Assembly (NCBI RefSeq): GCF_020181595.1
Contig: NZ_CP084028.1
Coordinates: 127,220-160,828, forward strand
DNA: 33,609 nt
Source: [Mycobacterium] vasticus
Lineage (GTDB): Bacteria; Actinomycetota; Actinomycetes; Mycobacteriales; Mycobacteriaceae
Direction of reading: 5' to 3'
In this document: positions 1 through 33,609 of the stretch, piece after piece
Numbering within the stretch: position 1 is the first letter of the stretch
Layout of the letters: every line of letters begins with the position of its first letter
The notes under the pieces: model-generated
Seen by the model: the letters and a program-made list of their open reading frames with translations, nothing else
Databases searched by the model: none
Told to the model about the DNA's origin: nothing
Position numbers and translations under genes: made by a program

Positions 1-93
1 ACAACACTCAACGAGGCCACTCCGCCCTCGGCGGAAAACCACCCATCAGCCGGCTCGCCGCCTGACAACAACGTCTCAGGTCACGACAGCTAG
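1..93 (+). CDS. C-terminal tail of a + strand gene cut by the window edge
   Basis: Reading frame 1 is open from the first base to a TAG at 91-93 and encodes about 30 residues rich in Pro, Ser, Asn and Ala, a low-complexity hydrophilic tail. It would end convergently on the stop of the next gene, overlapping by 4 bases. In H37Rv the gene in this position and orientation is the glycosyltransferase Rv0225, so this may be the tail of its ortholog. That rests on gene order only, because no domain is visible in the fragment. A chance open frame of this length is possible at this GC content. Confidence 0.4.
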   Translation, partial: TTLNEATPPSAENHPSAGSPPDNNVSGHDS

Positions 94-1781
94 TCGGCCA
101 ACCGCCGCCGAACCGGTCCGGATGCCAACCCACCCGCGCCGGCTACCAGCATCGCCAGCCACACCAGATGCGCGGCCAGCGCGGCCCGGCGCGCCCCGGC
201 CGAGGCCTTCGGCGCCCGCCCGCCGACCCGGTACAGGGTCAGGTCGGAATCCCGATAGGAAACCGGCAACCTGACCAGAGTCTTTTCGGCAGAGCCCATT
301 TCGCCTTCAGTGCCGGACTCCTTGACCACCCAGCCGACCCCGTTCACGCCGAGGGTGACGGGTTCGGTGGCGGACAGCAAGGCCTGCTGCACCGCCCGGG
401 CGTGACTGCCCTCGCCGGGGACGGTCCGCCCGCCGACGGTGAGATCGCCGGTGGTCAGGACTTCCGCGCGCACCCAGCGGGGCAGCGGATCGAGCACCGG
501 CTGATCGCCGGTCCACCCGAAGCGGCGCATGGCATCGGCCGGCAACACCGCGACCGGACGGGGGTCAGCGTTGATCTTCGCCGCCACCGCGGCCCAGCCG
601 GGCGGGTAGCGCACCGACTCGACCTTGCCCCCCACCCCCCAGATCAGGTCGGGCAGCACGATGATCAGCGCGCCGCAGCACACCAGGGCGGCGCGCGTCG
701 GCGGCATCCGGTCCCGCAACGCCGCCACCGCGCCGGCCCCCGCCAGCGCGTAGCCGGGCATGGCCAGCGCCACCCACTTCTGGCTGTCGCGCAGCACGCC
801 CAGCCCGGGTATGGCATCGACCGCCCAGCTCAGCACCGCCAGCGCCGGCCCGAGGGACAGCATCGTCAACACCAGCACCGTCGCGCCGGCCAGGATGAGC
901 AGCGGCCGCACAGCCGGCTCGTCGCGCACCCTCGACCACCCCAGGCCCACCACGGCCAGGAACACCACGGTCGCCACCAGCGCGAAGAGCGTGGTGCGTG
1001 AACCCGGCACCGCGTCGGCGTTCCAGATCCCGCCGAGCCCGGCGAGGCTGCCCAGGGTGCCCAGGCCCGGCTCGGCGCGGGCCGCAAACGCGCTCACCCC
1101 GGCAGACTCGCCCCCAGAAGACCCCGATCCCACCACCAGCGCCATCAGCCAGGGCAGTGCGGCGGTGGCCGCGATCGCCGCGGTACTGACCGCGCACCAC
1201 CACAGCGGCGGCCCGTCCCCGGGCACCGCCAGACACACCAGCGCCACGATGAGCGCCAGCAGCAGACCCGTAGGGGTCAGCCCGGCCAACGCCAGAAAGA
1301 ACACCAATCCGAACAGCCCGGCGGTTCCGGCACGCAGCCGAAGCATCGCGACCGCCACCCACGGCAGGCAGCCGTAGCCGACCAGCAGGCTCCAATGCCC
1401 CTGCAACAACCGTTCTGCCACATAGGGATTCCAGATCGCGACGGTGATCGCCACCAACTGCCCGGGCAGCCCGGCCGCCGGCAGCAGGGTGGCCGCCAGC
1501 CGGGCGGCGCCGTAGCCGGCCAGCCACACGCCGGCGAACAGCAGCAGTTTGACCACGATGCCGCCGTCGATCAGCCGCGAGGCCAGTGCCACCGCGTAGT
1601 CCTGCGGCACCGCCCGCGGCGCCGACTCCCCCAAACCGAGGGCGGTGTCGGTCAGATAGGACCGCGGCGTGGACACCGCGTCGCGCAGCAACAGGTAGCC
1701 GGGGCGCAGCAGCGGCGCCAGGATGAGCAGCGTGAGGCCCAGTGCATAGCACGGCGCCATCGCGCGCCCGGCCCGCACCAC
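90..1781 (-). CDS. Conserved polytopic membrane protein (Rv0226c-like)
   Basis: This is a 563-residue integral membrane protein with about a dozen hydrophobic segments. The first lies at residues 9-26, followed by an extracytoplasmic stretch that starts RDAVSTP and contains charged residues. The last segment is near residues 537-555, before a short basic tail. The topology, with a large first loop and a soluble C-terminal part (about 390-530), resembles GT-C type envelope glycosyltransferases, but I see no motif that proves a catalytic role. Length and position match Rv0226c (576 residues). The GTG start lies 6 nt after the stop of the upstream DUF3068 gene, so the two are probably one operon and may act together in lipoglycan or arabinan synthesis (inference). 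Confidence 0.8.
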   Translation of the reverse strand: MVRAGRAMAPCYALGLTLLILAPLLRPGYLLLRDAVSTPRSYLTDTALGLGESAPRAVPQDYAVALASRLIDGGIVVKLLLFAGVWLAGYGAARLAATLLPAAGLPGQLVAITVAIWNPYVAERLLQGHWSLLVGYGCLPWVAVAMLRLRAGTAGLFGLVFFLALAGLTPTGLLLALIVALVCLAVPGDGPPLWWCAVSTAAIAATAALPWLMALVVGSGSSGGESAGVSAFAARAEPGLGTLGSLAGLGGIWNADAVPGSRTTLFALVATVVFLAVVGLGWSRVRDEPAVRPLLILAGATVLVLTMLSLGPALAVLSWAVDAIPGLGVLRDSQKWVALAMPGYALAGAGAVAALRDRMPPTRAALVCCGALIIVLPDLIWGVGGKVESVRYPPGWAAVAAKINADPRPVAVLPADAMRRFGWTGDQPVLDPLPRWVRAEVLTTGDLTVGGRTVPGEGSHARAVQQALLSATEPVTLGVNGVGWVVKESGTEGEMGSAEKTLVRLPVSYRDSDLTLYRVGGRAPKASAGARRAALAAHLVWLAMLVAGAGGLASGPVRRRLAD

Positions 1782-1787
1782 CGTGGG

Positions 1788-3065
1788 CTACGCCGGATCG
1801 GAACCCGGATCCGCGGTACCGCGATCCGCCGGTCTGGACTCGGAGGGGGCGGCCGGGGGATCCAGTTGTGGCCGCTGAGCGGGCATCTTCTCGGTCTCGG
1901 CTTCGGCGCCGGGAGCAGGCCCGGGCGGCGGCGCCTTGGGTGCGAAGCCGCCGAAGAAGCCGGTGTCGGCGCCGTCGCCGCTGTCACGCCAGCGCCGGCC
2001 CAGCGCGGTCTCGGCGGGCAGGCTGAACCAGCCGACCAGGATGCCGCCGATCAGGCAGATCAGGCCGGCCGCGGTGAAGGTGATCGGCAGCACCCGCGAC
2101 CACAGGGCCACCCGGTCCCGCTCGTTGCGGGCCGCATTGACCTGAGCCTCGACGGTCTCCTCGGAGCTGGTGACGGTGTAGTCGGCCAGCGCCACCTCGG
2201 GCTTGAGCGGGTCCCGCGCGTAGTAGTGGTTGGCGTGCACCTTGGTCTTGACGATGGTGCCCGACACCGGGTCCACCCACATGGTCCGTTGTGCGGCGTA
2301 GTACCGCACCATGGTGACGTCCTCGTCGGGATCGGCGTCTTCGATGTGCCACATCCGCGCGGGCGCGCTGATCTCGCCGTCCTCGTCGTGGCCGTACAGC
2401 GACGGGTAGCGCACCGGTTCACTGAGACTGCCGTCGGGGTCGTAGCCGACGTTCTGGACGAACCGATAGGTGGTCAGTCCGTTGACGTCGTCCTGGGCCT
2501 CGTAGTTGGCCTCGTAGGCCTTCTGGGCGATCGGGTCGAAGAACTGATACGACTGCTTGCGGGTGTCGAACGGGAACCGGTAAGACAGGCCCTCGTGCGG
2601 CAGCGCGATGTTGGTGGGCGGTGTGTCGTCGTCGTAGTTGCGTGGCCGCTGCACTGAACCGCCGGGGTGGGTGTCGTCTGAAATCGCTTCGGCGGTAGTG
2701 CGATTCAGCGTGACGGTGTCGACGATGGCCAGCAGCAGGCCGCTGTCCTTCTGCCGGTCCGCGCGCCGCAGTGATGATCCGGCCTGCAGCGTGACGACGT
2801 CGGCGTTGGCGGGCGCTTCGACGCCGATCTGCTGCTGGTCCACCAGCGGGACATCCTGGTCGACGACGGCGTGTTCCCCGCCGAGGGATTCCGGGTCCAG
2901 CGCGGCGCCGCTGCCGTTGCTGATCAGGGTGACCTCGATGTCCAGCGGGATCTTGGCGATCTTGCCCGACGTGTAGGTCGACAGCAGCAGCGCCGCGATC
3001 AACAGGGCGGCGCCGAGGCCCATGACTGCGCATGCGGCGATACGCATCATGACTGCTCGGTTCAC
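1788..3065 (-). CDS. DUF3068 membrane-anchored envelope protein (Rv0227c-like)
   Basis: This protein of about 425 residues has an N-terminal transmembrane anchor (about residues 6-30), a large extracytoplasmic region with paired tyrosine-rich stretches, a second transmembrane helix near residue 330 and a Pro/Ala-rich cytoplasmic tail. This is the DUF3068 arrangement, and Rv0227c is of similar length (421). From memory, the M. smegmatis protein LmcA, needed for lipomannan/lipoarabinomannan maturation, belongs to this family; I am not certain of the one-to-one match. I chose GTG 3065 because GGAGG lies about 10 nt upstream and the protein then begins VNRAV. An in-frame GTG at 3095 adds 10 Gly/Ser/Asp residues with no clear ribosome site. 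It is first in an operon with the membrane protein at 90-1781. Confidence 0.88.
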   Translation of the reverse strand: MNRAVMMRIAACAVMGLGAALLIAALLLSTYTSGKIAKIPLDIEVTLISNGSGAALDPESLGGEHAVVDQDVPLVDQQQIGVEAPANADVVTLQAGSSLRRADRQKDSGLLLAIVDTVTLNRTTAEAISDDTHPGGSVQRPRNYDDDTPPTNIALPHEGLSYRFPFDTRKQSYQFFDPIAQKAYEANYEAQDDVNGLTTYRFVQNVGYDPDGSLSEPVRYPSLYGHDEDGEISAPARMWHIEDADPDEDVTMVRYYAAQRTMWVDPVSGTIVKTKVHANHYYARDPLKPEVALADYTVTSSEETVEAQVNAARNERDRVALWSRVLPITFTAAGLICLIGGILVGWFSLPAETALGRRWRDSGDGADTGFFGGFAPKAPPPGPAPGAEAETEKMPAQRPQLDPPAAPSESRPADRGTADPGSDPA

Positions 3066-3108
3066 GTCGCCGCTTCCTCCGTCTGTTGAGCCCACCTAAA
3101 CCTGTTCG

Positions 3109-3114
3109 ACCCTA
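3109..3114 (-). promoter_or_regulatory. -10 box (TAGGGT) for the DUF3068 operon
   Basis: On the minus strand TAGGGT lies about 44 nt before the GTG at 3065, giving a start of transcription near 3102. It fits the TANNNT mycobacterial -10 pattern. No convincing -35 is seen. Proposed from sequence only. Confidence 0.4.
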
Positions 3115-3118
3115 ACAG

Positions 3119-3139
3119 CAGTAGTGCAAACAGCTACTG
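3119..3139. promoter_or_regulatory. Inverted repeat before the acyltransferase start
   Basis: CAGTAG (3119-3124) and CTACTG (3134-3139) form perfect 6-bp arms separated by 9 bases. The repeat ends one base before the GTG of the acyltransferase at 3141 and lies upstream of the divergent -10 box. It could be an operator for both genes or a small hairpin at the translation start. Confidence 0.35.
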
Positions 3140-3140
3140 T

Positions 3141-4349
3141 GTGTCCATCGATGCCTTGGACCATGAACCACTGAACGAGCAGGTCGGCGGCGTGCGCAGC
3201 TTCCTGCCCGCCGTCGAGGGCATGCGCGCCTGCGCGGCCATCGGAGTGGTGATCACCCATGTGGCGTTTCAGACCGGGCACGCGTCGGGAATCAGCGGCC
3301 GGTTCTGGAGCCGCTTCGACATGGCCGTGGCGGTGTTCTTCGCCCTGAGCGGGTTCCTGCTGTGGCGGGGCCACGCCGCCGCCGCCCGTGGCCTGCGACC
3401 GGCACCGGCCGCGGGGCATTACCTGCGTTCGAGGGTGGTGCGGATCATGCCGGCCTACCTGGTGACGGTGGTGGTGATCCTGGCTTTGCTGCCGGACGCC
3501 CGCGGCGCCAGCCTCACGGTGTGGCTGGCCAACCTGACGCTGACGCAGATCTACGTGCCGCTGACGCTCACGCCGGGACTCACCCAGATGTGGAGCCTGG
3601 CGGTCGAGGTCAGTTTCTATATCGCCCTGCCGCTGCTGGCCCTGGGGGCTCGACGACTGCCGGTGCGCGCGCGGGTGCCGGTGATCGCCGCGGTGTCGCT
3701 GCTCAGCCTGACGTTCGGATTCCTGCGCATCCCCACGCCCGACGGAGTGAACCCGCTGAACTGGGCGCCGGCCTACGGCTGCTGGTTCGGTGCGGGCATG
3801 CTGCTGGCCGAGTGGGCGTTCAGTCCGGTCGGGCGGGTGCACCGACTGGCCCGACGGCGGCTGCCGATGGTGTTGATGGTCCTGGTCGCGTTCGTGGTGG
3901 CGGCCTCCCCGCTGGCCGGTCCGGAGGGGTTGACCTCGGCCACCGTCGGCCAGTTCATGGTCCGCACCGCCATGGGCGGCCTGCTGGCCTGGGCGCTGCT
4001 GGCGCCGCTGGTGCTGGATCGACCCGACACCGAGCACCGGTTTTTGGCCAGTCCGCCGATGGTGACATTGGGCCGGTGGTCCTACGGCATCTTCATCTGG
4101 CATCTGGCGGCGCTGGACATGGTGTTCCCGGTGATCGGCCGCTTCGCGTTCACCGGTGACATGGCGGTGGTGCTGGTGCTGACCATGGTCTTCACCGTGG
4201 CGATCGCGTCCGTCAGCTACGCCCTGGTGGAGCAGCCGTGCCGGGAGAAGCTGCGCGGCTGGGAGAGCCAGCACCCGCGCAACGAGCCGGACCCGGCGGC
4301 CGGCGAGTCACCGGGTGTTCATCAGGCCGGGCTGCCGGCCGGGGTGTAG
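3141..4349 (+). CDS. Acyltransferase-3 family membrane protein (Rv0228-like)
   Basis: This 402-residue inner-membrane O-acyltransferase has about ten transmembrane segments. The family hallmark is near the N-terminus: FLPAVEGMRA followed by a helix ending in the catalytic-type His40. A second signature, WSLAVEVSFYIALPLL, lies around residues 150-170. Such proteins move acetyl or other short acyl groups onto envelope sugars or lipids; the acceptor here is unknown. The length agrees with Rv0228 (407). The start is GTG 3141 with no obvious ribosome site, so it may be read from a very short leader. The 3' end overlaps the convergent DUF2236 gene by 28 bases, and the last 30 residues are hydrophilic and poorly conserved in type. 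Confidence 0.87.
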   Translation: MSIDALDHEPLNEQVGGVRSFLPAVEGMRACAAIGVVITHVAFQTGHASGISGRFWSRFDMAVAVFFALSGFLLWRGHAAAARGLRPAPAAGHYLRSRVVRIMPAYLVTVVVILALLPDARGASLTVWLANLTLTQIYVPLTLTPGLTQMWSLAVEVSFYIALPLLALGARRLPVRARVPVIAAVSLLSLTFGFLRIPTPDGVNPLNWAPAYGCWFGAGMLLAEWAFSPVGRVHRLARRRLPMVLMVLVAFVVAASPLAGPEGLTSATVGQFMVRTAMGGLLAWALLAPLVLDRPDTEHRFLASPPMVTLGRWSYGIFIWHLAALDMVFPVIGRFAFTGDMAVVLVLTMVFTVAIASVSYALVEQPCREKLRGWESQHPRNEPDPAAGESPGVHQAGLPAGV

Positions 4350-5650
4350 TCGGCGACGTCGCTGGTGTATTCGGCCGTGCCGTAGGTCTCCAGCCGCCGC
4401 TTGAGCAGCCGGAGCACGTAGGCGTTCGTCACGTCGCGCAGGGCGGGGATGCGCACGGCGCGCTCCACCAGCAGGTTGCGCCCGAGCACGAACGGAGCCA
4501 CCAGCGCGAGGCGGATGTAGTCGCCGGCGCCGAGCGTGACACCCATCCGGGCGGCGACGGGCAGCTTGCCGCCGCAGAACATCCGGACGAAGAAGAACTT
4601 GGAGAAGCTCTTCTCCACCGAGTCGGCGATGCGCTCGCGCAGGGTGTCCTCTTGGCGCAGATAGGCCGCCATGGTCGAACGGACCAGCTCCCCGCAGGTC
4701 TCGTCGTCGAAGTCGTCGCGCAGCAGTGCCGAACGGGCGCTGAGCACTCGGATGATCTCGCCGGGTGTGGTCGGCAGCAGTTCTTCGGGCAGCCCGAGCA
4801 ACACGCAGCGATAGCGGGTGAACTCGACGATGGCGCGCTCGCTGGAGCTGAACTCGGTGCGGCCCTGGCGGTGGGCGTCCATGGCCAGTACGAAGAGGTT
4901 GATCATGCCGGCCGGCATCTGGTCGAGCTGGGGGATCGGCAGACCGTAGATGGCGACGTCCCACTTCGGGGATCGCTTGAGCGCGTTGAAGCGGACCATC
5001 GAATGCATCAGCCGCACCATGGCCGCCGCCTCGAAGCCCGGCCCGTGCCGCTCCAGCGCGCCGGGCAGGGTGGTGACGGCGAAGAAGCTGGTGGTCTCGT
5101 TGACCCGCCGGGCGGCACGGTTGCCCGACAGGGCGCCGGTCAGCGCCATCGGCAACGCCGCGTAGGTGTTGAGGAAGGTCGCGATGAACGCCCCGCGGAC
5201 GGCGAACGGCGCCAACAGCGCCATCGACGGCCGGGAGTATTCGGCGCCCTTGCGGACCAGCTCCATGTCCAGCCAGTCCGGCGTGGTCTCCAGGTCGGCG
5301 ATGAAGGCGGCCAGCTCCGGCGGTGCGTCGGGTACAGCGTCGATGCCCTCACGGCAGGCCTGCTTGAGCATGCCGATCAGGGTGCTGACGCTGTACCGCC
5401 CCATCAGTGCGGCGTAGGAGTCCGACACCACGTCACCGAGCCAGGTCGTGGTCGAGATGAGTTCGACGGCGGCCTCGTCGGCCAGCAGCTTGGCCCGGGT
5501 GGACGGCTTGCCGCGCAACGACGACACGTCGTCGGGGTCGGTTGTCGTGCGGTACGGCTGGGAGTCGAAGTCCAGGTCGCCGTAGAGCACCGGCAGCAGC
5601 TCGGCCTGGCGGCGGACCCGCTCGTGCAGCTCGGGGTAGTGCGTGGGCAT
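4322..5650 (-). CDS. DUF2236 (Lcp/MpaB-like) putative haem oxygenase
   Basis: This 442-residue protein is of the DUF2236 family, which includes the latex-clearing protein Lcp and the fungal MpaB oxygenases. The core is visible at residues 182-220: Arg182, a Thr pair at 186-187, then MVRLMHSMVR. His216 matches the proximal haem ligand of Lcp, and the preceding Arg/Thr stretch matches the active-site helix. I see no signal peptide, so it is probably cytoplasmic or membrane-associated. The substrate is unknown; oxidative cleavage or modification of a polyprenoid, lipid or xenobiotic is plausible. ATG 5650 was chosen because GAGAGG lies about 7 nt upstream and the frame extension beyond it runs through the operators. 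It is divergent from a TetR gene that probably represses it. H37Rv has no such gene at this position. Confidence 0.82.
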   Translation of the reverse strand: MPTHYPELHERVRRQAELLPVLYGDLDFDSQPYRTTTDPDDVSSLRGKPSTRAKLLADEAAVELISTTTWLGDVVSDSYAALMGRYSVSTLIGMLKQACREGIDAVPDAPPELAAFIADLETTPDWLDMELVRKGAEYSRPSMALLAPFAVRGAFIATFLNTYAALPMALTGALSGNRAARRVNETTSFFAVTTLPGALERHGPGFEAAAMVRLMHSMVRFNALKRSPKWDVAIYGLPIPQLDQMPAGMINLFVLAMDAHRQGRTEFSSSERAIVEFTRYRCVLLGLPEELLPTTPGEIIRVLSARSALLRDDFDDETCGELVRSTMAAYLRQEDTLRERIADSVEKSFSKFFFVRMFCGGKLPVAARMGVTLGAGDYIRLALVAPFVLGRNLLVERAVRIPALRDVTNAYVLRLLKRRLETYGTAEYTSDVADYTPAGSPA

Positions 5651-5667
5651 CCGGCGGCCTCTCGATC

Positions 5668-5688
5668 TAACTAACGTTTCGTTAGTTA
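5668..5688. promoter_or_regulatory. Perfect 9-3-9 palindrome, TetR operator
   Basis: TAACTAACG (5668-5676) and CGTTAGTTA (5680-5688) are exact reverse complements with a TTT spacer. A weaker second copy, TAACA-GAT-TGTTA, is at 5693-5705. Together they cover the promoters of both the DUF2236 gene and the divergent tetR, so the TetR product most likely binds here. The TetR assignment is inference from position and symmetry. Confidence 0.85.
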
Positions 5689-5713
5689 CAAGTAACAGAT
5701 TGTTAGTTATGCT
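5685..5713 (+). promoter_or_regulatory. Promoter of tetR 5721 (leaderless)
   Basis: GTTACA (5685-5690) is followed by a 17-bp spacer and TATGCT (5708-5713). The GTG at 5721 begins 7 nt after the -10 box, where transcription should start, so the mRNA is probably leaderless. On the other strand a perfect TTGACA (5718-5713) may be the -35 of the DUF2236 gene, so the divergent promoters overlap. Confidence 0.6.
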
Positions 5714-5720
5714 GTCAAGC

Positions 5721-6323
5721 GTGATCCCGATCAGCCGACGGCGCATGACCGGCGAGGCGCGTCGTGAGCAGATCCTTGACGTCACGCACGCGATCGTCGA
5801 TGCCGAGAGTTTCCACGCGGCCACGCCGAACCGGGTCGCGCAGCAGGCCGGTGTCAACCGATCGCTGATCTACCAGCAATTCGGCAGTCCCGCAGGCCTT
5901 TTCGTCGCACTCATCGATCGAGAGGCCACCCGGGCCGCAGCCCAGTTCACCAACGCGATCACCGGCACCGAGAATCCCGAGGCGGGCGACTTTCTGGTGC
6001 GGGTGTTCGACGGGGTGCTGCGCGCCGCCGACGGCCACCCGGCGACCTGGCGGTTGTTCCTGTTTCCGCCACAGGGGGCGCCCCCGGAGCTGCATGAGCG
6101 CCTCGCCCGCGCCGAGTCCGCCGTGCGGGCATTCCTCACCCGCGAGCTGATGCGCAGCATTCCGGATCTGGCCGACCCGGAATACACCGCCCGCATCGTC
6201 GCCGCCGTGGGCCGCGAGCTGTTGCAGTTGCGCCTCAGCAATCCCGACGAGGCCACTCCAGAGCGGCTGCGAGCGATCCTCGGCTCACTGGAGCTCCACG
6301 CGGGGAGCCGGTCGGCTCAATAG
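5721..6323 (+). CDS. TetR-family regulator of the DUF2236 oxygenase
   Basis: This TetR-type repressor has about 200 residues. The N-terminal helix-turn-helix is clear: RREQILDVTHAIV, then the recognition part VAQQAGVNRSLIYQQFGS with the F/Y-x-x-F-x pattern typical of the family. The C-terminal ligand domain is unassigned. I place the start at GTG 5721, directly at the predicted transcription start; ATG 5709 (four residues longer) lies inside the -10 box and is less likely. It is divergent from the DUF2236 gene with a 9-3-9 palindrome between them, so it probably represses both. The 3' end overlaps the convergent lactonase gene by 7 bases. Confidence 0.85.
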   Translation: MIPISRRRMTGEARREQILDVTHAIVDAESFHAATPNRVAQQAGVNRSLIYQQFGSPAGLFVALIDREATRAAAQFTNAITGTENPEAGDFLVRVFDGVLRAADGHPATWRLFLFPPQGAPPELHERLARAESAVRAFLTRELMRSIPDLADPEYTARIVAAVGRELLQLRLSNPDEATPERLRAILGSLELHAGSRSAQ

Positions 6324-7294
6324 CCGCCGGGGTGCTCGAAGATCTTGCGGGGGTTGTCCACCAGCATGGTGCGCAGCTGATCGTCGGTGACACCGCGTTG
6401 GCGCAGCGCCGGGATGACGTCGTTGTGGATGTGCAGGTAGTGCCAGTTCGGGGCGGCCACCGAACTCAGTTCGTTCGGCAGGGCGTCGAAATAGCAGTTG
6501 GCGTCATGCGACAGCACCATCTTGTCGGCGTGGCCGCGCTCGCACATCGCCGCCACCGTGTTGACCCGGTCCTCGAACGGCAGGATCAGGTCGATGCCGA
6601 ACCGGTCCATGCCCAGGTAGGAGCCGGCGGCGATCAACTCCTCCAGGTAGCCCAGATCGGTGGAGTCCCCGGAGTGCCCGATCACCACCCGGGACAGGTC
6701 GACGCCCTCTTCCTCGAAGATGCGCTGCTGCTCCAGGCCGCGGCGCAGGCCGGCGTGGGTGTGCGTGGAGATCGGTGCGCCGGTGCGCCGGTGAGCCTGC
6801 GCGACCGCGCGCAGCACCCGCTCGACGCCGGGGGTGACACCCGGCTCGTCGGTGGCGCACTTGAGGATCGCGGCCTTGATCCCGGTGTCGGCGATGCCCG
6901 ATTCGATGTCGCGCACGAACATGTCCGCCATGAACTCCGGGCCGTCCAGCATGGTTCCTGGACCGCGATAGTGAAAGAAGAACGGGATGTCGTTGTAGGT
7001 GTAGACGCCGGTGGCCACCAGGATGTTCAGTTCGGTGCCCGCGGCGACCCGGGCGATGCGCGGGATGTAGCGGCCCAGCCCGATCACGGTCAGATCCACG
7101 ATGGAATCCACCCCGGCGGCCTTGAGTGCGTTCAGCCGGGTGATCGCATCGGCCACCCGGGCGTCCTCGTCGCCCCAGGCCTCCGGGTAGTTCTGGGCGA
7201 TCTCGGTGGTCATGATGAACACGTGCTCGTGCATCAGCGTGACGCCCAGGTCAGCGGTGTCGATCGGTCCCCGCGCGGTGCTTAGCTGTGACAT
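6317..7294 (-). CDS. php: Phosphotriesterase-like lactonase (PLL), Rv0230c-like
   Basis: This 325-residue amidohydrolase is of the phosphotriesterase family. All metal-site residues are present: His22 and His24 (HEH), the carboxylated lysine candidate Lys145 (ILKCATDE), His178 (STHTH), His207 (GHSGDSTD) and Asp264 (LSHDAN). Tyr98/Tyr100 in GVYTYND mark the lactonase branch rather than true organophosphate hydrolases. Members hydrolyse lactones, including acyl-homoserine lactones, with weak phosphotriesterase activity as a side reaction. It is cytoplasmic with no signal peptide. The length matches Rv0230c (326). The ATG is preceded by TAATAT at 7306-7301 with a 6-nt gap, so the transcript may be leaderless. 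The gene is divergent from the thioesterase at 7343. Confidence 0.92.
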   Translation of the reverse strand: MSQLSTARGPIDTADLGVTLMHEHVFIMTTEIAQNYPEAWGDEDARVADAITRLNALKAAGVDSIVDLTVIGLGRYIPRIARVAAGTELNILVATGVYTYNDIPFFFHYRGPGTMLDGPEFMADMFVRDIESGIADTGIKAAILKCATDEPGVTPGVERVLRAVAQAHRRTGAPISTHTHAGLRRGLEQQRIFEEEGVDLSRVVIGHSGDSTDLGYLEELIAAGSYLGMDRFGIDLILPFEDRVNTVAAMCERGHADKMVLSHDANCYFDALPNELSSVAAPNWHYLHIHNDVIPALRQRGVTDDQLRTMLVDNPRKIFEHPGGY

Positions 7295-7300
7295 GCCTTG

Positions 7301-7306
7301 ATATTA
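7301..7306 (-). promoter_or_regulatory. -10 box (TAATAT) of the lactonase gene
   Basis: On the minus strand TAATAT ends 6 nt before the ATG at 7294, the spacing expected if transcription begins at the start codon. No good -35 is visible, which is common for mycobacterial promoters. Confidence 0.5.
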
Positions 7307-7342
7307 GGGAGATGCCGGCGATCCTCACCGAGAATTGGTGTC

Positions 7343-8293
7343 ATGGCATCTGATACGGCGATGCAGCCGCAGTCGAGTACCACGTTGCGATTCCTGGCCA
7401 AGGCCACCGATGTCGGCTACGGCGAGCGGATCGACGGCGGTCACGTCCTGGAGTGGGTGGACAAGGCCGGGTATGCCTGCGCCGCACAGTGGAGCGGGCG
7501 CTACTGCGTGACCGCCTTCATCGGTGACATCCGGTTCACCAGGCCGATCGCGGTGGGTGAACTGGTCGAGGTCAGCGCGCGCATCGCCGACACCGGCCGG
7601 AGCAGCATGCATATCGTCGTCACGGTGTCCTCGGGTGATCCGCGGACCTCGGAGCTGACCAGGACGGCGCAGTGCCTCGCGGTGTTCATCGCGGTCGACG
7701 ACGCCGGCAAGTCGGTAGGTGTTCCGGCGTTCACGCCGCAGACCGAGTCGGATCAGCGGCTACAACGGGCCGCCCAGCACCGCGCGGCCATGCGTGCCGA
7801 CATCGACGCCGCCCTGGCCGCGCAGCAGTACAGCGATGACAGTTCGGCGCCGTGCGGCGTCCTGCGCTTCCTGGCCGCGCCCACCGACGTCAACTGGGGC
7901 GGGAAAGTGCACGGCGGCAAGGTGATGCGCTGGATTGACGAGGCGGCGTTCCTGTGTGCCGCGCAATGGACCGGAGGGGATGTGGTCGCCTCGCGGATCA
8001 ACGGGATCCGGTTCTATCACCCGATCGTGATCGGCAACATGATCGAGGTTCGTGCCCGGCTGATCCACACCTCGGCCCGGCGGTTGTACATCAGCGTCCA
8101 TGTTCAATCGTCGGATGTGCGAACCGGCGTCGGCGAGGTCGCGGCGCACGCGATGGCGCTGTTCGCCGAGCTCGACGACGACGGTGGCGCGATGACTGTG
8201 CCGCAGTGGAGTCCGGTGACCGAGGAGGACCGCCGTCTGGACCGGCACGCGGTAGAGCTTGTCGAGGTGCTGCGGCACACCGCGACGCGGTGA
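7343..8293 (+). CDS. Double-hotdog acyl-CoA thioesterase
   Basis: This 316-residue protein is made of two copies of the same hotdog unit. Unit 1 covers about residues 14-130 and unit 2 about 172-290, with matching stretches LRFLAKATDV / LRFLAAPTDV and IRFTRPIAVGELVEV / IRFYHPIVIGNMIEV. In unit 2 the catalytic signature is complete: Asn184, HGG at 190-192 and Asp199. In unit 1 the Asn is replaced by Gly and HGG by DGG, although Asp40 remains, so only one unit may be fully active. The family hydrolyses acyl-CoA thioesters in the cytoplasm. The ATG at 7343 has no purine-rich site upstream. It is convergent with marR, with 3 bases between the stops. H37Rv has fadE4 in this part of the map instead. 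Confidence 0.86.
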   Translation: MASDTAMQPQSSTTLRFLAKATDVGYGERIDGGHVLEWVDKAGYACAAQWSGRYCVTAFIGDIRFTRPIAVGELVEVSARIADTGRSSMHIVVTVSSGDPRTSELTRTAQCLAVFIAVDDAGKSVGVPAFTPQTESDQRLQRAAQHRAAMRADIDAALAAQQYSDDSSAPCGVLRFLAAPTDVNWGGKVHGGKVMRWIDEAAFLCAAQWTGGDVVASRINGIRFYHPIVIGNMIEVRARLIHTSARRLYISVHVQSSDVRTGVGEVAAHAMALFAELDDDGGAMTVPQWSPVTEEDRRLDRHAVELVEVLRHTATR

Positions 8294-8296
8294 TCC

Positions 8297-8755
8297 CTAC
8301 GGGTTGGCCAGCAGGTTGTCGCGGATCTGCGCGTAGGAGTGGGTGAACATCTCCACCTCACGCGGGCTGAGCAGATCGAAGAGGTTGGTGCGTACCGCTT
8401 TCACGTGGCCGGGCGCCGCTGCCCTCAGCTTCTCGAGGCCCGTCTCGGTGAGTTCAGCGAAGAGCCCCCGCTTGTCTTCGTCGCACTTGGCCTGACGTAC
8501 CCAGCCGGCGTCGATCAGGCGTTTGACCGCCCGGGTGACGCCGCTTCGCGTCGTCACGGTGATATCGGCCAACTCGTTCATCCGCATCCGCTGCTGTGGA
8601 GCCTCGGACAGCAGCGCGAGGATCTCGTAGTCGGCCGAGTTGATCCCCGACTCGGTGGACATCTGCCGTTCCAGGGCGCGCATCAGCAGTCGGTTGCTGT
8701 CAAGGTAACCACGCCACATCTGTTGCTCCTCCTCACTCAGCCACTGTGTCTCCAT
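8297..8755 (-). CDS. MarR-family transcriptional regulator
   Basis: This 152-residue MarR regulator has a winged helix-turn-helix at about residues 45-110: SADYEILALLSEAP, then LADITVTTRSGVTRAVKRLIDAGWV, then the wing around CDEDKRGLFAELTETG. Helices at both ends form the usual dimer arms. I chose ATG 8755 because the protein then has the family length and a good promoter ends 6 nt before it; a longer frame to 8863 would run through the regulatory region. It is divergent from the monooxygenase operon, and an 18-bp operator-like repeat sits between them. A Cys next to the wing (KCDED) could make it redox- or quinone-sensitive, as in some MarR proteins (inference). Confidence 0.88.
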   Translation of the reverse strand: METQWLSEEEQQMWRGYLDSNRLLMRALERQMSTESGINSADYEILALLSEAPQQRMRMNELADITVTTRSGVTRAVKRLIDAGWVRQAKCDEDKRGLFAELTETGLEKLRAAAPGHVKAVRTNLFDLLSPREVEMFTHSYAQIRDNLLANP

Positions 8756-8761
8756 ATCCGA

Positions 8762-8790
8762 AATATAGTTGATAATGCGACAGTTGTCCA
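8762..8790 (-). promoter_or_regulatory. Promoter of marR (leaderless)
   Basis: On the minus strand TGGACA (8790-8785), a 17-bp spacer and TATATT (8767-8762) form a near-consensus promoter. Transcription should begin at about 8755, the A of the marR ATG. A weak operator half-site, TAGTTG at 8766-8771, overlaps the -10 box, consistent with autoregulation. Confidence 0.62.
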
Positions 8791-8841
8791 GGCCGGAATC
8801 GCAGGTTGTGCTGTTCGGAAGCGAGGGAATGCATGCAGAAG

Positions 8842-8859
8842 TAGTTTCGTTGTCAACAA
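8842..8859. promoter_or_regulatory. MarR-type operator between marR and the LLM operon
   Basis: TAGTTT-N6-CAACAA is an 18-bp element matching TAGTTG-N6-CAACTA at 10 of the 12 arm positions. It lies 38 nt before the GTG of the monooxygenase. The same element, in better form, occurs twice upstream of the PPE gene at 23788-23843. Confidence 0.62.
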
Positions 8860-8897
8860 TCATGTACAGTCATGAACAACGAGCAAGGAGGGCTACC

Positions 8898-10010
8898 GTG
8901 GCAGACACCGGCATGCAGTTCGGCATCTTCACCGTCGGAGACGTCAGCGTCGACCCCATCACGGGCCGGATGCAGACCGAGGCCGAGCGGATCAAGGAGA
9001 CCGTGGCCATCGCAAAGAAGGCCGAGGAGGTCGGCCTGGACGTCTTCGCCACCGGTGAGCACCACAACCCGCCGTTCGTCCCGTCATCGCCGACCACCCT
9101 GCTGGGCTACATCGCTGCGCAGACCGAGCGGATCCAGCTGAGCACCTCCACCACGTTGATCACCACCAACGACCCGGTGAAGATCGCCGAGGACTTCAGT
9201 GTCCTGCAGCACCTCGCCGACGGCCGGGTGGACCTGATGCTGGGTCGCGGAAACACCGGCCCGGTGTATCCCTGGTTCGGCAAGGACATCCGGGCGGCGC
9301 TGCCGTTGACGGTGGAGAACTACCAGTTGTTGCGCCGGCTGTGGCGCGAGGACGTCGTCGACTGGAGCGGGCAGTACCGAACCCCGTTGCAGGGATTCAC
9401 TCTGGCACCGCGCCCGCTGGACGGCGTGCCCCCGTTCGTCTGGCATGGTTCGATCCGCAGTCCCGAGATCGCCGAACTGGCGGCGCATTACGGTGACGGC
9501 TTCTTCGCCAATCACATCTTCTGGCCGCCGTCGCACACCAAGCGGATGGTGCAGCTCTACCGGCAGCGCTTCGAGCACTACGGTCACGGCGGCGCAGACC
9601 AGGCGATCGTCGGATTGGGCGGTCAGGTGTTCATGCGGCCCAACAGTCAGGACGCGGTCAACGAGTTCCGGCCGTACTTCGACAACGCCCCGGTCTACGG
9701 GCACGGTGCGAGCCTGGAGGAGTTCAGCACCCAGACCCCGCTGACAGTGGGCTCGCCGCAGCAGGTGATCGACAAGACCCTGGGTTTCCGGGACTACGTC
9801 GGTGACTACCAGCGGCAGTTGTTCCTCGTCGACCACGCGGGCCTGCCGCTCAAGACGGTGCTCGAGCAGCTCGACATGCTGGGTGAGCACGTTGTTCCGG
9901 TGCTGCGCAAGGAGTTTGCCATCGGTCGGCCCGCGCATGTGCCGGGTGCCCCGACGCACGCCGCACTGGTCGACGCCGCGCAACAGCCCGAGATCCAGGA
10001 GGCGTCATGA
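8898..10010 (+). CDS. Luciferase-like flavin-dependent monooxygenase (CE1758-type)
   Basis: This 370-residue TIM-barrel monooxygenase is of the bacterial luciferase superfamily. Visible landmarks are the first strand MQFGIFTVGDV, the GEHHNPPF loop, the STTLITTNDPVKIAEDF strand-helix and VDLMLGRGNTGPVYPWF. The family uses reduced FMN and O2 to oxidise a small organic substrate, here unknown. The start is GTG 8898, with AAGGAGGG 5 nt upstream. The gene overlaps the FMN reductase gene by 4 bases (ATGA), so the flavin supplier is translationally coupled. This pairing is the one known as the CE1758/CE1759 families. The divergent MarR gene probably controls the operon. Confidence 0.88.
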   Translation: MADTGMQFGIFTVGDVSVDPITGRMQTEAERIKETVAIAKKAEEVGLDVFATGEHHNPPFVPSSPTTLLGYIAAQTERIQLSTSTTLITTNDPVKIAEDFSVLQHLADGRVDLMLGRGNTGPVYPWFGKDIRAALPLTVENYQLLRRLWREDVVDWSGQYRTPLQGFTLAPRPLDGVPPFVWHGSIRSPEIAELAAHYGDGFFANHIFWPPSHTKRMVQLYRQRFEHYGHGGADQAIVGLGGQVFMRPNSQDAVNEFRPYFDNAPVYGHGASLEEFSTQTPLTVGSPQQVIDKTLGFRDYVGDYQRQLFLVDHAGLPLKTVLEQLDMLGEHVVPVLRKEFAIGRPAHVPGAPTHAALVDAAQQPEIQEAS

Positions 10011-10600
10011 AATTGATCGTGATCAGCGGCGGACTGCGTGAGCCGTCGTCCACCCGGCTGCTGGCCGACCGGCTCGGAGCGGCAGTACGCGCCGAGCTGG
10101 CCTCGGGTGACATCGAGGCCGACATCGAGGTGATCGAGCTCCGCCAGTTCGCCCGGGCGATCACCGACGCCATGCTGGCGGGGTTCGCCTCGCCCGAGCT
10201 GGAGGAGGTGTTCGACGCGATCGCCGGCTGCGACGGAGTGATCGCGGTGACGCCGACGTTCAACGCGACCTTCAGCGGTCTGTTCAAGTCGTTCTTCGAC
10301 GTGCTGCCCGAGCAGACCCTGGAGGGCACGCCGGTGCTGATCGCGGCGACCGGCGGCACCGAGCGGCACTCGCTGGTGCTCGATCACGCCCTGCGCCCGA
10401 TGTTCTGCTATCTGCACGCGCTGGTGTCGCCGACGGGGGTGTTCGCTGCCACTTCGGACTTCGGTGCGCAGGGCCTGTCCGTTCGGATCACCAGGGCGGC
10501 CAACGACTTCACCGCGCTGCTGCGCCGGTGTGGGCCCAGCCGCAGCGGCGCGGCCGGCAAAGAGATCGATGAGATACAACGCCTGCTTGCGGGCGTCTGA
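10007..10600 (+). CDS. NADPH-dependent FMN reductase (CE1759-type)
   Basis: This 197-residue flavodoxin-like reductase has the FMN phosphate loop SGGLREPSSTRLLADRL near the N-terminus and the second flavin contact VTPTFNATFSGLFKSFFDVL in the middle, both typical of the NADPH-dependent FMN reductase family. It most likely supplies FMNH2 to the monooxygenase whose stop codon its start overlaps. The family is cytoplasmic and usually dimeric. The next gene, a WrbA-type reductase, begins 23 nt downstream, so all three form one operon. Confidence 0.9.
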   Translation: MKLIVISGGLREPSSTRLLADRLGAAVRAELASGDIEADIEVIELRQFARAITDAMLAGFASPELEEVFDAIAGCDGVIAVTPTFNATFSGLFKSFFDVLPEQTLEGTPVLIAATGGTERHSLVLDHALRPMFCYLHALVSPTGVFAATSDFGAQGLSVRITRAANDFTALLRRCGPSRSGAAGKEIDEIQRLLAGV

Positions 10601-10623
10601 CAAAAATCAAAGGAGAGATGGCA

Positions 10624-11223
10624 ATGACGAAGTTGGCGGTTATCTACTACTCGGCGACCGGGCATGGCACCGCGATGGCCCAGCGGGTGGCTCGCGCGGC
10701 CGAGGCTGCGGGCGCCGAGGTACGCGTGCGGCACATCCAGGAAACGGTGGATCCATCGGTGTTCGCCCACAATCCGGCGTGGACCGCCAACCACTCCGCG
10801 ACCAAGGACCTGCCCGCGGCCACCGGTGACGACATCGTCTGGGCGGACGCCGTCATATTCGGCTCGCCCACCCGATTCGGTTCCCCCTCAGCCCAATTCC
10901 GCAGCTTCCTCGACGGCCTGGGCGGACTGTGGGCCCAGGGCGCCTTGGCGAACAAGGTCTATGCCGGCTTCACCTCGAGCCAGACCGCCCACGGCGGCCA
11001 GGAAGCCACGCTGCTGAACCTCTACGTCTCGCTGATGCACTTCGGCGGCATCCTGGTTCCGCCGGGCTACACCGACCCGATCAAGTTCGCCGACGGCAAC
11101 CCGTACGGTGTCGGGCACATCACCGGTCCGGACAACCAGAACCAGCTCGGTGAGGCCACGCTCGCGGCGCTGGATCACCTGGCCGCCCGAGTGGTGGGCG
11201 TTGCCGCCAAGCTCTCCCGGTAG
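10624..11223 (+). CDS. WrbA-type NAD(P)H:quinone oxidoreductase
   Basis: This 199-residue flavodoxin-fold protein has the FMN loop YYSATGHGTAMAQ at about residues 8-20, GSPTRFGSPSAQFRSFLD in the middle and the WrbA-like GGQEATLL and HFGGILVPPGY stretches. WrbA proteins reduce quinones by two electrons and so prevent redox cycling. AAAGGAGAG at 10609-10617 places the start at ATG 10624; the in-frame ATG at 10618 would be only 2 nt from it. As the third gene of the operon with a flavin monooxygenase and an FMN reductase, it suggests the cassette oxidises an aromatic compound and then handles the quinone product (inference). Confidence 0.9.
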   Translation: MTKLAVIYYSATGHGTAMAQRVARAAEAAGAEVRVRHIQETVDPSVFAHNPAWTANHSATKDLPAATGDDIVWADAVIFGSPTRFGSPSAQFRSFLDGLGGLWAQGALANKVYAGFTSSQTAHGGQEATLLNLYVSLMHFGGILVPPGYTDPIKFADGNPYGVGHITGPDNQNQLGEATLAALDHLAARVVGVAAKLSR

Positions 11224-11270
11224 CGGGCCGGCGGCTGCCGGGTCGGACCGTTCCTGATCGTCGACAGGTC

Positions 11271-11299
11271 TTGATATGTGACTGACCTCACACTAGGGT
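11271..11299 (+). promoter_or_regulatory. Promoter of the tetR-R2lox operon
   Basis: TTGATA (11271-11276), a 17-bp spacer and TAGGGT (11294-11299) form a good promoter with a predicted start near 11306, about 24 nt before the ATG of the TetR gene. Confidence 0.6.
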
Positions 11300-11323
11300 G
11301 ACCAGTGGTCATTCCAGTGAGGT
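11285..11323. promoter_or_regulatory. Nested inverted repeats, operator of the tetR-R2lox operon
   Basis: TGACCA-G-TGGTCA (11299-11311) is a perfect 6-1-6 palindrome over the predicted transcription start. It is flanked by ACCTCAC (11285-11291) and GTGAGGT (11317-11323), perfect outer arms with almost the same centre. Such nested symmetry fits a TetR regulator binding as two dimers and controlling its own operon. Confidence 0.65.
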
Positions 11324-11329
11324 GGTCCG

Positions 11330-12013
11330 ATGCCGACGGTTACGTGGGGACGGGTCGACCCGGCGCGCCGGGTCGCCGTGCTGGAGGCCGCCGAAATGGA
11401 GTTCAGCGCCCACGGCTACTCGCACGGCAGTCTGAACACCATCGCCCGCCGCGCCAAGGTCGCCAAGGGCAGCCTGTTCCAGTACTTCGCCGACAAGGCC
11501 GACCTGTACGCGTTCGTCGCCGACACCTCGGCTTCGCGGGTGCGTTCCCACATGGAGCGCAAGATCGCCGAACTCGACTCCGGCAGGCCGTTCTTCGAGT
11601 TCCTCACCGACATACTCGACGTGTGGGTGGCTTACTTCGCCGATCACCCGCGGGAACGGGCTCTGCACGCCGCCGCCAGCATGGAAGTCGACACCGACGC
11701 CCGGATCAGTGTGCGCACCGTCATGCACCGGCACTACCTGGAAGTGCTGCGTCCCTTGGTGGATGGCGCCGTGGCGCGCGGTGACCTGCGTGCCGATGCC
11801 GACACCGGCGCGTTGCTGTCGCTGTTGCTGCTGATCCTCCCGCACCTGGCGCTCGCGCCGTATCTGCGCGGCATCGATCCGATCCTCGGTCTCGATGAAC
11901 CGACCCCAGAACAACCGGTCCTGGCGGTACGCCGACTGGTCGCCGTGCTGGCCGCGGCATTCGGTGGCGAAGTCACTCGCCTCCGACTTCCATCGAAGGA
12001 GGCAATCACATGA
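11330..12013 (+). CDS. TetR-family regulator (Rv0232-like)
   Basis: This 227-residue TetR regulator has the DNA-binding helices at residues 15-60: [40 protein letters not shown] is the full family signature, cited here in outline. The C-terminal half is helical with a hydrophobic ligand pocket region ([18 protein letters not shown]). Its length matches Rv0232 (229). GAGGTGG lies just upstream of the ATG. The stop overlaps the start of the R2lox gene by 4 bases, so the regulator and oxidase are translated together. It probably represses this operon through the nested palindromes at 11285-11323. The ligand is unknown; a fatty acid like the one found in R2lox crystals would be an attractive guess. 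Confidence 0.88.
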
Positions 12014-12957
12014 CGCGCACGCACTTCGACTCGCTGGCCGCGGGCGGCCTGAACTGGGACAGCCTGCCGCTCAAGCTGTTTGCCGGCGGCAACGCGAAGT
12101 TCTGGAATCCCGCCGACATCGACTTCTCCCGCGACCGAGCGGACTGGGAGGCGTTGACCGACCGGGAACGCGACTACGCCACCCGGTTGTGCGCGCAGTT
12201 CATCGCCGGTGAGGAGTCGGTGACCCAGGACATCCAGCCGTTCATGGCGGCAATGCGCGCCGAGGGTCGCCTGGGCGACGAGATGTATCTGACCCAGTTC
12301 GCCTTCGAAGAGGCCAAACACACCCAGGTGTTCCGGATGTGGCTCGACGCCGTCGGCATGACCGAGCAGTTGGACGGCTACCTCGAGGTACTTCCGACGT
12401 ATCTGCAGATATTCAACGAGGAGCTGCCGGAGTCACTGCACACCCTGGCCAGCGATCCGTCACCGGCGGCACAGGTTCGGGCGTCGGTCACCTACAACCA
12501 CTTCGTCGAGGGCACGCTGGCGCTGACCGGCTACTACGCCTGGCACAAGATCTGCGTGCAGCGCGGCATCCTTCCCGGCATGCAGGCGCTGGTCTCCCGG
12601 ATCGCCGACGACGAGCGCCGGCACATGGCGTGGGGCACCTTCACCTGCCGGCGCCACGTCGCCGCCGACGACGCCAACTGGACGGTGTTCGAGAACCGGA
12701 TGAACGAACTCATGCCGCTGTTGGGCAGTTTCACCGCGGAGGGCAACGCGATCTACGGCGACGAAGAGGTCCCGTTCGGCATCGGCCCCGAGGAGCTGCT
12801 GCACTACGGCATGGACAAGGGGATGCGACGGTTCGGCACGATCAGCAGCGCCCGCGGCCGGCCGGTCGGTGAGATCGACCTGGACTACAGCCCAGTGCAA
12901 TTGGAGGACACCTTTGCCGACGAGGACCGCCAGCTGCTGGTCGCCGCGTCCGCCTGA
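12010..12957 (+). CDS. R2-like ligand-binding oxidase (R2lox), Mn/Fe type
   Basis: This 315-residue ferritin-fold oxidase is orthologous to Rv0233 (314 residues). Every functional residue sits at the number reported for the M. tuberculosis protein: metal ligands Glu68, Glu101, His104, Glu167, Glu202 and His205, and the Val71-Tyr162 pair that forms the tyrosine-valine ether crosslink. It is often annotated as ribonucleotide reductase beta chain (nrdB), but R2lox lacks the radical tyrosine role in ribonucleotide reduction; it carries a Mn/Fe cofactor and a bound long-chain fatty acid, and its physiological substrate is not established. It is coupled by ATGA overlap to the TetR gene and ends 2 bases from the convergent gabD1. 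Confidence 0.95.
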
Positions 12958-12959
12958 GG

Positions 12960-14336
12960 TCAGGCCACCCACACCGTCTTGAGGTTGCAGAACTCGCGCA
13001 TCCCGTGGCCGGACAGCTCCCGGCCGTACCCGGAGCGTTTGATCCCACCGAACGGCAACTCCGGGTAGGAGACCGTCATCCCGTTGATGAAGACCTGGCC
13101 CGCCTCGATCTCATCGGCGAACCGGCTGATCTCGGCCTCATCGCGGGTCCAGGCGTTGGAACCCAACCCGAACGGGCTGGCGTTGGCGATCTCGATCGCC
13201 TCGTCGATGTCGGCGGCGCGGTACACCGAGGCGACCGGGCCGAACACCTCCTCGGTGAACAGTGCCATGTCGCGGGTGATGTCGGTGATCACCGTCGGCG
13301 GGTAGTACCAGCCCGGGCGTTCGATTCGCTTGCCGCCGCAGCGGATCGTCGCGCCGGCGGCGACGGCGACGTCCACCTGTTCGGCCACCTCGTCGCGGCC
13401 CTGCTCGGTGGCCAACGGCCCGACGTCGGTGTTCGGGTCGGTCGGATCGCCGACCCGCAGCGCCGACATCAGTGCGGTGAACTCGCTGACGAACTGGTCG
13501 TAGACATCGGTGTGGACGATGAATCGCTTTGCTGCGATACATGATTGACCGTTGTTCTGCACTCGGGCGGTGACCGCGGTGCGCACCGCGCCCGCGAGGT
13601 CGGCCGACGGCATCACGATGAACGGGTCGCTACCGCCCAATTCCAGAACGGTGTGCTTGACCTCGTCGCCGGCGATCGCCGCGACCGACCGACCGGCCGG
13701 CTCGCTGCCGGTCAATGTGGCCGCAGCTACCCGCGGGTCACGCAGTATGCGTTCGACCGCTCCGGAGCCGATCAGCAGCGTCTGGAAGCAGCCGTCGGGA
13801 AAACCGCCGCGGGACAAGACATCCGCGAGATACAGCGCGGTCTGAGGAACGTTGGAGGCGTGCTTGAGCAGGCCGACGTTGCCGGCCATCAGCGCCGGGG
13901 CGGCGAAACGCACCGCCTGCCACAGCGGGAAGTTCCATGGCATCACCGCCAGCACGATCCCGATCGGCTGCCAACGCGCGAACGCCTTCGAGGCATTGAC
14001 CGCCGCGGGGTCGGCGGGCTCGTCGGCGAGCAGTGCTTCGGCGTGATCGGCGTAGAACCGAAAGCCCTTGACGCATTTGAGTGCTTCGGCCTTGGCGGAG
14101 GCCAGGGTCTTGCCCATCTCCAGCGTCATCAGTGCGGCGACCGCGTCGGCTTCGGCCTCCAGCAGGTCGGCGGTGGCGTGCATCCACCGGGCCCGCTGCG
14201 CGAATTCGGTGCGCCGGTAGTCGGCGAACCGGGCGGCCGCGAGGGTGATCGCCGCATCGACCTGCGCGTCGGTGTCCGCGGTGAAGGTCTTCACCGTCTC
14301 ACCGGTGGCGGGGTTGGTGGTGGCAATGGCGGGCAC
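12960..14336 (-). CDS. gabD1: NADP-dependent succinate-semialdehyde dehydrogenase
   Basis: This 458-residue aldehyde dehydrogenase matches Rv0234c. The catalytic set is complete: Asn135 in PWNFP, Glu232 in LELGG and the nucleophile Cys266 in NNGQSCIAAKR. LTGSEPAG at 209-216 forms the cofactor-binding turn. The enzyme oxidises succinic semialdehyde to succinate in the cytoplasm and can feed the TCA cycle when 2-oxoglutarate or GABA is degraded. The start is GTG 14336, with AGGAGG 5 nt upstream. An inverted repeat at 14364-14380 lies in its promoter region. Confidence 0.93.
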   Translation of the reverse strand: MPAIATTNPATGETVKTFTADTDAQVDAAITLAAARFADYRRTEFAQRARWMHATADLLEAEADAVAALMTLEMGKTLASAKAEALKCVKGFRFYADHAEALLADEPADPAAVNASKAFARWQPIGIVLAVMPWNFPLWQAVRFAAPALMAGNVGLLKHASNVPQTALYLADVLSRGGFPDGCFQTLLIGSGAVERILRDPRVAAATLTGSEPAGRSVAAIAGDEVKHTVLELGGSDPFIVMPSADLAGAVRTAVTARVQNNGQSCIAAKRFIVHTDVYDQFVSEFTALMSALRVGDPTDPNTDVGPLATEQGRDEVAEQVDVAVAAGATIRCGGKRIERPGWYYPPTVITDITRDMALFTEEVFGPVASVYRAADIDEAIEIANASPFGLGSNAWTRDEAEISRFADEIEAGQVFINGMTVSYPELPFGGIKRSGYGRELSGHGMREFCNLKTVWVA

Positions 14337-14363
14337 GCGGGCCTCCTAGGGGCGCTGTGATGT

Positions 14364-14380
14364 GGTGGTGGGTAACCACC
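14364..14380. promoter_or_regulatory. 6-5-6 inverted repeat upstream of gabD1
   Basis: GGTGGT and ACCACC form perfect arms around GGGTA, 28 bp before the gabD1 start and 68 bp before the divergent DUF5642-like gene. It may be an operator for either gene. No regulator gene is adjacent. Confidence 0.35.
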
Positions 14381-14447
14381 CTGCCACTTTCGAACCGCGT
14401 AGGCTCGCCACGAGCGAGCATCAGCACGTCGATACGGGAGTCACCGG

Positions 14448-15335
14448 ATGCGTTTCAACCCCCCGCCCAACTGGCCGCCCGCGCCGCCCGGATGGGTGCC
14501 GGACGCCGGCTGGGCGCCGGACCCCTCCTGGCCGCCTCTTCCCGAAGGCTGGCCGCTGTGGGTGGACGACGGCGTGCCCTGGCCGATGCCGGGCCCCCAG
14601 CCGGGTTCCCGCAAGACGCTGTGGTTGGCACTGGGCGCCGCTGCGGCGGCGGTCGTGCTGATCGCCGGTGTGGTGCTCGGTGTCAGCGGCCGGTTCTCGC
14701 GCGAGGACAAGCCGTCCCGCAAACCCGACATCACCGCGTTGACTTCGGAGATGCTGGTCGACCGGGCGTCGTTCCCCGACCCGTCCGGCGGCAAATGGAT
14801 CAGTGGGGTGGACAGTGCTGGTGACACCCCGTCGGAGATGCCGAACCTGACCGTCGATCCGCCCGAATGCGCCGACCTGTACTCCAGTCCCTCCTCGGCC
14901 CGGCAGACCGCGACGGCGACCTTGGCCAAGCTGCAACCCGGTGGTCTGCACTCGATGCGGGTGCGGTTGGCGCTCACCTCCGAGCACCCCAACCTCAAGA
15001 AGCTGCTGGACACCTGCCAGTCGTTCAAGCAGACGTTCGAGGCGGGTGGGCGAAGCGTCACCACCGATATTTCGCTGACACCGCTGGAGGCCGCCGACGT
15101 GCCGCCGTGGGCGGTCGCCACGGTGATCACCAGCGCCAGCAATGCTGCGGTCCGGCTGCCGATCTCGATCACGGCGTCCACCATCTCCGGCTTCTACCGC
15201 GGGGTGCTGGTGGTCGCGACCAGCAACGACATCGGCCTGCGGATGAACAATGACGGTGGGGACGACGCCGCACACGCCGACGAACTGGTGAAGCTGTTCA
15301 ACACCCAGATCGAGAAGCTGGAGGCCGCGCAGTAG
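14448..15335 (+). CDS. Trp/Pro-rich single-pass protein with DUF5642-like outer domain
   Basis: This 295-residue mycobacterial protein of unknown function has three parts. Residues 1-50 are a cytoplasmic Pro/Trp tract with repeated W-P and GW units (NWPPAPPGW, SWPPLPEGW). Residues 57-79 are one transmembrane helix. Residues 95-295 are an extracytoplasmic domain that begins LVDRASFPDPSGG, has a PPEC cysteine and a second Cys in DTCQSF that could pair with it, and ends in a charged helix. The outer part resembles the DUF5642 / PknH-sensor-like domains of mycobacterial lipoproteins, a tentative match. GGGAG lies about 9 nt before the ATG. The 3' end overlaps aftD by 38 bases on the opposite strand. 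H37Rv has a different membrane gene, Rv0235c, near here. Confidence 0.78.
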   Translation: MRFNPPPNWPPAPPGWVPDAGWAPDPSWPPLPEGWPLWVDDGVPWPMPGPQPGSRKTLWLALGAAAAAVVLIAGVVLGVSGRFSREDKPSRKPDITALTSEMLVDRASFPDPSGGKWISGVDSAGDTPSEMPNLTVDPPECADLYSSPSSARQTATATLAKLQPGGLHSMRVRLALTSEHPNLKKLLDTCQSFKQTFEAGGRSVTTDISLTPLEAADVPPWAVATVITSASNAAVRLPISITASTISGFYRGVLVVATSNDIGLRMNNDGGDDAAHADELVKLFNTQIEKLEAAQ

Positions 15336-18300
15336 TGGTCGCCGCCAGCACGGCGACGGAGATCAGCGCCGCCAACTGCACCCCCGCGGAATGGCCCGCG
15401 TAGCCCTCCACCGACCGCCACGGATGCCGGCACAAAACCGTGCCCGCCAGGATCAGGCCACCGGCGCTCAAGCCCAGCCGCACCGCGTCGTAGGCGCGCT
15501 GTCGATTCCGCAGCGCCCACAGCAGCCCCAGGGCGGCGGCGAACACCAGAGTTCCCGCGACACCGGCGATCAGGGTTCCGACCGTCAACAGGCCGACGAC
15601 CCTCAGCCGCCGGCTTGGCCGCCAGGGCGACGGCGCCGGATCGTTCCCGCCGGCCCGCCGCGCCGGCCACCAGGCCAGTAGGGCCAGCAGCGGCAGCAGC
15701 GCCAACCCGCCGGCCATCCCCAGCCGATAGGTTCGGTTCGGCCCGAACGTCAACGTGACGGTGCCCTCGGTGCCCGCGGGCAGCACCCAGCCCTGTTGCC
15801 AGCCGTTGACGGTCACCGGCGCCAGCCGCCGGCCGTCCTGGGTGCGCGCTGCCCAACCGCCGTTGATGCTCTCCGGAACGACCAGCACCCGCGAGGCCTG
15901 CGAGCCTGGGCCCGCCGGCACGCTCACCTCACGCCGGGCCGGCGTCCAGGTCCCGAGCGTCGCCGGTGTCACCGGTGACGCCGAGGGCCGGGCTGTGGGT
16001 ACTGCGGCAGGCGCGGACAGGATCGCGCCGTCGACGACGAACGCCGAGCCGGGACTGACCAGCAGCTCCTGCTCGCCGGGCGGCAACGCGATCGGCTCCT
16101 GATCGCAGGGTTTGGCCGCCACCGGTTCGTCGGCGAGCAGCGCCCCGACGGTGGTGGACACCGACGTGTGTACAAACCGGCCGGCGATCGCGATGATCGG
16201 GCCGTGGCCGCAGTCGACGGTGACCTGCCGTGACCGGTTGCGGGCGGGATCTGCGGCGGCCAGCGGCCGGCCCTCGGTGTCGAGCACGCTGACCTCGGCC
16301 AGGCCCGGCGGTTTGAGCTGGTCGAAGCCGATCGCGGTGCGATCGATCACGTCTTCCCAGCCCAGCACACTGATCTTGACTGTGTCGGTGACCCGGGGCT
16401 GCAATCGCACCCGTTGGTCGACCGGGTCAGTGTCCTCGGGGTCCTCGGGCACCGCCAATTCGCGGATCTGCGGGCCGGACCCGATGTCGATGGCCACCAG
16501 GGTGGGCCGCGCCGGCAGCGGGGAGCGCGCAGCGGTGAACCGCAGACCGGCCACCTTCGCCGGATGCGGCAGCGTCAGCGTCAACGTCGGCGGGGAGCGC
16601 CGGGCCACCACCCGCTGCGACGCCGTCCAGGAGGTGCCCGGATCGCCGTCCGCTGCGGCGTAGGCCGACCCCAGCGCGTCGAGCACGTCGGCGTCGCCGC
16701 GGGCTCGGACGGCATCCGGTTCGGCGATCAGGTCCACCAGATTGGGGCCCTGGCGGGGCCGTACCCACACCGTCGGGGTCACCGAGATCGGGCGCGGAAC
16801 GTTGAGAGTGCGGCTGAAGGTGGCGGTCTCCTCGGGCTCCAGCATCATCGACGCCGCGCACCGCACCGTGTCGTCGGCCGGCGCGCAGCCGGTGCGGCCC
16901 GGCAGGCCGGCACCGAGGTCCCACTGCGCCACCTGCGAGCCGGCCGGCGGAGCCGGGACCACGGCGGTATGACGCAGGTCTACGGGATGGGCGTAGCCGG
17001 AGGCGTCGTACTGGGTGACCGCCAGGTCGGTGATGCCGAACTGCACACCGGCCGAGCCGTCATCGGTGCCCGACGCGGTGATCCGCACCCAGGGCGTCTC
17101 GCCGTAGGGCAGCGCCGCGGTGAGGGGTTCGCCGGCGTGGTCGAACCGCAGCGTGGTGGTGCCGTTGATGGTGGAGACCTGCATCCGCCGCACCTGCGCG
17201 CCGACGGCCGTGGCGCTGGGCGTCACGGTGATGGTTCCGTTGGTCAGCGGGTGGTCGAAGTCCACCTGCAGCCATTGGCCGACGGCGGACTGCAGCGCGT
17301 TGGACACCCAGGCGGTGCCGGCGTCGCCGTCGATGGCGGCGGCCGGCGACGTCGACGGCGCCACGTCGGGCAGCGTGGTGGCGTCCGAGGAAGAACTTGA
17401 CGCGGTCAGCCGCCCGCCGATCCAGCCGCCGAAGACGGTGCCGGCACCGGGCGCCGGATAGTCCGGCACCCGGCTCAGGGTGTGCCGGGCGTCGCCGGCG
17501 GCGCGGATCGTCGACGAGTGGTCGTCGACGCGGCCGTAGTCGGTCTCACGGGCCAGTGGGGTGTCGGTGACGGTGACCACCGGCGTGCGCAGATCGGCGC
17601 GGCGCGCGTCGCCGGTCATCAGCACCGGACCCAGCGGCGGCTGCGCCTGCAGCCGGCGATGCTCATCGAGTCGCAGCAGCACCTCCGGGCCGCCGTCGAC
17701 TCGCGGCATGGCGTCCAGGTCGGCCAGATACGGAGCGCCCGGATCTGCGCCCGGGTCGCCGACGCGGTAGATCTCGATCGCCGGGTAGGACGGGCGCAAC
17801 CCACTGTCGGAGACGAAGCCCGGCACCGTTCCCGACCCGACCGGTTCGCCGAACCAGGCCACCCGATGCAACCCCGGGGAGCCGTCGACGGTGCGGTGCA
17901 CCAGCAGCGGCCGGGCCGACCGTGAGGTGTCGGGGTCCAGGTCGTTACGCACCACCAGGTACGAGATCCCTTGCCGTGCAAGGGTGTCGGCCAGGCCGGC
18001 GGAGGCTCGCCCGGCGGCGAACAGTCGCTGCACCGAGTCCAGCGCCCGGATGGTCTGCGGTGGGGTCAGCGGAATCGAGTCGCGCACTCCCCACGGGCCG
18101 ACGTCGAGCACCTGCAGGGGTTCGTCATGACTGGTGCCCCAGGTCTGGGTGGCGAACGGCGCGCCCGGCGCCACCAGTACCCGCCCCGGTGTGGGACCAC
18201 CGGCATTGTTCTCGCGCAGCCAGGCGGCGGCGTCCTGCCAGTACTGCGGCAGTGCGCGGAAAGTCCCGGGTGGGGTGAGCCGGCCGGTCCAGGCCAGCGA

Positions 18301-19623
18301 GGTGCTCACCAGCAGCGCGGTCAGCACCACCGTGCCGACGGCGGCCAGCTTGTGGTGCTCGGGGTGCGCGAACGCGCGCCGCCACACCGGCCGCGGCACA
18401 CTTCCGGGCAACGGGATGCGGCCCAGCAGGTGTGCCAGCCCCAGCACCAGCGGGATCCGCAGCACCGATTCGAGTTTGTGCACGTTGCGCAGCGGCGCGC
18501 CGGCGCCGTCAAGAAAGGTCTGTACGGCCTGCGCGATCGGCGAGCCCAGCCCACCCGCATACCCCAGCGCCAGCAGCGTCACCCCGACCAGCAGCATCGT
18601 CACCAGCCGCCCGGCACCAGGCAGGTTGCGGCGCAGCATGCCGGTCAGCCCGGCCAGCCCCGCGGCGGCCACCAGGCAGGTGCCCAGGATCATCACCGGC
18701 CGGGTGACCAGTGGCGATCCGGCGGTGGCGGAGGGCGCGACGAACGGTGTCCAGCTGTGGGTGCCGCGCAGCATCTCGGTCAGCGATGTCCACCGCGTGG
18801 TCACCCCGGCCGATTCGATGAAGTCCAGGAACGGCGGGCTGACCCGGCCCAGCAGTAGCAGTGCCACCACCCACCAGGTCACCGCCAGCGTCAGCGACAG
18901 CAGCCACCAGCCGGTGAAGCGCCACCAGCGCCGGTTGGGCCGGTGACACAACCACCAGATCATGGCCGGCAGACATCCCGCCAGCGTCGCGACGGCGTTG
19001 ACCGCCCCCATCAGTGCCACCGCGACCCCGGCCTGGCCGGCCAGCATCCGTGCGGGTCGTTGCTGGGTGGCCGGGTCCGGGTCACCCGGTGCGCCCAGCG
19101 CCCGGATGACCGGCAGCAGCACCCACGGGGCCAGCATCATCGGCAGCGTCTCCGAGGAGATGGAGCCGATGGTGGACAGCACCCGCGGTGACAGCGCGAA
19201 CGCCGCAGCACCGATCAGCCGTGCCGTGGGCGTGCCGATCCGCAGGATTTCGGCCACCCGCAGCAGGCCCCAGAATCCGACGGTGAGCAGCAACGCCCAC
19301 CACAGTCGCTGAACGATCCAGCCGGGCAGCCCCACCAGGTCGCCGGCCAGGAAGAAGGCGCCGTGCGGGAACAGGTAGCCGTAGGCCTGGTTCTGGACCT
19401 GGCCGAAGGGCAGCTCACTGCTCCACAGGTTGACGGCGCGGGCCAGGAATCGCAGCGGATCGGCGGTGAGGTCGAGTTTGGTGTCCGGGGAGATCCGCCC
19501 GGGTGCCTGACCGAAGCTGCATGCCAGGGCCAGTGTGCCGATCAGCCACAGCCAGCGCCGCGAGAGCGGCGACACGGCCTGCGGCTCCGCCGGCGGGTTG
19601 CCGGCGCCTGCCGACGTCCGCAC
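15298..19623 (-). CDS. aftD: Alpha-(1->3)-arabinofuranosyltransferase AftD
   Basis: This 1441-residue GT-C membrane glycosyltransferase matches Rv0236c (about 1400 residues). The N-terminal third has many transmembrane helices, the first at about residues 22-38, followed by the acidic loop SPDTKLDLTADP (45-56) where GT-C enzymes hold catalytic carboxylates. The long extracytoplasmic part (about 430-1370) contains F5/8-type carbohydrate-binding modules, and transmembrane helices return near the C-terminus. AftD adds branching arabinofuranose to arabinogalactan and lipoarabinomannan using decaprenyl-phosphoryl-arabinose. The start is GTG 19623, one base after the stop of the DUF2613 gene, so the two are probably translationally coupled. 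The C-terminal tail overlaps the DUF5642-like gene. Confidence 0.95.
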   Translation of the reverse strand: MRTSAGAGNPPAEPQAVSPLSRRWLWLIGTLALACSFGQAPGRISPDTKLDLTADPLRFLARAVNLWSSELPFGQVQNQAYGYLFPHGAFFLAGDLVGLPGWIVQRLWWALLLTVGFWGLLRVAEILRIGTPTARLIGAAAFALSPRVLSTIGSISSETLPMMLAPWVLLPVIRALGAPGDPDPATQQRPARMLAGQAGVAVALMGAVNAVATLAGCLPAMIWWLCHRPNRRWWRFTGWWLLSLTLAVTWWVVALLLLGRVSPPFLDFIESAGVTTRWTSLTEMLRGTHSWTPFVAPSATAGSPLVTRPVMILGTCLVAAAGLAGLTGMLRRNLPGAGRLVTMLLVGVTLLALGYAGGLGSPIAQAVQTFLDGAGAPLRNVHKLESVLRIPLVLGLAHLLGRIPLPGSVPRPVWRRAFAHPEHHKLAAVGTVVLTALLVSTSLAWTGRLTPPGTFRALPQYWQDAAAWLRENNAGGPTPGRVLVAPGAPFATQTWGTSHDEPLQVLDVGPWGVRDSIPLTPPQTIRALDSVQRLFAAGRASAGLADTLARQGISYLVVRNDLDPDTSRSARPLLVHRTVDGSPGLHRVAWFGEPVGSGTVPGFVSDSGLRPSYPAIEIYRVGDPGADPGAPYLADLDAMPRVDGGPEVLLRLDEHRRLQAQPPLGPVLMTGDARRADLRTPVVTVTDTPLARETDYGRVDDHSSTIRAAGDARHTLSRVPDYPAPGAGTVFGGWIGGRLTASSSSSDATTLPDVAPSTSPAAAIDGDAGTAWVSNALQSAVGQWLQVDFDHPLTNGTITVTPSATAVGAQVRRMQVSTINGTTTLRFDHAGEPLTAALPYGETPWVRITASGTDDGSAGVQFGITDLAVTQYDASGYAHPVDLRHTAVVPAPPAGSQVAQWDLGAGLPGRTGCAPADDTVRCAASMMLEPEETATFSRTLNVPRPISVTPTVWVRPRQGPNLVDLIAEPDAVRARGDADVLDALGSAYAAADGDPGTSWTASQRVVARRSPPTLTLTLPHPAKVAGLRFTAARSPLPARPTLVAIDIGSGPQIRELAVPEDPEDTDPVDQRVRLQPRVTDTVKISVLGWEDVIDRTAIGFDQLKPPGLAEVSVLDTEGRPLAAADPARNRSRQVTVDCGHGPIIAIAGRFVHTSVSTTVGALLADEPVAAKPCDQEPIALPPGEQELLVSPGSAFVVDGAILSAPAAVPTARPSASPVTPATLGTWTPARREVSVPAGPGSQASRVLVVPESINGGWAARTQDGRRLAPVTVNGWQQGWVLPAGTEGTVTLTFGPNRTYRLGMAGGLALLPLLALLAWWPARRAGGNDPAPSPWRPSRRLRVVGLLTVGTLIAGVAGTLVFAAALGLLWALRNRQRAYDAVRLGLSAGGLILAGTVLCRHPWRSVEGYAGHSAGVQLAALISVAVLAATTTARPPASRSGC

Positions 19624-19624
19624 G

Positions 19625-19798
19625 TCAGCCGCGGTTGCCGTATTCCACCCGGTTCAGCACCGAGGACTGCGGGTCGCCTCCGGAGAGCTGCGGCTTGGTG
19701 TCCTGCTGCACCATCAGCGTGACTCCGAAGACCGCGGCGGCACCGAGTAGAACCCCGACGACGATGCTGATGGCGGCCGGCACCACGAACCGGGGCAT
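19625..19798 (-). CDS. Small DUF2613 membrane protein upstream of aftD
   Basis: This 57-residue protein is too short for most automatic screens. It starts MPRFVVPAAISIVVGVLLG, one transmembrane helix or uncleaved signal anchor (about residues 4-30), followed by a short polar tail ending VEYGNRG. The length equals Rv0236A, the DUF2613 protein that always precedes aftD in mycobacteria as far as I recall. AGGAG lies 7 nt before the ATG. Its stop is separated from the aftD GTG by a single base, so it is probably made in step with AftD and may help its assembly or stability (inference). Confidence 0.9.
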   Translation of the reverse strand: MPRFVVPAAISIVVGVLLGAAAVFGVTLMVQQDTKPQLSGGDPQSSVLNRVEYGNRG

Positions 19799-19938
19799 GG
19801 TCTGGCTCCTTCCGCAGTACCGCGACGTGTTCTCGGGGAGCTTCGCTTTGCGGCGCTGTCGCCCGCACTGACCCCGATGGCCAAACTAGCATGCGGGCCT
19901 TGCGTGGCCGGTTGTTGCAGGCGTGACAGCATGGTGCG

Positions 19939-21117
19939 ATGCCTCGATCGCTGACTCGACAACTGCCCGGTCTGCTGCTTGCCACCGCGATGCTGCCCGC
20001 CTTGATGACGGCCTGCTCGTCTCGCACCGAGACATCCGAACCGTCGACGCAGGCCGCGCCGTCAACGGCCACCACGACCGCCAAGCCGGTCGACCCGGCC
20101 TGCGAGAAGCTGGCGGCGCTGTCGATGCGCGACAAGCTGGCGCAGCTGGTGATGGTCGGCGTTCGCGACGCCGACGACGCCCGTGCGGTGGTGACCGACC
20201 ACCATGTCGGCGGCATCTTCATCGGCAGCTGGACCGATATGTCGATCCTGACCGACGGCTCGCTCAAGGAGATCGCCGGTACCGGCGATCTGCTGCCGTT
20301 GGGCGTCAGTGTCGACGAGGAGGGCGGCCGGGTGGCGCGCCTGTCGTCGCTGATCGGCAAGGCGCCGTCGGCCAAGGAACTGGGCAGCAACCGTACCGTC
20401 GAGCAGGTCCGCGAGCTGGCGGCCGAGCGCGCCCGCAAGATGCGGGATCTGGGCATCACCGTCGACTTCGCGCCGGTCGTCGACGTGGTGGACGCCGACA
20501 CCGACGAGGACAGCGTGATCGGCGACCGTTCGTTCGGCTCCGATCCGGCCAAGGTCACCGAGTACGCCGGGGCGTATGCGCAGGGCCTGCGTGACGGCGG
20601 GCTGCTTCCGGTGCTCAAGCACTTCCCCGGGCACGGGCACGGGTCGGGCGACTCGCACACCGCCGGAGCGGTGACCACTCCGCCGCTGGCACAGCTGCAG
20701 GACAACGACCTGGTGCCCTACCGCACGCTGGTCACCCAGGCGCCGGTGGCGGTCATGCTGGGCCACCTGGAGGTACCCGGTCTGACCGACGAGCCGGCCA
20801 GCTTGAGCCCGGCCGCGGTGAACCTGCTGCGCACCGGCACCGGCTATCACGGGCCGGCGTTCGACGGGGTGATCTTCAGCGACGACCTGTCGTCGATGGC
20901 CGCGATCGCCGACCATTACGGCGTGGCCGAGGCCGTGCTGCGCAGTCTGGCGGCTGGTATCGACATCGCGCTGTGGGTGACCACCGACGAGGTGCCCGAG
21001 GTGCTGGATCGGCTGGAGAAGGCCGTCGCCGACGGCGAGCTCAAGGCCGAGGCCGTCGAGGCTTCGCTGGCGCGGGTGGCCGCCGCGAAGAAGCCCGGCT
21101 TGCACTGCCCGGCCTGA
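19939..21117 (+). CDS. lpqI: Lipoprotein beta-N-acetylglucosaminidase LpqI (GH3)
   Basis: This 392-residue secreted lipoprotein has a signal peptide with lipobox LMTAC and the lipidated Cys26, followed by a Ser/Thr/Pro linker and a single GH3 barrel. The family motif KHFPGHG is at 227-233, the Asp238-x-His240 acid/base dyad of NagZ-type enzymes follows, and the nucleophile lies in FSDD (Asp315 or Asp316). It cleaves GlcNAc from muropeptide fragments in peptidoglycan recycling and is anchored at the cell surface. It corresponds to Rv0237. It is divergent from the DUF2613-aftD pair over 140 bp. Confidence 0.95.
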   Translation: MPRSLTRQLPGLLLATAMLPALMTACSSRTETSEPSTQAAPSTATTTAKPVDPACEKLAALSMRDKLAQLVMVGVRDADDARAVVTDHHVGGIFIGSWTDMSILTDGSLKEIAGTGDLLPLGVSVDEEGGRVARLSSLIGKAPSAKELGSNRTVEQVRELAAERARKMRDLGITVDFAPVVDVVDADTDEDSVIGDRSFGSDPAKVTEYAGAYAQGLRDGGLLPVLKHFPGHGHGSGDSHTAGAVTTPPLAQLQDNDLVPYRTLVTQAPVAVMLGHLEVPGLTDEPASLSPAAVNLLRTGTGYHGPAFDGVIFSDDLSSMAAIADHYGVAEAVLRSLAAGIDIALWVTTDEVPEVLDRLEKAVADGELKAEAVEASLARVAAAKKPGLHCPA

Positions 21118-21134
21118 CCGGACCGCCGATCAAC

Positions 21135-21150
21135 GTTACTCATCGGTAAG
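21135..21150. promoter_or_regulatory. TTAC-N6-GTAA operator at the tetR promoter
   Basis: GTTAC-TCATCG-GTAAG overlaps the -10 box TAAGAT (21147-21152) of the TetR gene at 21185. It shares spacing and arms with the elements at 26142-26157 and 31309-31324, so the TetR product probably binds all three, including its own promoter. Confidence 0.65.
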
Positions 21151-21184
21151 ATTGCTTCGGAGCGCGCGGAAGGACGTCGAGGCC

Positions 21185-21811
21185 ATGGCAGCTGGCAGCA
21201 AGCGGTTACCGCGCGCCGTGCGCGAACAGCAGATGCTCGACGCCGCCGTGCAGATGTTCTCGATGAACGGCTACCACGAGACCTCGATGGACTCGATCGC
21301 CGCGGCCGCGCAGATCTCCAAGCCGATGCTGTACCTCTACTACGGCTCCAAGGAGGAGCTGTTCGGGGCGTGCCTGGACCGGGAGCTGCGCCGCTTCGTC
21401 GAGGCGGTGCGCACCGACATCGACTTCCAGCAGTCCCCGAAAGACCTGCTGCGCAACACGATCCGGTCCTTCCTGCACTACATCGACGCCAACCGGGCGT
21501 CGTGGATCGTGATGTACACCCAGGCCACCAGCTCGCAGGCGTTCGCCCACACCGTGCGCGAGGGCCGCGAGCGCATCATCGAGCTGGTCGGCCGGCTGCT
21601 GCGTGCCGGCACCCGAAACCCCGAGCCCGGCGTCGACTTCGACATGATGGCCGTCGCGCTGGTGGGCGCCGGCGAGGCGATCGCCAGCCGGGTCAGCACC
21701 GGTGACACCGACGTCAATGAGGCGGGCCAGCTGATGATCGACCTGTTCTGGCGGGGCCTCAAGGGCGCCCCGGGCGGGCGCGACGGCGTGGAGGGCGCCG
21801 CTACGGGATAG
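21185..21811 (+). CDS. TetR-family regulator (Rv0238-like)
   Basis: This 208-residue TetR regulator has the helix-turn-helix at residues 10-60: AVREQQMLDAAVQMFSMNGY, then SIAAAAQISKPMLYLYYGSKEEL. ATG 21185 was chosen over the upstream TTG 21152 because that TTG overlaps the -10 box and the protein then has the Rv0238 length (204). AAGGACG lies upstream. The TTAC-N6-GTAA palindrome over its promoter recurs in front of fabG4/fadA2 and fadE5, which points to a role as repressor of this fatty-acid cluster. An acyl-CoA-responsive TetR repressor of fatty-acid degradation called FdmR is known from M. marinum; I cannot tell whether this is its ortholog. Confidence 0.88.
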   Translation: MAAGSKRLPRAVREQQMLDAAVQMFSMNGYHETSMDSIAAAAQISKPMLYLYYGSKEELFGACLDRELRRFVEAVRTDIDFQQSPKDLLRNTIRSFLHYIDANRASWIVMYTQATSSQAFAHTVREGRERIIELVGRLLRAGTRNPEPGVDFDMMAVALVGAGEAIASRVSTGDTDVNEAGQLMIDLFWRGLKGAPGGRDGVEGAATG

Positions 21812-21839
21812 TCCGTTCGGCTGGCAGAGCCCGGCCGGA

Positions 21840-22703
21840 TCAGGCCTCTCCATCGTTGAGATGCACCGCGTGGACGCCCGGTTCGGTCGCCAGCTGGTCC
21901 AAAAGGTCTTCCAGGTTCGCCTTGTCGGTGTGCCAGTGGCGCGCCGATTCCGGTTCGTCGGAGACCTTGGCCAGCGCCTGTTGCAGCCTGTCCGGCGCCT
22001 TGGAGCTGCGAGTGGCCCGGGGGACGCCGGCCATCCCCGCGAGGGCCGCATGGCCGATCAATGGCTGCGCCGGTGCTGCCGCACCGCTGGTAGCCGCAGC
22101 AGGGGCAGGCCTGGACTCCGGGACGGCGGCGCCCCAGTTCGACGCCGGCCGCAAGCCGGCCGGCCTGGCACCCGTGCCGGCTGCGGAGGTGGAGGCGAGC
22201 GCACTCGAACCGGCGACAACCGATGCCGGTGCCGGGCTCGGCGCCGCCGCGGCTTCGGCCGACTTCAGTACGCCGTCCAACTGCTGTGCCCGCATGGCCA
22301 GGCCGGAGATCACGCTGACGACGGGGGCGGCCTGCCCGGGGCCGAAGGCGAAGCTGCCGACGGACTGCGCCGCGCCGATGATCGTCGTGACGGCAGAAGG
22401 ATCGACTGCGGACGCAGCGACGTTGGTGGCCTCGGCCGAGGCGTAGGAGTCAGCGTTGCCCCGCAGCGTGTCGATGAACAGCTGTTGCAGGGCGCCGGCG
22501 CGGGCGCTGATCGCCTGATACTGCTGCGCTTGCGCGGCGAAGCTGGCGGCGGTCATCACCGAGACTTCGTCGGCGGCCGGGGGCGGTGCCCCGAGTGTCG
22601 AGACCGCGACGGCCGAGTTCTCCTCGCGCATAGCCGCGTCGAGGCCGGCCCATTGCGCGGCGGCCGTCGTCAGTAGGTCGGGTTGGGTGGTGACGAAGGA
22701 CAT
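21840..22703 (-). CDS. PE family protein with a distinct C-terminal domain
   Basis: This 287-residue PE protein has the PE domain at residues 1-98: start MSFVTTQPDLL, the central AADEVS...TAASFAAQAQQYQ helices and the type VII secretion signal YASAE (Tyr87-x3-Glu91). After an Ala/Pro linker (about 100-215), residues 220-287 form a charged segment (DEPESARHWHTDKANLEDLLDQL in outline) unlike PGRS or PE-PPE lipase tails; I do not recognise it. It follows the PPE gene with a 9-nt gap, and GAGGAG lies in that gap, so the two are co-transcribed in the order PPE then PE. It is likely secreted as a heterodimer with its partner, probably by ESX-5 (inference). Confidence 0.9.
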   Translation of the reverse strand: MSFVTTQPDLLTTAAAQWAGLDAAMREENSAVAVSTLGAPPPAADEVSVMTAASFAAQAQQYQAISARAGALQQLFIDTLRGNADSYASAEATNVAASAVDPSAVTTIIGAAQSVGSFAFGPGQAAPVVSVISGLAMRAQQLDGVLKSAEAAAAPSPAPASVVAGSSALASTSAAGTGARPAGLRPASNWGAAVPESRPAPAAATSGAAAPAQPLIGHAALAGMAGVPRATRSSKAPDRLQQALAKVSDEPESARHWHTDKANLEDLLDQLATEPGVHAVHLNDGEA

Positions 22704-22712
22704 GTCCGCTCC

Positions 22713-23771
22713 TCAGGCTTCTCGCCGGCTGGGCCAGTCGGCTGATCGGATGACGAAGATGGTGGCGTCGGATGATGTGCGGGTCTGCTTGCCGCGGCGG
22801 GATCCGGTCGCACCGGCGAAGGCCAGATCGCGCGCCAGACCACCCCCGCCGACAACCGGGCTGGTCAAGCCCATCGGGGTGGTCGGGGTAGCGGTGGCAG
22901 GGCTCGCCGCTGCGGGGGCGAACTTCATCGCGGGGGCGGTGGAGCTCCAGGTCGGCGGGACCGACAGTCGTCCAACCAGGCCTGCGCGGCCGATGCCGGC
23001 AGCGGTGGGGGCCGCCGGCCGAGTCTCGATGCCGGCCGTCGCAGGCGGCAGGGCCGCAACCTTCTCGGTCAGATCGGCGACGTTGGCCGAGACCGACGGC
23101 AGCGCGTAGAACTCGGTGCCGAACAGGTAGCCGCCCAGCGCCGGGCTCAGCAACGACAGCGGCGAGAACGGGCCGGTCAGTCCGCTCAGCAGCGACAGCC
23201 CGGACGACGCGTCGGGCGCCGGGTCGGATGCGGCCGCCGAGGCGGCCGAGGTGGCCTGCGGTGGGTCGCTGAACGGCACCAGCTGAGCGGCGGCCGTCGC
23301 GGCTGCGTCGTAGCCGAGCATCGCGGCGGCGTCCTGCGCCCACATCTCCATGTACTGGGCTTCCAGGGCGGCGATTGCCGGCGCGTTCTGCCCCAGGAAG
23401 TTGGTGGCGATCAGCGATGTCTGCAGACTGCGGTTGGCCGCGATCGCCGGTGGGGGCACCGTAGCGGTGAACGCCGCCTCGTAGGCTGCCGCGGCGGCTC
23501 GCTGCTGCGCGGCGGTTTGTTCGGCTTCGGCGACGCTGACGTGCAGCCAGCTGATGGTTCGTTGGGCGGCCGCCGTCATGGACGCCGCCGATGGGCCGGT
23601 CCAGCCTGCGGCCAATGCCGCGACCACCGCCGCGCCCGACGTCGCCGTGGCGGCCAGTTGGGCGGCCAGGCCCTCCCAGGCGCTCGCGGCCGCCAGCATC
23701 GGTCCGGCGCCTGGCCCGGCGTACATCCGCGCGGAATTGATCTCCGGCGGCAACAGCGCGAAGTCCGGCAT
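22713..23771 (-). CDS. PPE family protein, PPE-SVP subgroup
   Basis: This 352-residue PPE protein has the PPE domain at residues 1-180: start [13 protein letters not shown], the WTG motif at 57-59 between the helices that pair with PE, and [31 protein letters not shown]. The C-terminal region carries LSVPPTW (269-275), the mark of the PPE-SVP subgroup, and ends with a basic stretch. ATG 23771 was chosen because GGGGAGGG lies a few bases upstream and the family always begins close to this PDF/ALPPE motif. Its promoter is covered by two MarR-type operators. No esx genes are nearby, so secretion must use a type VII system elsewhere. Confidence 0.93.
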
Positions 23772-23787
23772 CTCCACCCTCCCCAAC

Positions 23788-23805
23788 TAATTGACGAATC
23801 AACTA
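23788..23805. promoter_or_regulatory. MarR-type operator, downstream copy at the PPE promoter
   Basis: TAATTG-N6-CAACTA, one mismatch in 12 arm positions, lies between the predicted transcription start (about 23806) and the PPE ribosome site. Its centre is 38 bp from that of the upstream copy at 23826-23843. Confidence 0.65.
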
Positions 23806-23812
23806 CTCATCG

Positions 23813-23840
23813 AGCATAACGTAGGTAGTTGCTTTGTCAA
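23813..23840 (-). promoter_or_regulatory. Promoter of the PPE-PE operon
   Basis: On the minus strand a perfect TTGACA (23840-23835), a 16-bp spacer and TATGCT (23818-23813) predict a start near 23806. The -35 box lies inside the upstream operator, so a bound repressor would block polymerase. Confidence 0.65.
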
Positions 23841-23843
23841 CTA
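23826..23843. promoter_or_regulatory. MarR-type operator, perfect copy at the PPE promoter
   Basis: TAGTTG-CTTTGT-CAACTA has perfect 6-bp arms. The 20-bp stretch starting at 23825 matches the one at 8841 in the marR/monooxygenase intergenic region at about 16 positions, including the shared GTAGTT and TTGTCAAC blocks. Confidence 0.72.
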
Positions 23844-23875
23844 ATCTGGGATGACCGCGGGCCGGCCGGCGTCGG

Positions 23876-24718
23876 CTACAGTGCCCGCACCGACCCGGTC
23901 AGGTACGGGTAGCCCCTGGCGACGTTGCGCAGCGCCAGATCCCAGCCCCCGGCGGCCTCCTCGACGTAGAGCCCCGGGCTGGCCGGCAGCAGCATCGGCT
24001 TGCCGAACCGCACCGAGTACTCCACCGCGTCCGGCAGCGACCCCTCGATGTTCGCCAGCACCGCTGCCGCGGAGAACATCCCGTGCGCGATCACCGTCGG
24101 GAAGCCGAACAGTTTGGCGCCGATCGAACTGGTGTGGATCGGGTTGTGGTCGCCGCCGGCCGACGCGTAGCGCCGGATCTGGCCGGGGGTCACCCGCAGT
24201 ACCGCATTCGGCGGGCCCAGCCTGGCCTGCTTGGCCGGTGGCGGCTTGGGCTCATCGGCCAGGCTGGTGCGCTGCTGGTGCAGGAACGTCGTCACCTGAT
24301 GCCACGCGGTGTCATTGCCGACGCTGATGTCGGTGACGATGTCGACCAGCAGGCCCTTGCGGTGCTCGCGCAGGTTCTCCGCGTGCGTCGCGATGCCGAC
24401 GGTGTCGGTGACCGCGATCGGCCGGTACTGGGTGATCCGGTTTTCGGTGTGCACCGAACCCATTGCGGCAAAAGGAAAATCGAACCCGGTAACCAGTGAC
24501 ATCACCGTTGGGAACGTGAGCGCGAACGGGTAGGTCAGCGGCACGTGATCGCCGAACCGCAGCCCGGTGACGTCGGCATACTCGGCGACGTGGCCGGGGT
24601 CGATCGCCAGCTCCTCGACCCGCAGCGTGCGGTTCGGCAGAGTTCCGGCGCGCGGCACGAAGGGCAGCGCCCCGGCGACCGCTCGCAGCATGTTTCGCAG
24701 TCCACTGGGTTGCGCCAT
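23876..24718 (-). CDS. htdX: 3-hydroxyacyl-thioester dehydratase HtdX
   Basis: This 280-residue double-hotdog MaoC-type dehydratase has exactly the length of Rv0241c. The C-terminal hotdog holds the hydratase-2 motif YASAGGDHNPIH (184-195) with Asp190 and His195, followed by the AHGM turn at 211-214. The N-terminal hotdog (about 30-150) lacks the motif and is structural. It dehydrates (R)-3-hydroxyacyl thioesters, in either fatty-acid elongation or breakdown. ATG 24718 lies 2 nt past the fabG4 stop; an ATG at 24724 overlapping that stop would add two residues. It is co-transcribed with fabG4, the next enzyme of the same chain chemistry. Confidence 0.93.
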   Translation of the reverse strand: MAQPSGLRNMLRAVAGALPFVPRAGTLPNRTLRVEELAIDPGHVAEYADVTGLRFGDHVPLTYPFALTFPTVMSLVTGFDFPFAAMGSVHTENRITQYRPIAVTDTVGIATHAENLREHRKGLLVDIVTDISVGNDTAWHQVTTFLHQQRTSLADEPKPPPAKQARLGPPNAVLRVTPGQIRRYASAGGDHNPIHTSSIGAKLFGFPTVIAHGMFSAAAVLANIEGSLPDAVEYSVRFGKPMLLPASPGLYVEEAAGGWDLALRNVARGYPYLTGSVRAL

Positions 24719-24720
24719 GA

Positions 24721-26085
24721 TCATGCCCCCAACATGGCTTGGCCGCAGACCCGAATGGTGTTGCCGGTCACCGCGTTCGAGGCCGGGCTGGCGAAGTAGC
24801 CGATCAGCTCCGCGACGTCCACGGGCTGGCCGCCCTGGAACAGCGAGTTGAGCCGGCGGCCGACCTCGCGGGTGGCCAGCGGGATGGCCGCGGTCATGTC
24901 GGTCTCGATGAATCCGGGGGCCACGGCGTTGATCGTGATGCCCTTGCCCGCCAGCACCGGAGCCAGGGCGTCGGTCAGTCCGATCATGCCGGCCTTGGTG
25001 GCGGCGTAGTTGGTCTGGCCGCGGTTGCCGGCGATACCGGCCATCGACGACAGGCCGATCACCCGGCCGCCCTTTCCGATGCTGCCATTGGCCACCAGGC
25101 CCTCGGTGAGCCGTTGCGGCGCAAGCAGGTTCACCGCCAGGACCGAGTTCCATCGGGCGTCATCCATGTTGGCCAGCAGCTTGTCGCGGGTGATGCCGGC
25201 ATTGTTGACCAGGACGTCAGCCTTGCCGCCATGGTGCTCTTTGAGGTGGGCGGTGATCGCCTCGACCGCGTCGTCGGCAGTCACATCGAGGGCCAGCGCG
25301 GTGCCGCCCACCCGTGCGGCGGTCTTCTCCAGGGCTTCGGCGGCCTGCGGCACGTCGATCGCCACCACCTTGGCGCCGTCACGGGCGAACACCTCGGCGA
25401 TGGTGGCGCCGATCCCGCGCGCGGCACCGGTGATGATCGCGACCTTGCCATCCAGCGGACGGTCCCAGTCGGCGGGGGCGTCGGAGTCGTCAGCGCCGAC
25501 GTAGAACACCTGGCCGTCGACGTAGGCCGAACGGGCCGACAGGATGAACCGCAGGGTCGACTCCAGGCCGGTGGCGCCGGGCTTGGCCTCCGGCGACAGG
25601 TACACCAGCTGCACGGTGGCGCCGCGCTGCACTTCCTTGCCCAGCGACCGGGTGAAGCCCTCCAGCGCGCGCTGGGCGATCCGCTCGTCGACGCTGCCGG
25701 TCAGATCCGGGGTGGTGCCGACGACCACCAGTCGCCCGCAGGCCGCCACGTTGCGCAGCAGCGGGGTGAAGAACTCATGCAGTGCGGTCAGGCCGGCCGG
25801 CGAGGTGATGCCGGTGGCGTCGAAGACCAGCCCGCCGAACCGGTCGGCCCAGCGGCCGCCCAGGTTGTCGCCGACCACCTGGTAGTCCTCGGCCAGGGCG
25901 GTGCGCAGCGGTTCGGCCACCCGGCCGTTGCCGCCGATCAACAGGGGTCCGGCCAGGGCCGGCTCGCCGGCTCGGTAGCGGCGCAGCGTTTCGGCCTGGG
26001 GTACGCCGAGCTGCTTGGCCAGGAACGAGCCTGGGGCGGAGTTGACGATCTGGGACAACAGGTCCGACGGGACTTTGGGGGCCAC
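24721..26085 (-). CDS. fabG4: 3-oxoacyl-ACP/CoA reductase FabG4 (high molecular weight FabG)
   Basis: This 454-residue reductase equals Rv0242c in length. Residues 1-205 form the flavodoxin-like N-terminal domain peculiar to this subfamily. Residues 210-454 are a complete SDR domain with GAARGIG (220-226), NNAG (294-297) and the catalytic Ser347, Tyr360 and Lys364, the numbers I recall for the M. tuberculosis enzyme. It reduces 3-oxoacyl thioesters using NADH. The start is GTG 26085, with GGAAGG upstream. It leads the fabG4-htdX operon and is divergent from fadA2 across a perfect 16-bp palindrome. Confidence 0.95.
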
Positions 26086-26141
26086 TTAACTGCCTTCCAT
26101 CTGGGTGCGCGCCTGGTCTAGGCCGCGGTGTCGACAACGAA

Positions 26142-26157
26142 CTTACTCCAGAGTAAG
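26142..26157. promoter_or_regulatory. Perfect palindrome in the fabG4/fadA2 divergent promoter
   Basis: CTTACTC-CA-GAGTAAG is a 16-bp perfect palindrome that also fits the TTAC-N6-GTAA pattern seen at 21135 and 31309. On the minus strand the -10 candidate TATTCT (26161-26156) overlaps it; on the plus strand TAGTAT (26167-26172) lies just downstream. A repressor here could silence both directions at once. Confidence 0.75.
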
Positions 26158-26225
26158 AATACTGGGTAGTATCACCTCGACCGCCCCCGGCAATGCGGGG
26201 CGCCTCATCATCAGACGGAGAGATC

Positions 26226-27566
26226 GTGGCATCTGGACCTGCTGCTAAGCCCACATCCGCCGGCGAGCGCCGCCGCGTCGCCGTCCTCGGCGGCAACCGC
26301 ATTCCGTTCGCCCGGTCCGACGGCGCCTACGCCAGCGCGTCGAACCAGGACATGTTCACCGCCGCCCTCGGCGGTCTGGTCGACCGGTTCGGCCTGGCCG
26401 GCGAGCAGCTGGACGCCGTGATCGGCGGGGCGGTGCTCAAGCACAGCCGCGACTTCAACCTGATCCGCGAGTGCGTGCTCGGCTCGGCACTGTCGCCCTA
26501 TACCCAGGCCTTCGACCTCCAGCAGGCCTGCGGCACCGGACTGCAGGCGGCGATCTGCGCCGCAGACGGTATCGCCGCGGGTCGCTACGAAGTGGCCGCC
26601 GCCGGTGGTGTGGACACCACCTCCGACGCGCCCCTGGCGATCGGCAACGAGCTGCGCCGCACGCTGCTGGCGCTGCGGCGGGCCAAGTCCAACGTGGCGC
26701 GCCTGAAGCTGGTCGGCAAGCTGCCGGCCGCCCTGGGCGTGGAGATCCCGGCCAACAAAGAGACGCGGACCGGGCTGTCCATGGGCGAGCACCAGGCCAT
26801 CACCACCAAGCAGATGGGCATCAAGCGCGTCGACCAGGACGAGCTGGCCGCGGCCAGCCACCAGAAGATGGCCGCCGCCTATGACCGCGGCTTCTTCGAC
26901 GACCTGATCACTCCGTTCCAGGGGCTCTACCGCGACGACAATCTGCGGCCCGGTTCCAGCCCGGAGAAGCTGGCCACCCTGCGGCCGGTGTTCGGCGCGA
27001 AGGCGGGCGACGCCACCATGACCGCGGGCAACTCGACCCCGCTCACCGACGGCGCGTCGGTGGCGCTGCTGGCCAGCGAGGAGTGGGCGGCCGCGCGCAA
27101 GCTGACCCCGCTGGCTTACTTCGTGGACTCCGAGACCTCGGCGGTCGACTACGTCAACGGTCCCGACGGGCTGCTGATGGCGCCGACGTACGCGGTGCCG
27201 CGGCTGCTGGCCCGCAACGGGTTGACGTTGCAGGACTTCGATTTCTACGAGATCCACGAGGCGTTCGCGGCCACGGTGCTGTGCCACCTGGCGGCCTGGG
27301 AGTCGCAGGACTACTGCAAGTCCCGGCTGGGGCTGGAATCCGCGCTGGGCGCCATCGACCGGTCCAAGCTCAACGTCAACGGCTCGTCGCTGGCCTCGGG
27401 GCACCCGTTCGCGGCCACCGGGGGCCGGATCGTGGCGCAGGCCGCCAAGCAGATCGCCGAGAAGAAGGCCGGGCTCAAGGGGGCTGCGAAGAACAAGCCG
27501 GTGCGCGCGCTGATCTCGATCTGCGCCGCCGGCGGCCAGGGCGTCGCCGCGATCCTGGAGGGGTAG
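26226..27566 (+). CDS. fadA2: Acetyl-CoA acyltransferase (thiolase) FadA2
   Basis: This 446-residue thiolase matches Rv0243 (440). The nucleophile Cys102 is in QQACGTG, His344 in YEIHEAFA, His393 in GSSLASGHPFAATGGR and the second active-site Cys433 in SICAAGGQG, so the catalytic set is complete. It cleaves 3-ketoacyl-CoA with CoA, or runs in reverse to condense acetyl-CoA. GTG 26226 has GGAG 5 nt upstream; a longer frame back to 26193 has no such site. It is divergent from fabG4 and shares its operator. Confidence 0.95.
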   Translation: MASGPAAKPTSAGERRRVAVLGGNRIPFARSDGAYASASNQDMFTAALGGLVDRFGLAGEQLDAVIGGAVLKHSRDFNLIRECVLGSALSPYTQAFDLQQACGTGLQAAICAADGIAAGRYEVAAAGGVDTTSDAPLAIGNELRRTLLALRRAKSNVARLKLVGKLPAALGVEIPANKETRTGLSMGEHQAITTKQMGIKRVDQDELAAASHQKMAAAYDRGFFDDLITPFQGLYRDDNLRPGSSPEKLATLRPVFGAKAGDATMTAGNSTPLTDGASVALLASEEWAAARKLTPLAYFVDSETSAVDYVNGPDGLLMAPTYAVPRLLARNGLTLQDFDFYEIHEAFAATVLCHLAAWESQDYCKSRLGLESALGAIDRSKLNVNGSSLASGHPFAATGGRIVAQAAKQIAEKKAGLKGAAKNKPVRALISICAAGGQGVAAILEG

Positions 27567-27594
27567 CCGTGACCCGCCGCTGGAGCGAGGGGTT

Positions 27595-28305
27595 TCAGCG
27601 GCGGGTACGGGCCACGGCGATGGCCCGGTCCCACAACAGCAGCGCAGCCGGCTTGAGCGCAGCGTGTCGGACCTGGTCGCGGGCCAGCAGCGCGGTGGCC
27701 GACGCCTTGGTCTTCGCCGACGCCTTGGACAGGTGGCCGGAGTCGAATGGCGGCTGCGGGTCGTATTCCACGGCCAGCTGGATGGCCTTGGCGCGGTCGT
27801 CGCCGCCGATCCGGCCCGCCAGCCACAGTCCGAGGTCGATACCGGCGGAGACTCCCGCGCAGGTGACCACGTCACCCTCGTGGACGATGCGTTCGTCGCC
27901 GACCGCTTTGGCGCCGAACGCTTTTAAGGCCGGCAACGCCAGCCAGTGCCCGGTGGCCCGCTTGCCGGTCAGCAGCCCGGCCGCCGCCAGGACGAGCGAG
28001 CCGGAACACACCGACGTCGTCCAGGTCGCCGTCTCGTGCGCCCGCCGGACCCAGCCCAGCAGCTTCTCGTCGCGGGCGTGCTCGACGGTCGTCGGACCGC
28101 CGGGCACCAGAATCACGTCGGGGGAAGGTGTTTCGTCGAAGGAATGGGTCGCACCGACAATCAGCACACCGGAGTCTGCGGTGATCGGACCCGGCTCGTG
28201 CCAGACGAAACGGACTTGCGTGTCGGGCAGCCAGCGCAGTGTTTCGTACGGGCCGATGAAGTCCAGCGCGGTGAAGCCGGGGTAGAGCACGATCGCGATC
28301 TGCAT
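27595..28305 (-). CDS. DJ-1/PfpI family protein
   Basis: This 236-residue protein has the DJ-1/PfpI fold. It begins MQIAIVLYPGFTALDFIGPYE and has the elbow cysteine Cys100 in SVCSGS followed by LAAAGLLTGKRATGHW. The pattern is closest to the isonitrile-hydratase-like and ThiJ/PfpI enzymes that travel with GlxA regulators. The true substrate cannot be read from sequence. ATG 28305 has AAAGGACG upstream. It starts 11 nt after the stop of the GlxA-type regulator, so they form an operon. A C-terminal basic region (about 195-236) extends beyond the DJ-1 core. Confidence 0.88.
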   Translation of the reverse strand: MQIAIVLYPGFTALDFIGPYETLRWLPDTQVRFVWHEPGPITADSGVLIVGATHSFDETPSPDVILVPGGPTTVEHARDEKLLGWVRRAHETATWTTSVCSGSLVLAAAGLLTGKRATGHWLALPALKAFGAKAVGDERIVHEGDVVTCAGVSAGIDLGLWLAGRIGGDDRAKAIQLAVEYDPQPPFDSGHLSKASAKTKASATALLARDQVRHAALKPAALLLWDRAIAVARTRR

Positions 28306-28316
28306 GATGCGTCCTT

Positions 28317-29285
28317 TCAGGCGAAGGTCTTGCGGTAGTGATCCGGTGAAATGCCGAGTCGACGGATGAAGGTGCGGCGCAGGGTCTCTGCGGTACCGAA
28401 GCCGCAGCGGCCGGCGATGGCCACGACGGTGTCGTCGGTCTCTTCGAGCTGGCGGCGCGCGGCCTCGGTGCGTACCCGCTCGACGTAGGCGCCGGGCGCC
28501 AGGCCGACCTCGTCGGTGAAGACCCGTGTGAAGTGCCGGGGGCTCATCGCGGCCTGGGCGGCAAGATCGGGAATGCGGTGCGCCCCACCGGGTTGGCTCT
28601 CGATCAGCTCCTGCACGGCACGGATCGGCCGGCGACGGGCCCGGGGCAGCCAGACCGGGGCGGCGAACTGGCTCTGCCCGCCCGGCCGGCGCAGGTAGAG
28701 CACCAGCCAGCGGGCCACGTTCTGTGCCACCTCGATGCCGTGGTCGTCCTCGACCAGGGCCAGCGCCAGGTCGATTCCGGAGGTGACGCCCGCCGCGGTC
28801 CACACCGACTGCGAACTGCGCAGGAAGATCGGCTCCGGATCGACTGTGATCGAGGGGAATTCGCGTGCCAACTGGTCGGCGAAGGCCCAGTGGGTGGTGG
28901 CGCGGCACCCGTCGAGCAGTCCCGCCGATGCCGCCAGGAAGGCGCCGGTGCACACGCTGATCACCCGCCTGCTGTGCGCCGCGGCGGTCCGGATCCAGGC
29001 CAGCAGCTCCGGATCGGAGCGGGCCGTGTGGACGCCGGTCCCGCCGGGCAGCAGCACGGCGTCGAAGCCATCGGTGGGGTCGGGCAGTGCGGTGGTCGCC
29101 AGGGCAGGACCGCTGCTGGTGGTGATGGGCGCGCCGTCGGTGCTGGCCAAGGTGATGTCGTAGCCGTCGTCGCCGCGGCCGGCGCCCAGCAGCGTCAGCG
29201 TCGCCCCGGCGAATACCTCGGAGGGCCCGAACACGTCCAGCGACTGGATGTCCGGGTAGCCCAGGATGACGATCTTGCGTCTCAC
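28317..29285 (-). CDS. GlxA-type AraC regulator with DJ-1-like sensor domain
   Basis: This 322-residue fusion has a DJ-1/PfpI domain at residues 1-195, with Cys112 in SVCTGAF at the nucleophile elbow position, and an AraC-type double helix-turn-helix at about 222-320 (MSPRHFTRVF, then CGFGTAETLRRTFIRRLGISPDHYR). Such GlxA regulators usually activate neighbouring genes in response to small amines or related metabolites. It lies directly upstream of a free-standing DJ-1 enzyme, whose fold it shares. The start is GTG 29285 with no strong ribosome site. The pair sits between fadA2 and fadE5, which are neighbours in H37Rv, so it is accessory here. Confidence 0.9.
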   Translation of the reverse strand: MRRKIVILGYPDIQSLDVFGPSEVFAGATLTLLGAGRGDDGYDITLASTDGAPITTSSGPALATTALPDPTDGFDAVLLPGGTGVHTARSDPELLAWIRTAAAHSRRVISVCTGAFLAASAGLLDGCRATTHWAFADQLAREFPSITVDPEPIFLRSSQSVWTAAGVTSGIDLALALVEDDHGIEVAQNVARWLVLYLRRPGGQSQFAAPVWLPRARRRPIRAVQELIESQPGGAHRIPDLAAQAAMSPRHFTRVFTDEVGLAPGAYVERVRTEAARRQLEETDDTVVAIAGRCGFGTAETLRRTFIRRLGISPDHYRKTFA

Positions 29286-29375
29286 CTGATCAGTGTCTGC
29301 TGCGCGGCACGATGGCGTCTACGCCACGCATCCCACAAATCAGGACAGCGCCGGATCTGGTGCGAAAATGCAGCA

Positions 29376-29402
29376 GGCCCCCGGGGGATCTCCCCGAGGG
29401 CC
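29376..29402 (-). terminator. Rho-independent type hairpin after fadE5
   Basis: GGCCCCCGGGG (29376-29386) pairs with CCCCGAGGGCC (29392-29402) at 10 of 11 positions around a 5-base loop, 22 bases past the fadE5 stop. A short T run follows on the minus strand after 7 bases. The strong GC stem suits a mycobacterial terminator. Confidence 0.75.
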
Positions 29403-29424
29403 TACGCGGTCTTGGTGCGGCGGT

Positions 29425-31260
29425 CTAGAACGCCGCCTCGTCGAGCTCCATGATCTCGTTGTCGATGCCTTCCAGCACCGAGCGGGTGCTGGTCAGCAGC
29501 GGCAGGAAGTTCTTGGTGAAGAACGACGCCACCGCGATCTTGCCCTCGTAGAAGGACCGGTCGGCGCCTTCTGCACCGGCGTCGAGCTTCTCCACGGCGA
29601 CGGCCGCCTGGCGGGCCAGCAGCCAGCCGATGACCAGGTCGCCGACGCTCATCAGGAAGCGCACCGAACCCAGGCCCACCTTGTAGATGCTGGAGATGTC
29701 CTCCTGAGCGGCCATCAGGTAGCCGGTCAGCGTCGCGGCCATGCCCTGCACGTCGGCCAGCGCGGTGGCCAGCAGCTCACGCTCGGCCTTGAGCCGGCCG
29801 TTACCGGTCTCGTTGGAGATGAAGGACTCGATCTCGCCGGCGACGTGGGCCAGCGCCTGACCCTTGTCCCGGATGATCTTGCGGAAGAAGAAGTCCTGCG
29901 CCTGAATCGCGGTGGTGCCCTCGTAGAGCGAGTCGATCTTGGCGTCGCGGATGTACTGCTCGATCGGGTAGTCCTGCAGGAAGCCCGAACCGCCCAGGGT
30001 CTGCAGGCTCTCGGTGAGCTTGGCGTAGGCCTGCTCGGAGCCGACACCCTTGACGATCGGCAGCATCAGGTCGTTGATCCGGACCGCCAGGTCGGCGTCC
30101 ACGCCGTGCAGCGCCTCGGCGACCACCGCGTCCTGGTAGCTGGCGGTGTAGATGTACAGCGCCCGCAGACCCTCGGCGTAGGCCTTCTGAGTCATCAGCG
30201 ACCGGCGGACGTCCGGGTGGTGGGTGATGGTCACCCGCGGCGCGGCCTTGTCGGTCATCTGGGTCAGGTCGGCGCCCTGCACGCGCTCCTTGGCGTACTC
30301 CAGGGCGTTGAGGTAACCGGTGGACAGGGTGGCGATGGCCTTGGTGCCCACCATCATCCGGGCCTGCTCGATCACGTCGAACATCTGCGCGATGCCGTTG
30401 TGCACCTCGCCCACCAGCCAGCCCTTGGCCGGCACACCGTGCTGGCCGAAGGTGAGCTCACAGGTGGCCGAGACCTTCAGGCCCATCTTGTGCTCGACGT
30501 TGGTGACGAAGGCGCCGTTGCGCTCACCGAGTTCACCGGTTTCGAAGTCGAACAGGAATTTCGGCACGAAGAACAGCGACAGGCCCTTGGTGCCCGGCTT
30601 GGCGCCCTCGGGGCGGGCCAGCACCAGGTGGAAGATGTTCTCGAAAAGGTCGTCGGAGTCCGCCGAGGTGATGAATCGCTTCACACCGTCGATGTGCCAG
30701 GAGCCGTCCTCCTGCTGGACTGCCTTGGTGCGGCCGGCGCCCACGTCCGAGCCGGCGTCCGGCTCGGTGAGCACCATGGTCGAGCCCCAGCCGCGCTCGG
30801 CGGCGATGATGGCCCACTTCTTCTGCTCTTCGGTGGCGACGTGGTAGAAGATGTTGGCGAATCCGGCGCCGCCGGCGTACATCCACACCGCCGGGTTGGC
30901 GCCCAGGATGTGCTCGTGCAGCGCCCACATCAGCGCCTTGGGCATGGCCACCCCACCGAGTTCCTCGGCGATGCCGACCCGCTCCCAGCCGCCTTCGAGG
31001 GTGGCGCGCACCGACTTCTTGAACGACTCGGGCAGGGTCACCGAGTGGGTGGCCGGGTCGAAGACCGGCGGGTTGCGGTCGCCGTCGACGAACGAGTCAG
31101 CAATCGGGCCCTCGGCCAGGCGGACCATCTCGCCGAGCATCTCGCGGGCGGTGTCGACGTCGAGGTCGGCGTACTCGCCCTGACCGAAGACCTTGTCCAG
31201 GCCGAACACCTCGAACAGGTTGAATACCTGGTCACGGACATTGCTCTTGTAGTGGCTCAC
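29425..31260 (-). CDS. fadE5: Acyl-CoA dehydrogenase FadE5
   Basis: This 611-residue acyl-CoA dehydrogenase has exactly the length of Rv0244c. The FAD/substrate motif [11 protein letters not shown] lies at about 165-175, and the catalytic base Glu447 is in [10 protein letters not shown], the number I recall for M. tuberculosis FadE5. A C-terminal extension of about 150 residues is typical of this long subfamily. It introduces the 2,3 double bond in a wide range of acyl-CoAs. GTG 31260 has AGGAGG 6 nt upstream; a frame running back to 31383 would cross the operator and promoter. A TTAC-N6-GTAA element lies in the leader. Confidence 0.96.
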
Positions 31261-31308
31261 TACTTCCTCCTCATGGAATGCCACCTGCGGTTGGGTACTC
31301 AGGCTTAA

Positions 31309-31324
31309 GTTACCCACCAGTAAC
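31309..31324. promoter_or_regulatory. TTAC-N6-GTAA operator in the fadE5 leader
   Basis: GTTAC-CCACCA-GTAAC has perfect 5-bp arms and the same 6-bp spacer as the elements at 21135 and 26142. It begins a few bases past the predicted fadE5 transcription start (about 31327), a classic repressor position. Confidence 0.72.
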
Positions 31325-31333
31325 GTGCCCTGA

Positions 31334-31361
31334 AATATACTCCGTGGAACCGGCAGCGCAA
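31334..31361 (-). promoter_or_regulatory. Promoter of fadE5
   Basis: On the minus strand TTGCGC (31361-31356), a 16-bp spacer and TATATT (31339-31334) give a predicted start near 31327 and a leader of about 67 nt. Confidence 0.6.
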
Positions 31362-31393
31362 GCCAGTGTGAGCTACCTGTCATCGGCTAATTA

Positions 31394-31407
31394 ACCAACC
31401 GGTTGGT
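31394..31407. promoter_or_regulatory. Perfect 14-bp palindrome between fadE5 and the flavin reductase
   Basis: ACCAACC-GGTTGGT is fully self-complementary and of a type often bound by TetR regulators in actinobacteria. It lies upstream of both divergent promoters and differs from the TTAC-N6-GTAA element, so a second regulator may act here. Confidence 0.6.
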
Positions 31408-31453
31408 CTCACTCCCGGAGAGGTCCTGATCACGGGCCGTCCGGCGCCGCTGA

Positions 31454-31963
<510 letters not shown>

Positions 31964-31970
31964 TGGTCGC

Positions 31971-33509
31971 CTAGAAGGGTGGCGGGTCGTCCTCGGCGCC
32001 GCCGGGCGCGACCTTGGGGAACATCGCGGCGCTGCGGGCGGCAAGGCGGGCTTCGCGGGCTCTGCGGTTCTGGTTGCGTTCGGTGTTGATGCGCGCTGCA
32101 CGGTTCTGGGCGCGGGTGCGCCGGCGCCGGGGCATCATCGCCGAGCGTTCCGCGCACCGATCATCCGGCTGCGGCTCGGGTGGGGCGAGGTCCCCGGTGG
32201 GCGCACAAAGGCTGGGGAACAGTAGCGCGCTGCCCGGCATGGTGACATAGATCTGGCCCGATGGTGCGGCCAGGATCAACGTTCCGTCCGGAAGCTGTTT
32301 CTCTTGCCAGCCCCAGAACGTTTTCGCCAAATGGTGTGTGCGGCAATAACATTTCAGGTTCGACGCATGGGTCGGGCCGCCATCGGTGTAGGGGATCGTG
32401 TGGTCGATGTCGCACTTGATTGCCGGCACATCGCAACCGGGCCAGCGGCAGGTCAGATCCCGGCACCGCACAAACGCCGCCAACGCCTTCGAGGGCACAT
32501 ATCGGGCCTCGGGCGGGGCATCGCCGGGATGCACCAACGCCACCAACCGCGCCGAGGCGGCCAACTCGGCGATCAGCTCCGGCGGCACCAGCCCGTCGGC
32601 CTCCACCAGCCATCCCGGCTTGTCACCGGTCCCGTCGACGGTGGCCTGCTCGGCGATCACGTGAATGACCACCGGCGAGGCGCCTGGACGCCGGCCGGCA
32701 GCACAATCGGTGCGCCCGCAGCGACACCCCAGTCGATCCGCTCGCGCCGCCAACGCCCCAATCGCATCGGCACGGCGCTCCTCGCGACTGCGCGGATCAT
32801 GCTCACACACCGTGGCAGCCAACCCATCCAACGCCGTGGCCAAAGCACGGGCATCTGCGGTGAACAGGCTGCCGTAGATATCGGACATACCACCGTTCTG
32901 ATCCTGGAACCCGATCTCGCGTTGTGCCTGGCGCTCTTTGCGCCGACGTACCGCATCCACGTCGGCCTTGGACACAATCTTGTCGATCTTGCCCGCCAGG
33001 CGACCTTTGGTCAGTGACGGCCAGCGCGGCACCGCGAGCGCCAACTCGGCATCAACAACGGCCAACACCTCACGATCGGTGATCAACGCGGTGCGATACA
33101 CGATCGTCTGAAACAACCGCAGATCGATATCGCCGGCCTTGAACACCTCGGCCACCTTCGGCAGTTCCTCGCGCATGACCCGCGCGTAATGCAACCGGCT
33201 ACCGGCCAGCCCCTGGCTGATCCGCAAAGCCGCCGCCACCTCAGCGGTGACCGCCGCAGCGGTGTCGACCGCCCAATCCTCGGTCTCGCCGCACTGGCTC
33301 AACCGCAGCGCAAACAGGTCCCCGACCGCCACCAAGTGCGCCGCCGCGGCCCGATTCTCCGCCCGCGCCGACGCGGTGATCCGATCCACCAACGCCGCCG
33401 ACTCCGGCGTCGTGCGCGGATGACGCTGCAAAAACCACGCACTGAACCGCGCCACTGAATCCAGGGTGGGTCCGGTGGGAGGTGCCGCCGGCGCCATCGA
33501 ATCGAACAT
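31971..33509 (-). CDS. DUF222 / HNH endonuclease-like protein of the 13E12 repeat family
   Basis: This 512-residue protein has an N-terminal helical DUF222 domain (about residues 25-320) and an HNH domain near 370-420: CRWPGC, CDIDHTIPYTDGGPTH and CRTHH supply the zinc cysteines and the catalytic-type His. The C-terminal 80 residues are Arg-rich and low complexity, so they may bind DNA. These proteins are the REP13E12 family, present in many copies in mycobacteria; in M. tuberculosis a member is the integration site of prophage phiRv1. The role is not established. It is intact here, with ATG 33509 and GAGGAG upstream. No repeats, integrase or phage genes are visible in the 100 bases that remain. 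Confidence 0.9.
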   Translation of the reverse strand: MFDSMAPAAPPTGPTLDSVARFSAWFLQRHPRTTPESAALVDRITASARAENRAAAAHLVAVGDLFALRLSQCGETEDWAVDTAAAVTAEVAAALRISQGLAGSRLHYARVMREELPKVAEVFKAGDIDLRLFQTIVYRTALITDREVLAVVDAELALAVPRWPSLTKGRLAGKIDKIVSKADVDAVRRRKERQAQREIGFQDQNGGMSDIYGSLFTADARALATALDGLAATVCEHDPRSREERRADAIGALAARADRLGCRCGRTDCAAGRRPGASPVVIHVIAEQATVDGTGDKPGWLVEADGLVPPELIAELAASARLVALVHPGDAPPEARYVPSKALAAFVRCRDLTCRWPGCDVPAIKCDIDHTIPYTDGGPTHASNLKCYCRTHHLAKTFWGWQEKQLPDGTLILAAPSGQIYVTMPGSALLFPSLCAPTGDLAPPEPQPDDRCAERSAMMPRRRRTRAQNRAARINTERNQNRRAREARLAARSAAMFPKVAPGGAEDDPPPF

Positions 33510-33609
33510 GTGTGCGGCTCCTCAGGTTCTCGTGGGGAGCGTGACCTGCAGTCCTCCTAGGCAGAGGTAGATCATTGATGCCAATGTTTGGGCGGAGTGG
33601 TGTCCGTAG

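Follow-up and report, generated by a model that had tools for sequence, protein, structure and literature searches.

TTAC-N6-GTAA palindromes as probable operators of an FdmR-type TetR repressor at a fatty-acid locus of a Mycolicibacter

The stretch of Mycolicibacter DNA analysed here (33,609 bases, called the window below) carries three palindromes that are, very probably, operators of the FdmR (Rv0238-type) acyl-CoA-sensing TetR repressor. This reading builds on the observed sites, their conservation and the genes that they precede. The core of the finding is known biology, here in a Mycolicibacter, since the repressor FdmR, which is Rv0238, and its regulation of fadE5 have already been published, as stated in the consulted parts of PMC12403877 and PMC9262360. 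The features of the locus are as follows.

21135..21150, no strand: putative operator 1, GTTACTCATCGGTAAG, before tetR (fdmR-type); class A/B hybrid
21185..21811, plus strand: TetR-family regulator of the FdmR/Rv0238 type, 208 aa, with Pfam TetR_N and TetR_C_46
23876..24724, minus strand: htdX-like dehydratase of the MaoC/HadA-HadB type; NCBIfam HadA/HadB matches, below cut-off
24721..26085, minus strand: fabG4-like 3-oxoacyl reductase; NCBIfam NF006110, 678 bits (cut-off 410)
26142..26157, no strand: putative operator 2, CTTACTCCAGAGTAAG, class A; common to the divergent fabG4 and fadA2
26226..27566, plus strand: fadA2-like acetyl-CoA acyltransferase; NCBIfam NF006740, 736 bits (cut-off 539)
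29425..31260, minus strand: fadE5-like acyl-CoA dehydrogenase; acyl-CoA dehydrogenase models, below curated cut-offs
31309..31324, no strand: putative operator 3, GTTACCCACCAGTAAC, class B; upstream of fadE5

An earlier note on this DNA described three 16-mers with the same arms and the same 6-bp spacer, the first two sharing the context CTCnnnnGTAAG, and both descriptions are accurate. TTACN6GTAA occurs exactly three times in the window, while 100 dinucleotide shuffles of the window gave a mean of 0.01 copies and a maximum of 1. Operator 1 is centred 42.5 bp 5' of the tetR ATG, operator 2 lies 76.5 bp 5' of the fadA2 GTG and 64.5 bp 5' of the fabG4 GTG, and operator 3 lies 56.5 bp 5' of the fadE5 GTG, which places this last site upstream of the start codon. 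The proposal that fatty-acid genes are the targets was borne out. The gene at 29425..31260 is presumably fadE5, a name taken over from the earlier note, and the Rv numbers of the genes neighbouring the TetR are likewise our assumption.

Whether the regulator is the ortholog of FdmR had been left open, and can now be answered with yes on published naming and gene order: the text consulted of PMC12403877 equates FdmR with Rv0238 and describes it as a long-chain acyl-CoA-responsive repressor, and that of PMC9262360 names FdmR as the key regulator of fadE5. The M. marinum study of FdmR/Rv0238 (Dong et al. 2021 PNAS) is represented here through passages of papers citing it (PMC12403877, PMC9262360, PMC10701892). 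The arrangement of htdX, fabG4, fadA2 and fadE5 is present in the open reading frames of the window, and the order FdmR-htdX-fabG4-site-fadA2 is kept in two distant families. TTACN6GTAA also precedes FdmR in two distant loci, one of which was chosen for its motif. The closest solved relative of the window TetR is 3f1b (238 bits). Homologues at E<=1e-40 were found as one match each in 19 of 121 genomes of the order, 10 of them in the same genus; among the matches listed, each of these 10 has a single homologue, with 75-100% identity. The window TetR resembles FdmR of M. marinum/Rv0238 in sitting at the same kind of locus, with fatty-acid catabolism targets that include fadE5, and probably in having long-chain acyl-CoA as its ligand, as is described for FdmR in the partly consulted literature; it differs in belonging to another species, and the strict site at the regulator's own promoter differs among species.

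Support for the palindrome also comes from orthologous loci, for which we took the best 80 of 580 (TetR 78-96% identical, 1.54 Mb in total); the starts of fabG4, fadA2 and fadE5 fall inside 72, 71 and 45 of these fetched loci. All 145 copies of TTACN6GTAA in these best 80 of 580 loci lie at the three promoters (28 at tetR, 72 at fabG4/fadA2 and 45 at fadE5), against 1 copy of the reversed pattern and 0-5 copies for other spacers. Operator 2 is present at 72/72 fabG4 and 71/71 fadA2 starts, and operator 3 at every one of the 45 fadE5 starts, inside these best 80 of 580 loci. The scan of orthologous loci that the earlier note had proposed finds the motif at all three promoters, and supports the palindrome as a conserved, operator-like element as judged from sequence. 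The spacers at fabG4/fadA2 and fadE5 are nearly invariant across the same 80 of 580 loci, which exceeds the need of a symmetric operator and means that another constraint is present.

The site at the regulator's own promoter is more restricted. Within the best 80 of 580 loci, the strict tetR site was found in 18/18 loci of the Mycolicibacter clade and in 10/62 others; the 52 loci lacking it are all outside the clade, and 32 of these 52 tetR promoters retain one half of the site, CTTAYBCT, within 130 bp. An autoregulated TetR is thus plausible from sequence in the Mycolicibacter clade, where each of the 18 loci has its own site, whereas the strict form of that site is missing from 52 of the 62 loci elsewhere in that set. 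Outside the genus, TTACN6GTAA flanked by C...G or C...T stands just upstream in 4/9 loci of the E<=1e-40 homologues, and there is no TTACN6GTAA just upstream in the other 5/9. To treat a conserved autoregulatory site as a membership feature is our own expectation, not a published definition.

Operator 1 had also been placed over the -10 box of tetR. This is plausible, but at several targets both arms read TANNNT because of the outer letters of the operator. On the right arm, TANNNT was found at 72/72 fabG4, 44/44 fadE5, 19/28 tetR and 1/71 fadA2 sites (best 80 of 580 loci), and at 25/25 fadE24, 26/29 etfB, 24/24 desA3 and 25/38 etfD sites; the left-arm control gave 1/72 fabG4, 12/44 fadE5, 19/28 tetR and 71/71 fadA2 (best 80 of 580 loci), and 25/25 fadE24, 27/29 etfB, 5/24 desA3 and 37/38 etfD. 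In view of this control we dropped the simple equation of the right arm with a -10 box and do not claim it. That the motif is only chance or a promoter/-10 feature, and no operator at all, seems to us extremely improbable: the right arm does read TANNNT at many targets, but the shuffle, the reversed pattern and the other spacers speak against it, as do the extension of both arms at tetR, etfD, fadE24 and etfB, and the fixed arms around variable spacers at etfB and etfD (24 and 31 distinct 16-mers).

Contrary to what had been supposed, the regulon is not local. In the own genome (4.55 Mb) TTACN6GTAA occurs 14 times, against 6 for the reversed pattern, and the tighter STTACYNNNNRGTAAS 11 times against 0, so that the motif is above chance genome-wide. 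N6 stands out in the counts for spacers N2 to N12 (6,2,3,3,14,2,3,4,5,0,2), although summed over these spacers the reversed pattern is the commoner one (79 vs 44). Eight further extended sites were found in the own genome, 7 of them at promoters; these STTACYNNNNRGTAAS sites precede etfD (two copies in tandem, at a constant distance of 25 bp), etfB, fadE24-like, desA3-like, mce-permease and DUF4442 genes. Summed over 24 genomes of the same genus, STTACYNNNNRGTAAS gave 212 matches against 21 for the control, and sites recur in the genus genomes at etfB (29/30), fadE24 (25/29), etfD (19/28) and desA3 (24/30). The pattern STTACYCNNNRGTAAS offered in the earlier note, read on both strands, matches 10/11 extended own-genome sites, whereas across the genus no more than 28/38 etfD, 14/29 etfB and 5/24 desA3 sites agree with it. 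Three own-genome sites with A/T flanks, and one inside a gene, are probably chance.

The sites fall into two classes: class A, CTTAC...GTAAG, at fabG4/fadA2 and fadE24, and class B, GTTAC...GTAAC, at fadE5, etfD and etfB. The literature, as far as consulted, makes a single TetR likely for all three window sites, of which one is class A, one class B and one (tetR) a hybrid. Two classes joined by only a few hybrids would, however, also be compatible with two regulators. FdmR might then read class A (CTTAC-TCnnGA-GTAAG: fabG4/fadA2, fadE24, its own gene), with class B (GTTAC-N6-GTAAC: fadE5, etfD, etfB, desA3) left to another dimeric regulator, probably an acyl-CoA-sensing TetR as well, a possibility that we take seriously but hold to be clearly the less probable one. 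The C/G flanks at 70/72 fabG4 (best 80 of 580 loci) and 25/25 fadE24 sites, and the G/C flanks at 43/44 fadE5 (best 80 of 580 loci), 38/38 etfD and 29/29 etfB sites, argue for it; the inner letters too differ between the classes, and a distant genome with another TetR gene beside its fadA2 cluster has a class B fadA2 site. In the same direction, 9/14 class B sites with one mismatch have the identical change (a GCTAC arm), and 8 of these 9 precede isocitrate lyase, pntA, korA-like subunit, SDR, mutA, ABC ATPase, acyl-CoA dehydrogenase and sdhC genes, targets broader than the role described for FdmR. Against it, the class B gene fadE5 is under FdmR in the consulted part of PMC9262360, hybrids exist (the tetR site among them), desA3 has G/C in only 9/24, TTACY-N4-RGTAA is common to both classes, and the class B sites examined mark no single consistent second TetR gene. 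The relaxed class A search, with one mismatch, was hardly above its control (8 vs 6), and its two extra matches were dropped. The nitrogen regulator GlnR, whose box is GTnAC-N6-GAAAC, was a further candidate considered for class B.

Somewhat more tentative still is a wider version, in which two operator codes would run interleaved through the whole order, the three palindromes being part of them. FdmR would read class A and govern chain shortening (fabG4/fadA2, fadE24), while a putative second acyl-CoA-sensing repressor dimer would read class B and link beta-oxidation with electron transfer and with central metabolism (fadE5, the etfD tandem pair, etfB, desA3, and variant sites at the genes for isocitrate lyase, korA-like, mutA, pntA and sdhC); the two would meet at the Mycolicibacter fdmR promoter, half A and half B.

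A known candidate for class B is the paralogous TetR FasR (Rv3208 type), a sensor of acyl-CoA, which we consider unlikely. FasR is the second-best solved relative of the window TetR (61 bits) and its best NCBIfam model (NF053731); the score of 89 bits is below the curated cut-off of 330, so the window TetR is no member of that family, and another gene of the same genome scores 382.5 bits. In 31/31 genus genomes searched, FasR is a gene of its own that scores above the family cut-off. The crystal oligonucleotide has TAC-N6-GTA and TAC-N6-GTT cores, similar to the sites here, but is without TTACN6GTAA in the consulted text of PMC7382501, where FasR is an activator of fas-acpS. GTTACTGGCGAGTAAG stands upstream of a single distant FasR gene, and GCTACGGGCGAGTAAC lies upstream in 4/27 genus FasR loci; yet of 30 genus loci, the 27 that could be placed (the own genome is among the 3 unplaced) held no strict site in the searched stretch upstream of FasR. 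Inspection by eye of the 19 class B places in the own genome, exact or with one mismatch, showed no recognisable fas gene next to them. The oligonucleotide and the 27 placed loci led us to reject FasR as the reader of every site, although 4 of these 27 have the related GCTACGGGCGAGTAAC. The TetR repressors of the Bacillus FadR (YsiA) type control beta-oxidation genes and are relieved by acyl-CoA. The window TetR probably works in the same way, but with 60.8 bits against a curated cut-off of 200 (NF053878) it is no member of that family.

In the reading that we prefer, with FdmR at all three palindromes, a dimer of FdmR would bind the inverted repeat close to each promoter and so keep the FdmR gene itself, the divergent fabG4-htdX and fadA2, and fadE5 from being transcribed. 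Long-chain acyl-CoA would free FdmR, so that the degradation genes would be on only when acyl-CoA is plentiful. Repression, release by acyl-CoA and fadE5 as a target are taken by analogy from the partly consulted literature on other species; we infer that FdmR recognises precisely these sequences and that it is also the regulator at class B sites beyond fadE5. The same family of putative operators reaches etfD and etfB (electron transfer of beta-oxidation), the fadE24-like acyl-CoA dehydrogenase, the desA3-like desaturase and the mce permease. Mycobacteria feed on fatty acids, and FdmR has been described as the valve that decides whether these are burnt or used; with etfD and etfB on it, the operator map would link the degradation enzymes and their electron outlet in one switch. 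The split into classes A and B makes it simple to test if this switch is set by one acyl-CoA sensor or by two. Among 47 distant loci, several sites precede non-lipid genes or sit in an ORF.

The window holds three copies of the TTAC-N6-GTAA palindrome and no fourth (shuffles: 0.01), placed as follows:

Operator 1: 21135-21150, before the TetR gene (21185-21811), 42.5 bp from centre to start
Operator 2: 26142-26157, between the divergent fabG4 and fadA2, 64.5 bp (fabG4) and 76.5 bp (fadA2) from centre to start
Operator 3: 31309-31324, before fadE5 (minus strand, start 31260), 56.5 bp from centre to start

The TetR itself shares 96% identity with its counterpart in Mycolicibacter sp. MYC123. In the 4.55 Mb genome there are 14 copies of the palindrome against 6 of the reversed pattern used as control; among spacers N2-N12, N6 accounts for 14 of 44 matches and each other spacer for 0-6, while the reversed pattern is the commoner (79 vs 44) once all these spacers are summed. 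The extended site, STTACYNNNNRGTAAS, gave 11 matches against 0 for the control in this genome, and 212 against 21 when the table for 24 congeneric genomes is summed. Within 80 orthologous loci (1.54 Mb), the best of at least 580 matched to the TetR, 145 N6 copies were found against one reversed copy and 0-5 with other spacers: 28 at tetR, 72 at fabG4/fadA2, 45 at fadE5 and zero elsewhere. The scan of genome and orthologous loci proposed in the earlier note places the motif above its controls at spacer N6, and in the loci it falls at the three promoters only.

Conservation differs by promoter in these best 80 of at least 580 loci. Wherever the gene start falls inside the locus, the site is present at fabG4 (72/72), fadA2 (71/71) and fadE5 (45/45), and at these promoters the spacer itself is almost invariant, which is beyond what a symmetric operator accounts for. 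At tetR the strict site occurs in 28 of 80 loci: in all 18 of the Mycolicibacter clade (L015-L032, with a TetR no less than 91% identical; 17 records carry the name Mycolicibacter and L031 that of Mycobacterium sp.) and in 10 of the 62 others. A CTTAYBCT half-site is kept within 130 bp in 32 of the 52 loci lacking the strict site; 20 do not keep it. The autoregulation proposed for this TetR therefore stands as a firm prediction within the clade and a looser one outside it.

The 11 extended sites of the genome comprise the three operators and eight more:

L001: mce-type MlaE permease gene
L005/L006: two sites in tandem, preceding an etfD-type gene that encodes 4Fe-4S domains
L009: etfB
L010: acyl-CoA dehydrogenase gene, called fadE24-like because it adjoins a hisN-like gene
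L011: desA3-type fatty-acid desaturase with its reductase
L012: DUF4442 gene
L013: within an OB-fold gene

We presume the names etfD, fadE24, desA3, mce and hisN from gene order and domain matches. Across the genus, the site recurs upstream of etfB in 29/30 genomes (30 of 31 matches taken), of fadE24 in 25/29 (30 of 32 taken, one without upstream DNA excluded), and of desA3 in 24/30, with the extended form in only 9/30 (30 of 101 taken, the remainder mostly lower-scoring paralogues). For etfD, where three of 31 genomes gave no match, it occurs in 19/28. All 19 carry two palindromes, spaced 25 bp centre to centre in 18 genomes and 24 bp in one, and the other nine upstream regions (among L114-L141) have no TTACN6GTAA; the tandem is all-or-none across the 28 genomes.

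These candidate operators can be set apart by sequence into two classes. Class A, at fabG4 and fadE24, reads mainly ATCTTAC-TCnnGA-GTAAGAT, with C at the left and G at the right flank (70/72 and 25/25). Class B, at fadE5, etfD and etfB, reads mainly AAGTTAC-YnnnnR-GTAACTT, with G left and C right (43/44, 38/38 and 29/29). The left flank at desA3 is mixed (9 G, 3 A, 12 T; n = 24), and the Mycolicibacter tetR site is a hybrid, G left and G right being found in 18 of 28 tetR sites. Allowing one mismatch, the class B search gave 19 sites in the genome vs 3 for the control. A GCTAC/GTAGC change is common to nine of the 14 inexact sites, eight of which are followed by an ORF within about 240 bp (isocitrate lyase, pntA, korA-like subunit, SDR, mutA, ABC ATPase, acyl-CoA dehydrogenase, sdhC); the ninth, L241, is ambiguous. 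GCTAC-N6-GTAAC variants L239, L243, L244, L246, L273 and L274 lie upstream of the isocitrate lyase, pntA, korA-like, mutA, acyl-CoA dehydrogenase and sdhC genes of this genome.

Outside the genus, the order's other families were represented by 16 genomes, 13 of which carry at least one extended site. In nine of the 13, all 47 sites were inspected: they precede fadE5, fadA2, thiolase, crotonyl-CoA reductase, 3-hydroxyacyl-CoA dehydrogenase, etfB and etfD-type genes (several assigned by eye), and some lie before unrelated genes or inside ORFs. Two of the nine have FdmR, htdX, fabG4, a class A site and fadA2 in a row, with TTACN6GTAA preceding FdmR too. The motif lies near the gene in four of nine non-genus loci found by protein match (L105-L113), a search that at E ≤ 1e-40 misses FdmR homologues present in genomes G028 and G035.

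The core of this system is already published biology. In the papers concerned, FdmR (Rv0238) is described as a long-chain acyl-CoA-responsive repressor (PMC12403877) and the key regulator of fadE5 (PMC9262360), and Rv0238 is among the genes conserved across all mycobacteria analysed (PMC4482099). The operator set and the regulator type of the earlier note are both borne out. PMC8593149 reports that etfD levels depend on IdeR, and the word FdmR does not occur there; a literature search for FdmR with etfD returned a single paper, which discusses EtfD and has FdmR only within a reference title. As far as the literature search goes, in which FdmR is known via citing papers, novelty lies in the species and the footprint, in the longer list of targets and in the division into classes.

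Several smaller features of the window are worth pointing out. Adjoining operator 3 upstream, on the fadE5 strand, is GTATATTTCAG (31325-31345), the same in six relatives inspected; if TATATT is the -10 box, operator 3 would cover the fadE5 transcription start. A perfect 14-bp palindrome, ACCAACCGGTTGGT, at 31394-31407, between fadE5 and a flavin-reductase-like gene (31478-31963), is possibly the operator of some other regulator. The tetR-to-fabG4 distance varies widely among orthologous loci; here the TetR gene and htdX are separated by two ORFs, within 21840-23786, and further genes lie between fadA2 and fadE5:

21840-22703: ORF with a weak match to the N-terminal part of the LipY model, PE-like by eye
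22713-23786: ORF, PPE-like by eye, no NCBIfam match
27595-29285: DJ-1/PfpI-like and FtrA-like AraC-type genes, between fadA2 and fadE5, matches below curated cut-offs
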